From positions 55,001-119,000 of the forward strand of contig NZ_VZRA01000001.1 of NCBI RefSeq assembly GCF_008802355.1: DNA of 64,000 nucleotides. The letters are read 5' to 3'. Source of the stretch: Oryzomonas sagensis (lineage in GTDB: Bacteria; Desulfobacterota; Desulfuromonadia; Geobacterales; Pseudopelobacteraceae). Made by a program: the position numbers and the translations under genes. Below the pieces are notes generated by a model. It was not told where the DNA came from and did no database searches. It saw only the letters and a list, made by a program, of their open reading frames with translations. Positions 1-64,000 of this stretch are shown piece by piece; position 1 is the stretch's first letter; each line of letters begins with the position of its first letter.

Positions 1-1989
1 GATGATGGCGCGGGAACCGGTGCCGCTGGCAACGACGCTCTGCATCAGGTTGGTGATGACATAGGAGGTCTCAGGCGAAACGGCCGGGATCGCTGCCGGT
101 GGCTGATTTTCCTGAAGTACGGTCCCGTCGTTGTCCGTGACCTTGGTGACGAAGTACTGGGGGATCAATTGCCCCTTGTTGGCAAACACCGAGTAGGCTT
201 CGGTCAGCTCGAAGGGGGACACGGACGCGGCCCCCAGGGCCAGGGCCAGGTTGGCCGGGATCGGGGAGGTGAAGCCGAGCTTCTTGGCATAATCGGCCGC
301 ATATTGGGCACCAATCTGTTCCATGATCTTGACGCTGACGATGTTGATGGAGTAGGTCAGCGCCTCGCGCATGGTTACCGGCCCACGAAAGGTGTTGTCG
401 TAGTTTTTCGGTTTCCAGGTCCCGCCGGCGCCGTCCGGATATTCCACCTCGGAGTCCTCGATGATGGTGGCCGGGGTCAACCCCTTGTCGAGGGCCGCGG
501 CATAGATGATCGGCTTGAAGGCCGACCCGGCGTTGCGCCTGGCCTGGACGGCCCGGTTGAACTGGCTCTTGCGGAAGTCGTAGCCGCCGACCATGGCCTT
601 GACCGCCCCGGTACGGGGATCGAGGGAAACCAGGGCCGCCTGCACCTCGGGGGTCTGATCGAGGGCGAATTGGGCCCCCTCCTTGTTGACCTCCGGCGAG
701 ACGACCGACACCTCGATCACCGAACCGAGGGTCAGGTTCTTGTTCCCCTTCTCCGGCTTGCCGTAGCTGTCGATCATCCCCGTCCTGCCGGCCCAGGCCA
801 TATTCTTGCGGGTCAGAACGCCTTTGCGATCCCCGACCCTGACGATGGCCTCACCCTTCCCGGGGACGAATCCCACCACGACCCCCTGATAGCTCTCGCC
901 GGTCTTGAGGGTCGCGGAATCGATACCATCCTCGACCTTGGCACAGAACCCATCCACCTCGGATTCGCCGAGGTATTTGGTCGGCCCCCGGAACCCCTGG
1001 CGCTTGTCGACCGCCTTGAGGCCGTTCCTGAGGCTTTCGTAGGCCGCCCGCTGCATGTCGGCGTTCATGGTGGTGTAGATCTTCAGGCCACCCTTGTAGA
1101 GCTGATCCTCTCCGTACTTTTCCTCAAGCTGGATGCGCAGATGTTCGAGGAAATAGGCCGACTGCTCGTTGTTGACCTTTTTCATGGAGCGGATCTCGAT
1201 CGGCGTATTCTTGGCGCGATCGGCCTCGGCGGTCGTGATGTACCCCTCCTTCACCATGCGGTCCAGGACATAGGCCTGCCGCTCACGGGCCTTGTCCAGG
1301 TGCTTGATGGGGGAATAGGCGTTGGGCGCCTTGGGAAGCCCGGCCAGCATGGCCATCTCGGCCAGGTTGAGCTGGTCGACGTTTTTGCCGAAATAGGTTT
1401 CAGCCGCCACCTGGACGCCGTAGGCACCGCCCCCCAGGTAGATCTGGTTCAGGTACAGGTAGAGGATCTCGTCCTTGGAGAGCTTCTCCTCCATGCGTTT
1501 GGCCAGGATGGCCTCTTTGATCTTGCGGGAAAACTTCTTTTCCGGGGTCAGCAGCATGGACTTGGTCACCTGCTGGGTGATGGTCGAGGCCCCCTCCTTC
1601 TTGCGCATGGAGAGGAGGTTTTTGAAGGCCGCCCGTACAATCCCCAGGTAATCGATCCCCTTGTGCTGGTAAAAACTGGAGTCCTCGGCCGCCACGAAGG
1701 CCTGGATCAGCTTGCGCGGCATCTTTTCCACCGGCACCACGATGCGCCGCTCCAGATAGAATTCCCCCACCAGACTGCCGTCGTCGCTGAAGACCTGGGA
1801 GACAATAGGCGGTTTATAGTCCGCCAGGCGGTCCACCCGCGGCAGGCGCGCCATCAGATAAAATACATATCCCGTTGCCCCGAGCAGCCCTACAATGCCC
1901 AGCGTAACGGCAAACAGCGCCAGGGCCGGTAAAATTCCCCTGCCCTTGGTGGTGGATGTTGATGTGGATGCGGGTGCCTTCCTGTCCAT
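1..1989 (-). CDS. mrcA: Penicillin-binding protein 1A (3'-truncated by window edge)
   Basis: Bifunctional class A PBP: periplasmic glycosyltransferase plus DD-transpeptidase that polymerises and cross-links peptidoglycan, anchored in the inner membrane. Start ATG at 1989, preceded by GGGGAG. The visible 663 codons contain a short basic N-terminus, one membrane segment (about residues 12-38), a GT51 domain with the catalytic-Glu motif AAEDSSFYQHKGID (about 90-105), and the transpeptidase with S489-x-x-K492 (GSAFKP) and a YSIN motif of the SxN type. The sequence leaves the window just before the expected KTG motif, at SGTGSRAI, so the end of the transpeptidase lies outside. Nothing looks broken. 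It diverges from the haem-sensor gene. Confidence 0.95.
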   Translation of the reverse strand, partial: MDRKAPASTSTSTTKGRGILPALALFAVTLGIVGLLGATGYVFYLMARLPRVDRLADYKPPIVSQVFSDDGSLVGEFYLERRIVVPVEKMPRKLIQAFVAAEDSSFYQHKGIDYLGIVRAAFKNLLSMRKKEGASTITQQVTKSMLLTPEKKFSRKIKEAILAKRMEEKLSKDEILYLYLNQIYLGGGAYGVQVAAETYFGKNVDQLNLAEMAMLAGLPKAPNAYSPIKHLDKARERQAYVLDRMVKEGYITTAEADRAKNTPIEIRSMKKVNNEQSAYFLEHLRIQLEEKYGEDQLYKGGLKIYTTMNADMQRAAYESLRNGLKAVDKRQGFRGPTKYLGESEVDGFCAKVEDGIDSATLKTGESYQGVVVGFVPGKGEAIVRVGDRKGVLTRKNMAWAGRTGMIDSYGKPEKGNKNLTLGSVIEVSVVSPEVNKEGAQFALDQTPEVQAALVSLDPRTGAVKAMVGGYDFRKSQFNRAVQARRNAGSAFKPIIYAAALDKGLTPATIIEDSEVEYPDGAGGTWKPKNYDNTFRGPVTMREALTYSINIVSVKIMEQIGAQYAADYAKKLGFTSPIPANLALALGAASVSPFELTEAYSVFANKGQLIPQYFVTKVTDNDGTVLQENQPPAAIPAVSPETSYVITNLMQSVVASGTGSRAII

Positions 1990-2325
1990 ATACCTACTCC
2001 CCGGCTATGCGCCGCCGTGATTCCCGATTCGTTGTGCGTCAGTGGCAAATTCTGATGCAATCTTTTCAAAATAGCCCATATCACCACGAGAATTCAAGCA
2101 TAATAACGAAACCACATTGCCCTTGCCAAGCATCGAAGAGCAGTTATAATCTGTCTGAATCCGATGATGCCCGCATGGCGGCTCGAATGACGTGCGGGAG
2201 TCGATCGCCGCCCACGAAAAACCATCCCGGCTTTGTCGGGAAAACTCCGCCGTCAAGGATTCAGACACCACGCAATCGGCACATGAAGCGTGGGACCACG
2301 GGGCAGGCAGGGCCGGGGAACCGCC
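1990..2325. promoter_or_regulatory. Divergent promoter region between mrcA and the haem/PAS gene
   Basis: This 336-base gap has no convincing gene. On the plus strand TTGCCA (2123-2128) and TATAAT (2145-2150), 16 bases apart, form a good sigma70-type promoter for the downstream sensor-like gene. That would leave a leader of roughly 170 bases containing small hairpins, for example TCCCG-gctttgt-CGGGA near 2225-2241. No known riboswitch class was recognised in the leader. Confidence 0.5.
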
Positions 2326-3537
2326 ATGAAAATGTTTTCTGACCGCAGCGTCGACACCAAATTCAACATCATCGCCGCCCTCCTCCTCGCGGCGCTCTTC
2401 CTGAGCCTGGCCTACAGCAACTATCGCCGGGAGCAGGCGCTCATCCTCACCACGGCCGTGGACAATGCCCGGTCCATCGCGCACCAGATCATCGAAACCC
2501 GGGACTACCTTTCCCAGAGCGTCACCAGCGAACCTGAACACAACTACAACCTCATCCCCCAGGTGGCCGCCACCCAGATCGCCAAACGCCTCACCAACGG
2601 GTCGCGCTACTATGTCCGCCAGATCTCGTTGCGCTACCGCAACCCGGCCAACCGCCCCGACAGCTTCGAGACCGCCCAATTGGCGACTTTTCGGGATACA
2701 CAGGCCCGGGAAGTCTGGCAGGTGGCGGGTGAAAAAGGGAAGAAGGCCCTGCGCTACCTGCTGCCCATGAAGGCCGACCAATCCTGTCTGGCCTGCCACG
2801 GCACCTATGACACCGCGCCGCGCTTTGTCCGGGAGCGCTTCCCGCGGGGGCATTATTCCTACGGCTACCGGGTGGGCGAGGTGATCGGCGCGGTTTCGGT
2901 GTCGGTGCCCATGGAGGGACTGTACCACGAGGTCGGCACCAACCTGGCCTACGACCTGCTCTACGACGGCGCGGTTCTCCTCGCCTTCGTCCTCATCAGC
3001 GGCTGGCTCATCCGCAGGACGATCCTGACACCGGTCAAGAACGTCGCCGAGAGTATTGCCGACGTGGCCCGCACCGGCAACTTCTCCGAGCGGCTCACGG
3101 AGCGGGGGAACGACGAGATCGGCGAACTGATCGGATCGTTCAACGAACTGATGGCGGAGCTGGACCGCAAGACCCTGCAGCGGAAAGAATCGGAGGATCG
3201 CTACCGCAACTTCATCGAGATCGCCCAGTCCCCCATCGTCACCTTCGTGGGGGACGGCAAGATCGTCATCTCCAATCAGAAGGCGGAGAGGCTCTTCGGC
3301 CTGACCAAACAGGAACTGCTCGGCCAGTGCATCTTCGACTTCCTGGAAAACGGAGAGGCGTTACGGGCCGCGGTCGAAGGGTATTTCAGTTCCGGCAGCA
3401 GCGACCTGATCGGCACCACGGTGCGGCAAACGGTGCGGGATGTGTGCGGCAACCCCTTCGAGGTGGACATGGTCATCTCCGTCTCCCAGGCAGATCAGAA
3501 CCCGATCTTCAGCGCCATACTGCGCCCGCTCAAATAG
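2326..3537 (+). CDS. DUF3365 (Tll0287-like) haem-binding HAMP-PAS protein without output domain
   Basis: A 403-residue membrane protein, probably a periplasmic haem-based sensor. An N-terminal membrane anchor (about 13-31) is followed by a periplasmic DUF3365-type domain with one c-type haem site, C154-L-A-C157-H158. A second membrane segment lies at about 220-240, then a HAMP linker and a PAS domain (about 290-400). The chain ends right after the PAS domain. There is no histidine kinase, GGDEF or methyl-accepting domain, so any signal must pass to a separate partner. ATG 2326 is preferred to the in-frame GTG at 2290 because GGGGAA lies just upstream and the anchor then starts normally. Family members are common in Geobacter. 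The ligand is unknown. Confidence 0.85.
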   Translation: MKMFSDRSVDTKFNIIAALLLAALFLSLAYSNYRREQALILTTAVDNARSIAHQIIETRDYLSQSVTSEPEHNYNLIPQVAATQIAKRLTNGSRYYVRQISLRYRNPANRPDSFETAQLATFRDTQAREVWQVAGEKGKKALRYLLPMKADQSCLACHGTYDTAPRFVRERFPRGHYSYGYRVGEVIGAVSVSVPMEGLYHEVGTNLAYDLLYDGAVLLAFVLISGWLIRRTILTPVKNVAESIADVARTGNFSERLTERGNDEIGELIGSFNELMAELDRKTLQRKESEDRYRNFIEIAQSPIVTFVGDGKIVISNQKAERLFGLTKQELLGQCIFDFLENGEALRAAVEGYFSSGSSDLIGTTVRQTVRDVCGNPFEVDMVISVSQADQNPIFSAILRPLK

Positions 3538-3576
3538 CAGGTTGCGCATCCTGTTCCGGCGACTCACGTTTCACAT

Positions 3577-3604
3577 TTGAAGCGGCACGAATATCTGCTA
3601 TAGT
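3577..3604 (+). promoter_or_regulatory. Possible nuoA promoter, predicted leaderless start
   Basis: TTGAAG (3577-3582) and TATAGT (3599-3604) are 16 bases apart. The -10 box ends only 9 bases before the nuoA ATG, so transcription would begin within a few bases of the start codon. This fits the absence of a Shine-Dalgarno sequence before nuoA. Prediction from sequence only. Confidence 0.35.
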
Positions 3605-3613
3605 TTCCCCACT

Positions 3614-4027
3614 ATGATATCCGACCCATTGTATCAACTCGCCCTGTACGCCTTGGTGGCCGTTGCCCTGATCGGCGTTTTGCTGGTGGCCGCCTGGTGG
3701 CTCGGAGCAAAGCGCACGACGCCCGCCAAGGAGGCCCCCTACGAATCGGGGGTCCTGCCCACCGGCAGCGCCCGCCTGGCATGGCCGGTGCCTTTCTACC
3801 TGGTGGCCATTTTCTTTATCGTGTTCGACGTGGAGGCGGCCTTCATCTTCACCTGGGCCACGGCCTGGGACCTGCTCGGTAGTGCGGGCCTCACCCAGAT
3901 CACGGTCTTCATCGTCATCTTGGCCGCAGGCCTCCTCTGGCTCTGGCTTAAAGGCGGACTGGACTGGGGACCCTCACGGGAGAGAAACGCAGATTTTTCG
4001 CAATCTCTGCGCAAGTCTTCGGAATAG
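3614..4027 (+). CDS. nuoA: NADH-quinone oxidoreductase subunit A
   Basis: Small membrane subunit of complex I (137 residues). Three membrane segments are visible at about residues 8-30, 58-80 and 88-112. The family signature is present: YESGVLPTGSA, then PFYLVAIFFIVFDVEAAFIF with the conserved acidic residues of the second helix. The last dozen codons (NADFSQSLRKSSE) lie inside a sequence repeated downstream of murA (see repeat entry at 3988), so the C-terminal tail is probably repeat-derived. It precedes the nuoBCD fusion, separated by 249 bases of palindromic repeats. No clear ribosome site was seen. Confidence 0.93.
   Translation: MISDPLYQLALYALVAVALIGVLLVAAWWLGAKRTTPAKEAPYESGVLPTGSARLAWPVPFYLVAIFFIVFDVEAAFIFTWATAWDLLGSAGLTQITVFIVILAAGLLWLWLKGGLDWGPSRERNADFSQSLRKSSE
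3988..4025 (+). repeat. Partial copy of dispersed palindromic repeat inside the nuoA 3' end
   Basis: The sequence from about 3988 to 4025 aligns without gaps to 13186-13222 downstream of murA. They share tttt(t/c)cgcaatctctgcg and, after a short variable stretch, ttcggaat. This copy also folds back on itself (CGCAGA...TCTGCG). It supplies the last codons and the stop region of nuoA. Confidence 0.6.
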
Positions 4028-4100
4028 TCAGGCCGTTAAAAAACCCAGGTTGTTCAAAAACAGTCAGATCGTCGCACCCGCTAGACAAGCCCTGCGGAGG

Positions 4101-4187
4101 CCCTCACCCGGCCTTTGGCCACCCTCTCCCAGAGGGAGAGGGTAACGGTATCCCTTCTCCCTTTGGGAGAAGGATAGGATGAGGGGC
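4101..4187. repeat. REP-like double-hairpin element between nuoA and nuoBCD
   Basis: Two perfect 9-base-pair hairpins with 3-base loops stand side by side: 4122-4142 (CCCTCTCCC-aga-GGGAGAGGG) and 4153-4173 (CCTTCTCCC-ttt-GGGAGAAGG). They are framed by CCCTCA at 4101 and TGAGGG at 4180. This is the layout of a dispersed extragenic palindrome. It lies inside the nuo transcription unit and could reduce or process readthrough from nuoA into nuoBCD. Confidence 0.75.
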
Positions 4188-4276
4188 GCTACGCCGCACG
4201 AAAGGGCCTTCGAGGATGAAGGCCTGATGGCTGTTTTTCAACAACCTCTCAACTTTGCGTTTCAGAGGTACCTGCC

Positions 4277-6667
4277 TTGTACGATACACCGGACAACATC
4301 ATCCCAACCCCCGACAACATCATCCTGACGCGCCTCGACGACCTGATCAACTGGGGGCGGGCCAATTCCCTCTGGCCCATGTTCTTCGGTCTCTCCTGCT
4401 GCTTTGTGGAGATGATGACCTCCTTCACGTCGCGCCACGACATCTCCCGCTTCGGGGCCGAGGTGCTGCGCGGGACGCCCCGTGAGGCGGACGTGATGGT
4501 GATCGCCGGGACGGTCTTCAAGAAAATGGCTCCTTCGATCCTGCACCTCTACGAACAGATGGCCGAACCGCGCTGGGTGATCTCCATGGGAAGCTGCTCC
4601 AATTCCGGCGGCATGTACGACGTGTACAGCGTGGTGCAGGGGGTGAACCAGATTCTGCCGGTGGATGTGTACGTGCCCGGCTGTCCACCCCGGCCCGAGG
4701 CCTTCCTCCAGGGGCTGATGCTGCTCCAGGAAAAGATCAGAACCGGGGAGCGCCCGGCCCGGGCGGTCCTGCACCTGGCCGGGGGCTGCCAGGGGACCAC
4801 CGCCCCGGTCCTCAAGGACGGGGAGACCAAATCCCGGGACACCCGCGGACCGGGCATGACGGCTATCCCGATCCGTGGGACCGCCGTGGGGCATCCGGCC
4901 ATGTTCCAGCCCCGCTCGGACGAACAGTGGCGCCCCCCCGCGCCCCGGCACCCCTACCCGGATTTCGGGCTTCCCCAAGAGATCGGCACGCTGTTCGGCG
5001 GCCGGGTCGCCATCGACGGGACCGCCACCGACATGCTCACCCTGCGGGCGCCGGCCGAACTGGTGCCCGACCTGCTGCGCCATCTGAAAGAGCGGCCAGG
5101 CCCCGCCTTCAAGCGCCTGGAGGACATCGCCGCCGTGGACGACTCACTCCGGCGGGACCGTTCCCGGTACCGGGACTTCACCCTCAACTACCACCTGCTC
5201 TCCTTCGACCAGCCCGGCTACGTGCGCGTCAAATGCGAACTAACGGGAGAATTCCCGGAAACGCCCAGCGTGACCCCGGTCTTCCCGGTTGCCGACTGGT
5301 ACGAGCGGGAGGTGTTCGACATGTTCGGCATCCGCTTTGGCGGCCACCCCAACCTGCGGCGCATCCTGATGCCCCATGACTGGGAGGGGCACCCCCTGCG
5401 CAAGGAGCACCCCTTCCGCGCCACGGAGATGGCACCCTACACCGCGGATGACGCCCGCCGCCACGCGCCGCTGCCCGCCTCGGACTTTTTCGAACGGATC
5501 AGCGCGGGGGAGATGGTCCTCAACCTGGGGCCGCAGCATCCCGGCACCCACGGCATCATCCGCTGCATCCTCAAGCTGGACGGGGAGGAGATCCGCGACA
5601 TCGACTTCGACATCGGCTATCACCACCGGGGGGCCGAGAAGATCGCCGAACGCCAGCACTGGAACCAGTTCATCCCCTACACCGACCGCATCGACTACCT
5701 GGCCGGGGTGCAGAACAACCTGGCCTATGTCACGTCGGTCGAACGGCTCTGCGGCATCCAGGTGCCCGAGCGGGCCCAGTATATCCGCGTCATGCTGGCG
5801 GAGCTGTTCCGCATCGCCAGCCACCTGGTCTGGCTCGGGACCTTCGCCGCCGACGTGGGGGCCATGACGCCGGTCTTCTATACCTTTACCGACCGGGAGT
5901 TGATCTTCGACATCGTGGAGATGATCACCGGGGGGCGCATGCACCCGGCCTGGTTCCGCATCGGCGGCGTGGCCGAGGACCTGCCCGAGGGATGGGAGGC
6001 GCCGGTGAAGCGGTTTCTGGCATGGCTGCCGCCCCGACTCAGGGAGTACGAACAACTCGTGGGCGGCAACCCGATCTTCCGGGCGCGGCTCAAGGGGGTC
6101 GGCGCCATCTCGGCGGAAGACGCCCGGGAATGGGGACTCTCGGGCCCTAACCTGCGCGCCTGCGGCATGGAATGGGATTTACGGAAGAAGATGCCCTACG
6201 GCGGGTACGAGCGGTTCACGTTCGATGCGGCCGTGGCCGAGGGGGGGGACTGCTGGGCGCGCTACCTGGTGCGCATGGAGGAGATCCGCCAGTCATTACG
6301 CCTGGTGGAACAGGCCATGGACGGGATGCCCGACGGCCGCTGGATCACGGACGACTACCGCTACGTGCTGCCCCGGAAGCCGGACACCCTGAAGGACATC
6401 GAGTCCCTGATCCACCACTTCGTCAACAGCACCCGGGGCATGACGCCGCCCAAGGGAGAAACCTACGCCGCCATCGAGGCCCCGAAAGGGGAGAACGGCT
6501 ACTTTGCCGTCTCGGACGGCCTGAACATCCCCTACCGGATGCGCATCCGCACCCCCAGCTTCCCGCACATCCAGGCACTACCGGTCATGAGCCGTGGCTG
6601 GCTGGTGGCCGACTTCCTGGCAATCCTGGGCTCGGTGGATTTCGTCCTGGCCGATCTCGACCGCTAG
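4277..6667 (+). CDS. nuoBCD: NADH-quinone oxidoreductase fused subunits B/C/D
   Basis: A 796-residue fusion of three hydrophilic complex I subunits that carry cluster N2 and form the quinone-reaction module. NuoB part (about 1-185): N2 ligands C41, C42, C107 and C136 are all present. NuoC part (about 200-395): ends with the signature ERxVFDMFGI...GHPNLRRIL...GHPLRKEHP. NuoD part (about 410-796): starts [14 protein letters not shown]. The start is TTG at 4277, with AGAGGT 8 bases upstream. An imperfect tandem duplication at the N-terminus reads [13 protein letters not shown]. The stop shares the tetranucleotide CTAG (6664-6667) with the stop of the convergent HD-GYP gene. nuoE-N do not follow. 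Confidence 0.95.
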
Positions 6668-7794
6668 ATGCCGAGGGGCAGGGGCTGCTGACGCGCAGGC
6701 ACCCCGCAGGATGGCGGTTCCTGGGATTGGCTGGCATCGAAGATCTCCGCGAACTCATCCTTGATCGCAACGAACGTAGCCAGGACGTGGGGATCGAAGT
6801 GCTCCGGCATCGTCCTGCCGTCGCCGTTCAGGATGATGTCGCAGGTCGTCGCATGGTCAAAGGCCCCCTTATAGACCCGCTCGCTCCGCAAGGCGTCATA
6901 CTGGTCGGCCAGCATGGTGATCCGGCCGGCAATGGGGATGGCTTCCCCCCGCAGGCCGTAGGGATAGCCGCTGCCGTCCCAGCGCTCATGATGGCTGGCC
7001 GCGATGGTCGCCCCCATCTGGAGCATGCTGTGGGCCGACCCCTGGAGGATCTTCTCGCCGATGACCGTATGCTGCTTGATGGTCTCGAATTCGGCGGGCG
7101 TCAGTGCCCCCGGCTTGAGCAGGATCGAGTCGGGGATGCCGATCTTGCCGACGTCGTGCATGGCGCTGGCAATGTGAATCTGCTCGATGAAGGCGTCCGG
7201 CATGCCCAGGGCGGTCGCCAGCTTTTTGGCATACAGGCCGATGCGCAGGATGTGCAGCCCGGTGTCCTCGTCCCGCAATTCGGCCGCCGCGGTGAGCCGC
7301 TCGATGATTTCGCGGCTCATCTTCGTCAGCCGCTGCAGGGCCTCGGCCAGTTCCGAGGTCCGCTTCTCCACCGTGATCTCCAGTTCCCGCTTGTAGTTCT
7401 TTTCGATCTGGGTCAGATGTTTGTAGTGGACCCCCTTTTCCACCGTATGGATGAGATAGGGGGGGCTGTACGGTTTGATGATGAAGTCGAAGGCCCCTTT
7501 CTGGATGGCTTTGACGGCCGTATCCAGGTCCGCGTAGGCGGTCATGAGCACCACCGGCGTCTCCCGGTCCAGGAAGCGGATCTTCTCCAGAAGCTCGATG
7601 CCATCCATGTGGGGCATGTTGATATCGGTCAGGACCAGGTCCACCGGCCGGGTCACGAACTGCTTGACCGCTTCGTGGCCATTGGCAAAGGCCTGGACCG
7701 TGAAACCGTATTCGTCGAGAAGCGTCGAGACGCTCTCCAGCACGAAGCGGTCATCGTCTACCACAAAGATGTTCCCGGTTGTTTCACTCCCCAT
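6664..7794 (-). CDS. Response regulator with HD-GYP phosphodiesterase domain
   Basis: A 376-residue two-component output protein predicted to hydrolyse cyclic di-GMP. An N-terminal receiver domain (about 8-122) has acidic pocket D13-D14-D15, phospho-acceptor D57 in TDINMP, and a conserved T/K pair. A coiled linker (about 125-160) leads to an HD-GYP domain with the metal-binding [11 protein letters not shown] and the [11 protein letters not shown] motif intact. About 30 extra residues at the C-terminus are low in order. The start overlaps the end of the hybrid kinase gene by 11 bases, so translation is probably coupled and the kinase is its likely partner. The stop codons of this gene and nuoBCD overlap in CTAG. 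Confidence 0.92.
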
Positions 7795-10700
7795 GGCCCA
7801 GCACCTCGCGAATTTTCATAAGCAACTCCTTGGGCATATATGGTTTGGCGATAAAAGGCAAGCTTTCATCCAGGACCTCCTGCGAACGGACGATCTCCTC
7901 CGTGTAACCGCTGGTGAAGAGCACCTTTACCCCCGGATTGCCGGCACGGATGGCCTCGTAAACCTCCCGCCCCTTCATTTCCGGCATGATGACGTCCAGG
8001 ATGAGCAGGCCGACCTGTTTGCTGTATTCATAGAACCTGTCCAGGGCCTGCCGCCCGTCCTCGGCCTCAATAACCGAATAGCCGAACTCCTCCAGCACCT
8101 CCCGGGAAAAACGGCGGGTCGACTCGTTGTCGTCGGCCAGGAGGACCACCTGTTGTCCGGCCGGGGGAGACACCCGGGGCGCTTCCTGTTCATCGTCCCC
8201 GGACTCCACGTCCGAACAGGGGAGGTAGATGCGGAAGGACGTCCCCCTTCCCTTCTCGCTGGTGCACACAATGCACCCGTTGTGCTTTTTGACGATGCCG
8301 TAGGCGATGGAAAGACCGAGCCCGGTTCCCTTGCCGGTCCCCTTGGTGGTAAAGAACGGCTCGAAGATATGGCTGATCGTCTCCTCGTCCATGCCCTGGC
8401 CGGTGTCGGAGACCGTCAGTAGCGCAAAGCGGCCGGGCTGACCGAGCCCGTTCATGGCGGCAAACGAGCTGTCCAGGTCCACCAATGCGCTTCCGATGGC
8501 GATCTCGCCCCCGCCCGGCATCGCATCCCGCGCGTTGGCGGCCAGACTCATCAGCACCTGTTCGATCTGGACGCTGTCCACCATGACCGGCAGTTCTTCA
8601 CCGGCCAGGCGGGTGGTGAGGCGGATGTCCTCGCTGATCAGCCGCTGGAGCAGTTTCTGCACCCGTTCGACGATCTCGTTGAGATTGATGTGGCGGGTGA
8701 TCGTATGCTGTTTGCGGCTGAAGGCCAGAAGCCCTTTGGTCAGGCTGGAACCGCGCTCGGCAGTGGCCAGGATCTGCTCCACCCCATTACGGAAGGGGCT
8801 CTCCTCCGGCAGCTTGATCTGCATGATACTGGCGTAACCGATGACCGCCGTCAGGATATTGTTGAAGTCATGGGCGATGCCGCCGGCCAACTGCCCGATG
8901 GCCTCCATCTTCTGGGAGTGGTGCAGCTCGCTCTCCAACCGTTTGCGATCGGTAATATCCTCGTTGATGGCGATAAAGTGGGTGATCAGACCTTTTTCAT
9001 CCCTGATCGGCGCTATCACGGCCTGCTCCCAGTACAGTTCGCCACTCTTCTTGCGGTTGTGAAACTCCCCGCGCCACTCGCGCCCGCCCAGGATCGTCTC
9101 CCAGAGCAGGCGGTATTCCGCCGGGCTGGTGGTGCCGGATTTGAACATGCGGGTGTTCTGGCCGACCGCCTCGACGGAGGAATATCCGGTAACCTCGCTG
9201 AAACGGGGGTTGACGTATTCGATGGTGCCACCCGTATCCGTGATGATGATGGAGGCCGGGTTTTGCTCCACGCCGACCGTGAGTTTCCTCAGGCTTGCCT
9301 CGGCCTTCTGGCGCTCCGCCAGTTCCCGTTGCACGGCATCGTAAAGTTGGGCGTTGTCCAGGGCCACGGAGGCCAGTTCGGCGAATTGCGTCAGAATAGC
9401 CATATGCTCTTCGTCGAACAACCGCCCCTCCTCGAGGAACGCCAAACCGAGCACGCCGACCACCCGGTCGTTCGACTTCAGCGGGACGCCGACCATAGCC
9501 CGCAGCACGATGCGGTCGGCGTCGGGAAGCCGGTGCTCCCATTGACTGTAATTGCCGACGTACAACGGTTCCCCCGTTGTCCAGACCCACCCCGCGATCC
9601 CGTCATGGGGCCCGATGGAACAGTGCACGAACCCCTCAAAGACCCCGCTTTGGCAGACCATGTCCATTGCCGTCCCCTGCCCGTTCAACAGGTAGACATA
9701 GCAATGTTCGGTCCCCACCAGCTTGCCGGCGCGAACGAGAATCGCCTGCAGGAGGCTGGGCACGTCCAGGCGCCTGACCAGCCCCAGGGAGGTCTCGTGG
9801 AATGCGGTCAGGTATTCGTTCTGGCGGCGCAAGAGCTCGTCGGCGCGCTTGCGGTCGCTGATATCCCTGGCCACGGCCATGATCGCCTTGTCACCGTCGA
9901 AATCGATCAGGCGGGCCTTCACCTCCACCGGCAGGGTGACGCCGTTCTTGCAGCGCTGGCAGGTTTCGAAGGTGATCTGCCCCAACGCCATGACGAGGGC
10001 AAACCGCTCGGGGTTGCGCACGGCGTACTCGGGAGTATCCAGATCTCCTGCCTGCATGCCGATGAACTCCTCGCGGCGGAACCCGTAACGGCTGCACGCC
10101 TCGCCGTTCACCTCGAAAATCCTGCCGTCCTTGTGGATAATAAAGATTGCGTCGCTGGACTGTTCGAAGAAGAGCCGAAATTTTTCCTCGCTGACGACGG
10201 TGGAGCGTTCGGCGCGCTTCAGGAGCGTAATATCGGAGAAGCTGCCGCGCAGGCCGACATAGGCGCCGTTCTGGCCGAAGACCGGCCGGCTGAGATAGTT
10301 CGTCCACCGCACCTCGCCGTCTCTGGTGACGATCCGGAACTCCAGGGGCTCGACGGAGTCGGCGGTTGCGCCTCTCCGGTACTGCTCATCCCAATGTTCC
10401 CGATCATCCGGGTGGATAATGGAACTCAACAGGCCGGGCGCGGCGTAGAACTCCTCGGGGCTGTACCCGGTGATGTCGCTGCAGCTGGGAGAGACGTAGT
10501 GCATGGTCGCGCAATCCGGGGCGACCCAGAAGACCATCTCCGAAGAGAAATCCACCACCGTGCGATACAGCACTTCCCGCTTGGCAAGCTCCTCCTGCTG
10601 CTGGTCCACCTCCTTGAGCAGGCGGTTAAAGGCTTGGGCCAGTACAGCCGGTTCATCGCCCCCCGCGGCGGGGAAGAGGCGGTCGTCGCCTGTTTTGGTC

Positions 10701-11674
10701 GAGAGGGTTTCCACATGCCGGGCGAGGGCCAGCATCGGCGCGGTCAGCCGGGAAAGGACGCGCCGCAGCAGCAGGGCCGCGAGCAGGGCTATCGGGACAA
10801 CGATCCCCAGGAAAAGGGCATTCGCCTTTTGGATCGGTTCATAGGCCTGGGAGATGGGATAGTTTGCCGCGATAATCCAGTTCTTGCTCTTGAGGTGTTT
10901 GAACGACGCCAGCGTGCGGACCCCGCGGGAGGTCATCGTCTCGGCGGTGCCGTCAAAGCCTGCAATGGCGCGGTCCAGCAGCGGGTTGGCACCCGGGGGG
11001 GGCGTCCCATTCACACCCGCCTGGGGAGCGGAATGATACAGGGTGACCCGGTCGGTATTGACGACGTACAGGTAGCCGTTCTTGCCGATCCTGACATCGG
11101 AGAGCTTGCCCAGGAACGGGGAGCGGGTCAGGTCGATGCTCCCCCCCAACACCGCGATCAGGACGCCCCCCTCGTCAAACAGCGGGGCGGTGAACATCAG
11201 GGCCGGATGGTGGTGTTCCTGAGACGATACATAGGGGTCGGAGACAAACGGTTTCCGGGTGCTGAAGGTTTTTGTCAGGTAGTCGCGGTAGGAGAACTCT
11301 TTCCCCGAACGTTCCAACCCCCGGGGCAACTCCGCCATCATGCGGCCGTGCCGGTCGAATATGAAGAAGCCGTTATCGAAGGTGGCGAGATGTTCGCCTT
11401 CCCCCCTCAGGAATTCCAGCGCTTTTTGGGGGGAGGAGATCGTTCCGGGCGTGGCCATGCGGGCGATGGCCACCAGCGACTCGCTGGTGGAGGCCACCTG
11501 CCGGTCAATCTCATCCGCCAGGACCGACACGATCTGGTACTGCTGTTCGGAAACCCCCTCCTTGACGTGCGACTCGAGGATTCTTTGGGAGAGCAAAAGA
11601 ATTCCAGCCAGCACACAGACGGAGATGATGGGGTACACAAGGCTTACTTTCGTTTTGAGGGAAAGGGTCCGCAT
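7784..11674 (-). CDS. Hybrid sensor histidine kinase (Cache-HAMP-PAS-PAS-GAF-PAS-HisKA-HATPase-REC)
   Basis: A 1296-residue membrane sensor kinase. Order: membrane helix at about 10-30, periplasmic dCache-like ligand domain at about 40-275, second helix at about 285-303, HAMP, PAS (about 365-490), PAS (about 495-610), GAF (about 625-775), PAS (about 795-915). These are followed by a HisKA domain with phospho-acceptor H935 in GGIAHDFNN, an HATPase with [15 protein letters not shown], and a C-terminal receiver with D1227 in [12 protein letters not shown]. The periplasmic Cache domain suggests a small-molecule signal; PAS and GAF add cytoplasmic inputs. It is overlapped by the HD-GYP regulator, so it likely feeds both its own receiver and c-di-GMP turnover. 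Confidence 0.93.
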
Positions 11675-11862
11675 CGCAACGTTTCCGGAATCAATGGTGT
11701 TTTCGCGCCGAGCGCATCATTACGGGGCATCTGTCCAGGCGCAGGTTCGAAATATAGCATAGTTTATTGAACCGAAACAAAAACAAAAAACCACGCATCT
11801 GCCGGAACGTGTCGCCCGACCTCCATGCCGGCCCCATCGCCCGGCTTGAGGCCAACTTTTTC

Positions 11863-11892
11863 TTGGACAAGGTGTATCCCATCGAGTAATAT
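11863..11892 (+). promoter_or_regulatory. Candidate murA promoter
   Basis: TTGGAC (11863-11868) and TAATAT (11887-11892) with an 18-base spacer give a plausible sigma70 promoter 36 bases before the murA GTG start. The divergent kinase gene begins at 11674, so the 253-base gap must hold both promoters. No other element was recognised there. Confidence 0.4.
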
Positions 11893-11927
11893 GGATCGAA
11901 TAACTATCAATAAAAGGGAGAAAAAGG

Positions 11928-13181
<1,254 letters not shown>

Positions 13182-13185
13182 CGAA

Positions 13186-13303
13186 TGCCGCTTTTCCGCA
13201 ATCTCTGCGTTGTCGTTCGGAATCTCCTTGTGCGGCGTAGCGCTGCTACGCCTCCGCGGGCTTCCTCCTCCGCCTTGACCTTGCGAAAAATCGACATCCG
13301 AAA
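13186..13303. repeat. Geobacter-type dispersed palindromic element between murA and hisG
   Basis: A palindromic sequence of about 118 bases. Its core is the perfect hairpin GGCGTAGC-gct-GCTACGCC (near 13234-13252). Its outer arms, ttttccgcaa near 13192 and ttgcgaaaaa near 13281, are near-inverted copies. The left arm matches the 3' end of nuoA (3988-4025). The whole element sits in the murA-hisG spacer and could act as an attenuating or processing structure. Confidence 0.6.
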
Positions 13304-13316
13304 GGAATAAACTCAG

Positions 13317-13964
13317 GTGAATGACTGGATTACTATTGCAATACCGAAAGGCCGCATCCTGGAAGAATCGGTGGAGCTGTTCGGCAGGATCGGCATCGAC
13401 TGCCGGGAACTGCTCTCCGACTCCCGCAAGCTGATCTTCGAGAATACGGAACAGCGCATGCGCTATATGATCGTGCGCGCCACCGACGTCCCCACCTACG
13501 TGGAGTACGGCAGCGCCGACCTGGGTATCGTGGGCAAGGACACGCTCATGGAACAGGGCAAGGACCTGTACGAGCCGCTGGACCTGAAGTTCGGCTACTG
13601 CCGCATGATGGTGGCCGAGCCGGCCAACCTGGCCCGCACCGACGACCCCTCCGGCTGGTCCCACATCCGCATCGCCACCAAGTACCCCCATGTGGCCGAG
13701 ACCTATTTCGCCTCCAAGGGGATTCAGGTGGAGATCATCAAACTGTACGGCTCCATCGAGCTGGCCCCGCTGGTGGGGCTGTCCGAGCGGATCGTGGACC
13801 TGGTGTCCACCGGCGAGACCCTGCGCCAGAACGGCCTGGTGGAGGTGGAGAGCATCGCCGAGATCACCACCCGGCTGATCGTCAACCGCGCCAGCCTCAA
13901 AACCAAGTACGAGCGGATCACCCACATCATACAAGGACTGGAAAAAGAGCTTCAGTCCACATAA
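13317..13964 (+). CDS. hisG: ATP phosphoribosyltransferase, short (HisG-S) form
   Basis: First enzyme of histidine synthesis (ATP + PRPP to phosphoribosyl-ATP). At 215 residues it is the short catalytic form that lacks the C-terminal regulatory domain. Such enzymes work as a hetero-octamer with HisZ, which is not in this window. Family signatures seen are IAIPKGRILEE at the N-terminus, GSADLGIVGKD, and the PRPP-binding loop ERIVDLVSTGETLRQNGL. The start is GTG 13317 with AAGGA upstream. The gene lies downstream of murA and 192 bases upstream of hisD. Confidence 0.95.
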   Translation: MNDWITIAIPKGRILEESVELFGRIGIDCRELLSDSRKLIFENTEQRMRYMIVRATDVPTYVEYGSADLGIVGKDTLMEQGKDLYEPLDLKFGYCRMMVAEPANLARTDDPSGWSHIRIATKYPHVAETYFASKGIQVEIIKLYGSIELAPLVGLSERIVDLVSTGETLRQNGLVEVESIAEITTRLIVNRASLKTKYERITHIIQGLEKELQST

Positions 13965-13982
13965 GCCTAAAATAAGCATTTG

Positions 13983-14113
13983 CACCACAAAAACACAAAG
14001 AACACTAAGTAAAATCAGTCGGTTGTCTTACCAAAGTCTTGCACCTGATTGGTTCGGTTTTTTATTTTCCATAAGCATCTGAATTTCTTTGTGCCCTTTG
14101 TGTCTTTGTGGTT
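13983..14113. repeat. Inverted repeat of the CACAAAG type between hisG and hisD
   Basis: The left arm 13983-14005 (caccacaaaaacacaaag...) and the right arm 14087-14113 (tttgtgccctttgtgtctttgtggtt) are imperfect reverse complements. They are separated by about 80 AT-rich bases. The same style of sequence recurs between lpxD and fabZ. It is probably a non-autonomous dispersed repeat. Confidence 0.6.
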
Positions 14114-14156
14114 ATTAACTACCGCATTCAGGATGAACGCTGTAAAGAGGGACTCC

Positions 14157-15446
14157 ATGCTATTTCTCGATATACGCGACAACGATTTTACTGAGAAGTT
14201 CGGCGCCATCCTCGCCCGGGGCGAAGAGACCGGCCGGGAGGTGGAACAGACCGTGCTCGGCATCATCGCCGACGTGCGCAAGCGGGGCGACGCCGCCGTG
14301 CTGGAGCTGACCCGGCGCTTCGACCGTCTGGAGGCGGCCTCCGTGGCCGAGCTGGAGGTCACCCCCGCCGAGATCGAGGCGGCCTTCGCCCAGGTTGACG
14401 AAGCGGACGCGGCGGCGCTCAAGCTGGCCGTGGAGCGGGTGGCCCGGTTTCACGAAAAACAGAAGCAGCAGACCTGGATCTCCACCGAGGAGCCGGACAT
14501 CATGCTGGGGCAGAAGGTCACCCCCCTGGCGCGGGTCGGCATCTACGTTCCGGGCGGCAAGGCCAGTTATCCCAGCAGCGTGATCATGAACGCCGTGCCG
14601 GCCCGGGTGGCGGGCGTCGGCGAGATCATCATGGTGGCCCCCACGCCGGGGGGGCAGATCAACCCCCACGTGGTGGTGGCAGCCAAACTGGCCGGGGTGG
14701 ACCGTATCTTCCGCCTGGGCGGGGCCCAGGCGGTGGCGGCCCTGGCCTACGGCACCGAAACCATCCCCAAGGTGGACAAGATCACCGGGCCGGGCAACAT
14801 CTACGTGGCCACGGCCAAGAAGCTGGTCTTCGGCGCCGTGGGCATCGACATGATCGCCGGGCCGAGCGAGATCCTGGTCATCAGCGACGGCAGCGGCAAC
14901 CCGGTCCACATCGCGGCGGACCTCCTCTCCCAGGCCGAACACGACGAACTGGCCTCCTCCATCCTCATCACCACCGACCGGGCCTTCGGCGAGCGGGTGG
15001 CGGCCGAGGTGGAGCGGCAGCTGGCCCAGCTCTCGCGGGAGGCCATCGCCCGCGCCTCGTGGGACAAGTACGGCGCCGTCATCGTGGCCGCAGACCTGGA
15101 CGAGGTCATCGCCTTCTCCAACCGTATCGCGCCGGAGCATCTGGAACTGGCCGTAGCCGATCCCTTCGCCATCCTGTCCCGCATCACCAATGCCGGGGCC
15201 ATCTTCATGGGGCACTGGACCCCCGAGGCGGCGGGCGACTACCTGGCCGGGCCGAACCACACCCTGCCCACCGGCGGCACGGCCCGTTTCTTCTCACCCC
15301 TGTCCGTGGACGACTTTGTGAAGAAATCCTCCATCGTCTATTTCTCCGAGGGAGGGCTGAAACGGCTGGGGAGCGACATCATGCGTATCGCCGGGCTGGA
15401 AGGGCTGGAGGCCCACGGCAAGTCGGTGGGCAAACGGCTGGCATAG
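14157..15446 (+). CDS. hisD: Histidinol dehydrogenase
   Basis: Zn- and NAD-dependent enzyme catalysing the last two oxidation steps of histidine synthesis in the cytoplasm. 429 residues from ATG 14157, preceded by AGAGGG at 8 bases; this start gives the normal length. An in-frame ATG at 14133 has a poorer site. Signatures include VGIYVPGGKASYPSS, the NAD-binding GPGNIYVATAKK, AGPSEILVI, and the Zn/catalytic region SNRIAPEHLEL and PNHTLPTGGTAR. It is followed directly by a strong terminator instead of hisC, which lies 9.6 kb away. Confidence 0.96.
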   Translation: MLFLDIRDNDFTEKFGAILARGEETGREVEQTVLGIIADVRKRGDAAVLELTRRFDRLEAASVAELEVTPAEIEAAFAQVDEADAAALKLAVERVARFHEKQKQQTWISTEEPDIMLGQKVTPLARVGIYVPGGKASYPSSVIMNAVPARVAGVGEIIMVAPTPGGQINPHVVVAAKLAGVDRIFRLGGAQAVAALAYGTETIPKVDKITGPGNIYVATAKKLVFGAVGIDMIAGPSEILVISDGSGNPVHIAADLLSQAEHDELASSILITTDRAFGERVAAEVERQLAQLSREAIARASWDKYGAVIVAADLDEVIAFSNRIAPEHLELAVADPFAILSRITNAGAIFMGHWTPEAAGDYLAGPNHTLPTGGTARFFSPLSVDDFVKKSSIVYFSEGGLKRLGSDIMRIAGLEGLEAHGKSVGKRLA

Positions 15447-15473
15447 ACGAGAGGCGCTATCGAACTCGATACG

Positions 15474-15510
15474 AGAGGCACCCGGAGACGATCCGGGTGC
15501 CTCTTTCATT
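15474..15510 (+). terminator. Rho-independent terminator after hisD (copy 1)
   Basis: The stem AGAGGCACCCGGA (15474-15486) pairs perfectly with TCCGGGTGCCTCT (15492-15504) over a GACGA loop, and is followed by a short T-rich run. It ends the hisD transcription unit. Near-identical copies follow the chemotaxis gene and the LysR gene. Confidence 0.85.
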
Positions 15511-15670
15511 TGCTGGCGGCGGCTTCGGGGGAGAGCCCTGAAACGGCATTTGCCGCCAGGGTGATATGCCCGTCGGCTGCGCGTTCAGCGAGCAGGGCGG
15601 GGTGTTTGGGGTAGCGACCCGCTGCCAAAGAGCGGCTGAGAGGGGCATGATGAAAAACGTCGGGCGCTTG
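15506..15670 (-). pseudogene. Possible remnant of a small protein gene
   Basis: One minus-strand frame is open for 54 codons and reads like a natural protein end (…YPKHPALLAERAADGHITLAANAVSGLSPEAAASK). Its codon third positions look coding. It has no start codon in frame: a TGA at 15671-15673 closes it upstream, and only a one-base shift would link it to the ATG at 15678. It ends at the hairpin behind hisD. I do not recognise the family. It may be a decayed gene end or chance, and it overlaps a TPP-riboswitch-like stretch on the other strand. Confidence 0.25.
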
Positions 15671-15720
15671 TCACCCATCCCGCTGCCGTATACCTGATCC
15701 GCCTAACGCCGGAGTAAGTA
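15607..15720 (+). promoter_or_regulatory. Weak TPP-riboswitch-like sequence
   Basis: The stretch contains, in the right order, GGGGT (15608), CTGAGA (15636-15641), ACCC (15673) and ACCTGATCCG (15692-15701). The last is followed by TAA, CCGG and GTAAGTA in positions that align without gaps to the thiamine-pyrophosphate riboswitch 3' half. The terminal P1 pairing is not visible, the final GUAGGGA is degenerate, and the next gene is a chemotaxis receptor 209 bases further on. It could be a degenerate or orphan element, or coincidence. Confidence 0.25.
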
Positions 15721-15796
15721 CGTTAACCGTTCAATAATATTATTTTATTATCGGCACGACCCGCTTATCCGCCATCATGGATGCCAAAAAATACGC

Positions 15797-15825
15797 TTGA
15801 CTAATATACGTACGAGTAATAGATT
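15797..15825 (+). promoter_or_regulatory. Candidate promoter of the chemotaxis receptor
   Basis: TTGACT (15797-15802), a 17-base spacer and TAGATT (15820-15825) lie in an AT-rich stretch about 100 bases before the receptor start. This resembles a sigma70 site; no sigma28-type consensus was seen. Confidence 0.4.
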
Positions 15826-15928
15826 AATTATTTTTAAATAATGCTTGGCATGGCGGCGGAATGGGGCTGTGACGCTGGTTAGCTTTCATTCTTCATCAAT
15901 AACTGAAAACGAAAGGGTAAAAATTCCA

Positions 15929-17557
15929 ATGAAATCGTGGGCTGATCTGAGGATAGGGACAAAACTGTTAACCGGCTTTATGTTTTTGGCGGTCATCGCC
16001 GCTATTGTCAATGGCATAAGCTCGCTCCGCCTGGCGGAAATCAAGAGGATGCAGCAGGAACTGTCCACGCAGGATATTAAGCCGATGAAGGATATTGTGG
16101 AGCTTACCGAGGCATTCCAGAAGATGCGGGTGGCTATCCGCGATACCTCCCTGGCGCAGACGCCGGAGGCTTTGGCAAAGGCCGACGCTGCCGGGAAGGA
16201 AAGTTTCAAGGCTGCTAACGAAGCATTGACCGCCATTGCCGCCAGTTCCGAGAAGTCCAAAGCCCCGGCGGAAGCAATGAAGGATCTCATTACCAAGGTC
16301 GATACCATTTACGGCAAGGTCGGCGCCCTGATGGCTGCGGGCAAGAGCGCCGAGGCCGACGCCCTTCTCAGGGAGCCCAGCTCCGCCCAGATAGTCAAGG
16401 ACTGCACTGAGCAGCTCAAGACGTTGACCGCCACCAAGATCAGCCATGGCAAGAGGAACACCGAGGCCGCCATAGCCATCACGAATTCATCGCTGATTCT
16501 GTCCATCGTCTGCGCGGTGGCCATGCTGCTGATCGCCGTCGTATTCGGTTCTCTGATCACCCGCTCCATAACAGGGCCGGTCCAGGCTCTGGCGAAGCAG
16601 GCGGAAAAGATCGCCGCCGGCGACCTGACGGTGAAGATCGAGCACGAGTCCCGGGATGAAATCGGCATATTGGCCGCCTCCTTTGCCAAGATGACCGAGA
16701 GTCTGCACGACACCCTCCAGAGGGTCAGCGACACCTCGGCTCAGGTGGCGACCGCGTCGAACCAGCTCCAGTCGGCATCGGAACAGATCGCCACCGGGGC
16801 GGAAGAGGTTTCCGGCCAGGCCCAGACCGTGGCGACCGCCAGCGAGGAGTTGTCGGCCACATCCGGCGATATCGCCCAGAACTGCCACGCTGCGGCCCAG
16901 GGTGCCGAGCAGGCGACCGGCGCCGCCCAGAGCGGCGCTGCGGTGGTGGCGCAGACGGTCAGCGTCATGACCCGCATCGCCGGGCGGGTCAACTCCACCG
17001 CCCAGAGTGTCAGCGGGCTCGGAGCCCGGTCGGATCAGATCGGCGCCATCGTCGGCACCATCGAGGACATCGCCGACCAGACCAACCTGTTGGCCCTGAA
17101 CGCGGCCATCGAGGCGGCCCGTGCCGGGGAGCAGGGACGCGGTTTTGCCGTCGTCGCCGATGAGGTCAGGGCCCTGGCCGAACGCACCACCAAGGCGACC
17201 AAAGAGATCGACGCCATGATCAAGGCGATCCAGACGGAAACCAAAGAGGCGGTTTCAACCATGGAGGAGGGGGTGAGAGAGGTTCAACAGGGGACGGAAG
17301 AGGCGTCGAAATCAGGCGAGGCCATTCAGGAAATCCTGGAACAGATCAACGCCGTCACCATGCAGGTAAGCCAGATCGCCACGGCGGCCGAAGAACAGTC
17401 GGCGACCACCAGCGAGATCACCAACAATATCCACCAGATCTCCGAAGTGGTCCAGCAGACGGCCCAGAGTTCCCAGGAATCCGCCGATGCGGCCGGGCAA
17501 CTCGCCAAGCTGTCGGATGATCTCCGTTCCCTGGTCAACCAGTTCAGGTTGGCATAG
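15929..17557 (+). CDS. Methyl-accepting chemotaxis protein
   Basis: A 542-residue inner-membrane chemoreceptor that would signal to CheA/CheW. The first membrane helix (about 13-33) is followed by a four-helix-bundle periplasmic ligand domain (about 35-185), a second helix (about 187-210) and a HAMP domain. A long cytoplasmic coiled coil has the conserved hairpin tip [20 protein letters not shown] near residues 378-397. There is no C-terminal CheR-binding pentapeptide. ATG 15929 is chosen over the upstream in-frame ATG at 15845 because AAAGGG precedes it and the protein then starts with a standard short N-terminus. The ligand is unknown. No other chemotaxis gene is nearby. Confidence 0.92.
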
Positions 17558-17612
17558 GCGCAGGGGAAAAACGGCGACCGGGAGTTTCCGGCCGCCTCGG
17601 AAAGATACCATC

Positions 17613-17646
17613 AGAGGCACCCGGAGGCGATCCGGGTGCCTTTTTT
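17613..17646 (+). terminator. Rho-independent terminator after the chemotaxis gene (copy 2)
   Basis: GGCACCCGGA (17616-17625) pairs with TCCGGGTGCC (17631-17640) over a GGCGA loop, followed by six Ts. The sequence and flanks closely match the terminators after hisD and the LysR gene. Confidence 0.85.
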
Positions 17647-17685
17647 GTGTACTCGCGGCAGATGCGCCGCCCTGTCATGGCGCAC

Positions 17686-18399
17686 CTACTTGCCGACCAT
17701 CCCCAGACAATAGACCAGCACGGGGGTCGCCAGCACGTTGAACAGCCCGACGAGCACCATGACCAGACCGGCGATGGCGCCGACCTCCTGATCTATCTGA
17801 TGCGCCTTTGCCGTCCCGGCTCCGTGAGCCCCCATCCCCAGGAGGGCGCCTCGCGAAAAGACCGAGCGCAGCGGCAGGCAGTTGATCAGTCCCTCGCCCA
17901 GCGCCGCCCCCAACACCCCCGTGAGCACCACGAAAACCGCGGTGAGCCCCGGCGCGCCGCCGATGTCGCCGGAAACGGCCATGGCGAACGGCGTGCTCAT
18001 GGAGCGGGGCAGCAGGCTCAAGCGCAGACTTTCATTCAGACCGAGCAGGTTGGAGAGTTCCCACGAGGAAACCACCGCCGTTGCGCTCCCCGCCACCACG
18101 CCCACCACCAGCAGCACCCAGTGCCGGCAGATCAAAGCGCGCTGTTCATAGATGGGCACGGCAAAGGCGACGGTCGCCGGTCCGAGCAAGGCGACCAGCC
18201 AGTGGGTGCCCCGGATATACTGGGCATAGCTGACATGGAACAGAAGCGTCGCCAGGATGAGCAGCACCGGAGTGATGAACAGCGGCGACGACAGCATGCA
18301 CGACTTGCGCCGGTACAGGGCCTTGCCTAGGGCATACAGCCCAATGGTCAGCACGGACCAGAACGCGGCCTGAAACAATGGCATATTACTTTGCAACAT
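17686..18399 (-). CDS. lrgB: LrgB/CidB family inner-membrane protein
   Basis: Polytopic membrane protein of the LrgB family, 237 residues, with about seven hydrophobic segments. The conserved C-terminal block SRGALLGMGAHGAGTAKAHQ is present, as is the STPFAMAVSGDIGG region. In other bacteria LrgAB/CidAB are linked to murein hydrolase control or, in some species, to export of pyruvate or glycolate-like small acids. Its role here is unknown. ATG 18399 is preferred to ATG 18405 because the GAGG of the lrgA end is then at good spacing. It overlaps lrgA by 14 bases, so the two are translationally coupled. Confidence 0.88.
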   Translation of the reverse strand: MLQSNMPLFQAAFWSVLTIGLYALGKALYRRKSCMLSSPLFITPVLLILATLLFHVSYAQYIRGTHWLVALLGPATVAFAVPIYEQRALICRHWVLLVVGVVAGSATAVVSSWELSNLLGLNESLRLSLLPRSMSTPFAMAVSGDIGGAPGLTAVFVVLTGVLGAALGEGLINCLPLRSVFSRGALLGMGAHGAGTAKAHQIDQEVGAIAGLVMVLVGLFNVLATPVLVYCLGMVGK

Positions 18400-18799
18400 C
18401 CACATCCTCTTTTCCCAACCGATAACAGAGGTCGATGGCCCCCGCCGTAACCGTCATGACGGTAAGCGTCCCCAGCACGATCACCGCGAGGATCTTCACC
18501 CCCAGCAGCCCGAGAAATTCCGGGTGGTCCAAAACAGCCAATACCGCCGGGACAAAGAACAGCAGCATCTCGGCAAGATACCACTCGGCCCCCCGGCGCA
18601 CCGTCCGGACCCGGAGCCGTTTGCCGACCAGCAGGGCCAGCATGATCAGCAACCCGACAATCGCGCCGGGAATCGCAATGCCGGTGATGCGTACGATGGC
18701 TTCCCCCAGTGCCCAGAACAGCAGGATAAGCAGGGCCTGAAACGGACGGCTCAAACGGAAGCGCCGCAGCCAGAAGCTCATGCGTTGATAGATGGTCAT
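18386..18799 (-). CDS. lrgA: LrgA/CidA family holin-like membrane protein
   Basis: A 137-residue membrane protein with four hydrophobic segments. It carries the LrgA family pattern IPGAIVGLLIMLALL and a following FFVPAVLAVLDH region. ATG 18799 has a strong AGAGGAAAGGG site just upstream; a longer frame from 18874 lacks one. It forms a two-gene operon with lrgB, and the divergent LysR-type gene 101 bases away is its likely regulator. Confidence 0.88.
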   Translation of the reverse strand: MTIYQRMSFWLRRFRLSRPFQALLILLFWALGEAIVRITGIAIPGAIVGLLIMLALLVGKRLRVRTVRRGAEWYLAEMLLFFVPAVLAVLDHPEFLGLLGVKILAVIVLGTLTVMTVTAGAIDLCYRLGKEDVDVAK

Positions 18800-18900
18800 A
18801 CCCTTTCCTCTCTTCACATTTACTATTTGTATAATATCCCGGCCCATGTTATTCGTAAAACGAATTAAATTCATAAGCCATATTCCAAATAGGACTAACT

Positions 18901-19800
18901 ATGGAAATGAGAACATTGCGGGCCTTTGTCGAGGTGGTGCGTCACGGGGGCTTTTCACGGGCCGCAAAGACGCTGTACGTGACCCAGTCCGCCGTCAGCA
19001 AGGCCGTTAAACAGCTGGAGGAGGAGTTGAGCCTCCAACTGGTGGAAAGGATCGGCCAGGGGTGCACGATGACGGCGGCGGGAGAGATGGTCTACCGGCG
19101 GGCGCTCACGATCCTGGCCCAGGGGGACGATCTGAAAGCGGAACTGGAGGAGTTGCGGGGACTCAGGGGAGGCACGCTGCGCCTCGGGGTGCCGCTCATC
19201 GGCAGCAACACCCTCTTTGCCCACTGGTTCGCCGCCTTTCGCAGCCGCTACCCCGGCGTGGATCTGCGGCTGGTGGAGCACGGCAGCAAGCGTCTGGAAG
19301 AGCTGGTGCTGGCGGGGGAACTGGACCTGGCGGCAACACTGCTGCCGGTGGGAGCGGAGTTCGAGTGGCAGGAGGTATGGCGCGAGCCCATCGACGTGCT
19401 GTTGGCGGCGGACCACCCCCTGGCGGCAGCGGAGCGGCTCACCTTCGCGGCGCTGGGGGACGAGCCGTTCATCCTCTACGGGCCGGGTTTCGCCCTCAAC
19501 CCGATGATCTTGGAGGCCTGCCGGGAAGCGGGATTCACGCCCAAGGTCGCGGCAAACTCCAGCCAGATCGACTTCATCATCGAATTGGTGGCCTCGAAGC
19601 TCGGCGTCGCCCTGCTGCCGCGCATGATCGCGGAGCAGCGGCACCACCGCTTGACGCGATGCATCCCGGTCGATCAACCGGCGATCTTTTGGCATTTGGC
19701 CTTGATCTGGCGGCGCGGGGGCTACCTGTCGCACGCCGCGCAGGCATGGTTGGGGCTGGCGGGTGAACCGGGGATACGGATTACCCCGGAGCGGAGTTAG
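18901..19800 (+). CDS. LysR-type transcriptional regulator
   Basis: A 299-residue DNA-binding regulator. An N-terminal winged helix-turn-helix (about 1-60, FVEVVRHGGFSRAAKTLYVTQSAVSKAVKQLE) is followed by a periplasmic-binding-protein-like effector domain (about 90-295). The ATG has AGGA at 7 bases. Its divergent position to lrgAB matches the common LysR arrangement in which the regulator controls the neighbouring operon, as CidR does for cidAB. The inducer cannot be inferred. It is followed by the third copy of the local terminator. Confidence 0.93.
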   Translation: MEMRTLRAFVEVVRHGGFSRAAKTLYVTQSAVSKAVKQLEEELSLQLVERIGQGCTMTAAGEMVYRRALTILAQGDDLKAELEELRGLRGGTLRLGVPLIGSNTLFAHWFAAFRSRYPGVDLRLVEHGSKRLEELVLAGELDLAATLLPVGAEFEWQEVWREPIDVLLAADHPLAAAERLTFAALGDEPFILYGPGFALNPMILEACREAGFTPKVAANSSQIDFIIELVASKLGVALLPRMIAEQRHHRLTRCIPVDQPAIFWHLALIWRRGGYLSHAAQAWLGLAGEPGIRITPERS

Positions 19801-19869
19801 GCATGATGGGTGTCGGTTGTTGTGGCAACGGGTGAGTGGGAGCTAAGGCCGTATCAAAATGATACAATC

Positions 19870-19903
19870 AGAGGCATTCGGAGGCGATCCGGGTGCTTTT
19901 TTT
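19870..19903 (+). terminator. Rho-independent terminator after the LysR gene (copy 3)
   Basis: GCATTCGGA (19874-19882) pairs with TCCGGGTGC (19888-19896), including two G-T pairs, over GGCGA. Seven Ts follow. It is a diverged copy of the terminators at 15474 and 17613, and even the preceding bases (atac-atcagaggca) are shared with copy 2. Confidence 0.8.
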
Positions 19904-19939
19904 GTTTGATACCAGGGGGTTTGAGGGATGGGACGGGAG

Positions 19940-20008
19940 TGGTAATTTTTTTAACACTTTTAGGGTGGTGGCAATATTTTTAACACGTTGATTTTACGAT
20001 TGATATTT
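19940..20008. repeat. Short imperfect direct repeat
   Basis: Two adjacent copies of gg(t/c)aat(a/t)tttttaacac lie at about 19941-19957 and 19970-19985, in the gap before the AT-rich patch. No function is assigned. It marks the transition from GC-rich to AT-richer sequence. Confidence 0.4.
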
Positions 20009-20072
20009 GTGGGTGCGGGGAGTAGAAGGGGGTTGCGGATTTTAGTCGGAGGGTAACGGCGGTGAGCTGTTT

Positions 20073-20288
20073 TTGAGGGAAGTCTTCCTGGAGCCAACAA
20101 TTAAGGATGCTGTCCCCCGAACTCAACTTACTCATTTTGTGATGTGGGCAAGACGATATCCTACCCCAGGGTCAGGCTGGGAAGACAATGCGGAAGTTAT
20201 ATTTACCCTTTCAGAGAAACATGAAATTGACGCAAAGGAGCTTTTTAAGCTTGCGGCGCGTTCTAAGCAGGTTATTGAGACTTTATAA
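20073..20288 (+). CDS. Hypothetical short protein
   Basis: A possible 71-residue protein starting at TTG 20073, or 48 residues if it starts at the internal ATG 20142. It is hydrophilic with no membrane segment or known motif. The central part (MWARRYPTPGSGWEDNAEVIFTLSEKHEIDAKELFKLA) looks protein-like. There is no good ribosome site at either start, so it may be a fragment of a longer gene. I do not recognise it. Confidence 0.3.
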   Translation: MREVFLEPTIKDAVPRTQLTHFVMWARRYPTPGSGWEDNAEVIFTLSEKHEIDAKELFKLAARSKQVIETL

Positions 20289-20379
20289 AGAGGGGGCGCA
20301 CGGGATGCGTCTACATATCATAGAAACTGAGTTCAGTAGGTCTGCCCTTCCAACCTTCTGAACAAGTGAGGACGTAACA

Positions 20380-21144
20380 GTGACAGCTAAGGGTAAAATC
20401 AGTGAGAACATGGTTGAAAACAAGACCAAGGGCCGGGAACTTCAGGCCTATTGCCCTGACTGTAGACGCGATAGAGAGCATGTTGTAGTAGTTTCAGTTG
20501 ACACGTATTTCAGCGAAGACTTCAATGAATACAGTGGTATTTCTGCGGAAGACAACTATCAGGTCATTAAATGTCGGTGTGGGTGTCTTTCGTTCAGGCA
20601 TCTAAACTGGTTTTCAGAATTTCAGGACCAAGAGGCGTCTGGCTACACCGAAATTCTTTACCCGCCGAGAAAACCTGATTCTCTGCCCGTTAAAAAGTTC
20701 CAAAACGTTCCTACCCTTATTTCTAAAATTTATGAAGAGACAATAAAGACTTTCAATGATGGAAGCTATACTCTATGTGCGGCTGGACTACGAGTAATTG
20801 TAGAGGGCATTTGTGAGGTCAATGGGGTAAAAGACGGCCCCGTTACCAGACAGCAAAAAGACGGTAGCGACAAAGACTGCCGCTCAAATAGACTCGAAGG
20901 TAAAATTTATGGGTTATGCGAAAAGGACATTTTGACGAAAAAGAGTGCCGACATGCTACACGAGCACCGGTTTCTTGGTAACGGCGCAGTCCATGACCTT
21001 GCAGAACCGGGGGAGAGGGAATTAAGGATAGCAATTGAATTAATTGAGCATATTCTTGAAGATATTTTCGTAATGCCTCAAAAAGCAGAAACTCTAAAAA
21101 AAATACGGTTGCGGGCCAAGATAAAATCTGTCGATCCGGCCTAA
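20380..21144 (+). CDS. DUF4145-like protein with N-terminal zinc ribbon
   Basis: A 254-residue protein. Two cysteine pairs near the N-terminus (CPDC at about residue 25 and CRCGC at about 65) suggest a zinc ribbon. The C-terminal half (about 110-240) is a helical DUF4145/HEPN-like domain, with GSYTLCAAGLRVIVEGICE and LHEHRFLGNGAVHD as its recognisable stretches. DUF4145 occurs alone or attached to restriction and other defence proteins; its biochemical role is not settled. The start is GTG 20380 with GAGGA 8 bases upstream. Base composition is clearly AT-richer than the his and lpx genes, consistent with transfer. Confidence 0.65.
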   Translation: MTAKGKISENMVENKTKGRELQAYCPDCRRDREHVVVVSVDTYFSEDFNEYSGISAEDNYQVIKCRCGCLSFRHLNWFSEFQDQEASGYTEILYPPRKPDSLPVKKFQNVPTLISKIYEETIKTFNDGSYTLCAAGLRVIVEGICEVNGVKDGPVTRQQKDGSDKDCRSNRLEGKIYGLCEKDILTKKSADMLHEHRFLGNGAVHDLAEPGERELRIAIELIEHILEDIFVMPQKAETLKKIRLRAKIKSVDPA

Positions 21145-21311
21145 GTGTTCACCCGCATATGTAGAAGCCATTAAGGGGATAGACAGCAAATTAGTCGCTG
21201 ATTGATCAATAAGCAGCCTGCCCCTTATTGGTCCCAATTTAAATAACCTGTAGAATATAGACTTTGCCTTCGCGCCACCGTCAAAACTGCTAGGTAGCCC
21301 AAGGACCATTG

Positions 21312-21959
21312 ATGCCACGTAAACATGTAAAATCAAGCACTCAAGCCGCTGTACTTGTTCGGGCTCGCCGGAGATGCTGTATTTGTTTTGGGTTAAATAG
21401 AGATACGACTCTCAAGCAGGGACAAATTGCTCACCTTGATCAAAATCCAGCAAATGATGTTGAGGACAATCTCGCGTTTCTTTGCTTCAACCACCACAAC
21501 CAATACGATAGTACGTATCGACAGAGTAAAAATTTCACAATCGACGAAGTCAAACACTTCAGAGAAGAACTTCATGAGGCAATTCGGAGGGCATTTTCAG
21601 TGGTTGTATCTTTCGGTGAAGCGCAAGTAAATCTTTCTGGTGTTTCGGGCCACTACATCCGTGGCGGTGAATACGAAAGCGCTGATCTGACCATTCAACG
21701 CCTGGATAATGGGCAGTACCACGTTTCTGGATTGGCGCTTTGGGGGACTACACGTGAATTTGGGCCAAACATCGGTGAACTTGACTTCATCGCGGAATTG
21801 AAAGATGACATGATCATTCACACAGAGACCTTTCTTGACCGCACTTACTGTGTCGTTTTGCGTTTTATTGATGACTACCTCACAGTTACAGAACAAAGCT
21901 GGGCCGGCATGTTTGGACTGAATGTCAATTTTAGTGGTGAATATAGAAAGGCGACCTAA
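21312..21959 (+). CDS. HNH-endonuclease-like protein with unknown C-terminal domain
   Basis: A 215-residue protein. The first 75 residues resemble an HNH zinc-finger nuclease: CCIC, then GQIAHLDQNPANDVEDNLAFLC and FNHHNQYDS, which supply the two Cys pairs, a central H and N, and a His pair. The remaining 130 residues are predicted beta-rich and are not recognised. ATG 21312 (with AAGGA upstream) is preferred to the adjacent TTG 21309. Composition is AT-rich like the DUF4145 neighbour 167 bases upstream, and they may have arrived together. The nuclease activity is inferred from motif spacing only. Confidence 0.6.
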   Translation: MPRKHVKSSTQAAVLVRARRRCCICFGLNRDTTLKQGQIAHLDQNPANDVEDNLAFLCFNHHNQYDSTYRQSKNFTIDEVKHFREELHEAIRRAFSVVVSFGEAQVNLSGVSGHYIRGGEYESADLTIQRLDNGQYHVSGLALWGTTREFGPNIGELDFIAELKDDMIIHTETFLDRTYCVVLRFIDDYLTVTEQSWAGMFGLNVNFSGEYRKAT

Positions 21960-21973
21960 CTAAGAATTCTGAA

Positions 21974-22029
21974 AATTCCGGGGACAGTATACAAAACTCT
22001 GAACAATTATATAAACTGTCCCAGGAATT
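21974..22029. repeat. REP-type palindrome (CCGGGGACAGT family)
   Basis: The left arm AATTCCGGGGACAGT (21974-21988) and right arm ACTGTCCCAGGAATT (22015-22029) are inverted with one mismatch, around 26 AT-rich bases. Sequences of this style are typical partners of REP-associated tyrosine transposases. No such transposase gene is present here. Confidence 0.6.
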
Positions 22030-22128
22030 ACCCAAAAAATAGCAGCAGCCATACGGCCACTGCCCCCTCCTGATTATCGTTTCGAATCACTTCCGTAAAC
22101 GCCCGACATGGCAACAGGCTTCCTGCTT

Positions 22129-23373
22129 CTAGTGCACGAAGTTCAAGGTATTGCTGCCGTCATCCACAAAGTAGACCCCACCATTCGAGGCAATCGCCAG
22201 ACCGAAAAGGGTGCCGGCGCCCGGGGGCGAACCGGTGTCATCCAGAAGTTTCGTGGCGATTTGCTCCCCTTTCGGATCGAACACGGTAATAAACCCGTCA
22301 TTACCGTTGACGGTATAAATATTGCCGAAGGTGTCAACGGCAAGGCCAAGCGGGTCGTTCAGGTTGCCGCCGGATGTAAGGGTGGTGCCGGTTCCGGCCG
22401 ACGTCGTTCGATCGAGCGCATCCGGAATCACCGCGATCCGATTGTTCAGGCTGTCTGCAACGTACAGCAGACTGTCCGGCTTCGGCTTTTCTCCATTTTG
22501 CGCCACTGCCGCATCGCTGTCACGACCACTGCCGCTGACCGGACTGAGGCCGAGACCGGTCGGCCCGATGACAAGCGCAGCGGGATCGGTGCGTTCAGGG
22601 AACCCCGTCCCGATCGCGGCGATCGACTTGATGCTGGGCATGCTCCCCTTGGATATCTGGAGATCAATGCGGATTACGGTGCCCTCATTCACGGTTTGCC
22701 CGTTGGCCGCCACGGTGCCGTTCAGCACATTGGAGACGAACAGTTTGGCGCCCGAGTTGTCCTCAAATGCGGTCATGTCCCATGGGCCATTGATTGGCGC
22801 GCCGGAGAAGGTTTCCACCGCATTCCCCTTGCTGTCGAACACGATCAGGCAACCGGCCTGGGCCGTTGCAGCCGTGCCGTCCGAAGTCGGCAGACTCCCC
22901 ACGATTACCCACCCGGAACGAAGCACAACGAGGGCGGTTGTCAGTCCGACACCCCCAGGGCATGGGCCGGGCAATTTATTGGCGTCAAGCTGGGCGAACA
23001 GGTCGACAGCCCCGCCCGGCGAGACTTCGACGATGGTCGTTCCCGTACCTTGCAGGTTCGCGCTGCTGTTGAAATTGCTCACCAGGATATGGCCTCTTTT
23101 CAGATGCCCCACGGTTTGCTCCACGATGGCGACGCCATAGGGGTTGATATCACCGTTTGACGGGACTGTTGAAGCTATCGTTGAAATTGTGGCGTGGGAG
23201 AAGAGTCCGGCGCTAGGTGCATTGTTTGAAACGAGGGAAGCTGCTGCGGTGCTTGTGGTCCCCATACTCGGGGAAGATCCGCCGCCACTACCACATGCCG
23301 TCAGAATGATCAGCGGGGCAAGCATGACGAGTGACAAGAGGCGAAGTTTGAACGTATATGGTAACGGGTTCAT
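22129..23373 (-). CDS. Beta-propeller lipoprotein (NHL/TIGR03118-like)
   Basis: A 414-residue exported lipoprotein. The N-terminal signal ends in a lipobox LTAC (cysteine at about residue 27), followed by a Gly/Ser-rich spacer. The body contains repeated propeller-like blades such as GLAVDTFGNIYTVNGNDGFITVFDPKG and LLYVADSLNNRIAVIPD. AGGAGGTGCAAC precedes the ATG, an excellent ribosome site. It is probably outer-membrane anchored, with an unknown ligand or enzymatic role. A second propeller lipoprotein lies in the lipid A cluster at 43.2 kb. Confidence 0.8.
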   Translation of the reverse strand: MNPLPYTFKLRLLSLVMLAPLIILTACGSGGGSSPSMGTTSTAAASLVSNNAPSAGLFSHATISTIASTVPSNGDINPYGVAIVEQTVGHLKRGHILVSNFNSSANLQGTGTTIVEVSPGGAVDLFAQLDANKLPGPCPGGVGLTTALVVLRSGWVIVGSLPTSDGTAATAQAGCLIVFDSKGNAVETFSGAPINGPWDMTAFEDNSGAKLFVSNVLNGTVAANGQTVNEGTVIRIDLQISKGSMPSIKSIAAIGTGFPERTDPAALVIGPTGLGLSPVSGSGRDSDAAVAQNGEKPKPDSLLYVADSLNNRIAVIPDALDRTTSAGTGTTLTSGGNLNDPLGLAVDTFGNIYTVNGNDGFITVFDPKGEQIATKLLDDTGSPPGAGTLFGLAIASNGGVYFVDDGSNTLNFVH

Positions 23374-23796
23374 GTTGCACCTCCTTACTTCGCTTTAACA
23401 TTTTGACACCAGAGTAGATCACTCGTCGCGAATGCCATGGCAGCAACACGACAAAAAAGATTATCTTACTCTTAAAAATACTATGTACCATCCCCGCTAT
23501 CCAAGTCAAACCAATTAATATACCACTTTCTACCATATAGAGGCCATGTCGGAAGCGGAATTACGTCATTACCTTAAACAGGGTCGCTCCTCATTTTAAT
23601 AAGGCCGCCCCCTTTTCTGAGCCTTTATCGGCTGATTCAACCTAAATTCCAGCATGTCCACAAAGTTTTCCGATCCAAAGGGCCGCCCAGCTCCTTATTT
23701 GCCCAATATTTCCTTACTTCCCGTTTCAATTAATCGGTATAATCGCCCAAATTAGTGAACGCAAACCATCCACACCAGGGAAATGAGGATCGACCG
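23374..23796. other. Intergenic region, nothing assigned
   Basis: A 423-base AT-richer gap between the divergent propeller lipoprotein and a small lipoprotein gene. Short open frames here have no coding character. It must hold both promoters, but no convincing -35/-10 pair, hairpin or known regulatory RNA was recognised. Confidence 0.4.
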
Positions 23797-23982
23797 ATGA
23801 AAACACCTGTCTGGGTAAAAACGGCACTTCTGCTGGCAACGATCTCGATGCTGTCCGGTTGTCTCGGCTGGCCGTATGAAGGCGGCGGTGGCGGACGTGG
23901 CAACGGGAGCATCAGCGGCGGCAGGGGCGGCGGCCTGTTCCATGACGAGCATCGCGGCGGCGATGACGGCGGCCGTCGTTGA
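23797..23982 (+). CDS. Small glycine-rich lipoprotein
   Basis: A 61-residue predicted lipoprotein. The signal peptide (MKTPVWVKTALLLATISM) ends in lipobox LSGC at about residue 22. The mature part is only about 40 residues: Gly-rich, then a His/Asp/Arg-rich tail (FHDEHRGGDDGGRR). ATG 23797 has GAGG 9 bases upstream. Function unknown; the His/Asp-rich end could bind metal. An inverted repeat GGGGACCAG (23998-24006)/CTGGTCCCC (24052-24060) follows. Confidence 0.6.
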   Translation: MKTPVWVKTALLLATISMLSGCLGWPYEGGGGGRGNGSISGGRGGGLFHDEHRGGDDGGRR

Positions 23983-24103
23983 TATGAGAAAAACCATGGG
24001 GACCAGGTCGGCACTCGCCAAGCTATCGGCATGTCTTGAAGCGTGTCGGGGCTGGTCCCCGTTTCCCTTGAATCGCGCCAAACCACGCCGCACGGCAGGA
24101 TAG

Positions 24104-24289
24104 CTACTTCTTCCAGTAAGCAATGGCAGGCCTGATCGCCAGCAGGGCCGCAAGCACAAGAATCACCCACACATACGGCAAGACCGCCGCATGGAAATAC
24201 GCCCCCGCCGCAATACCGAACAGGAACGCGCACCATTTCAGCAGCCACACGTCCCACCAGTTCCAGATCTTCGTTATGAGCAGCCGCAT
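24104..24289 (-). CDS. Small two-helix membrane protein
   Basis: A 61-residue protein with two hydrophobic segments (about 13-32 and 36-53), a Trp-rich N-terminus (KIWNWWDVWLLKW) and a basic end (YWKK). The start is 4 bases after the stop of the upstream helix-turn-helix gene, so the two form an operon. No family was recognised. Its size and pairing suggest a small membrane effector or anchor, which is inference. Confidence 0.6.
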   Translation of the reverse strand: MRLLITKIWNWWDVWLLKWCAFLFGIAAGAYFHAAVLPYVWVILVLAALLAIRPAIAYWKK

Positions 24290-24293
24290 GACA

Positions 24294-24476
24294 TCACACC
24301 GAGGGCGTCATGTTCAATTCCTGCTCGATGTCATCGCCATTCAGCAGGATCACCTTGCCCTTGCCCCCTTCAGTGCGCAGCACGCCATTTTCGATCCAGT
24401 TCTGAAGCTGCTGGTTGGAGACTCCGAACTTGGCTGCCGCTTCGTCGATGGTGTACCAGTTTTTCGTCAATGACAT
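24294..24476 (-). CDS. Small excisionase/MerR-like helix-turn-helix protein
   Basis: A 60-residue DNA-binding protein. WYTIDEAAAKFGVSNQQLQNWIENG is a typical helix-turn-helix of the excisionase/MerR N-terminal type, followed by a short beta wing (KGKVILLNGDDIEQEL). ATG 24476 has AAAGGAG at ideal spacing, and a TATAAT box on the minus strand (24510-24515) lies about 34 bases upstream. It probably regulates itself and the membrane gene behind it. Similar small proteins serve as excisionases, but no integrase is present. Confidence 0.7.
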   Translation of the reverse strand: MSLTKNWYTIDEAAAKFGVSNQQLQNWIENGVLRTEGGKGKVILLNGDDIEQELNMTPSV

Positions 24477-24569
24477 GGCTCGCTCCTTTGACCTGGGATT
24501 GCATGAGTCATTATACCATATACCTGACGGATCGGCATTACCCCCCGCATTCGGAGTAGAGGGAATTAT

Positions 24570-24598
24570 TTTACCGTGGGAATTTCCGCGGGTATACT
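24570..24598 (+). promoter_or_regulatory. Candidate promoter of the 77-residue gene
   Basis: TTTACC (24570-24575), a 17-base spacer and TATACT (24593-24598) lie about 45 bases before ATG 24644. The spacer holds a near-palindrome (CCGTGGGAA/TTTCCGCGG) that could be an operator. Confidence 0.4.
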
Positions 24599-24643
24599 GT
24601 TGAGCAGGTACAACCAACAACATCAGGGAGGGGCCGCGAGACC

Positions 24644-24877
24644 ATGAAAGCGGAGATCTATTCCATTACGTACCGGATACCCCTGACGGATGCCCAGCAG
24701 GCGCGGCTCGAACGGAAGTGGCCCGACGGCGACCCGTTCATATCCTATGAAAAGATCGCCTCCCTGCTGGAGCCGCTGCCGGTGGAAGACCTGGACTGGT
24801 CCAACCACACCGGCCGGTATTTCTACTTTACCGTGCACGGGGACGACCGGGAAGGCACGGTAGCGGAGGTCATCTAA
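24644..24877 (+). CDS. Hypothetical protein, possibly shortened by a nonsense change
   Basis: A 77-residue soluble protein (MKAEIYSITYRIPLTDAQQARLERKWPDGDPF...) with no recognised family. GGGAGGGG lies upstream of the ATG. After the TAA the same frame continues RLERKLGDK and stops at TGA, and the extension echoes the internal ARLERKW. A single C-to-T change of CAA would create the TAA, so the original protein may have been 87 residues. This is inference. It is divergent to the small helix-turn-helix operon. Confidence 0.55.
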   Translation: MKAEIYSITYRIPLTDAQQARLERKWPDGDPFISYEKIASLLEPLPVEDLDWSNHTGRYFYFTVHGDDREGTVAEVI

Positions 24878-25040
24878 CGGCTCGAACGGAAGCTGGGGGA
24901 CAAGTGACGGCGCGGGTCCCTCCCCCCGCGTGGAGGGTCGGGGAGCGGGAGTGGGGACCGGGCAGGCAGGCTGCCATTTCAGGAACCCGAGCGATCGATG
25001 CGGACACAGCGGCGGTCTTCGCCCTCCCTGCGTTTCAGAC

Positions 25041-25069
25041 TTGAACACAACGCCCAAGCGTGATATTTC
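25041..25069 (+). promoter_or_regulatory. Possible hisC promoter, near-leaderless
   Basis: TTGAAC (25041-25046), a 17-base spacer and TATTTC (25064-25069) end 9 bases before the hisC ATG, which lacks a Shine-Dalgarno sequence. A new promoter would be needed because the accessory segment cuts hisC off from hisGD. The -10 box is weak. Confidence 0.25.
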
Positions 25070-25078
25070 TCATATATC

Positions 25079-26131
25079 ATGAACCTACTTCGACCCAACA
25101 TACGCGACATGAAGGGGTATGTCCCCGGCTTCCAGCCGGACGACGTGGCCTCGTGGATCAAGCTAAACACCAACGAAAATCCCTATCCGCCGTCACCCAG
25201 AGTCGTGGAGGCCATCTACGAGGAAGTGGGCGTTGACGGCGCCCTGTTGCGCACCTACCCCAGCGCCTCCAGTGCGAAACTGCGCGAGGCGGCCGGCGAA
25301 CTGTACGGCTTCGATCCCTCCTGGATCATCATGGCCAACGGTTCCGACGAGGTGCTCAACAATCTGATCCGGGCCTGCGCCGGCGAGGGTGAGGAGATCG
25401 CCCTCGTCCACCCCTCCTACTCCTACTACGCCACCCTGGCGGAGGTTCAGGGGGCCAGGGTCCGCTGTTTCGGCCTGACGGACGACTTCCGCATCGCCGA
25501 CTTCCCGGAGCGCTACGAGGGGAAACTGTTCTTCCTCACCTCCCCCAATGCGCCGCTCGGCTTCGCGTTCCCCCAGGAGTACGTCGAGGATCTGGCCCGA
25601 CGGTGCAGCGGCCTCTTGGTGATCGACGAGGCCTATGCCGACTTTGCCGACGCCAATGTGATGGAACTGGTGAAAAAATACGACAACGTGGTGGTGACCC
25701 GCACCTTTTCCAAGAGCTACGCCCTGGCCGGCATGCGCCTCGGCCTGGCCATCGCCCGGCCGGAGATCATCGCCGCCCTGGACAAGATCCGCGACCACTA
25801 CAACCTGGACCGCCTGGCCCAGGCGGCCTGCGTGGCCGCGTTGCAGGACCAGTCCTATTTCCGCAACAGCTGTACCCGCATCCGCGAGACCCGGGAGTGG
25901 TTCACCCAGGAGCTGCTCGCCGTAGGCTATCGGGTGATCCCGTCCCAGACCAATTTCGTCTTCGTCTCTCCGCCCGACCGGAACGGCAAGCGGGTCTACG
26001 AGGCCTTGTACGGCCGCAAGATTCTGGTGCGCCTCCTGTCCGACCCGCTCTTGGCCCACGGCCTGCGCATCTCCATCGGAACCCGCGAGGAGATGGAACT
26101 GACCCTGGCGGCCTTGAAGGAGATCGGGTAG
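25079..26131 (+). CDS. hisC: Histidinol-phosphate aminotransferase
   Basis: PLP-dependent class I/II aminotransferase, 350 residues, converting imidazole-acetol phosphate to histidinol phosphate in the cytoplasm. Seen: the N-terminal [12 protein letters not shown] substrate loop, the PLP-phosphate region ([13 protein letters not shown]), VIDEAYADF, and the Schiff-base lysine in [16 protein letters not shown]. The length is normal. No ribosome site precedes the ATG; an internal in-frame ATG at residue 11 is less likely because the upstream residues are conserved in type. It is followed by a palindrome and hisB. Confidence 0.95.
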
Positions 26132-26154
26132 AGTCCGTTGTTTTTATGTGACTT

Positions 26155-26201
26155 ATAGGTCTTATGGGACTTATATGTCCCATTTATCCCATAAGTCCTA
26201 T
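26155..26201. repeat. Palindrome between hisC and hisB
   Basis: ATAGGTCTTATGGGA (26155-26169) and TCCCATAAGTCCTAT (26187-26201) are inverted with one mismatch, around ctta-tatgtcccattta. Variants of gacttata/cttatggg are repeated within it. A GC palindrome (tcccccgcggggga) follows at about 26202-26215. It looks like a dispersed extragenic palindrome. Confidence 0.65.
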
Positions 26202-26251
26202 CTCCCCCGCGGGGGAGGGGGATTTTGCAAAAGGCACTACAGGGAGGTCAT

Positions 26252-26839
26252 ATGTCACGATGCGCCGCACTAGAACGGATCACCCAGGAAACCAAGATCA
26301 AGCTGGCGCTGGATGTGGATGGCAGCGGCCAGGCCACGATCTGCACCTCGGTCCCGTTTTTCGACCACATGCTGAACCTGTTCGCCCGCCACGGCCTCTT
26401 CGACCTCAAGATCGAGGCCTGCGGCGATATCGACATCGACTTCCACCATACGGTGGAGGATATCGGCATCGTGCTGGGCGAGGCGTTCAAGCAGGCCTTG
26501 GGCGACAAGCAGGGGATCCGGCGCTACGGCCAGGCCACGGTGCCCATGGACGAGACCCTGGCGGCGGTGGCGGTGGACATCTCCGGCCGCCCCTACCTGG
26601 TGTACAACGTGCGCCTCCCCAAGGTGAAGATCGGCGAGTTCGACGTGGAGCTGGCCCGTGAGTTCTTCCAGGCCTTTGCCAACCACTGCGGCCTGAACCT
26701 GCACATCAACGTGATGTACGGCGACAACGTGCACCACATCCTGGAAGCCTGCTTCAAGGCGATGGCGCGGGCCATGGATACGGCGACCCAGCTCGACCCC
26801 CGGGTGCAGGGGGTCATGTCGACCAAAGGGGTTCTATAA
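26252..26839 (+). CDS. hisB: Imidazoleglycerol-phosphate dehydratase
   Basis: Mn-dependent dehydratase of histidine synthesis, 195 residues, the monofunctional form without the phosphatase domain. Metal-binding His motifs [17 protein letters not shown], and later [10 protein letters not shown] are all present. ATG 26252 is preceded by GGGAGG at 6 bases and gives the usual length; an in-frame ATG at 26225 is poorer. It is the last histidine gene visible; hisH, hisA and hisF are not in the window. It converges on cpoB across a shared terminator. Confidence 0.96.
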
Positions 26840-26865
26840 CACAAGCACCCCACGATCCAATGAAA

Positions 26866-26893
26866 AAAGGGCGACCCCCACGGGCCGCCCTTT
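26866..26893. terminator. Bidirectional terminator between hisB and cpoB
   Basis: AAAGGGCG (26866-26873) pairs with CGCCCTTT (26886-26893), with A-run and T-run on the two sides. It can stop transcription from hisB and from the convergent cpoB. Confidence 0.7.
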
Positions 26894-26923
26894 CTGTTGT
26901 CATCATCCGCACACCATTTCCGC

Positions 26924-27757
26924 CTATTTGATCTCCCTCAGCAATTCCTTGGCCTTCTTCGCCTCGTCGCTCTTGGGATACCCCTCCACCAGTTTCTTCA
27001 AGACGTACCGGGCGCTCTTGGCGTCCTTGATGGCCTTGAAGGCCATGGCCTGCTTGAGCATGGCAGCCGGGACCTTGTCCTTGGTCGGATACTGTTTGAT
27101 CACCTCCTGATACGCCAGGATGGCCGGTTCATACCCCTTTTCGCTGTAGAAGGTCTCGCCGATCCAGTACTGGGCATTGGCGGCCAGGTCGTGCTTGGGA
27201 TACTTGTCCAGGAACTTGGTGAAGACATCCCGTGCGCCGGGCATGTCGCCCGCCTTGAAGAGTTCCAGTCCCTTCGTGTAGACCGATTCGGGGGTGACGA
27301 CCTCCTCCTTCTTCGGCAGGGAGGCGAGGTCGCCCATCTTCTTGCCCAGTTCGTCGATGGCCGCCTGCAACTTCATGACCCGGTCTTCCAGGGTGAGCAT
27401 GCGCTTGTCCGCATCCTCACGGTAACGGGTCAGATCGTCCGTCGGCTTCTTGGTGGCGATGGCCAGGTCGTCTGCCTTGCCGTTCAGGGCCTGGATCTCG
27501 GTTCTGAGACTGTCCATGGAGGCCTGGATATCGGCGGAGAGTTTGCGCACCGCCGTCACGTCCGATTTGTATTCCTTCTCCACGGAACCGATCCCCTGCT
27601 TGGACTCGTCCCTCACCCCCCCCAGGTCCTTTTCCACGGAGAACAGCCTGGTCTTGACGGCATCCACATCGCTGCGGACCACGTCGAGCGAACTTTGGGT
27701 TGCGCAACCGGCAAGCCCGGTCATGGCAGCCGCGAGTACGAAATATGCGTATTTCAT
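26924..27757 (-). CDS. cpoB: Tol-Pal-associated lipoprotein CpoB/YbgF
   Basis: A 277-residue envelope protein that coordinates peptidoglycan synthesis with outer-membrane constriction through Tol-Pal. A signal peptide with lipobox LAGC (cysteine at about residue 18) makes it a lipoprotein here. A long coiled coil (about 25-145) is followed by TPR repeats (about 155-275; SVYTKGLELFKAGDMPGARDVFTKFL, then YWIGETFYSEKGYEPAILAYQEVI). AAGGAG precedes the ATG. No tolA/B/Q/R or pal is adjacent in the window. Confidence 0.88.
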   Translation of the reverse strand: MKYAYFVLAAAMTGLAGCATQSSLDVVRSDVDAVKTRLFSVEKDLGGVRDESKQGIGSVEKEYKSDVTAVRKLSADIQASMDSLRTEIQALNGKADDLAIATKKPTDDLTRYREDADKRMLTLEDRVMKLQAAIDELGKKMGDLASLPKKEEVVTPESVYTKGLELFKAGDMPGARDVFTKFLDKYPKHDLAANAQYWIGETFYSEKGYEPAILAYQEVIKQYPTKDKVPAAMLKQAMAFKAIKDAKSARYVLKKLVEGYPKSDEAKKAKELLREIK

Positions 27758-27896
27758 CAGGGAATACTCCTTTGATGGTCGTTATGGTGTGCCTGCAGTA
27801 CAGGTCTTTATATATCATGCCGTCCGCGCCATGACAAGTGGGAGGCGGGCCGGGCCGAAAGGGAGGAAACACGCGGCGGGGCGCGGGAAATAACGC

Positions 27897-27925
27897 TTGA
27901 CAATCAACCGCTATTCCATTAACAA
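27897..27925 (+). promoter_or_regulatory. Candidate hppA promoter
   Basis: A perfect TTGACA (27897-27902), a 17-base spacer and TAACAA (27920-27925) lie about 70 bases before the hppA start. The -35 box is strong and the -10 box is weak. Confidence 0.4.
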
Positions 27926-27997
27926 TTTTTCGTTTCTGCAGGTGAAGAAGAATTGCCTGATTATCGGCTATTTATATCAACAGGAGGAATTGAGAGA

Positions 27998-30055
<2,058 letters not shown>

Positions 30056-30086
30056 GCGGGCCGGATTCTTGAGCAGGAAAAATGGA

Positions 30087-30120
30087 AGCGGCAGGGGAAA
30101 CGATCCCCTGCCGCTTTTTT
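30087..30120 (+). terminator. Rho-independent terminator after hppA
   Basis: AGCGGCAGGGGA (30087-30098) pairs with TCCCCTGCCGCT (30104-30115), followed by a T run. It lies between hppA and the convergent cytochrome gene. Confidence 0.88.
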
Positions 30121-30138
30121 CATGCCATGCCAGCCCCC

Positions 30139-30450
30139 CTACTTCTTCAAGGGGTTCTGTTTCCAGTAGATGCCCAGCACCTCCCGCTCGTTGGCGTTCA
30201 GCTTGGCCCCCCGCTTCTCCATCTCCTGCTGGATCGTGGCCATATCCTTCCCTGACGACAGCGCGGCGTCGATCCGTTTGTCGCTGTGGCAGACCGTGCA
30301 TCTCTTTTCGATGACAGCATGGGCCTTCTTGAAGTCGCCGCCGACCACATTGCCCAGATTTTTCCCTGTCGCGGAGCCGTCCTGGGCGGCCCACAGGGGC
30401 GCTGCGGCAACCACCGCAATGATAAGCACAAGCGCCTGGTTGATGTTCAT
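30139..30450 (-). CDS. Small monohaem cytochrome c
   Basis: A 103-residue periplasmic protein. A signal peptide (cleavage after about residue 22, PLWAA) precedes an 80-residue mature domain with one haem site CTVCH (about 51-55) and Met residues downstream (MATIQQEMEKRG) that could be the second ligand. Likely a soluble electron carrier or a small sensor-type cytochrome. The partner is unknown. It lies next to a ferritin-like gene but 91 bases apart, so co-transcription is possible, not proved. Confidence 0.85.
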   Translation of the reverse strand: MNINQALVLIIAVVAAAPLWAAQDGSATGKNLGNVVGGDFKKAHAVIEKRCTVCHSDKRIDAALSSGKDMATIQQEMEKRGAKLNANEREVLGIYWKQNPLKK

Positions 30451-30541
30451 TACCGTTCCTTTCCATGGGGAAGATGAAAGGGCCTGACGCCAGCCACGGC
30501 CGTCAGACCCCTGATGTATGGCATGATGAAACGGGTACGCC

Positions 30542-31039
30542 CTACTCCCTGACGTAGATGTCCTGGTCGCTCTCGTGCACCATGGCCATGATGTGGGCGT
30601 ACTCGGACTCGATCAGGTCGTAGTGCCCCTGGGTTTCCTTGACCACCCGCTCGAAGACGCTCCTGACCCCGGGGTCCACCACGTCCCTGGCGAACTGGGA
30701 ATATTGGCCGATGCACTCCTTCTCCTCGGCCAGGGCCAATTCCAGGGCCTTCTGCTCGACCATCTCCTCGTTGATGGCCTTCTCCAGCTTCATGTAGGTG
30801 GGGTTCTTCGTATCCACCGGCGAATTGATGTAGCTGGTCAGGTCGCCGAATTCCCCCCCCTTGTAATGGTCGAAGAACGCCTTGAGATGGCCGACCTCCT
30901 CGTTGGCCAACAGGTCGAACACCTTCCGGGCCCGCTCGTTCTTAGCCACCGAGGCGGCCCGGCGGTAGAAATCCATGCTATCCTTTTCAGCCTTGATCGC
31001 CAGCTTCAAGGCCTCCTGTAGCGAAAACTCTCTCCCCAT
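30542..31039 (-). CDS. Ferritin-like diiron (rubrerythrin-type) protein
   Basis: A 165-residue four-helix protein. Carboxylate and histidine ligands occur in the order expected for a ferritin-like diiron site: an N-terminal IKAEKDSMDFYRR, then NEEVGHLKAFFDH, ALAEEKECIGQY, and ETQGHYDLIESEYAHI. There is no C-terminal rubredoxin domain. Rubrerythrin-type proteins detoxify peroxide or handle iron in anaerobes. The ATG at 31039 is preceded by GGAGG. Exact activity is not determinable from sequence. Confidence 0.85.
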   Translation of the reverse strand: MGREFSLQEALKLAIKAEKDSMDFYRRAASVAKNERARKVFDLLANEEVGHLKAFFDHYKGGEFGDLTSYINSPVDTKNPTYMKLEKAINEEMVEQKALELALAEEKECIGQYSQFARDVVDPGVRSVFERVVKETQGHYDLIESEYAHIMAMVHESDQDIYVRE

Positions 31040-31126
31040 GGTCCCCTCCTATGGCTAAGTTGTGTATACGAGTATAGCGGGGAAATGACAACGGTCAACC
31101 AGAAAAATTCAGGACGCGGGACGGGG

Positions 31127-31897
31127 TCAATTCCCCTGTTTCAGCAGTTCGTTGACAACCGCTCCGGCCATGGTCAGGCCGAAGATGGAGGGGATGAAGG
31201 AGATGCTGCCCAGGATCACGCGGCGGTTCTCGCAGCGGAACATCTGGTCCTCCCGATTAGGGCAGATGCATTCCGTGCCGCAGTGGGCGGCCTGGGGGTT
31301 GAGTTCGCGGTGCCCCTCGGTGGAGTAGACGACCTGCACCCCCTCGTGGATGCCGGCCTGGCGGAGTATCTTGCGCATGCTGCGGGCCATGCGGCAGTTG
31401 CGGGTGGCGGAGATGTCCGCCACCTGAATCTTGGTGGGGTCGAGCTTGTTGGCCGCCCCCATGCTGGAGATGACCGGAATCCCCTCGGCGCGGCAGATGG
31501 TGATCAGGGCGCTCTTGGCGGTGAAATGGTCGATGGCGTCCAGCACGTAGTCCGGGCGGGGCGTCAGCAGTTGCGCGGCGTTCTCCGCGGAGAAGAAGGC
31601 CTTGACCGGGACGATCTCCGCCTCCGGGTTGATGTCTTTAAGCCGCCCGGCCATGACCTCGACCTTGGACTGGCCCACCGTGCTGGAGAGGGCATGGATC
31701 TGGCGGTTGACGTTGGTCAGGCAGATGTCGTCGAAATCCACCAGGGTGATGGCGCCGACCCCGGCCCGGCCCAGGGCCTCGGCCGCATAACTGCCGACCC
31801 CGCCGATGCCGCAGATCATGACCCGCTTCCGGCGCAGGGTATCGAGCCCCTCGTGGCCGATCAGGAGTTCGGTGCGGGAAAATCGGTGGAGCGTCAT
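31127..31897 (-). CDS. tcdA: tRNA threonylcarbamoyladenosine dehydratase (ThiF/E1-like)
   Basis: A 256-residue E1-like enzyme that cyclises t6A to ct6A in tRNAs using ATP. The nucleotide-binding loop ICGIGGVGSYAAEALGRAG (about 27-45) and the DFDDICLTNVNRQ motif are present, as are CGTECICP cysteines in the C-terminal third. It is the last gene of the long minus-strand run; its ATG overlaps the stop of the upstream heptosyltransferase gene (ATGA). The functional link to LPS genes is probably only positional. Confidence 0.85.
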   Translation of the reverse strand: MTLHRFSRTELLIGHEGLDTLRRKRVMICGIGGVGSYAAEALGRAGVGAITLVDFDDICLTNVNRQIHALSSTVGQSKVEVMAGRLKDINPEAEIVPVKAFFSAENAAQLLTPRPDYVLDAIDHFTAKSALITICRAEGIPVISSMGAANKLDPTKIQVADISATRNCRMARSMRKILRQAGIHEGVQVVYSTEGHRELNPQAAHCGTECICPNREDQMFRCENRRVILGSISFIPSIFGLTMAGAVVNELLKQGN

Positions 31898-32916
31898 GAT
31901 TGCGCCTCCTGTCTGTCGAATCCGTCCAGGAGCTCCCGCGCCTGCCCGACGATGACCTCTTCGGAGATGTCGCAGACCGAGCAGTCGGTGGCGTCATGCT
32001 TGCGGAGATTGACCCGGGTGGAGGTCTTGATGACCCTGTTCCGGCCGGTGGGGTAAATGCAGACCGGCGTGGCCCCGAACAGGGTGATGGAGGGGACCCC
32101 GCTGGCCCAGGCGATATGGGTCGGCCCCGAATCCCCGCCGATGACGAGATCGCAGCGCCCCACCGTCGCCTTGAGCTGGTTCAGGTTCAAACGGGGTAAT
32201 ACCCGGACCTGGGGCGCACGTTCGGCGATCAGGGATGCGGTCAGGAATTCCTGCTGGTTGCCGTGGCAGATCATGATGTTTCCCGGCAACAGATTCGCGA
32301 TACGCGCAAACTTTTCAGGCGGATAGTTCTTGTAGCTCGCACTGGTTTCGGGCACGAGCAGGATATTACGCTTGCGCGGAGCGAAATACTCATCCGTGGC
32401 CGCGCCGTCGCCCTCCCCCCAGAACAGGTACGGCTTGGGGGGGCACAATTCGTCAGGCCGGAAATCCAGGCCGAGGCTCTGGGCGGCCAGGGTCGTGTAG
32501 CGGCACACCGCCGGGAGATCCAGCGGAACCGGGACCGAGCGGTTATAGAACAGGCCGGCCAGCGGCTCTTTGCGCATCTGCCGGGCGAACCCGTACCGGA
32601 CGCCGCCCAGGGAAGCGGCTATGACGGCGGACTTCAACATGCCGTGCAGGTCGATGACAACATCGAAATCGCCGCATGATGCGAGGCGGCGGTACTCGGC
32701 ACGCACGGCGGACAAGGACTTCTTCCTCTTCAACTCTTTCAGGTCGACCCGGATGATCTGCTGGATATCGGGGTTATGATCGAGAATATCGGCAAAACGC
32801 CTCTCGGCCACCCAGGTAATATGGCACTCCGGCAGGCGGCTGCGCACGACCTGCAACGCCGCCATGGCGAGGATGATATCCCCCAGCGAGGTGAGCCTGA
32901 CAAAAGCGATCTTCAT
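31894..32916 (-). CDS. Glycosyltransferase family 9 (heptosyltransferase-like)
   Basis: A 340-residue GT9 enzyme, expected to add heptose or a related sugar to LPS core on the cytoplasmic side of the inner membrane. Seen: the N-terminal VRLTSLGDIILAMAAL, and the donor-binding GGDSGPTHIAWASGVPSITLFGATP. The C-terminus has DCSVCDI, a cysteine pair seen in several members of the family. It overlaps the DUF4254 gene and tcdA by 4 bases each. Acceptor and exact sugar cannot be assigned. Confidence 0.85.
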   Translation of the reverse strand: MKIAFVRLTSLGDIILAMAALQVVRSRLPECHITWVAERRFADILDHNPDIQQIIRVDLKELKRKKSLSAVRAEYRRLASCGDFDVVIDLHGMLKSAVIAASLGGVRYGFARQMRKEPLAGLFYNRSVPVPLDLPAVCRYTTLAAQSLGLDFRPDELCPPKPYLFWGEGDGAATDEYFAPRKRNILLVPETSASYKNYPPEKFARIANLLPGNIMICHGNQQEFLTASLIAERAPQVRVLPRLNLNQLKATVGRCDLVIGGDSGPTHIAWASGVPSITLFGATPVCIYPTGRNRVIKTSTRVNLRKHDATDCSVCDISEEVIVGQARELLDGFDRQEAQS

Positions 32917-33524
32917 CGCTGGTTGCGCGCCCGGTACAATTCCGGGTTCAAGGTCGGGTCGTTGTACATCTTGAATTGTTTGTAGAGCTTCATCCGCTTG
33001 TGGCCTGCCACATAATCGGCCAGCAACTGTTCAAGGGCGACGTACAGGTCATAGCGCTGGAGTTTCAGCACGGAGAGACGGTGGAGCGAGCGCTGCCGGT
33101 GGACGTCGTCGATGTCGCCGCGGCGGCTGTCCTCGTCCATGTGGTAGATCTTGAGCGACATGATGGAGATGCGGTCCACGATGCTGCCGGGGGTCTCGGA
33201 ATTGATCCGGTCCGCGGCCTGTCCGGGAGCGGCAGCAGTAACCTCCGCCAGGATCGCCTCGTCCAGTTTTTCGATCAGATCGTTTCTCTGCTGGTTGAGC
33301 TTGTCGATGGCGCGCTTGACGACGGCAATGGCGCCGTCGTCCACATCGGTGCGGCGCGCCTTGTCTTCCTCGTGCCACAACAGATAGTTGCGGTAGGCCA
33401 GCTCCAGGGCGATGGGGCTGATGGGGATACCCAGCGCATCGTAGGTGGCGGGATCGGTGTGCCAATAGCTCAGATAGCGGTCAAAGGCATCTTCGAGCCC
33501 GTTCAGGTTCAGCTTGGTCAACAT
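32913..33524 (-). CDS. DUF4254 protein in LPS core cluster
   Basis: A 203-residue soluble, mostly helical protein of the DUF4254 type (YLSYWHTDPATYDALG, then LELAYRNYLLWHEEDKAR and a conserved ISIMSLKIYHM region). It is wedged between two GT9 genes with 4- and 7-base overlaps, so it is translated with them. No enzymatic motif is visible. The consistent context suggests a role in core assembly or as a partner of a glycosyltransferase, which is inference. Confidence 0.7.
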   Translation of the reverse strand: MLTKLNLNGLEDAFDRYLSYWHTDPATYDALGIPISPIALELAYRNYLLWHEEDKARRTDVDDGAIAVVKRAIDKLNQQRNDLIEKLDEAILAEVTAAAPGQAADRINSETPGSIVDRISIMSLKIYHMDEDSRRGDIDDVHRQRSLHRLSVLKLQRYDLYVALEQLLADYVAGHKRMKLYKQFKMYNDPTLNPELYRARNQR

Positions 33525-34588
33525 GGTGCATCCTTTCCATTCGGGTACTGTCCGATCAAATCCGTTACCGCGGCGAAGAGGGCATCAACGGTAATGCTGC
33601 GGCGGCACTCCCCATCCCGGTCGCAGGAGGTCCGGTAGCAGGCGGCGCACTCCATGGCGGCCTGAACCGTGCGGTGCCGTGCCCCGTGGGGGGCATAGGT
33701 GGCCGCGCTGGTCGCCCGGTAAAAGGAGACCGTGGGGGTGCCGACGGCGGCGGCCAGGTATACCGGGCCGGTGTCGCCGCCGATAACCAGGTCCACCCTC
33801 CTGAGCACCGGGATGAGTTCCCTGATGCGCAGCCAGGGGAGGAGGTGCACCGCCGGGCCGACTTCACCGGCGATCCGCTCCCCCAGGGCTTTCTCGTCGG
33901 GGCTGCCCCAGTTGATCAGGATGGTCGTCCCGGGATACCGGGCCGTGATCCGGCGCGCCAGCTCCGCCCATCCCTCGGGATACCACAACTTGGTGCTCCA
34001 GGTGGTGCCGACCTGGAAGAGGATGACCGGCCCGCCCGGCAAGCCCGCCCGGTAGCGTTCCGCGGCAGCCTCGTCCTCGGGTGCGGAGAAGATGGCGCCC
34101 GCCGGTTCCATGCCGCGGTAATCCCTGCCGAACAGGGCGCTGACCACTCGCAGGTAGCGGTCGGTAACGTTGCGGTCGCTGTCCCTAAACGGGATGCGGC
34201 GGGTGGTGAACAGGCAGTTGGCCTTTTCCTGCGCGACCTCCCTGGTGAAGCCGACCCGTTCGCGGGCGCCGGTGAGCCGGGCGATCAGGCCGCTCTTCAG
34301 GTTTCCCTGGATGTCGAAGACCAGATCGTAGCAGCGTTCCCGCAACGCCATGCGCAACGCCTTCAGGTCCTTGCGGGTCTCCGCGGAGAACGGGGCCTTG
34401 CGCCACTTCCTCGTCCTGACGACATGGATGTGCGACAGGGCGGGATTGTGCTCCAGCACCGGCAGGAACGGTTCTTCGACCACCCAGTCGATCTCGACCC
34501 CGGGAGACGCCCGGCGCAGGTAATCGATAACCGGCAGGGCGTGGATGACGTCGCCCAGGGCGGATGTTTTTATGATCAGAACGCGCAT
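33518..34588 (-). CDS. waaC: Lipopolysaccharide heptosyltransferase I
   Basis: A 356-residue GT9 enzyme that adds the first heptose to Kdo2-lipid A. The N-terminus (MRVLIIKTSALGDVIHALP, then DWVVEE and RKWRKAPFSAETRKD) closely follows the WaaC pattern, and the donor site GGDTGPVYLAAAVGTPTVSFY is present. The C-terminus has a CAACYRTSCDRDGEC cysteine cluster not typical of the E. coli enzyme. The stop overlaps the start of the DUF4254 gene by 7 bases. Confidence 0.85.
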   Translation of the reverse strand: MRVLIIKTSALGDVIHALPVIDYLRRASPGVEIDWVVEEPFLPVLEHNPALSHIHVVRTRKWRKAPFSAETRKDLKALRMALRERCYDLVFDIQGNLKSGLIARLTGARERVGFTREVAQEKANCLFTTRRIPFRDSDRNVTDRYLRVVSALFGRDYRGMEPAGAIFSAPEDEAAAERYRAGLPGGPVILFQVGTTWSTKLWYPEGWAELARRITARYPGTTILINWGSPDEKALGERIAGEVGPAVHLLPWLRIRELIPVLRRVDLVIGGDTGPVYLAAAVGTPTVSFYRATSAATYAPHGARHRTVQAAMECAACYRTSCDRDGECRRSITVDALFAAVTDLIGQYPNGKDAPC

Positions 34589-34727
34589 CGGTTATCCCGC
34601 CTTATACCCGGCGCCAACCTTCAATGCGCGCTTTCCGTTACGTTGCGACGCCATACCATTCATTTCTGCCGACTCGCCATGATGTGACCAGCGCCGGCGC
34701 TCCACGGGATCGGGCAGCAGGTCCACT

Positions 34728-35597
34728 TTACCTGTGCCGTATGAAAGCAACACACAATTTTCGCAACAACCGCACTCCGCCCGGCGCGTTGATGGTTCTG
34801 CCCGCTTCGGCACTCAACCCCTTGATTTCACGATAGGTGGCGCTTGGCGAGGGGTATCTCTCTATGCCTGCCTTTTCGGCGTACGACGCCATCAGGGTTT
34901 CGAGGGCAGCCCGGTAAGCCTTCTTTTTGCCTTTCGACCGTTTTTCTTCAAACGTGTTGTTTTTACTGTGCACGCGATAGTTGATACCCAATGCCGGAAC
35001 ATGGGTTTTGTTCTCGCCAAGTATTGAGGTCCCGAAAACAATCACATCATCGGCCCTTACCTTCCAGTTCCTTTCGTCACCGTACGGCAGCAGCTTATGA
35101 AAGAGTCCTCCTGAAATGGAGAGACACGATGTGGGGGCCCCGATCCAATAGTTTAAAAAAAGAGTTATGGACGAGGTTGTGCCTATCTCGATGGTTGGTA
35201 CGTTCTCGATGAGGCTCGAAGCAAGCCTGGTATCATCCGCACCAAATCTTATGCTGTTGCAATAGGTAAAATCCCTGTTGCCTCTCTTCGTACAACGGCA
35301 CCACAATTCCAGATAATCCTGTGGGTAGATATCGTCGGAATCGAGAAAAAAGACCTGCGCATCGGCCGGAATATGCTGTGCAGCACAATTAAAGGCGGAG
35401 AGCTGCCCGCCGTTTTCTTTTTCGATAATTATTACATTCTCTCTTTTGTAGCCGGCAAGCACGTGCCGTGAATTGTCCGTGGAACCGTCATCAACGACAA
35501 TGATCAGGTCAAAAGGCTTTGACTGCCGGAGGACGGAATCCAGACACTCGCCAAGGTAGTCTCCGTAGTTAAAATTATTGATCAGGCAAATATTCAT
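34728..35597 (-). CDS. Glycosyltransferase family 2
   Basis: A 289-residue inverting GT-A enzyme. Seen: the N-terminal ICLINNFNYGDYLGECLDSVLRQ, VVDDGSTDNSRHVL, the DxD-like FFLDSDDIYPQDY, and a later acidic stretch. ATG 35597 has GAGGG 9 bases upstream and is preferred to the TTG at 35603. It is AT-richer than the lpx genes, as is usual for strain-variable LPS genes. Its sugar and acceptor are unknown. A 139-base gap without a clear signal separates it from waaC. Confidence 0.85.
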   Translation of the reverse strand: MNICLINNFNYGDYLGECLDSVLRQSKPFDLIIVVDDGSTDNSRHVLAGYKRENVIIIEKENGGQLSAFNCAAQHIPADAQVFFLDSDDIYPQDYLELWCRCTKRGNRDFTYCNSIRFGADDTRLASSLIENVPTIEIGTTSSITLFLNYWIGAPTSCLSISGGLFHKLLPYGDERNWKVRADDVIVFGTSILGENKTHVPALGINYRVHSKNNTFEEKRSKGKKKAYRAALETLMASYAEKAGIERYPSPSATYREIKGLSAEAGRTINAPGGVRLLRKLCVAFIRHR

Positions 35598-35640
35598 GCA
35601 CAAAAACCCTCAGCGTCATCCATCCTTACGCCGTGAGACA

Positions 35641-36540
35641 CTAGTCATCCGGCTGGACAAGCCTGGCGTAGTATTCGTACTTGCGCTGGATCTTGCCGTT
35701 TTTTACGAAACGACTCAGTATTCGGTACTTGTAATACTTCATACGAAGCCTGGCCCGGTCGAGGGCGGCCAGCCACGCCGTGTGGGGAGCGCCGTAGCAT
35801 TTTTCGATATAGATGCGCCGACTCTGCTGAAACAGCTTGCCACCGGCGGCCGAGGTGGACTGCCCCCCCGTATGGACGATCGAAACCTGGGGCAGCACAT
35901 AGCACGGCACCCCCTGCTCCCAGTACCGGTGCGCAAGCTCCGTGTCCTCGTAATAGAAGAAAAAATCCTCGTCGAACAGGGGGGCGGCGAAACAGGAGCG
36001 CCGCACCATGAAAAAAGCGCCCAATACGCCGGGGACCCTGAGGGGAACGCGAGCTTTCGCTACCCGCAACTTCCACAACTTGCTCTTGATCTTGCTGAGC
36101 GTCGGTGCATAGAGCAACAGGAGACCGGGGAAACTGAGAAAGCCTTGCATGCGGCCATCGCTTCCCAGGATAACCGGAGAAGCGACACCGGCCTCGGGGC
36201 GGCTCTCAAAAAACTCCCACAGAGCAACCAGCGCGTCCCGGTTGAGAATCAAATCGGTATTCATGACGCAGGCATAGCGGCTGGCAACGGCCGCCATCCC
36301 CCGGTTCATGCCGCGGCCATAGCCCAGGTTTTCGTTGGCCTGGATATAGACCAGGCCGTCACCCTGCGCCTGTTCGAGCATCTCGCGCGAACCATCGGTG
36401 GAAGAGTTGTCAACCACCACCAGGCAATGGCGGAACGGCAGCTCGCACGCCGCAAAGAACCGGATCAATTCCTCGACGAGAGCACGGGTGTTGTAGTTGA
36501 CCGCTATAAAGGCGATGTCAACGGCCATGATCGGCACCAT
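35641..36540 (-). CDS. Glycosyltransferase family 2 (rhamnosyltransferase-like)
   Basis: A 299-residue GT2 enzyme of the WbbL/rhamnosyltransferase type: FIAVNYNTRALVEELI, VVVDNSSTDGSREML, YIQANENLGYGRGMNRGM, VMNTDLIL (DxD-like site), and the FFMVRRSCF/FDEDFFFYYEDTELAHR block typical of this subgroup. It overlaps the upstream GT9 gene by 23 bases, so translation is coupled. The donor is unknown (dTDP-rhamnose is one possibility). Confidence 0.85.
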   Translation of the reverse strand: MVPIMAVDIAFIAVNYNTRALVEELIRFFAACELPFRHCLVVVDNSSTDGSREMLEQAQGDGLVYIQANENLGYGRGMNRGMAAVASRYACVMNTDLILNRDALVALWEFFESRPEAGVASPVILGSDGRMQGFLSFPGLLLLYAPTLSKIKSKLWKLRVAKARVPLRVPGVLGAFFMVRRSCFAAPLFDEDFFFYYEDTELAHRYWEQGVPCYVLPQVSIVHTGGQSTSAAGGKLFQQSRRIYIEKCYGAPHTAWLAALDRARLRMKYYKYRILSRFVKNGKIQRKYEYYARLVQPDD

Positions 36541-37657
36541 GCGTCTGTTGTATCTGCGCAGTGGACGGCGACAGCAACCGGGACGCCTCTTGGCAGACCT
36601 GGTCCGTCGTTATCGCCATCATGCAGGGATTCTCGACTACTCCGTAACAATCGGGCCTGAGGCAGGTCGGGTGGTCGCAGCCCGCTTGCAGGGTAACGAT
36701 CCGGCCGCACCGGATCGGGCCGCGATAACCCGGGCGAACGAGCTTTGCCGACGGAGAATCGTTGTTCCAGGGATGCCAACGCCACAGTTCCGTGGGCCCG
36801 TAGAGCGCCACCACCGGCACGCCGGTTGATGCGGCAATGTGGGTAATTGCCGTATCGAGGCCGATATAGAGGCGGGCCCCCTGGAGCAGGCAGGCCATCT
36901 GGTTGAGGGACAGGCTGCCGGGTATCAATACGGGCTTTACGCTGCACTCTGCGGCGCTGTCCTGAAGCAATTGCGCCTCGGCTTCGTCGGGTGACGACGT
37001 CCAGACCGGTTGCAGGTGATGCTCCCGTGCCACATGATTGCTCACCTCGACAAAACGCTTTAGATCCCAATATTTATAGCCCCAGCGGGCAAAGGGATGG
37101 ATGACGAAATAAGGGGGGGCGGGTTCGCCGCCCAGTGCGGCGGCAACGCGCTCCTCATCGCCCTTATCCCAAAAGAGCCTCACCCTGAGCAACGAGTAGG
37201 GTATGCCCAGCGCATCTGCGATCTGGCCGCACAGCCCAACCATGTGCATATCCGCGGCGCCGTCAAGGGGGTGGCTGAATAACCTGGAGCGAAGAAACCG
37301 CGAGTAGGGCTTGTCGGTCTGGCAAAAACCCACGCGGTAGCGCCTGCTGGCGACGAGGACCGCCATGGCCCCCCGGTCGCCCGAATTCATCGTTATGGCC
37401 AGGTCATACTTTCTGACGAGCCCTGGGAGATAGCTGCTGCCAAGGCCCGAGGCAGCATTTTTCCATTTCTCGGAATAGATGACCCTGCGGATCCGGGGGT
37501 CTTTCTCCAGAAATTCGCCCGTGCCGCGGTTGACGAGGACATCGATTGCAACGCCGGGAAAGGCAGCCATCAGGATGTCAACCAACGGCGTGGTGAGGAC
37601 GACATCACCGATGAGGCGGGTATTGGCTATCAGTATGGTGCCGGGCGTATCTATCAC
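36518..37657 (-). CDS. Glycosyltransferase family 9 (heptosyltransferase III/WaaQ-like)
   Basis: A 379-residue GT9 enzyme. Seen: ILIANTRLIGDVVLTTPLVDIL at the N-terminus, HPFARWGYKYWD in the middle, and the donor site LDTAITHIAASTGVPVVALYGPT. The C-terminal part has a cluster of cysteines (CGRIVTLQAGCDHPTCLRPDCYG). It probably adds a third or side-branch heptose in the inner core. It overlaps the neighbouring GT4 and GT2 genes at its two ends. Confidence 0.83.
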   Translation of the reverse strand: MIDTPGTILIANTRLIGDVVLTTPLVDILMAAFPGVAIDVLVNRGTGEFLEKDPRIRRVIYSEKWKNAASGLGSSYLPGLVRKYDLAITMNSGDRGAMAVLVASRRYRVGFCQTDKPYSRFLRSRLFSHPLDGAADMHMVGLCGQIADALGIPYSLLRVRLFWDKGDEERVAAALGGEPAPPYFVIHPFARWGYKYWDLKRFVEVSNHVAREHHLQPVWTSSPDEAEAQLLQDSAAECSVKPVLIPGSLSLNQMACLLQGARLYIGLDTAITHIAASTGVPVVALYGPTELWRWHPWNNDSPSAKLVRPGYRGPIRCGRIVTLQAGCDHPTCLRPDCYGVVENPCMMAITTDQVCQEASRLLSPSTAQIQQTHGADHGR

Positions 37658-38715
37658 GGTCTTCCTCTCTCCCGGTCGGCGAGGCCCTTGAATAGCTCCA
37701 GATACTGTTCGGTCGTGCTTTCGAGGGAATGGGCGGAAACGACATAGTCGTAGGCCCGCTCCGCTGTTTTGCGATATTCTTCCGGGTGCTCCAGAACCTT
37801 ATCGATGCATTCCGCCATAGCGCCGCTATCCTTTATATTGCACAGGAGCCCTCGCCCGGCAACGATTTCCGCCAACCCCCCGGCGGCTGTTGACACGACC
37901 GGCACCTTATAGGCAAAGGCATCGAGCACGCTGCTGCCCAATCCCTCTTCTTCGGAACTCATGCAGAACACGTCCATGAGCAGAAAGACATCCTCAACCT
38001 CGGAAACGAATCCCATCAGATGATAGACATCGTTCAACCGGTACTCGTCGATCTTCTGCTGCACCGTGTTTCTGAGAGAACCATCGCCGAAATGCAAAAA
38101 CACGAAGTCATCCCTCAGCCGGGAGAGTCCCCGTACCGCTTCAATCATGGTAAGAGGATCCTTGTGCTGCTCCAGGGCGGCAAAGGTTGCAACGATCTTT
38201 TTCCCCTTGGCGTCCACCTTGGCAACGATCTCCGCAGCCCGTCCGCTATCCAGGGCCCGCGGTACAACGACATCGGAGATAACGGTGATATTCGGTATGC
38301 CAAAATTCTCCAGTATGGTTTTTACCCAGTTGGAGATGGCAACAACATGATCGGTGCTGCGATACTTGATCTTCGTGAGTCTGCCCCGCGGCACGAAGTC
38401 GACCCGGCGCGTGTACACGATCGGTTTGCCGTGAAACGGTTTTGTCATGGCTGCCAGCGTCTGGGCTTTGGCCGTCTGGGCTTGTATGAGATCATAGGCT
38501 GCCGCGTTGGTCGCCAACCACCGAAGGCCGCCCAGGGTTCCGCCGATCTCGTGCACCGTTATCCCCAGCCCACGGGCTTTTTGCGACAGGGGGCACCCCT
38601 TTCGGCACAGCAGATCGACCTGAAGGCCTGCCTGTAGAAAGCCCATGATATTATAGAGGGTCTGACGTTCGCCCCCCCTCCAGCTCTTTTCGGTGTTTAT
38701 GACCAATACGTGCAT
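37654..38715 (-). CDS. Glycosyltransferase family 4
   Basis: A 353-residue retaining GT-B enzyme. Seen: an N-terminal VLVINTEKSWRGGERQTLYN, the C-terminal donor domain with VATFAALEQHKDPLTMIEAV, HFGDGSLRNTVQ, and the E-x7-E-like SSEEEGLGSSVLDAFAYKVPVVSTAAGG. ATG 38715 (AAAGG upstream) is chosen; a TTG at 38757 and an ATG at 38730 are in frame but give an unusual N-terminal extension. The stop overlaps the next GT9 gene by 4 bases. Acts on LPS core or O-chain precursors; the sugar is unknown. Confidence 0.85.
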   Translation of the reverse strand: MHVLVINTEKSWRGGERQTLYNIMGFLQAGLQVDLLCRKGCPLSQKARGLGITVHEIGGTLGGLRWLATNAAAYDLIQAQTAKAQTLAAMTKPFHGKPIVYTRRVDFVPRGRLTKIKYRSTDHVVAISNWVKTILENFGIPNITVISDVVVPRALDSGRAAEIVAKVDAKGKKIVATFAALEQHKDPLTMIEAVRGLSRLRDDFVFLHFGDGSLRNTVQQKIDEYRLNDVYHLMGFVSEVEDVFLLMDVFCMSSEEEGLGSSVLDAFAYKVPVVSTAAGGLAEIVAGRGLLCNIKDSGAMAECIDKVLEHPEEYRKTAERAYDYVVSAHSLESTTEQYLELFKGLADRERGRP

Positions 38716-38753
38716 GCGCCGCCTTTTCATGCCGTGTCGAGTACCACAACAGA

Positions 38754-39545
38754 TCAATCCTCTTCGTTGAGTTCCGACAGCATGATTATCTTGTAGAAAA
38801 CGCCAATGGCGCCCGAAACGGCCACGAGCAACCCGGTACGGCCGTCAAGAAAGCCGCGCTTCAGGATATAGCTCTTCACAAATGCGGCCACCGTCCGGAC
38901 GACGGCGCGCAACGCCCCGCCCTTCTTTCCCGCAACCTTCATCTGCCGGGCACCGGCGGTGGAGTAACTGTACATCTTCAGGATAAAATCTTCCGGCCTG
39001 TTATACGAAAAATGCTCCATGACACCGGCAAGCTTCTTGACGGCCCCAGTGACTTCGACGGATTCGTGTACCTGCCGGTCATTGAATCTTCCCGCATCCT
39101 TCCTGAATACCCGCAGCACTTCATCGGGCCACCAACCGGAGTGACGGACCCACTGTTGTTTATACATATTCTTGCGCCTGAAACTGAACCCCACGTAAGC
39201 ACCATTGTTGTCGATGGCACCCCGTATCTCCTCCGCCAACTCAGGGGTGATGACCTCATCGGCGTCGATGGACAAGACCCACTCGTGAGTGGCTAACGAG
39301 AGGGCATAGTTTTTCTGGGGACCATACCCTGACCAGGGGTGATGAAAAAATCTCACACCCGGATAGGTGGTGCAGATCTCTTCGGTCCTGTCGGTGCTTC
39401 CGGAGTCAACGACGATGATCTCCGCAGCCCAGGACACACTCTGTAGGCACGGGGCAATGGTAGTCTCACCATTCAAAACGATGAGGATGACACTGATCTT
39501 GCATGGCGCCGTAACGGCGCGGTCAGCCAGACCTTGATGAACCAT
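38754..39545 (-). CDS. WaaE-type LPS core glycosyltransferase (GT2)
   Basis: A 263-residue GT2 enzyme resembling WaaE/KdtX, which adds beta-1,4-glucose to the first heptose. Seen: KISVILIVLNGETTIAPCLQS, VVDSGSTDRTEEI, the FFHHPWSGYGPQKNYAL signature of this subgroup, LSIDADEVITPEL (DxD), and RHSGWWPDEVLRVFRK. A C-terminal hydrophobic stretch (VAVSGAIGVFYKIIM) may attach it to the membrane. Donor specificity is inferred from the family. Confidence 0.83.
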   Translation of the reverse strand: MVHQGLADRAVTAPCKISVILIVLNGETTIAPCLQSVSWAAEIIVVDSGSTDRTEEICTTYPGVRFFHHPWSGYGPQKNYALSLATHEWVLSIDADEVITPELAEEIRGAIDNNGAYVGFSFRRKNMYKQQWVRHSGWWPDEVLRVFRKDAGRFNDRQVHESVEVTGAVKKLAGVMEHFSYNRPEDFILKMYSYSTAGARQMKVAGKKGGALRAVVRTVAAFVKSYILKRGFLDGRTGLLVAVSGAIGVFYKIIMLSELNEED

Positions 39546-39618
39546 GAACAGACTCCTTGCCAGACCGGTTGCGCTGCCGCCAATCGTCAGGGGAACACGA
39601 CGGGAGAACGAAACGATT

Positions 39619-40596
39619 CTATTTCATAAAGCCGAAGACGCGCTTAAGCCCATGAAAACGTGGCTTTGCCCGGTAGAAACTTTCGCAGAAACGATTGCCG
39701 CCGCTGTTTTCAGCCACCATCGCCAGAAAATACGCGGCTCGCTCTTTCGTCGTATGATACTTTACCAGATGCTCATGCCCGGCGGCCGCAATGGTCTCCA
39801 CCAATGCGGGGTCGGAGAGCAGAAGATCCAGTTTTTCGTCGAATTCGTCAGGGGTCTTGAAAACCATGCAGTTTGTGCCGCTGGTGAAAGGATGCGGTAT
39901 GGTAATGTCCAACTCCTGCGTGAGCAACAAGGTGCCGGCAGCGGGGATTTCCCAGTAGCGGGCACAATCGTATCCTGCGCCGACCACGTTTACCGCGATC
40001 CGGCTGCGGTAGAGGATATCCTGATATTTCGGTGTTTTTATCGGCCACCCCCTGGACTGTGACCGAATGTATGCGCACTCGCCGGTACTTCCGCAGAATA
40101 TGGCTGCATCGTCTCTATTCAAGAGCCTCTGATAGATGGAATAGCGCATGGTGTTGTTGTTCAGATTGGCGGCAAATGAGGCTTTTATGTCGCGTTGCAG
40201 CCTGGGGTGGTCGAAATATCTCTTTTCCGCGGCAAACGGCAACGGATAGACCGGATCGGCATTTTTGTTGTTCCAGCATTTATTCAGCTCTCTTTTGAAT
40301 ACCGCCCTGAACTTCGCATAGGGGTAGACCTTGAATGCCTGGGAATCAGAACCGTCCACGAAGACCTTGTTGGGATTATCCATGTAATCCACCAGTCTGG
40401 TCCTTACCCCCTTATTAGAACAAACCACGATCAGATCGGCACGTTCCGCCTCTTTCAGGATCTTTCCGTTCGATGATCGTGCCGCGTAATTACTGCTCTC
40501 GGACGCGATGATCTCATGCCCGAGCTCCTGTAGCCCCTCCATCAAGGAGGCTGTCAAATAATCATAATAGGGGGATAGTATGCAAACGATCTTCAT
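39619..40596 (-). CDS. CgeB/GT1-like glycosyltransferase
   Basis: A 325-residue protein with a glycosyltransferase-like fold: the N-terminus IVCILSPYYDYLTASLMEGLQELGHEI, and the C-terminal YWEIPAAGTLLLTQELDI plus DEFDEKLDLLLSDP pattern found in CgeB/Glyco_trans_1_2 proteins. It is AT-richer than the flanking waaF. It stands alone, 73 and 154 bases from its neighbours. Acceptor and sugar are unknown. Confidence 0.7.
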   Translation of the reverse strand: MKIVCILSPYYDYLTASLMEGLQELGHEIIASESSNYAARSSNGKILKEAERADLIVVCSNKGVRTRLVDYMDNPNKVFVDGSDSQAFKVYPYAKFRAVFKRELNKCWNNKNADPVYPLPFAAEKRYFDHPRLQRDIKASFAANLNNNTMRYSIYQRLLNRDDAAIFCGSTGECAYIRSQSRGWPIKTPKYQDILYRSRIAVNVVGAGYDCARYWEIPAAGTLLLTQELDITIPHPFTSGTNCMVFKTPDEFDEKLDLLLSDPALVETIAAAGHEHLVKYHTTKERAAYFLAMVAENSGGNRFCESFYRAKPRFHGLKRVFGFMK

Positions 40597-40750
40597 GCCA
40601 GCACCTTTTGACGGCGGCTTCCCGCAAGTCTCGGAAACCCCTGGTGGTAACCGTATTTATTATGAACAGGCAACAAGACGCCGCAACAAAGCACTTTCCC
40701 TCCATAACCAGAGGTAAAACGCCCTTTCCCGGCACTATCTCGTCAGGAGA

Positions 40751-41806
40751 TCATGACTGCGGCGGTTGTTGTGCAACCGCCAGCGCCGCCGCAACCACAT
40801 CGTCCGCAGTGACCGCCGTCATGCAGCGGTGGTCGGTCGGGCACTCCCGTAACTTGCAGGGGGCGCACGCCACGCCTTTGCGCACAATGGCCGCCTTGAC
40901 CGTATAGGGCGCGGTGCCGGTATGGTCGGTGGGGCCGAAAATGGCCACCAGGGGCACATCGAAGGCAGCGGCAATATGCATGGGGCCGGAATCGTTGGTG
41001 ACCATGAAATTGCTGCGTTTGATGAGCGCCATCAGTTCCCGCACCGTGGTCTTGCCGGCCATATTGAGGCAATCGCCGCCCAGGCGCCGCTCGATGTCGG
41101 CCGCAATGCCGGCCTCGTCGGGACTGCCGAAGATCACGATCCGCGCCTGCCACTCCGCGGCGAGGCGGCGGGCGACGTCGGCAAACCGGTCCGGGTACCA
41201 CCGTTTGGCCGAACCATAGGTAGCGCCGGGATTGACGGCGAGCACGCATGTTCCCGCCGGTATGCCCCCCTTGGCCAGCAGGGCCTCGGCAGCGGCGTCT
41301 TCCGCCGGTGTGGTGCATAGGCGCGGCAGCACATCCACGCCCGTAATGCCGAAATGGCGCACCAGATTGCGGTAGTACTGGACCTCGTGACGGTGGGGCG
41401 GCGTCTCGTCCTGGGAATAACGGCCGGTCAGCAGCAGACTGCGGCCATCGCTGCTCTTTCCCAGCCTGACCGGTATGCCCGCCAGCCAGGGTACCAGGGC
41501 GGAATCGAAGGAGTTGGGCAGGATGATCGCCATGTCGAATGACTGTTTTCTCAGTTCGGATGCCAGCCTGAGTCTGCCCCGCAGCCCCTGATGGGCCCCC
41601 TTGCGGTCGAAGACCATGACCTTGTCCACCCAGTCGTGGGGCGAAAAGACCTCCGCCACCGGGGGATTCGCCAGCAGGGTGATCTCGGCCTGGGGGTAGT
41701 GCTCCCGAATCAAGCCGAGGGCCGGCGTCGTCATAACCGCATCCCCGATCCAGTTGACCGCGCGGATCAGTATCCGGCGAACCTTATGGCGATCCGGGAG
41801 CATCAT
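40751..41806 (-). CDS. waaF: Lipopolysaccharide heptosyltransferase II
   Basis: A 351-residue GT9 enzyme that adds the second heptose. Seen: IRAVNWIGDAVMTTPALG, ILPNSFDSALVPWLAGIP (the WaaF-type block), NPGATYGSAKRWYPDRFA, the donor-site TNDSGPMHIAAAFDVPLVAIFGPTDH, and a C-terminal CAPCKLRECPTDHRCM typical of WaaF. Its ATG overlaps the stop of the Trm112-like gene by 4 bases. Confidence 0.92.
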   Translation of the reverse strand: MMLPDRHKVRRILIRAVNWIGDAVMTTPALGLIREHYPQAEITLLANPPVAEVFSPHDWVDKVMVFDRKGAHQGLRGRLRLASELRKQSFDMAIILPNSFDSALVPWLAGIPVRLGKSSDGRSLLLTGRYSQDETPPHRHEVQYYRNLVRHFGITGVDVLPRLCTTPAEDAAAEALLAKGGIPAGTCVLAVNPGATYGSAKRWYPDRFADVARRLAAEWQARIVIFGSPDEAGIAADIERRLGGDCLNMAGKTTVRELMALIKRSNFMVTNDSGPMHIAAAFDVPLVAIFGPTDHTGTAPYTVKAAIVRKGVACAPCKLRECPTDHRCMTAVTADDVVAAALAVAQQPPQS

Positions 41807-41997
41807 CGATCATCCTTTCCGGTATCCCCAGGCGTTACCGTTTCGGCCTCGTCCGCCAGCAGGACCGGGATACCCTCGCGGATCGGAAACTTCACCCCGC
41901 AGGAGCGGCACAGCATGTACCGGCCATCGCCCGACAGCGAGAGTTCCTCCGTGCAGATGGGGCAGGCAAGTATGGATTGCAGATGTTCGGGCAGCAT
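41803..41997 (-). CDS. Trm112-like zinc-ribbon protein (UPF0434/YcaR family)
   Basis: A 64-residue protein with two cysteine pairs (CPIC at residues 12-15 and CRSCG at about 30-34) and the family ending VKFPIREGIPVLLADEAE. In many proteobacteria the gene lies next to lpxK and kdsB, as here. The zinc-ribbon fold is known, but its role in LPS biosynthesis is not. It overlaps waaF by 4 bases and follows lpxK by 45. Confidence 0.85.
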   Translation of the reverse strand: MLPEHLQSILACPICTEELSLSGDGRYMLCRSCGVKFPIREGIPVLLADEAETVTPGDTGKDDR

Positions 41998-42042
41998 GCG
42001 TGTATCCCGTAATATAAACTATTTATTTTGACACAGGAGCGG

Positions 42043-43128
42043 TTATTTTTGAAGCAAATTGTTCAGGAGACCCGTCAGGATGGTGGGGTCGTCAAGGGCA
42101 AACTCAAGCCGGGCGAGCAGGACCTTCCGGGCAAACTCCGGTGCAAGGCGGCGCAATTTTACCCCGTCCTTTTCCGTCGTCACGGCGTACTCGGCGCCGC
42201 AGCCCCGAAAGGCATCCCCCAATCCGGCCAGTTGGGCGGGGGTATAGGCGGCGTGGTCGGGAAGCGGGATGGCGTGAACCACATCCAGCCCCAGGGTGCG
42301 AAGTTCCTCAAAAAAGGGGTCCGGCTCCCCGATGCCGGCAAAGGCCATGATTTTCTTGCCCCGCAGGGCGTCAAAGGAGACACGGGGCCCACCAGACAGG
42401 GGAACGGCCACACCCAAGCGATGGCGGGCCGAACATGCAGGTTTCCCCGCCAGAGGCGCGGGGGAAAAACCCAGGGGGCAACGGGTATGGATAATCAGGT
42501 CGGCGCGTTGCACGGCGCTTATCGGCTCCCGCAACAGACCGGCCGGCAGGGTCCAACCGTTGCCGAAGGGGCAGGCGCAATCCACAAGCAGGACGTTCAG
42601 GTCGCGCTGGAGACGCAGGTGCTGAAAACCGTCATCCAGCAGAAACACATCGGGGGAGAGCTTTTCCATGGCCAGCATGCCGGCGCTGTACCGATCGGCG
42701 CCCATCACCACCATCAGGCCGGGCACCGTGGCGGCCAGCAGGTACGGTTCGTCGCCGCACTGCCCGGCATCCAGACGGATAGTATCCCCATCGGCAACAA
42801 TGGCCGTCTGCCCCTCCATGGTGCCGCCATAGCCGCGCGACAGGACCACCACCTTCATGCCGCGGGCGAGGAGAAACCGGGCGATGAAAGCCGTGGCAGG
42901 TGTTTTGCCGGTGCCCCCCACGGTGATGTTGCCCACCGAGATCACCGGCCGGGGCAGGCATTTTGCCGTCAGGATACGTTTTTGGTACAGGGTGCTGCGG
43001 ATGGTCTGGATGCAGGCATAGAGCAGGGCAACTGGAGACAGGGCAAGGACCAGCAGGCGTCCGGCAAGCCCCTTTCGTGTTCCCGTGGCGACGCTGCGCC
43101 AGTATGTGGAAGAGGAGGTCAAATCCAT
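42043..43128 (-). CDS. lpxK: Tetraacyldisaccharide 4'-kinase
   Basis: Inner-membrane kinase that phosphorylates the 4' position of the lipid A disaccharide. 361 residues, with an N-terminal hydrophobic helix (LLVLALSPVALLYACI, about 24-40), Walker A VGNITVGGTGKTP, LSRGYGG, the DEP motif, and LLDDGFQHLRLQRD. ATG 43128 with GGAGGAG upstream is preferred to a longer frame beginning at 43269, which would run into the lipoprotein gene. An intact copy is required for Kdo transfer by WaaA. Confidence 0.95.
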   Translation of the reverse strand: MDLTSSSTYWRSVATGTRKGLAGRLLVLALSPVALLYACIQTIRSTLYQKRILTAKCLPRPVISVGNITVGGTGKTPATAFIARFLLARGMKVVVLSRGYGGTMEGQTAIVADGDTIRLDAGQCGDEPYLLAATVPGLMVVMGADRYSAGMLAMEKLSPDVFLLDDGFQHLRLQRDLNVLLVDCACPFGNGWTLPAGLLREPISAVQRADLIIHTRCPLGFSPAPLAGKPACSARHRLGVAVPLSGGPRVSFDALRGKKIMAFAGIGEPDPFFEELRTLGLDVVHAIPLPDHAAYTPAQLAGLGDAFRGCGAEYAVTTEKDGVKLRRLAPEFARKVLLARLEFALDDPTILTGLLNNLLQK

Positions 43129-43184
43129 CCCGATGGACTCCTCCCCGTCGCCGTTTGAGCCGCGGCGGGGAGAAGACGATCCAA

Positions 43185-44858
43185 CTATTTTATCCTTCGT
43201 ATCGTATAATTCTGGGAATCCGTCACATAGAGGCCGATGCCGTCCGTGGTGATGCCCATGGGGGCACAAAAATACGCACCAAGCGCGGAGACGGTCCCGG
43301 TATCAAATCCGAACGTATCCTGGGTGCCGGCTATCCTCGTGACTTCACCAGAGAAGCCGCTTGAGGTGAGAACTATCCTGAATACCACCTGGCCGCGCCC
43401 CGGGGCGTTGTAGATATCCCGTCCCCAATCGGTCACATACAGGTAGGTGCCGTCCGTGGTGATGCCGTTCGGCCCGTTGAAGAGCGCACGATCCCCCGAC
43501 GCGACACTCACGGCGCTGTTCGTGCCGTAAGTGCCGATGGTCCCCGCTATCCGCGTCACCAGGCCGGTGGCGATGGAGACCTTGCGGATGGTGTAGTTGT
43601 AGAAGTCCGTCACATACAGGTTGGTCCCGTCCGTGGTGATGCGCAGGGGGGTGTTGAAGCGCGCGGAGGTTCCCTTGCCGTCGGTTGAGTCCGTCGAGCC
43701 GGTAGCACCGAGGGAACCGGCCAATGTTGTGACCTGGGGCGTGCCGCCGTCAGGCACCAGGGTGATCTTGCGGACTGTCTGGTTATCCACGACATACAGG
43801 TTCGTTCCGTCGGTTGTGATCCCGATGGGAGCGCCGAAACGCGCTGCGCCGATTGTGGTGCTGTTCGTTGTTGTACCGTTTGTTGTCGTGGTCGTTGTGG
43901 TATTTCCCGTGCCGTCAATCGCCCCGGAAGTCCCGCTGCTGCCGGCCAAAACCGAGACGGTTCCGGTATAGCGGCCTGAGGAGTCAACGGTAAGTGCGAT
44001 CTTATCGATCGTGTAATTCGAGGTATCGGTCACATACAGATTTTTCCCGTCACTGGTTATCCCTGCGGGATTGTTGAATACTATGTCAGCAGGTGTGGCG
44101 GCCGCGGTCCGCAGCGTCCTGACGCTGGTGGCTGCGCCGCTCGCATCGAGCGTTACGATGTGGATGCGGTTGCTGTAGTTGTCCAACACAAAGAATGTTT
44201 TCCCGTCGATGGTGGTGATGCCGATAGGCAGCCCCATATTCACCGGGGGGATTCTTGCGGCGGTATAATCGGAAAATGTGGGCACAGTTTTTACCCTGTC
44301 CCCCACGGCGGCAATCCCCACGACCGTAGAGACATTGGAGAAGGTCGCCGGGAGCGTGTTGTTCTGGACCGCTCCTCCCATCAAGCCGTATCTTGCGGCA
44401 TTGGATGATGTATAGGCACCAAAGGTTGTTTTTGGCGAATCCAGGTACATTCTGCAATTTTGCTTGCTATCGACATCATAGACCAGCCAGTAATCCACCG
44501 TCGAATTAGTGGCATCCGTGTGCACTTTTTGGATGGCCGTAATTGTTTTGACGGGTGTGGATGAATCAACATTAAACGTGACCGTGCTGCCTGTCGTAGA
44601 TAGAGCCCACGTCCCGACCCTTGTGGTAGTATCCGATGGATTGTAGTTCCAATCATACCTCGTGACGCCCGAATAGGTATGGAATGTGGTATATGGTGCA
44701 CCTTTGGGCGATGTGACGTAGAACGTATTCGGGTAAACATCCTTAGCGGTAAACACATCGGTAGTGCTGGCAATAGTGCTTGCGGACGTGGAGCCGCCGC
44801 ACCCGGAAATGAACAGTGAGAGCAATAACGCCGCTGTCAGCCACATACTTTTCTGCAT
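43185..44858 (-). CDS. NHL-repeat beta-propeller lipoprotein inside the lipid A cluster
   Basis: A 557-residue exported lipoprotein with lipobox ISGC (cysteine at about residue 20). From about 205 on it carries five or more NHL blades of the form GITTDGTNLYVTDFYNYTIRKV, with a Thr-rich insert near the middle (GNTTTTTTTNGTTTNSTT). ATG 44858 has GAGGT at 9 bases; in-frame starts upstream are weaker. Composition is AT-richer than waaA and lpxK, which it separates. Role unknown; it probably sits on the outer membrane. Confidence 0.82.
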   Translation of the reverse strand: MQKSMWLTAALLLSLFISGCGGSTSASTIASTTDVFTAKDVYPNTFYVTSPKGAPYTTFHTYSGVTRYDWNYNPSDTTTRVGTWALSTTGSTVTFNVDSSTPVKTITAIQKVHTDATNSTVDYWLVYDVDSKQNCRMYLDSPKTTFGAYTSSNAARYGLMGGAVQNNTLPATFSNVSTVVGIAAVGDRVKTVPTFSDYTAARIPPVNMGLPIGITTIDGKTFFVLDNYSNRIHIVTLDASGAATSVRTLRTAAATPADIVFNNPAGITSDGKNLYVTDTSNYTIDKIALTVDSSGRYTGTVSVLAGSSGTSGAIDGTGNTTTTTTTNGTTTNSTTIGAARFGAPIGITTDGTNLYVVDNQTVRKITLVPDGGTPQVTTLAGSLGATGSTDSTDGKGTSARFNTPLRITTDGTNLYVTDFYNYTIRKVSIATGLVTRIAGTIGTYGTNSAVSVASGDRALFNGPNGITTDGTYLYVTDWGRDIYNAPGRGQVVFRIVLTSSGFSGEVTRIAGTQDTFGFDTGTVSALGAYFCAPMGITTDGIGLYVTDSQNYTIRRIK

Positions 44859-44963
44859 AAAATAATACCTCATCCGATCGTTTGTCATTATCGCAAGTTT
44901 GTTATTATACGTCATTCAACAACATTATTTAACCAAAAACAGTGTGTATTCATCTCAAAAAAC

Positions 44964-44973
44964 TGTGATCACA
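44964..44973. promoter_or_regulatory. CRP/FNR-like palindrome upstream of the propeller lipoprotein
   Basis: TGTGATCACA, a perfect 10-base palindrome in an AT-rich gap 106 bases before the lipoprotein start. It resembles a compact half-site pair for a CRP/FNR-family regulator, but the spacing differs from the classic TGTGA-N6-TCACA. Weak prediction. Confidence 0.2.
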
Positions 44974-45041
44974 ATTAAATCATAATTCTGATCGAGTAAC
45001 GGCACCTGTACCAAGGCTTGCACACATGCAAACCCCGGTTT

Positions 45042-46331
45042 TCACAGATAGCTGGCAATGACCGCCATGTGCCGCTCGGTGGCCCCGCCGTTCTCCCGCA
45101 CCATGGCCAGCCCGTTCGCGCTCAATTCCCGGCGCTGGGCAGTATCTTCGAGCAGGCGGCAACAGGCCGGGGCCAGACCGGCGGCGTCTTCGACCCGAAC
45201 CCCGGCCCGGTATTTCAGGACCAGCGCCATAATCTCACGGAAATTGGTCATGTGGGGGCCGAAGATGAACGGTATCCCCAGGGAGGCCGGTTCCAGCAGG
45301 TTGTGACCGCCGGTCGGCACGAGGCTCCCCCCCACAAAGGCCAGGTCCGACAGGGCGTAGATGTCCATCAATTCTCCCACCGTGTCCACCAGCAGCACAG
45401 AGCCGTCGGAAAAGAGCGAGGTCGCATCCGCGGCCAGGGCCGTGCGCCGCAGGAACGGCAGCCCGGCCTTTTCCAGAAGCCCGGCGACCTGGACGGCCCG
45501 TTCGGGATGGCGCGGCACCAGGACCAGCATGAGCCGGCTGTGGGTCGCCAGGAGTTCCCGAAAGGCGGCCAGGACCGGTTCCTCCTCGCCGGGATGGGTG
45601 CTGGCGGCCGCGATGACGATCATCCCTTCGGGAATCGCGTAACGCTTCCGCAGGGCCGCCCGCTCATCGGGGGACACGTGACGGCAGGGGATATCGTACT
45701 TCAGGTTGCCCGTCGCCAGCGCCCGCTCCGCCGGGGCACCGATGGCGACGATCCGCTCCCGGTCGGCGGCGGTCTGCATGCAGAGCGCGGAGCAGAACTC
45801 CAGGGCGTGGCGGAAGAACCAGGCAAACTTCAGATAGCGGCCGTAGGAGCGGTCCGAGATACGGCCGTTGGCCAGAATCACCGGTATGCCGCGACGGGCC
45901 GCCTCCCGGTTGAAGTTGGGCCAGATCTCGGTTTCCATGATGATGACCAGCGTCGGCTTGACGGCGTCCAGGGTGCGGCGCACGGCTGGCAGGAAATCGA
46001 AGGGGAAGTAGATGCACAGGTCTTTTTCGGGGAAGCCGGAGGTCACCCCGCGGCCGGTTTCGGTAGTGTTGGACACCACGATGGCATGCCCGGGGTAGCG
46101 TTGGCGCAGCGCCTTGAGCAATGGCCGGGCGGCAACGGATTCGCCCACCGACACGGCGTGCAGCCAGATCACCGGGCGGTTGGCGATGGTGGCGAGCCGC
46201 GACCGGGGTATGTGTCCGAAACGCTCGCCCAGCGCGGCGGGCCGACTGCGGCTGATGGAGCGATACAGGTGGTAGATGAGTACCGGCACGAGCAGCACAA
46301 GGGCGAGTATGTTGTAGACCGCGTAGAACAT
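45042..46331 (-). CDS. waaA: 3-deoxy-D-manno-octulosonic acid (Kdo) transferase
   Basis: A 429-residue inner-membrane-bound GT-B enzyme that adds Kdo to lipid IVA. Seen: an N-terminal hydrophobic anchor (about 3-22), [14 protein letters not shown] containing the catalytic Glu, [17 protein letters not shown], and the donor-site [19 protein letters not shown] 46331 is chosen; an in-frame TTG 46343 would overlap the PAP2 gene. The number of Kdo residues added cannot be told. Confidence 0.95.
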
Positions 46332-46339
46332 AGGAGGAC

Positions 46340-47026
46340 TCAAACCCCGCCATCGGGAGCAGGCTCCCGGTCAAGCCCCATCAGGTAGTAGAGCGCCACG
46401 GCCGTGAGGTGGACGATGCCCCAGGCCCACAGGACATCGCTGACAAAGTGCCCCCCCTGGCTGATGCGGGCCACCCCCATCACGATGCCGTACAGCATGC
46501 CGAGGACGAATACCCGCCGGGCGACCCGCGGAGAGCGGCGGCGCAGGACAAAAAACGGCATGGCCAGATAGAAGGCCGATGCGCCGTGCCCGGAAGGAAA
46601 CGACTTGCCGTTGCCCGAGGCGCCCCTTTCCCAGGGGTTGTGGAAGGCCCGGTTGCCTCCAAACTGAGTCACCTCCCGGGGCCGGGGACGGCCCCAGCCA
46701 TCCTTGAATACGGTGTTGACCAACAGGCCGGGGCCCAGCATCAGCAGAATAACCATGAAGGCGGCGCCTTTTCTGAAAGGCGTCAGGGGCGGCTTGATCA
46801 GACCTGCCACATAGAGTGCCAATGCGGCCCCGCCCAGAATATAGGCGGGATAATATCCATAGAGGTACAGGAAGTGCCACGGCTGGGCGTCCCCCACGGG
46901 CCAGGCGCCGTTGATATAAAAAAACTGCGCCGCCTTGAGATCGACCCCGGTGACGGCGATGAGTGCCGTTGCCGCCACCAGCACCACAAGCGGCACTCCG
47001 AAATCAAGAAGCTTGGTGTTCAGCAT
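46340..47026 (-). CDS. PAP2-family lipid phosphatase (possible LpxE-type)
   Basis: A 228-residue polytopic enzyme with the three phosphatase motifs KDGWGRPRP, FPSGH and ARISQGGHFVSD. Active sites of this family face the periplasm. Placed between lpxL and waaA, it may remove a lipid A phosphate as LpxE does, or act on undecaprenyl-pyrophosphate. Sequence alone cannot separate these. ATG 47026 has GGGGAG at 7 bases and overlaps the lpxL stop (ATGCTGA), so translation is coupled. Confidence 0.82.
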   Translation of the reverse strand: MLNTKLLDFGVPLVVLVAATALIAVTGVDLKAAQFFYINGAWPVGDAQPWHFLYLYGYYPAYILGGAALALYVAGLIKPPLTPFRKGAAFMVILLMLGPGLLVNTVFKDGWGRPRPREVTQFGGNRAFHNPWERGASGNGKSFPSGHGASAFYLAMPFFVLRRRSPRVARRVFVLGMLYGIVMGVARISQGGHFVSDVLWAWGIVHLTAVALYYLMGLDREPAPDGGV

Positions 47027-47937
47027 GACGGCTCCCCGGCCCGTTTCCAGCGGCGATGCACCCAATACCAGTCAGCCGGATGGGCGATGGCGAAGTTTTC
47101 CACATAGCGCGACAAGGCCTGGACATCCCGCCGGATGCCCTCGTCCGACGTGTCGCTGCCCAGTTCGTATTCAGGATAGAAGGTGATGACGCTCTTTGCG
47201 CCTTCACGATGGATGAAGGCCGGGACCAGCGGTGCCCCGGTTTTCCGGCCGATGATGACCTGTGCCTTGGTGGCCCAGGCTTTTCTGCCGAGGACATCGA
47301 TCAGCGCCCCGTCTTCGGGAAAGACTGCCTGGTCCCCCAGGATACCAATGATGCCGTCCTTTTTCAGCACGCCGAGCATCTGCCGCAGGCCGCCATCCTT
47401 GTAGATGACCTTGTTGTTGTAATGCAGCCGCATGGTTTCCACCATGGCATTGAGGGACGGGTTGTTCTGGCGGCGCGCCACGACCGACATGGAGGTGCCG
47501 AACGTGCGGGAGAACGCCAGGGCCAGCAATTCCCAGTTGCCGCAATGGCCGGTGACGAAGATGATCCCTTTGTGGCGCTCCCGGGCCCGCTCGTAGTGCT
47601 CGCGCCCCCTGATCTCGACGCCGTCGATGATGGCGTCCCCCTTGCCGTGGTACAGCCGGCAGGTCTCAAGCAGCGAAATTCCCAGATGCCCGAACAATTC
47701 GCGGGCAATCTCCTCGGGGGTTTCCAGGGGGCAGGTCCAGTCGGGGTGCTGCTTCATGAAAGGGAGGGCTTGGCGGATATTGTCGACGGCGATGCGCCGT
47801 CGCTTGCGCAGCAGCAGGGCCATGAGGCCGCCGACCGCCTTTCCGGCGGGGAAGATGAGGCCCGCGGGGAGAACTGCCCCGACCAGGGTGAGCAGATAGA
47901 ACAGGGCCGTTTGGGCGGACCAAAGGACGCGTTTCAT
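47020..47937 (-). CDS. lpxL: Lipid A secondary acyltransferase (LpxL/HtrB family)
   Basis: A 305-residue inner-membrane acyltransferase that adds a secondary acyl chain to Kdo-lipid IVA. Seen: an N-terminal membrane helix (about 8-30), RRRIAVDNIRQALPF, the catalytic H-x4-E motif GHCGNWELLA (about 130), and GDQAVFPEDGALIDVLGR. It is the only acyltransferase of this family in the window, so a second one (LpxM-like), if present, lies elsewhere. ATGA overlap with msbA. Confidence 0.9.
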   Translation of the reverse strand: MKRVLWSAQTALFYLLTLVGAVLPAGLIFPAGKAVGGLMALLLRKRRRIAVDNIRQALPFMKQHPDWTCPLETPEEIARELFGHLGISLLETCRLYHGKGDAIIDGVEIRGREHYERARERHKGIIFVTGHCGNWELLALAFSRTFGTSMSVVARRQNNPSLNAMVETMRLHYNNKVIYKDGGLRQMLGVLKKDGIIGILGDQAVFPEDGALIDVLGRKAWATKAQVIIGRKTGAPLVPAFIHREGAKSVITFYPEYELGSDTSDEGIRRDVQALSRYVENFAIAHPADWYWVHRRWKRAGEPSC

Positions 47938-49688
47938 GACTCGGCGCTGGGGTCGTCACCGGTGGTGCGGTCGCTGAATTGCAGGGCGTGCAGCCGGCTA
48001 TAGAGACTGCTGTTCTTCAACAGGTCTTCATGGGAGCCGCGTTCCACGATATGTCCCTTTTCCAGGACGATGATGGTATCGGCATGCAGTATGGTGGAGA
48101 GGCGGTGGGCAATGACAAAGGTGGTGCGGTTGACCATCAGATTATCCAGAGCCTTTTGCACCATCTGCTCGCTCTCCGTGTCCAGGGCGCTGGTGGCCTC
48201 GTCCAGTATCAGGACCGGCGCATTCTTGAGCAGCGCCCGTGCGATGCAGATCCGCTGGCGTTGTCCGCCGGACAGGCGCAGTCCCCGGTCGCCGATGTTG
48301 GTGTCGTAGCCATCGGGCAACTGTTCGATGAATTCATGGGCAAAGGCGGCCCTGGCGGCCTCCACCACCTCTTCCAGAGAGGCACCCGGTTTCCCGTAGC
48401 GGATATTATCGGCAATACTTTCGTTGAACAGGGTCGTCTCCTGGTCCACCAGGGCGATCTGGGAGACGAGCGATGCAACGGTCACGTCGCGAATATCACG
48501 GCCGTCGATGAGGATGGCGCCTTCGCTTACGTCATAGAAGCGGGGGATCAGGGATGCCAGGGTCGACTTCCCGCCGCCCGAGGGGCCCACCAGAGCGATC
48601 ATCCGGTTGCTTTCGGCGGTGAGGGAAACGTCCTGGAGGATCGGTTCGGCACCGTAACTGAAGGAGACGTTGCGAAACTCCACCCGGCCGGAGGAACGGC
48701 CGATATCCGCCGCGCCCGGGCGGTCGACGATGGTCCGGCGCTCGTCCAAGAGATTGAAGACGCGTTCCGCCGCGCCGGCTGAGCGTTGGACCACGTTATA
48801 GGACCCCTGGAGCTTTTTGATCGGGGTGAATACCATGACCATGGCGGCAATGAACGAGAAAAATTCCGAAGCGGTCATGTGCCCCGACATGACCTGGCTG
48901 CCGCCGAAGTAGATCACGCCGGCCACCCCCAGGGAGATGATGGATTCGGAAACCGGCATGGCCAGGGATTCGTATTTTATGAACCGGCGGATTTGATGAA
49001 AATACTCCAGGTTGGTCGCGCGGAAACGGCTGACTATCTGATTTTCCAGACCAAAGGCCTTGATGACCTTGACCCCGGAAAAGGTTTCCTGAAGGGTGGC
49101 CGTCAATCCCCCCATGACGTTGAGGCTGCGACTGGAGGCGTTCTTTATTTTTTTGCCGATCAACTGGGCGGGATAGGCCGTGGCCGGGATGACCACGAAG
49201 GAGATGATGGCCAATTCCCAGTTGCGGTAAAAGATGACCCCCAGAAGCGACACGGCAGAGATCGTATCGCGGAACAGCCCGCTGACGACCTGGCCGATCC
49301 CTTCCTGCATCTGAGAGATATCGTTGGTCATGCGCGACATCAATTCGCCGGTGGCCGTGCGGTTGTAAAAGGCCATATCCTGGCGGATCGTGCTGGCATA
49401 CAGGGTATTGCGGATATCCTGGATCGCCTTCTGGCCGGCCAGCTTGATGGCAGTATCGTAGGTAAAGCGGGCAACCCCGCGAACCAGGAACAGGGCGATG
49501 ATCCCGACCGGCACCAGCAGGAAGATGCCGGTGTCCTTGCCGGCGAAGATTTTCTTCAAGACCGGCTCCACCAGGTAGGCGAAGGCGCCGTCCATCCCCC
49601 CCACGACTGCCGAGCAGAGCGCCGAGATGAGCAACAGCCCCCAATAGGGCTTGAAAAAACTGAGGGTGCGTAACAGGGTTGGTTTCAT
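47934..49688 (-). CDS. msbA: Lipid A flippase, ABC exporter MsbA
   Basis: A 584-residue half-transporter, functional as a homodimer, that flips core-lipid A to the periplasmic leaflet. Six membrane segments occupy about 15-310. The ATPase domain has Walker A GPSGGGKST (about 370), the Q-loop region LVDQETTLF, signature LSGGQRQR, and Walker B ILDEATSALD with H-loop IAHRLS. It is coupled by 4-base overlaps to lpxB upstream and lpxL downstream. Confidence 0.95.
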   Translation of the reverse strand: MKPTLLRTLSFFKPYWGLLLISALCSAVVGGMDGAFAYLVEPVLKKIFAGKDTGIFLLVPVGIIALFLVRGVARFTYDTAIKLAGQKAIQDIRNTLYASTIRQDMAFYNRTATGELMSRMTNDISQMQEGIGQVVSGLFRDTISAVSLLGVIFYRNWELAIISFVVIPATAYPAQLIGKKIKNASSRSLNVMGGLTATLQETFSGVKVIKAFGLENQIVSRFRATNLEYFHQIRRFIKYESLAMPVSESIISLGVAGVIYFGGSQVMSGHMTASEFFSFIAAMVMVFTPIKKLQGSYNVVQRSAGAAERVFNLLDERRTIVDRPGAADIGRSSGRVEFRNVSFSYGAEPILQDVSLTAESNRMIALVGPSGGGKSTLASLIPRFYDVSEGAILIDGRDIRDVTVASLVSQIALVDQETTLFNESIADNIRYGKPGASLEEVVEAARAAFAHEFIEQLPDGYDTNIGDRGLRLSGGQRQRICIARALLKNAPVLILDEATSALDTESEQMVQKALDNLMVNRTTFVIAHRLSTILHADTIIVLEKGHIVERGSHEDLLKNSSLYSRLHALQFSDRTTGDDPSAES

Positions 49689-50848
49689 TGATCTTCCATT
49701 GTTGCCAGTATCAGTCGCGCCACATTTGCGGATGCGCCGCCGCCGCCCAGCCTCTCCCGGATGGCTGCCAGCTTCTCCCTTATTGTCCCGGCATAGCCCG
49801 CATCCGTCAGGATCGAGCCGATCTCGTCCGCGATCATGGCCGGGTTGGCCTCGTGCTGAATGAGTTCCCGAACCACGATTTCCCCGGCGACAATGTTGCA
49901 GAGGCCGATTTTATCAACCTTCACCAGGCGTTTCGCCAGTTGGTAGGTGAGGGGCGAGAGCTTGTAGATGATCACCATGGGGGTGCCCACCAGGGCTATT
50001 TCCAGAGTGACTGTGCCGGAAACGGAGATGACGGCGTCGCAGGCCCGGATCAGGTCATGAATTCGCTCGCGGCTGATGGTGACCTCAAGGCCGGCCGCCG
50101 TAAGTTGCGGTACTATGTCAGCATCGCGCAGCGTAGAGGCCAGGGGAAGTACAAACTGAATATCGGGGAAGCGCCTCTTCAGCAAGACGGCAGCTCCGGT
50201 GATTACCGGCAGGAGACGTTCGATCTCGTTCCGGCGGCTGCCGGGGAAGAGCCCGACGATCCTGCGCCCGGGGTCGAGCCCGAAACTTGCGGCTGCATCG
50301 TCCCGCTCCCCACGGACCTTGACCAGGTCGGTCATGGGATGCCCCACGAAAGAAACCGGGATGCCGGCCCGTTCGTAAAACGGGGCTTCAAAGGGGAGGA
50401 TCACCGCCATGTGATCCACCAGCCGCGCCATTTTTTTTACCCGTCCCTGGCGCCAGGCCCATATCTGCGGGCTGATGTAGTAGAGTACCTTGACGCCGGC
50501 CTTGCGGGCCGCCTTGGCCAGGCGCAGGTTGAATCCGGGGTAATCGATCAGAATCAGCAGGTCGGGCCGGTCGGTGGACAGGGCCTTTTTCAGTTTGAGG
50601 AAGGCGCCCGAGATGACGTCGAAATGCTTGAGCACCTCCACCAGCCCCACCACGGCCATATCGGCAGAATCCACCAGGGTCTCGACCCCCGCCTCGCGCA
50701 TGCGCGCTCCACCGATGCCGAAAAAGTGCAGGGACGGATCCAGCTTGAGCGCTTCCCGGGCCAGGTCGGCACCGTAAATGTCACCGGAGGCCTCGCCCGC
50801 CACGATCATGATATTCCGCCGTGCCGTAGCTGGAGTAATGTCGGACAT
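49685..50848 (-). CDS. lpxB: Lipid-A-disaccharide synthase
   Basis: A 387-residue GT19 enzyme that joins lipid X and UDP-2,3-diacylglucosamine. Seen: MIVAGEASGDIYGADL, LIDYPGFNLRLAKAARKAG, YYISPQIWAWRQGR, GLFPGSRRNEIERLLP, and SGTVTLEIAL. ATG 50848 has AAGGGA at 10 bases; GTG 50857 is too close to that site. It lies directly downstream of the aminotransferase gene and overlaps msbA. Confidence 0.96.
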   Translation of the reverse strand: MSDITPATARRNIMIVAGEASGDIYGADLAREALKLDPSLHFFGIGGARMREAGVETLVDSADMAVVGLVEVLKHFDVISGAFLKLKKALSTDRPDLLILIDYPGFNLRLAKAARKAGVKVLYYISPQIWAWRQGRVKKMARLVDHMAVILPFEAPFYERAGIPVSFVGHPMTDLVKVRGERDDAAASFGLDPGRRIVGLFPGSRRNEIERLLPVITGAAVLLKRRFPDIQFVLPLASTLRDADIVPQLTAAGLEVTISRERIHDLIRACDAVISVSGTVTLEIALVGTPMVIIYKLSPLTYQLAKRLVKVDKIGLCNIVAGEIVVRELIQHEANPAMIADEIGSILTDAGYAGTIREKLAAIRERLGGGGASANVARLILATMEDQ

Positions 50849-50893
50849 CAGGCGCACATCCCTTCAACAACAGAGGGAACACAGAGACACAAA

Positions 50894-51988
50894 TTATCCA
50901 ACCAGTACCTCTTTGACGGTTTCCGCTACCAAGCGCACCGATGCGTCGGGTATTTCGGGATACACGGGGAGCGACATGCAGTTGGCGGCGACCTTTTCGG
51001 CCACCGGCAGGCTCAGACCTGCGCAGGCCTGGGCAAAGACGTCCTGTTTGTGGAGCGGAATGGGGTAATAGACGGCCGAGGCGATCTGCCGTTCGGAGAG
51101 TTTGGCCATGACGGCGTCGCGCCGGTCGGTAAGGATCGTGTATTGGTGATAGACGTGCCGTCCCTTGCCATCCTCGTGGGGAACGGTCGCCACGTCGGCC
51201 AGCAAGGAGGAATAAAGCTGCGCAACGCGGCGGCGGCCGGTGTTGAATTCGTCGATCCGCTTGAGCTTCACCCGCAGAATGGCGGCCTGGATGTCGTCGA
51301 GGCGGCTGTTGAAACCGATCATGCTGTGGTGGTAGCGGACCCGGCTGCCGTGGTTACGCAGCACCTTGACCTGTTCGGCCAACTCGGCCGTGGCACAGGT
51401 GACCATGCCGCCGTCGCCGTAGCATCCCAGATTTTTGCTGGGGAAGAAGCTGAAACAGCCCAAGAGCCCCATGGTACCGGTCATGCGGCCATCGACCGCG
51501 GCGCCGAAGGACTGGGCGCAATCTTCGATCAGGAGCAGGTTGTGTTTTTTACAGATGGCCGTAAAGGCAGCCATGTCGGCCGGCTGGCCGAAGAGGTGCA
51601 CCGGGATGATCGCTTTGGTGCGGGGGGTGATGGCCTTTTCGACCATGGCCGGATCGAGGTTGAAGGTTTGGGGATCGATGTCCGCGAAGACCGGGGTGGC
51701 CCCGGCGTAGCAGACGGCCTCGGCCGTGGCGATAAAGGTGAACGGAGAGGTGATGACCTCATCCCCGGGGCCGATGCCGGCCGCCAGGATCGCCAGGTGC
51801 AGGGCGTCGGTGCCCGATGCGCAGGTGACGGCATGGGGGGCGCCCAGGTATGCCGCAGCCTCCTGTTCCAGCGCGGTCACGTTGGGGCCCAGAATGAACT
51901 GGGTGCTCTCCAAAGCGGCGAGAACCGCCGTATCGATCTCCGCTTTCAGTGTGTGATATTGCGTTTTGAGGTCTACCATCGGTATCAT
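50894..51988 (-). CDS. gnnB: DegT/DnrJ/EryC1 aminotransferase, probable GnnB
   Basis: A 364-residue PLP-dependent sugar aminotransferase. Seen: CASGTDALHLAILAAGIGPGDEVIT, EDCAQSFGA, and the PLP lysine in FSFFPSKNLGCYGDGGM. It is coupled by ATGA overlap to the Gfo/Idh gene, and the pair sits between lpxA and lpxB. In Acidithiobacillus ferrooxidans the equally placed GnnA and GnnB oxidise and transaminate UDP-GlcNAc at C3 to give UDP-GlcNAc3N for LpxA. Assignment here rests on family plus context; another 3-amino-sugar role is possible. Confidence 0.72.
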   Translation of the reverse strand: MIPMVDLKTQYHTLKAEIDTAVLAALESTQFILGPNVTALEQEAAAYLGAPHAVTCASGTDALHLAILAAGIGPGDEVITSPFTFIATAEAVCYAGATPVFADIDPQTFNLDPAMVEKAITPRTKAIIPVHLFGQPADMAAFTAICKKHNLLLIEDCAQSFGAAVDGRMTGTMGLLGCFSFFPSKNLGCYGDGGMVTCATAELAEQVKVLRNHGSRVRYHHSMIGFNSRLDDIQAAILRVKLKRIDEFNTGRRRVAQLYSSLLADVATVPHEDGKGRHVYHQYTILTDRRDAVMAKLSERQIASAVYYPIPLHKQDVFAQACAGLSLPVAEKVAANCMSLPVYPEIPDASVRLVAETVKEVLVG

Positions 51989-52929
51989 GGGTGTGTCCTT
52001 TTCAGGCTAACGTTGATTTTGAGTGCCGTTTCCAGCGCCATTTTCCCTTCCCTGCCGCTCACCTGGGGCTGTTTTCCTTCCCTGATGGCCTCGATGAACG
52101 ATTCAATCTCGTTTTTGAGCGCATCGGCCTGCCCCAGTTCCCGCTCGACGACCTTAACATTGGGGATGCCAGGAAACAACTCGCCGCTCCCCTTCTGGGC
52201 CACCAGCAGCTTGCGGTTCTGAAAGTCCAGGGTGATGTAGGCATCGCGCTGGAATATGCGCATCTTGCGTTCGCTCTTCAGGCTGATACGGCTGGCGGTA
52301 ACGTTGGCGACGCAGCCGTTTTTGAAAACGATCCGGGCGTTGGCGATGTCCTCCTCGCCGGTAAAGACCGGCGCACCAATGGCATCGATGTGCTCAACCG
52401 GGGACCCGACGATGTGCTGGATGATGTCGATGTCGTGGATCATCAGGTCCAGGACCACGTTCACGTCCGTCCCCCGCGGCTTGAAGGGGGCGATGCGCAC
52501 CGACTCGATGAAGAGCGGTTCATGGAGGATGTCACCCAACGCCACCAGGACCGGGTTGAAACGTTCCAGGTGGCCGACCTGGAAGACCAGTTTGCGCGAC
52601 TCGGCGAGGGCGATCAACTCGTCGGCCTCGGCCGTGGTGACGGTGATCGGCTTCTCGATCAGCACGTGGACCCCGGCTGCCAGGAAATCACGGGCTACGG
52701 TGTGGTGATACTGGGTTGGCACCACCACACTGACCGCATCCACCTTGCCGATCAGGGCATGATGATCGCTGTAGGCGGTCGTCCCCAGCGCCGCTGCAAT
52801 CTCGGCCGCCCGCTTCGGATCGCTGTCCACCACGCCGACCAGTTCCACATCGGGGATGGCGGCGTACTTCTGGGCATGGAAGTTACCCAGGTAGCCCACG
52901 CCTATGACGGCCGTCCTCAAGGCGCTCAT
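51985..52929 (-). CDS. gnnA: Gfo/Idh/MocA oxidoreductase, probable GnnA
   Basis: A 314-residue NAD-dependent sugar dehydrogenase. N-terminal Rossmann motif VIGVGYLGNFHAQKY, then VLIEKPITVT (the family EKP lysine) and DLMIHDIDIIQHI with the catalytic-type histidines. Its ATG overlaps the lpxA stop and its stop overlaps the aminotransferase start, both ATGA, which ties it to lipid A synthesis. Predicted to oxidise the C3 hydroxyl of UDP-GlcNAc before transamination. Specificity is inferred. Confidence 0.72.
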   Translation of the reverse strand: MSALRTAVIGVGYLGNFHAQKYAAIPDVELVGVVDSDPKRAAEIAAALGTTAYSDHHALIGKVDAVSVVVPTQYHHTVARDFLAAGVHVLIEKPITVTTAEADELIALAESRKLVFQVGHLERFNPVLVALGDILHEPLFIESVRIAPFKPRGTDVNVVLDLMIHDIDIIQHIVGSPVEHIDAIGAPVFTGEEDIANARIVFKNGCVANVTASRISLKSERKMRIFQRDAYITLDFQNRKLLVAQKGSGELFPGIPNVKVVERELGQADALKNEIESFIEAIREGKQPQVSGREGKMALETALKINVSLKRTHP

Positions 52930-53705
52930 CCGCGGCAGATCCCCCGTTCGGAGCGTTCGATGAAGGCCAGCAGGTAGTCAACCTCCGGGCATTCCTTGAC
53001 CTCGGCCCTGATGCGGCTGATGGCGTCGGGGAGTTTCAGACCGGCCATGAACAGGGTTTTGTAGGCCTTTTTCAGGCTGCCGATCGCCTCGTCCGAGAAC
53101 CCGCGCCGTTTCAGGCCGATCAGGTTCAGCCCCCGCAGCTTGGCGTCGCGTTTGCCCGAGGTGGCGATCATGTACGGCGGGATGTCCAGGCCGACCAGGG
53201 TGCCGCCGCCGATCATGACGTGGGCGCCGACCGTGACGAATTGATGTATCGCCACCAAGCCGCCCAGGATGACGTGGTCCTCCACCGTGACATGCCCGGC
53301 CAGGGTTGCCACGTTGGCCATGACCACGTTGTTGCCGATGCGGCAGTCGTGGGCCACATGGGAGTAGGCCATGAAGAGGTTGCCGTTTCCGACCACGGTC
53401 TCGCCGTGGCCGGAGACCGTGCCGCGGTGGATCGTGGCGAATTCCCGGATCATGTTGTTGTCGCCGATGCGGGTCCAGGTCTCTTCACCCCGGTATTTCA
53501 GGTCCTGCGGGGGGGCGCCGACCGAGGTCTGGTGGAAGATCTGGTTGTTTTCGCCGATCTCCGTCCAGTCGCCGATCACGGCATGGGCGCCGATCTTGGT
53601 GCCCTTGCCGATGGTTACCTGTTTGCCGATGATCGCATAGGGGCCTATCTCGACGTCGGACGCCAGCTGTGCGCTCGGTTCGATTATTGCGCTTGAGTGT
53701 ATCAT
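52926..53705 (-). CDS. lpxA: UDP-N-acetylglucosamine acyltransferase (LpxA)
   Basis: A 259-residue left-handed beta-helix trimer that acylates the C3 position of the UDP-sugar. Hexapeptide repeats fill residues 1-185. The catalytic His lies in AYSHVAHDCRIGNN, followed by VAIHQFVTVGAHVMIGGG and GLNLIGLKRRGF. If the GnnA/GnnB assignment holds, its natural acceptor would be UDP-GlcNAc3N, which would yield an amide in place of an ester at C3. It follows fabZ and is overlapped by gnnA. Confidence 0.95.
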   Translation of the reverse strand: MIHSSAIIEPSAQLASDVEIGPYAIIGKQVTIGKGTKIGAHAVIGDWTEIGENNQIFHQTSVGAPPQDLKYRGEETWTRIGDNNMIREFATIHRGTVSGHGETVVGNGNLFMAYSHVAHDCRIGNNVVMANVATLAGHVTVEDHVILGGLVAIHQFVTVGAHVMIGGGTLVGLDIPPYMIATSGKRDAKLRGLNLIGLKRRGFSDEAIGSLKKAYKTLFMAGLKLPDAISRIRAEVKECPEVDYLLAFIERSERGICRG

Positions 53706-53753
53706 TGGAACTCTCCCCGGTTTACTATCTAAAAAATTGGCACATACTCGGTG

Positions 53754-54197
53754 TTACGCCGCTTTGTCGGCAAAGGTCGCCTTGAGGGATGCCTCGGTTA
53801 CCAGTGTTTCGCCCACGTAGGCCTTGCCGTCGACCCCCCAGATGCCGCGGCGGTTGAAGGTCGTTTCGATCTGGATGCGCAGTTGATCGCCAGGGAATAC
53901 CGGCTTTCTGAACTTTGCATTGTCGATGGACATGAAGTAGCTGACCTTTTTCTTCGTTTCATCGTCCGATGCCAGGTAGGCCATGATACCGGCGACCTGG
54001 GCCATGGCCTCGACGATCAGCACCCCCGGCATAACCGGATGGCCGGGAAAGTGCCCCTGGAAAAAAGGCTCGTTGATGGTGACATTCTTGATTCCGACGC
54101 AACGTTTGCCGTGCTCCAGCTCAATGATCCGATCGACCATGAGGAAGGGGTAGCGGTGGGGAAGAATCTTCATGATTTCATTGACGTCCATTAGCAT
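53754..54197 (-). CDS. fabZ: 3-hydroxyacyl-ACP dehydratase FabZ
   Basis: A 147-residue hot-dog-fold enzyme of type II fatty acid synthesis; it competes with LpxA and LpxD for 3-hydroxyacyl-ACP. Catalytic His in FFQGHFPGHPVMPGV and Glu in LIVEAMAQVAG are present, after the PHRYPFLMVDR signature. ATG 54197 with GAGG at good spacing gives the normal length; the long upstream extension of the frame is not coding. The lpxD-fabZ-lpxA order is the classic one. Confidence 0.95.
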   Translation of the reverse strand: MLMDVNEIMKILPHRYPFLMVDRIIELEHGKRCVGIKNVTINEPFFQGHFPGHPVMPGVLIVEAMAQVAGIMAYLASDDETKKKVSYFMSIDNAKFRKPVFPGDQLRIQIETTFNRRGIWGVDGKAYVGETLVTEASLKATFADKAA

Positions 54198-54253
54198 GGG
54201 AAACCTCGTTGAAATAAAATAGTCGCCGTAGAAGCGCGGAGTAACAATCAATC

Positions 54254-54413
54254 TGCCACAGAACCACAAAAAAACGGAGAACTTCAAAACACAACCTGCC
54301 ACAGAGACACAGAGACACGGAGAACGTCAAAGACAGAGCCTCTTTAATTTACAGCGTTGAACCAAAACTGTTTATCTCACTGCTTCTGCTTTTCCTCTGT
54401 GTCTCTGTGGCAG
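54254..54413. repeat. Inverted CACAGAG-type repeat between lpxD and fabZ
   Basis: CTGCCACAGAGACACAGAG (from 54296) pairs with CCTCTGTGTCTCTGTGGCAG (54394-54413). A further partial direct copy (ctgccacagaaccacaaaa) starts at 54254. These fill the 240-base lpxD-fabZ spacer. They have the same style as the hisG-hisD repeat and a short piece at about 50868-50890 (acagagggaacacagagacac) beside lpxB. Confidence 0.65.
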
Positions 54414-54437
54414 ATTTCAGGACTGACTTTATCCTGT

Positions 54438-55475
54438 TCATTTTTTCAGCTGTTTTTCCAGTTCGGCGATGCGTTTTTCCAGGCTGCTGACCGTTTTCTT
54501 CAGGGTCGGCAGGTTGGAGACAACCGCCATGGATTTGAGCCACTCCTTGTGGGGCTGCGCCGGATAGCCGCTGTAGCCGGCATTGGCGGCCAGGGAGTTG
54601 GGTACTCCCGACTTGGCCCCCACCATCACGTTGTCACCGATGGTCAGGTGACCGGCAACCCCGACCTGGCCGGCCAGGGTCACGTGGTCGCCGACCTTGG
54701 TGCTGCCCGATATCCCCACTTGGGAGACGATCATGCAATCGCGCCCTATCTGGCAGTTGTGGGCGACCTGCACCAGATTGTCGAGCTTGGTCCCCTGTTT
54801 TACCAGGGTGACCTCCAGAGCGGCCCGGTCAACGGTCGTATTGGCACCCACCTCCACATCATCTTCCAACACCACGATGCCGATCTGGGGAATCCGGTAA
54901 TAGCCGCGACCATCCGGGGCATAACCGAACCCATCGCTCCCGATAACCGCGCCGGGCTGGATGATCACCCGGTTTCCGAGACGGCAGCGCTCGCGGATAA
55001 CGGCGTTGGCATGCACCACGCAGTCATCGCCGATCGCGGCCCCCTCGTAGATGACCGCGCCGCTGTGGATGACGGTCCGAGCGCCGATGGTGACGTTGTT
55101 CCCGATGCAGGCGCCGGGATAGATGCTGATCCCCTCCCCCAGCGTCACGCCGGTCCCCACGTTCGCCTCGGGCAGTATTCCCAGCCCGGGGTGGGGGGAG
55201 GTGTAGAAGAGTGTCAGTAGCTTGGCAAACCCCAGGTACGGATTGGCCACTTCGACCACATTGCGGCCGTAGCTTTCGTTTCCTGGGGCCATCAGCACCG
55301 CTCCGGCCTTGGTCTCCGCGACCTTGGCGGCGTACTTGTGGTTTGCCAGGAATGTGATGGTCTCGGGTCCGGCTGTTTCCAGGGGGGCAAGGCCGCCAAC
55401 GCGCACCGCACCATCCCCCCGCACCGTACCGCCCAGGTATTCGGCAATTTCTTTCAATGTTTTACTTTGTTGCAT
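54438..55475 (-). CDS. lpxD: UDP-3-O-acylglucosamine N-acyltransferase
   Basis: A 345-residue trimeric beta-helix acyltransferase that adds the 2-N acyl chain. Seen: an N-terminal uridine-binding domain (about 1-100, [14 protein letters not shown]), hexapeptide repeats (about 105-310), the catalytic His in [15 protein letters not shown], and a C-terminal coiled coil ([19 protein letters not shown]). Length and start are standard. Preceded by skp and followed by a repeat-filled spacer. Confidence 0.95.
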
Positions 55476-55534
55476 GTCACTGCCCCGTAGCGATAGTCAA
55501 AATATTCGGACCGCACAATTCGATGCGGCGCCCG

Positions 55535-56053
55535 CTATTTCTTTTTGGCGGTGTTGAAGCGCTTCAGCACCTCTTCGGTCACATCGGACTTTTCATCGAC
55601 ATACAGCATCATACTGTCGTTTTTGGCAAAGATAAAGGCGTAGCCGTTGGTCCGGCCGTACTCCTTGATAACCTTTTCCATCTCCTCAAGAATCTTGCGG
55701 GTAAATTCTTCATCCTTGGCCTGAAGCTCATCCTGGGCATCCTTGGTGAAACGCTGGAACTCTTTCAGCCGCTGCTGATAGTCCTTTTCCTTGGCGGCCC
55801 TGGCCGTTTCGGAGAGGAGCATTCCCTGTTTTTCAAGCTCATCCTTCAGCTTCTTGAGCTCTTCCTGCTTGCCGTTGATTTCGTCCTGATATTTCTTGAG
55901 CCGTGCCGCCAACTGCTCCTTAGCCTCCTTGCCCGACTCGGAGTTGTTGAGCGCCCGCTGCATATCGACATAGCCGATCTTCACATCGGCAGCAGACGCC
56001 GATGCAGCTGCAAAGCCCAAAAACATGACTGCCGCCAGTATAAACCTTCTCAT
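55535..56053 (-). CDS. skp: Periplasmic chaperone Skp/OmpH
   Basis: A 172-residue periplasmic chaperone that shields unfolded outer-membrane proteins on their way to BamA. A cleavable signal (about 1-21, ending ASASA) precedes KIGYVDMQRALNNSESGKEAKEQL, a long charged coiled coil (about 45-130) and the closing YAFIFAKNDSMMLYVDE pattern. It sits between bamA and lpxD, the usual position. Confidence 0.93.
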   Translation of the reverse strand: MRRFILAAVMFLGFAAASASAADVKIGYVDMQRALNNSESGKEAKEQLAARLKKYQDEINGKQEELKKLKDELEKQGMLLSETARAAKEKDYQQRLKEFQRFTKDAQDELQAKDEEFTRKILEEMEKVIKEYGRTNGYAFIFAKNDSMMLYVDEKSDVTEEVLKRFNTAKKK

Positions 56054-56086
56054 GATTGACGTTCTCCTTTTTCTGTATGATGCAAC

Positions 56087-58417
56087 CTAAAAGAGGCTGC
56101 CGATCGAAAACTCGAACCTGCCGCTACGACTGTCCAGCTCGGCGCGCGGGTTGACGGGGATGCCATACTCAAGACGGAGCGGCCCAAGCGGCGAAGCCCA
56201 TCTGATCCCCCCACCGTAGCTCAGCAGCAACGAACCGAACATCTTGCTGTATGAATCGTTGGTGCTATTGCCATAATCGAAGAACACGACCCCCTTGACC
56301 CCCGCCTCAGGCAGGATGGGGAAGGAAAACTCCATGTTGCCGTAGGCCTCCTTGTTGCCCCCGAGGTAGACCACTTCGTCGGATTTAACGCCGTTCTCCG
56401 GGCTTGCTGTCCCTAGATGCTTGGTCGGGGAAACCGTGCGGGCCTTGTAACCGCGCAGCGAGTAGATGCCGCCCAGGTAGAACTTCTCGTCGATCGGCAC
56501 CAGCTTCCCTCCCACCTCCTGGACATACCCCAAAGCCAGCTTGGTGGAGAAGATCAGCTTCTTGTAAATCGGGTGAAACCAGGTGTTCTCCAGGGTATAG
56601 CGGGCAAACTTGTTATTTCCCCCCAGACCGGCGAATTCGGCAGTAAGCGAATTGATGAAACCGGTTGTGGGGTCGAGGTGGTAGTCGGTGTTATTGTGGG
56701 TGATACTGGCCATGACCGAACTGGTCGTCGTCATTCCCAGCGGATAGGTGTCCGGATCGGAGGAGTGGAGGTCCTGATAGGCCTGCTGGGGGTTGTAGAT
56801 GTCCTTGATCTCATACTTGTACATGAAGAAGGTGCCGATAAAGTCGTTGATCGGGTACCCTCCTTTGATGTCGCCGCCGGTCAGGCGCCGGGTGTAGTCG
56901 CTGTAATCGCGCTGCGTCCGGTAGACGTCGGCCCCCAGCGTCCACTTGGTGTCGAGGAAGTAGGGATCGGTCAGGCCGAGGGAGTAGGTCTGGGACTTGC
57001 CGCCGATGGAACCGGAAACGTTCGCCTTGAGCCCCAGGCCGAGGAAATTCGATTGCTGCACGGACCCCTGCCCGATGATGCCGTCCAGGGAACTGTATCC
57101 GCCGCCGATGCTGAACGACCCGGTCGGCTTTTCCTTGACGTCCACGTTGACATTGAGTTTGTTGCCGGCGCTCCCCTTGGCCGTCGCAAGGTTGGCTTCC
57201 TCGAAAAAGCCCGTGTTCATAAGGTTTTGCTTGCTGCGCTTGATGCCGGTGGCGCTGTAGAGTTCGCCCTCGGTGATGCGCAACTCACGACGGACCACCT
57301 TGTCGCGGGTCTTGGGGTTGCCTGCGATATTGATCCGCTCGATGGAAACCAGCTCACCCTTTTCCATATCGAAACTCAAATCTATGGTCTGTTTTGCGCT
57401 GTCGGCCTTCGTCAATGGGTTGACGTTGGCAAAGGCATACCCCTTGTCGGCATAGGCATCTGTCAGGGTGGCTATATCGGTGCGCAGGGTGCTCCGACTG
57501 AAGATCTGTCCCGGCTCGACCTTGACCTTCTTGCGCAGTTCGCTCACCGGTTCAAGCAGGTCTCCCTTGAAGTCGAGGTCACCGATGCGGAACTGCTGCC
57601 CCTCCGTGATGCCGATGAACACCTCCAGCGCGTCCTTGGCATCGGTCAGCTTGACAACCGGCTCACCCACCTTGACATTGATGTAGCCGTTGTTCATGTA
57701 GTGGTCGGCGATCAGCAGGGCGTCGTTTTTCAACACCTCTTCCTTGTATGTGCCTGCCCCGGTCAGCCACGACAGAAACCACTTTTCCTTGGTTTCCATA
57801 ACCTTGAGCAACTGCTTGTCGGTGAAGGCCCTGTTCCCGTCGAAGCGGATGGTGCGGATAAGGATCTTCTTCCCTTCGGTGACCTTGAAGGTAATCGCAA
57901 GCTCCGTGGGCGTACGTTTTTCCGTCAGCGGTTCGATCTCGGCGAGATAGTACCCTTCGTCGCCGTAGAGTTTTTTCATCTTGGCAACGCTCTTGGCAAG
58001 GTCCTTGGTGGAGAGGATGGCATTCTGACGGAATTCCAAGGCCTCCTTGAGCTTGTCGGTACTGATTTCCTTGTTCCCCTCGAATTTAATGTCGCGGACA
58101 ACCGGTTTTTCCAGCACCGTATAGACGAGAACCACGCCTTTGTCGGTCTCTTCCGTCGCGGCCTGAATATCCTGGAAATGCCCCAGTTTGTAAATGGCGC
58201 GGATATCTGCGTCGGTCTTGTCGGCGGACAGGGTGTCGCCGGCCTTGCTCGAAACGACATTGAGGATGGCAGCCGATTCAATGCGCTGATTGCCCTTGGT
58301 CCGTACCTCGAGAATCTTTTCGCCCTCAGCCCGCGCCGTACCGGCGACGACAAGCTGAAACGCACATACCACCATCACTGCCATACGAAATATGGGCACT
58401 CTTCCCCCGAGACTCAC
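56087..58417 (-). CDS. bamA: Outer membrane protein assembly factor BamA
   Basis: A 776-residue outer-membrane insertase. A signal peptide is followed by five POTRA domains (about 30-425; e.g. VRDIKFEGNKEISTDKLKEAL, IRTIRFDGNRAFTDKQL, INIAGNPKTRDKVVRREL) and a 16-strand barrel with the conserved YSLRGYKARTVSP (the VRGF-like loop-6 motif) and a terminal Phe (FSIGSLF). The GTG start at 58417 follows the lolD stop by 5 bases without an obvious ribosome site. ATG 58384 is an alternative. Confidence 0.95.
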   Translation of the reverse strand: MSLGGRVPIFRMAVMVVCAFQLVVAGTARAEGEKILEVRTKGNQRIESAAILNVVSSKAGDTLSADKTDADIRAIYKLGHFQDIQAATEETDKGVVLVYTVLEKPVVRDIKFEGNKEISTDKLKEALEFRQNAILSTKDLAKSVAKMKKLYGDEGYYLAEIEPLTEKRTPTELAITFKVTEGKKILIRTIRFDGNRAFTDKQLLKVMETKEKWFLSWLTGAGTYKEEVLKNDALLIADHYMNNGYINVKVGEPVVKLTDAKDALEVFIGITEGQQFRIGDLDFKGDLLEPVSELRKKVKVEPGQIFSRSTLRTDIATLTDAYADKGYAFANVNPLTKADSAKQTIDLSFDMEKGELVSIERINIAGNPKTRDKVVRRELRITEGELYSATGIKRSKQNLMNTGFFEEANLATAKGSAGNKLNVNVDVKEKPTGSFSIGGGYSSLDGIIGQGSVQQSNFLGLGLKANVSGSIGGKSQTYSLGLTDPYFLDTKWTLGADVYRTQRDYSDYTRRLTGGDIKGGYPINDFIGTFFMYKYEIKDIYNPQQAYQDLHSSDPDTYPLGMTTTSSVMASITHNNTDYHLDPTTGFINSLTAEFAGLGGNNKFARYTLENTWFHPIYKKLIFSTKLALGYVQEVGGKLVPIDEKFYLGGIYSLRGYKARTVSPTKHLGTASPENGVKSDEVVYLGGNKEAYGNMEFSFPILPEAGVKGVVFFDYGNSTNDSYSKMFGSLLLSYGGGIRWASPLGPLRLEYGIPVNPRAELDSRSGRFEFSIGSLF

Positions 58418-58422
58418 AAGAA

Positions 58423-59094
58423 TTATTCAAGCCGTCCATCAACCAGCCGCACGGTTCTTCCCATGGCGGCAGCCAGATGTTCGTTATGGGTGACGACAAC
58501 CAGGGTCAGTCCCTTTTTCTGCTGCAATTCGGCCAAAAGAGCATGCACACCCTCGCTGGTCTTCATATCCAGATTGCCGGTCGGCTCATCCGCCAGCAGC
58601 AACTCCGGCGACAGCGCCAGGGCGCGCGCAATGGCCACCCGCTGCTGCTCGCCGCCGGACAATTCACCGGGGCGGTGCCCCAGGCGGTGGGAGAGCCCGA
58701 CATCATCCAGCAACTCCTCTGCCGTTGCCCTGGCCTTGTCACGAGCAGTGCGGGCGATCAGGGCCGGCATCATGACGTTTTCCAGGGCGGTGAATTCGGA
58801 CAGCAGATGGTGAAACTGGAAGACAAACCCGATGCTTTTGTTGCGGAAAAACGCCAGTTCACGGTCGCTTTTTCGAAAAATATCCTCGCCGCGAAAGCTG
58901 ACGGTCCCCGATGACGGCCGGTCCAGCGCCCCCAACAGGTGCAACAGCGTACTCTTGCCGGCACCCGAAGCCCCCACCAGGGCGGTGGTGGTCGCGGCTT
59001 CCAATTCAAGGTCGATGCCGGCCAGCACCTCAACCCTGTTCGGCCCGGTTGCATAGGTCTTGCACAGGGCGCGAACCTCGAGAAGGTTGCTCAC
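58423..59094 (-). CDS. lolD: Lipoprotein-releasing ABC transporter ATPase LolD
   Basis: A 223-residue ATPase that drives release of lipoproteins from the inner membrane with LolC/E. Walker A G41-ASGAGKS-T, signature LSGGEQQR, Walker [13 protein letters not shown] and H-loop [10 protein letters not shown] are intact. It lies between the permease gene and bamA, a conserved neighbourhood. The same protein group includes MacB-type ATPases; the context favours LolD. Confidence 0.92.
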
Positions 59095-59145
59095 AATAGC
59101 ACCTCTTGACGAAAAACGCAGCGGGTTGAAAAAAATTCACATTTC

Positions 59146-60408
59146 CTACTCATAGCGCAACGCCTCGGCGGGCAGCATCCTGGACGCCTGCCACGATGGG
59201 TACAGGGTGGCGATGAACGAAATCAGCACCGCGGTCACCGATATCAGGACCACATCCGACGGCACCACCATCGACGGGAAATGGTCCAGATAATACACGT
59301 CCTTGCTGAAAAAGTTCAGGCCGGTGACCTTCTCGACGACGGTGATGATCGGCTCGAGATTGAGGGCGATGAGGAGCCCCGAGGCAACGCCCAGGATGGT
59401 GCCGATGACGCCTATGATCAGCCCTTCCAGGACGAATATTTTCATGATGCTGAGACCGGTGGCTCCCATGGATTTGAGGATGGCGATATCCCGGGTCTTC
59501 TCCATAACCACCATGAACAGGGTCGAGGCGATGCCGAAGGCCGCCACGAGGACGATGAGGGTCAGGATGATGAACATGACCATCTTCTCCGTCTTCAGGG
59601 CAAAGAGGATGTTGCGGTTCATCTGCATCCAGTCCCGGGCATAATAGTCGCCCCCCATGGTCCGGTTGATGGCGCGTGCCAGTTCTCCGGTATGATAGAC
59701 GTCATCCACCTTGAGCTGGATGCCGGAAACCGTATCCCCCAGGTCGAAGAAAGCCTGGGCCTGGGCCAGGCTGACGTATGCCAGGGTCGAGTCGTACTCG
59801 AACATGCCGGTATTGAAGATCCCCACCACGCGAAACGGCTTCATCTTGGGCATCATGCCCAAGGGGGTGATGTTCCCCAGGGGAGAAACCACGTTGATCG
59901 TGTCGCCGACGAACAGGTTCAGGTGTTTGGCCAACTCCTTGCCCACCACCAGCCCCGGCTGGCCGTCGGAGCCCGCCCCCATGACGGGGTCGAGTTTGTC
60001 GATGGAACCGTCTATGATCGACTTGCTCAGCTTGGTTACCAGGCGGTCCGACTGGACGTCGATCCCCCGCAGCACCACTCCGGAGACATTCTTGCCCGAC
60101 GACAGCATGACCTGGTTGTAGATGAACGGCGTGGCCGCCTGCACCCCTTTGAAGCCCTTGAGCTTCGCCATGACTTGCTGGTAGTCGTCCATGGGGGCGC
60201 CGCTGCGGATGACCACCACATGGGCATTGGTCCCGAGGATTTTTTCCTTCAGGTCTTCTTCAAAGCCGGTCATGACCGCCAGCACCACGATCAGCGCCAT
60301 GACGCCGAGGGTGACCCCGGCGGTGGAAATAAAGGTGATGATGGAAATGAATGTTGATTTGCGCTTGGCCTTCAGATAGCGCAACCCGATAAAAAGCTCG
60401 AAGGGCAT
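59146..60408 (-). CDS. lolC: Lipoprotein-releasing system permease LolC/LolE
   Basis: A 420-residue permease with four membrane segments: one at the N-terminus (about 22-48) and three in the FtsX domain (about 275-400). A large periplasmic loop lies between them. Signature starts: FIGLRYLKAKRKSTFISIITFISTAGVTLGVMALIV and the C-terminal LYPSWQASRMLPAEALRYE. Only one permease gene is present, so the complex may be a LolF-like homodimer. Follows lysS after 3 bases. Confidence 0.92.
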   Translation of the reverse strand: MPFELFIGLRYLKAKRKSTFISIITFISTAGVTLGVMALIVVLAVMTGFEEDLKEKILGTNAHVVVIRSGAPMDDYQQVMAKLKGFKGVQAATPFIYNQVMLSSGKNVSGVVLRGIDVQSDRLVTKLSKSIIDGSIDKLDPVMGAGSDGQPGLVVGKELAKHLNLFVGDTINVVSPLGNITPLGMMPKMKPFRVVGIFNTGMFEYDSTLAYVSLAQAQAFFDLGDTVSGIQLKVDDVYHTGELARAINRTMGGDYYARDWMQMNRNILFALKTEKMVMFIILTLIVLVAAFGIASTLFMVVMEKTRDIAILKSMGATGLSIMKIFVLEGLIIGVIGTILGVASGLLIALNLEPIITVVEKVTGLNFFSKDVYYLDHFPSMVVPSDVVLISVTAVLISFIATLYPSWQASRMLPAEALRYE

Positions 60409-60411
60409 CGC

Positions 60412-61890
<1,479 letters not shown>

Positions 61891-62052
61891 GGTGTTTTTT
61901 CAGCCTTTCGTAAGCAACAATCCGGGATTCGGTGGGGCAAGACTGGTAAAAATATCGCCAACATCCTGTCAGGTCAAGAAAAAAAGGAAGCGGCCGTCAA
62001 GCCCCGCCACAGGCGGTTCTCATCCTGCGGAGGGGGCTGACCGACAGGGGCA

Positions 62053-64000
62053 CTACCGGTTTTCTTCGTCCTTTTTGACGCTCCGGGAACGGCTCGCGCG
62101 TTTTTTCGGCGCCACGGCTTCCTCAACCACCGGCTCGGATGGGGCGGGGGCTTTGGCGGCCTTTTTAGCCGGAGCCCGGCGCGGTTTCGCCGTTTTTTTC
62201 TCCGGCTTCGCCGCCCCAGGGTCCGCTTCTACAGGGGGAGCGTCTGCCGCTGCCGGCGCCGGCTCGATCTTCTTCCGGGTGCGGGGGGCTTTGGCCCGTT
62301 TGGGCTTTTCCGTCTCCGGGGCCGCCTCGGTTTTATCCGCAACGGGCGGTTCGGGGGCAACGGCCCCGGGCTGGACGATAGCCGCTTCGTCCTCCTGCTT
62401 GGCCTTACGGGTCGTGCGGCGCGGCTTGGCACGCTTTTCGGGCGCCGGCTCCTCAGCCGGGGCAGCAGCGGCCGGGACGGCGACATCCGCGGCCACGGCG
62501 GCCGGTGCGGCGGCAGCCTCCGTGGCCGCCCGGGCCGTCTTGCCGCGCCGGGGCCTTTTGGGGACCGCCGCCGCTTCGGGCTCAACCGGGACAGCCTGTT
62601 CGGCGGGCGCCGCCGGGGCGGTTTCCACTGCCTCGGCCATTGGCGCCGCTGTTTCCGCGGTGTCCCCATCCTGCGCCTTGCCCCCTTTACGGCGACGGCG
62701 CTTGCGCTTTTTCTTGGCCGGGGTTTCCGGCGTAGCGTCGTCTTCCTGGTCGCGCGCGGCTTCCGCCGGTGGTGCGGCTTGCTGCCGCGATTCCTCCGGC
62801 CCCCCTTCCGGTGCCGGGGATTCGGCGGCCACGGCTACCGCCTCGGGTGCTCCGTCTCCGGCCGGTTTCTTCTTCTTGCGGCGGCGTTTGCGCTTCTTGC
62901 CACCTTCGGCAACGACGCCCTCGGCCACCTTTTCTTCCGCCCGCGCGGGTTCGGGCCGGTCAACCTTCCGTTCCGACGGTTCCGGCTGTTTCGGCGCCTC
63001 GGCAGCTTCCGCCTCGGAGGCACGGACATCCTCCATACGCGGTTTTTCCCGTTTGACGGTCTCCAGTTCGAGCTGGTTCATGGTAAAGGAGGGTTTCCCC
63101 TTCACCGTTACCTCGATCTCGTAATCGTTTTCGATCTGGGTCAGATCCCGCTTCTTGCGATTCAGCAGGTAATAGGCGACTTCCAGCGGCAGGGAACCGC
63201 GTACCTCGGCCACGGTCCCTTTGGCCGCGGCGGCATGCACCTTGCGCAGGAACGAGACGGCCATGGCCTCCACCGACTTGACCTTGCCGCGCCCCTCGCA
63301 GTGGGGGCACGCCAGGTGAATGGCGTCGTTGAGCGTCTTGGCGATGCGCTGGCGCGACATCTCCAGCATGCCGAATTCGGAGATCCGCCCCAGATTGACC
63401 CGGGCCTTGTCCATCTTGAGGGCATGTTTGAGGGCCTTCTCAACATCGCCGTTATGCTTCCGTTCCCGCATGTCGATGAAGTCGATCACGATCAGGCCGC
63501 CCAGGTCGCGCAACCGGAGCTGGCGCGCCACCTCTTCGGCGGCCTCCAGGTTGGTCTTGTAGGCGGTATCCTCAATCCCCCGCTCGCCGCAGGACTTGCC
63601 CGAGTTCACGTCGATGCTGACCAGCGCCTCGGTCGGTTCGATGATCAACGAGCCGCCGGAGGGAAGCGCAACCCGCTTCTCGTAGATCTGGTCGATCTGC
63701 TCTTCCAGTTGAAAACGGGAAAAAATGGGGCGTTTCTCCTTATGCAGCTTGACCCGTTTTTCGCACTTGGGCATGGTCTCGCGGAAAAACTCCTTGGCCT
63801 CCCGGTAGGCGTCCTTGCTGTCGACGAGCACCTCATCGATGTCGTCGGAAAAATAATCGCGGATGGAGCGGATGATCAGCCCGCTGTCGCGGTAGACTTC
63901 GCCCGCCCCGCTGATCCCTGCTGCCCGCGCTTTAATATCCGCGTACAACTCCAGCAGGTTTTCCAGGTCCTTGTGCAACTCCTCCGGCGTGCGCCCGACC
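62053..64000 (-). CDS. Ribonuclease E/G family protein (5' end outside window)
   Basis: The 649 visible codons lack the N-terminal S1 domain, which lies beyond the window edge. The catalytic DNase-I-like domain carries the metal ligands in SIDVNSGKS and VIDFIDM, and the zinc-link CPHCEGRGK. After about residue 300 of the visible part the protein turns into a 300-residue low-complexity tail rich in Ala, Pro, Glu and Lys/Arg with basic blocks (KKRKRRRKKKKP, KKKRKRRRRKGGK). Such tails in RNase E recruit degradosome partners and RNA. It processes or decays RNA in the cytoplasm. Confidence 0.93.
   Translation of the reverse strand, partial: VGRTPEELHKDLENLLELYADIKARAAGISGAGEVYRDSGLIIRSIRDYFSDDIDEVLVDSKDAYREAKEFFRETMPKCEKRVKLHKEKRPIFSRFQLEEQIDQIYEKRVALPSGGSLIIEPTEALVSIDVNSGKSCGERGIEDTAYKTNLEAAEEVARQLRLRDLGGLIVIDFIDMRERKHNGDVEKALKHALKMDKARVNLGRISEFGMLEMSRQRIAKTLNDAIHLACPHCEGRGKVKSVEAMAVSFLRKVHAAAAKGTVAEVRGSLPLEVAYYLLNRKKRDLTQIENDYEIEVTVKGKPSFTMNQLELETVKREKPRMEDVRASEAEAAEAPKQPEPSERKVDRPEPARAEEKVAEGVVAEGGKKRKRRRKKKKPAGDGAPEAVAVAAESPAPEGGPEESRQQAAPPAEAARDQEDDATPETPAKKKRKRRRRKGGKAQDGDTAETAAPMAEAVETAPAAPAEQAVPVEPEAAAVPKRPRRGKTARAATEAAAAPAAVAADVAVPAAAAPAEEPAPEKRAKPRRTTRKAKQEDEAAIVQPGAVAPEPPVADKTEAAPETEKPKRAKAPRTRKKIEPAPAAADAPPVEADPGAAKPEKKTAKPRRAPAKKAAKAPAPSEPVVEEAVAPKKRASRSRSVKKDEENR

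Follow-up and report, generated by a model that had tools for sequence, protein, structure and literature searches.

An AT-rich patch of acquired DNA in Oryzomonas sagensis encodes a candidate sensor-gated HNH nuclease behind a genus-wide interspersed element

Do the DUF4145/HEPN-like gene and the HNH-like nuclease gene that lie next to each other in an AT-rich patch of Oryzomonas sagensis form a small defence unit, as the original prediction proposed, or did they come to share this place separately? The patch occupies positions 20073-21959 of the window (the whole stretch of 64,000 nucleotides analysed here), and the sharp shift in composition described for it was confirmed: its GC content is 0.447 versus 0.602 for the whole window, the lowest GC in the 64 kb falls in windows of patch length overlapping 20073-21959, and it is the AT-richest 1.9 kb of the window. 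On the + strand it carries a 71-aa ORF, the DUF4145 gene and the HNH-like gene, followed by an imperfect palindrome. The neighbouring genes are ordinary on both sides, with chemotaxis, LrgA, LrgB and LysR genes on the left and NHL/SGL, HTH and aminotransferase genes on the right; no tRNA was found at the site, and no Rfam RNA matched there. The patch is a small piece of acquired DNA and is referred to as cargo below. The palindrome placed beside the genes by the original prediction is present (21974-22029, unstranded and REP-like, with 23-nt arms at 21974-21996 and 22007-22029 that are 83% complementary) and folds as single-stranded DNA with a z of -4.58. The name "REP" fits it loosely, because the core occurs at only two sites in the genome with up to one mismatch allowed.

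The HNH-barrel protein (P0002, 215 aa; 21312-21959, + strand) starts at the ATG at 21312 and has full-length relatives at 41-60% identity. Pfam returned no match above cut-off, and a PDB sequence search with P0002, an HNH profile and the DUF4145 protein gave nothing useful. Its identity as an HNH protein comes from weak PADLOC matches (best E 7.2e-4), a weak IscB match, conserved motifs and the predicted fold; the NCBIfam matches to HNH effectors are, like those in PADLOC, weak. Residues C22, C25, H41, N53, C58, H61 and H62 are invariant in nine aligned sequences and, as expected by analogy with HNH enzymes, would fit a zinc-stabilised HNH site. In the C-terminal domain, R148 and the stretch G151-P152-N153 are invariant too. 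Asp or His is often found directly before the HNH-site His; in P0002 the residue preceding H41 is Ala, and metal binding may therefore differ.

Structure prediction divides the protein into an HNH domain (residues 4-98; 21321-21605, + strand) and a C-terminal barrel (residues 106-215; 21627-21956, + strand). The best full-length AlphaFold2 model, built from nine sequences, has a pLDDT of 74.2 and a pTM of 0.52, the other four models reaching a pLDDT of 51-61. Residues 4-98 of this predicted model superpose on Pseudomonas syringae Cap5 (8fmf_A) with Z 9.6 and rmsd 2.4 over 86 residues at 22% identity, and the Foldseek list for the full-length model includes Cap5 8fm1_F at E 5.8e-3. Predicted alone, the C-terminal domain reaches a pLDDT of 81.6 and a pTM of 0.75 (four of five models above 79) and consists of eight antiparallel strands and no helix. 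The closest structural match, at Z 9.7 over 77 residues, is to the D-aminopeptidase barrel (1ei5); designed barrels, NanoLuc, an FABP-type allergen and FABPs come next at Z 7.6-9.0, where values of 7-9 for a small barrel may reflect no more than a common arrangement. Neither the full-length nor the C-domain model had a Foldseek match at E<=0.001 (best UnaG, 1.8e-3 and 5.9e-3), so that "calycin-like" describes the fold and not a proven kinship; a BFVD search with the barrel likewise gave nothing at E<=0.001. The eight-stranded up-and-down barrel of calycin-type proteins (FABP, lipocalin, avidin) is predicted in P0002 too, with weak similarity and no match to a calycin sequence family in Pfam. 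Together, the conserved motifs, the predicted HNH fold and the predicted eight-stranded barrel bear out the description of this gene product as an HNH-type protein with a beta-rich C-terminus.

Full-length relatives were identified at loci L006-L013, on Agrobacterium fabrum plasmids and in genomes G508 and G640, giving 11 other full-length loci when A. fabrum, with ten records of nearly the same protein, is counted once. The only relative on a viral contig has the same protein sequence as L010 and was therefore not counted as independent. The gene is rare: it was found in 3/397 genomes of one family (E<=1e-40), and in the sample of the window's phylum 2/297 genomes, the window's own included, match the whole model and 10 have any match. 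In A. fabrum, a KAP NTPase gene, qatC, qatD and a DUF2971 gene precede the HNH-barrel gene; farther off lies a pair of genes for an OLD-TOPRIM ATPase and UvrD. At L010 the gene lies between terminase and portal genes, at L011 an integrase is 0.27 kb away, and at L012 it begins 2 bp after uvrB. G508 carries the gene alone, at GC 0.44 in DNA of GC ~0.64, 27 bp after the end of an mdh-type gene and 30 bp before the start of a sucC-type gene; from this lone AT-rich insert we conclude that the gene can travel by itself. Since many full-length relatives sit in such ordinary surroundings (mdh/sucC, uvrB, VapC-like), the defence context of the family is partial. DUF2971 genes adjoin HNH-barrel genes in two unrelated hosts (L008:6689-7639 and L017:9142-9966).

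Other proteins have no more than the HNH part in common with P0002; they are encoded at L005/L065 (G004), L015 and L016, twice in G094 and once each in G065 and G273, the G065 and G094 proteins joining this HNH module to different C-termini. In G065 the HNH gene comes after SIR2 ORFs that are split and a gene for HerA (E 3e-239); in G094 the two HNH genes flank or follow genes for an SNF2-type helicase and AlbA_2 and a fragment of a type IIG enzyme (E 5e-233). Defence neighbourhoods, which the original prediction expected, and mobile ones do exist for HNH relatives (Qat, SIR2-HerA, type IIG, prophage). The SIR2 of the G065 SIR2-HerA pair reads as two overlapping ORFs (L060:3279-4383). The two HNH proteins of G094 (L059:6316-7023 and 9499-10215) are near-identical and have a helical-looking C-terminus; their genes, separated by 2.5 kb, belong to a restriction/helicase island.

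What might such a protein do? From the family, domain order, invariant residues, distribution and contexts observed, and from folds that are predicted only, we infer ligand binding, gating, DNA cutting and defence for P0002. The analogy is with the CBASS effector Cap5, whose HNH dimers are activated for DNA degradation by 3',2'-cGAMP on the SAVED domain, according to the available text of PMC8568899. On this analogy we propose the barrel as sensor and the HNH domain as executor: P0002 would be a stand-alone, sensor-gated one-gene HNH nuclease that defends by infection-triggered DNA cutting, a reading to which we give slightly less than an even chance, and its role would probably be anti-phage. 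The HNH domain would be held in an inactive dimer; a ligand made or released in phage or plasmid infection would bind the barrel; binding would rearrange or multimerise the protein; and the HNH domain would then cut DNA and stop the infection, perhaps at the cell's cost. Cap5 and P0002 share the N-terminal HNH fold, as predicted for P0002 by the model and superposition above, a C-terminal domain of regulatory size, and zinc-finger-type cysteines near the HNH site, for which zinc is described in the available text on Cap5 (PMC8568899). They differ in the C-terminal domain, which in P0002 is ~110 aa and predicted as an eight-stranded barrel rather than SAVED, and the sequence identity is confined to the HNH part. 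On the predicted models, the HNH-barrel protein may plausibly be a new sensor variant within a known effector class. No CD-NTase or other nucleotidyltransferase gene was found among the eight window neighbours (Pfam) or the annotated A. fabrum neighbours, the other loci being scanned in part, and the neighbours scanned included no ligand-making partner. The literature searched, which covered few subscription papers and preprints, held no description of an HNH-calycin defence protein or of the ~180-bp element discussed below. A paper returned for HNH, lipocalin and antiphage (PMC12429752) was set aside, its available text concerning unrelated prophage lipocalin genes. If the sensor-gated reading is right, the HNH-barrel protein is a single-gene relative of the CBASS effectors, with a small barrel in place of their second-messenger sensor, and what such barrels sense during infection can be tested with one gene.

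Chief among the rivals is a reader of modified DNA: P0002 would be a type IV-like modification-dependent restriction enzyme whose barrel recognises modified bases and whose HNH domain cleaves foreign DNA that bears them, with no diffusible ligand. A single gene without a methyltransferase partner fits this, and fusions of HNH domains to modification readers are known (available text of PMC11037411). HNH type IV enzymes and P0002 have in common one gene with an HNH and a second domain. The second domain of P0002, however, is predicted to be helix-free, its structural neighbours are ligand-binding barrels of the calycin type, and no SRA, YTH, EVE or winged-helix reader is among the best 50 structural matches listed; among these matches it is nearer to calycin-type barrels than to known readers, and we regard the type IV reading as unlikely. 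Also on the unlikely side, and rated a little lower, is the view that P0002 has another role or no present function, being either a decaying acquired gene or a small-molecule-responsive nuclease outside phage defence: the adjoining 71-aa ORF does look like a remnant, but the P0002 ORF is intact and has kept the invariant positions. The lesser rival, an HNH endonuclease that stands alone as a homing or passenger gene and is selfish and not defensive, would account for a patchily distributed single gene, for the lone insert in the housekeeping cluster of G508 and for the copy between terminase and portal genes at L010. We nevertheless consider it improbable, as the surroundings of the relatives differ, with no shared target gene among those read, and the A. 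fabrum copy follows DUF2971 and qat genes; to our knowledge, the P0002-type C-domain is also no usual DNA-binding module of homing enzymes, which counts against homing as well.

The second intact gene of the patch encodes P0001 (254 aa; 20380-21144, + strand, GTG start), a zinc-ribbon-like protein with a DUF4145 domain of the HEPN clan. The match to Pfam DUF4145 (PF13643; E 3.5e-11, 43.5 bits, cut-off 23.1) spans the full model length and confirms the predicted DUF4145/HEPN-like domain; a DUF7835 match on the Cys-rich N-terminus is below cut-off. The motif R-F-[LM]-G-N-x-A-x-H and the Cys positions are common to P0001 and two relatives, and R-x7-H is kept in 3/3 aligned sequences. The HEPN catalytic motif is usually quoted as R-x4-6-H, a spacing from which that in P0001 differs; no partner was found for the protein. 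P0001 is probably a HEPN-type RNase effector, a function that we infer from the family. In the available text of PMC3710099, DUF4145 is a group of the HEPN superfamily that often occurs with R-M, McrBC and other conflict genes, and zinc-ribbon fusions, as in P0001, are listed for it. A DUF4145 domain is also present in BxaP, which acts against T4 (available text of PMC10799925); the same text describes BxaP as BREX-associated, with an N-terminal DUF4145 and a HEAT-like C-terminus, whereas P0001 combines a zinc ribbon with DUF4145. Five relatives of P0001 were found, on four plasmid records and in 1/56 other related genomes; UmuDC/XRE genes and MazEF-like genes neighbour DUF4145 relatives at the loci examined, and no viral relatives were found.

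The genes for P0001 and P0002 share a strand and a composition and are 167 bp apart. No DUF4145 relative was detected near the HNH-barrel gene at any of the 11 other full-length loci (tblastn of P0001, E<=0.01), and no HNH domain near DUF4145 relatives at the two loci examined of the five found, H13-H15 being left out (0/2; the Enterobacter kobei plasmid L018 and G041, L020 and L066), within flanks of 0.03-10 kb that were often cut by contig ends. Over 156 loci, tblastn of P0001 matched only the window copies, L018 and G041 (L020, L066). With no recurrence of the pair in any other genome within the searched flanks, the original prediction of one unit is unsupported, and the adjacency in the window looks incidental. 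That a HEPN RNase or regulator and an HNH nuclease make up a two-gene toxin/regulator defence unit is, for all the shared strand, spacing and composition and the known company of DUF4145 genes with R-M and McrBC genes (available text of PMC3710099), very improbable and was rejected, since co-occurrence is lacking in the loci searched, the HNH gene stands alone in G508, and the DUF4145 relatives adjoin UmuDC/XRE and MazEF-like genes instead. P0001 appears to be the product of a separate HEPN-type gene that shares its place with the HNH gene by chance.

A third gene probably left its trace in the 71-aa ORF (20073-20288, + strand). This ORF resembles residues 145-207 of a 210-aa HEPN-like plasmid protein (51% over 63 columns) and, because it matches only the C-terminal third, we read it from the alignment as the probable 5'-truncated tail of a broken gene. 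The 210-aa relative itself scores 21.8 bits against Pfam HEPN, just under the cut-off of 22. This tail starts no more than ~70 bp past the point where the interspersed element described below ends. A DUF3265 gene, of a kind typical of integron cassettes, adjoins the gene for the relative of the 71-aa ORF. An integron cassette origin for the slots was considered and rejected, the TIGR02249 integron integrase being over cut-off in 0/6 genomes of the genus.

How did the patch come to lie here? The sister species (G002) aligns with the window at 93.6% up to 19802 and at 90.7% from 23686, with a short repeat only in between. The segment present here and missing there (19803-23685, unstranded) contains the element, the patch, the palindrome and an NHL/SGL-repeat protein gene (22129-23373, - strand) that has a GC of 0.59 and lies outside the AT-rich patch; judged by the alignment, the difference may be either an insertion here or a deletion there. 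In G003 and G004, for which short loci were compared, similarity to the window stops at ~19765.

The element itself (19850-20032, + strand) comprises a terminator-like hairpin (~19870-19900), a tandem pair of TTAA palindromes with a 29-bp spacing and a conserved 3' part, and ends at ~20032, 40 bp before the patch begins. We searched 57 related genomes with a sequence-only model of 15 copies (E<=1e-6, strict filters): the ~180-bp element is present in all six genomes of the genus (20, 5, 24, 36, 25 and 7 matches) and in 0/51 of the others. Besides the window, copies lie in loci L068, L070-L079 and L110-L145. They are ~177 or ~149 bp long, the long form with two TTAA palindromes and the shorter, as lengths and alignment indicate, without about one 29-bp unit. 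The hairpin still pairs where one arm or both arms have changed, and the palindromes coincide in part with TTAACA boxes that resemble promoter sequences (6 found versus 3.3 expected). Rfam gave no match to the element, and none was found in viral contigs (one exact pattern) or in phage and plasmid records. Like STAR and RU repeats, it is multi-copy, intergenic and 100-200 bp long, and core-genome defence hotspots offer a parallel of fixed slots with exchanging defence genes (available texts of PMC3532100, PMC2759123 and PMC10250203). Unlike these, it is a single oriented repeat, equipped with a terminator-like hairpin and with palindromes in pairs, that stands at one edge of many small slots.

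The orientation is reflected in the flanking DNA. Among 44 copies in the window's genome (G000) and the sister species, 42 have more than 700 bp on both sides, and their mean GC is 0.610 over 1.5 kb upstream versus 0.505 downstream (Wilcoxon p 1.5e-7), with copies that are not independent because the two genomes share sites. Downstream GC is lower at 18/20 copies in G000 and 19/22 in G002; the step sits at the element and lasts 2 kb. Among ORFs of 100 aa or more, GC is below 0.51 in 3/80 upstream versus 42/104 downstream, at 29/44 copies; the ORFs are longest-frame picks, some of them counted for two neighbouring copies. In this genus the element often marks the start of foreign genes.

Thirteen of the 20 G000 copies have a G002 copy behind the same upstream 400 bp (84-98%). 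At these orthologous sites the downstream 400 bp is homologous at six, not homologous at six and homologous over only 62 bp at one, so the downstream DNA differs between the two genomes at 7/13. A 1208-aa SIR2-NB-ARC protein is encoded directly behind one G002 copy (L127:6315-9941, G002:C2), at a further site (C2:215854) that holds 4.0 kb in G002 versus 25 bp in G000. In a hand-picked set of 20 of the 42 AT-rich downstream ORFs, eight proteins match PADLOC at E<=1e-3 and six at E<=1e-10 (Dsr1, IetA, HEC-04, LmuA/ThsA-like SIR2, PDC-S52 and GajB-like), versus three and one of ten upstream genes, which were chosen as recognisable; the upstream matches are of two chemotaxis proteins to ZorA and one methyltransferase to mad2.

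These observations raise the possibility, which we hold to be somewhat doubtful, that the element acts as an oriented border or landing site for foreign genes and is specific to the genus, with tens of fixed slots per genome, each with a conserved upstream flank and exchangeable cargo, often defence, right after it; the patch would be one slot and the HNH-barrel gene a swapped-in single-gene defence system of new sensor-nuclease architecture. Several results count against slots of this kind: at the window locus both element and cargo are missing from G002, at C2:215854 that genome has ~0.9 kb extra upstream of the element, 6/13 orthologous sites keep their downstream DNA, and many of the downstream genes listed are ordinary (secreted, chemotaxis, transport). 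Seven of the 20 G000 copies, the window copy included, are without an orthologous copy among the G002 loci compared. If the slot reading is right, defence cargo in the genus could be located simply by looking at what comes after each repeat, and the element would offer a system for studying how fixed places for the exchange of defence genes are maintained in bacteria; it is worth a separate study.

A short element copy in G000 is followed by a gene for a Dsr1-like SIR2 protein (L120:70-3918, G000:C1), and a copy in G002 by an IetA-like gene (L131:2400-3383, G002:C2). In G004, another HNH-type ORF (L046:3312-4037; reads CPFCNSNDVDHFQFHHIDENPENN) lies after an element copy.
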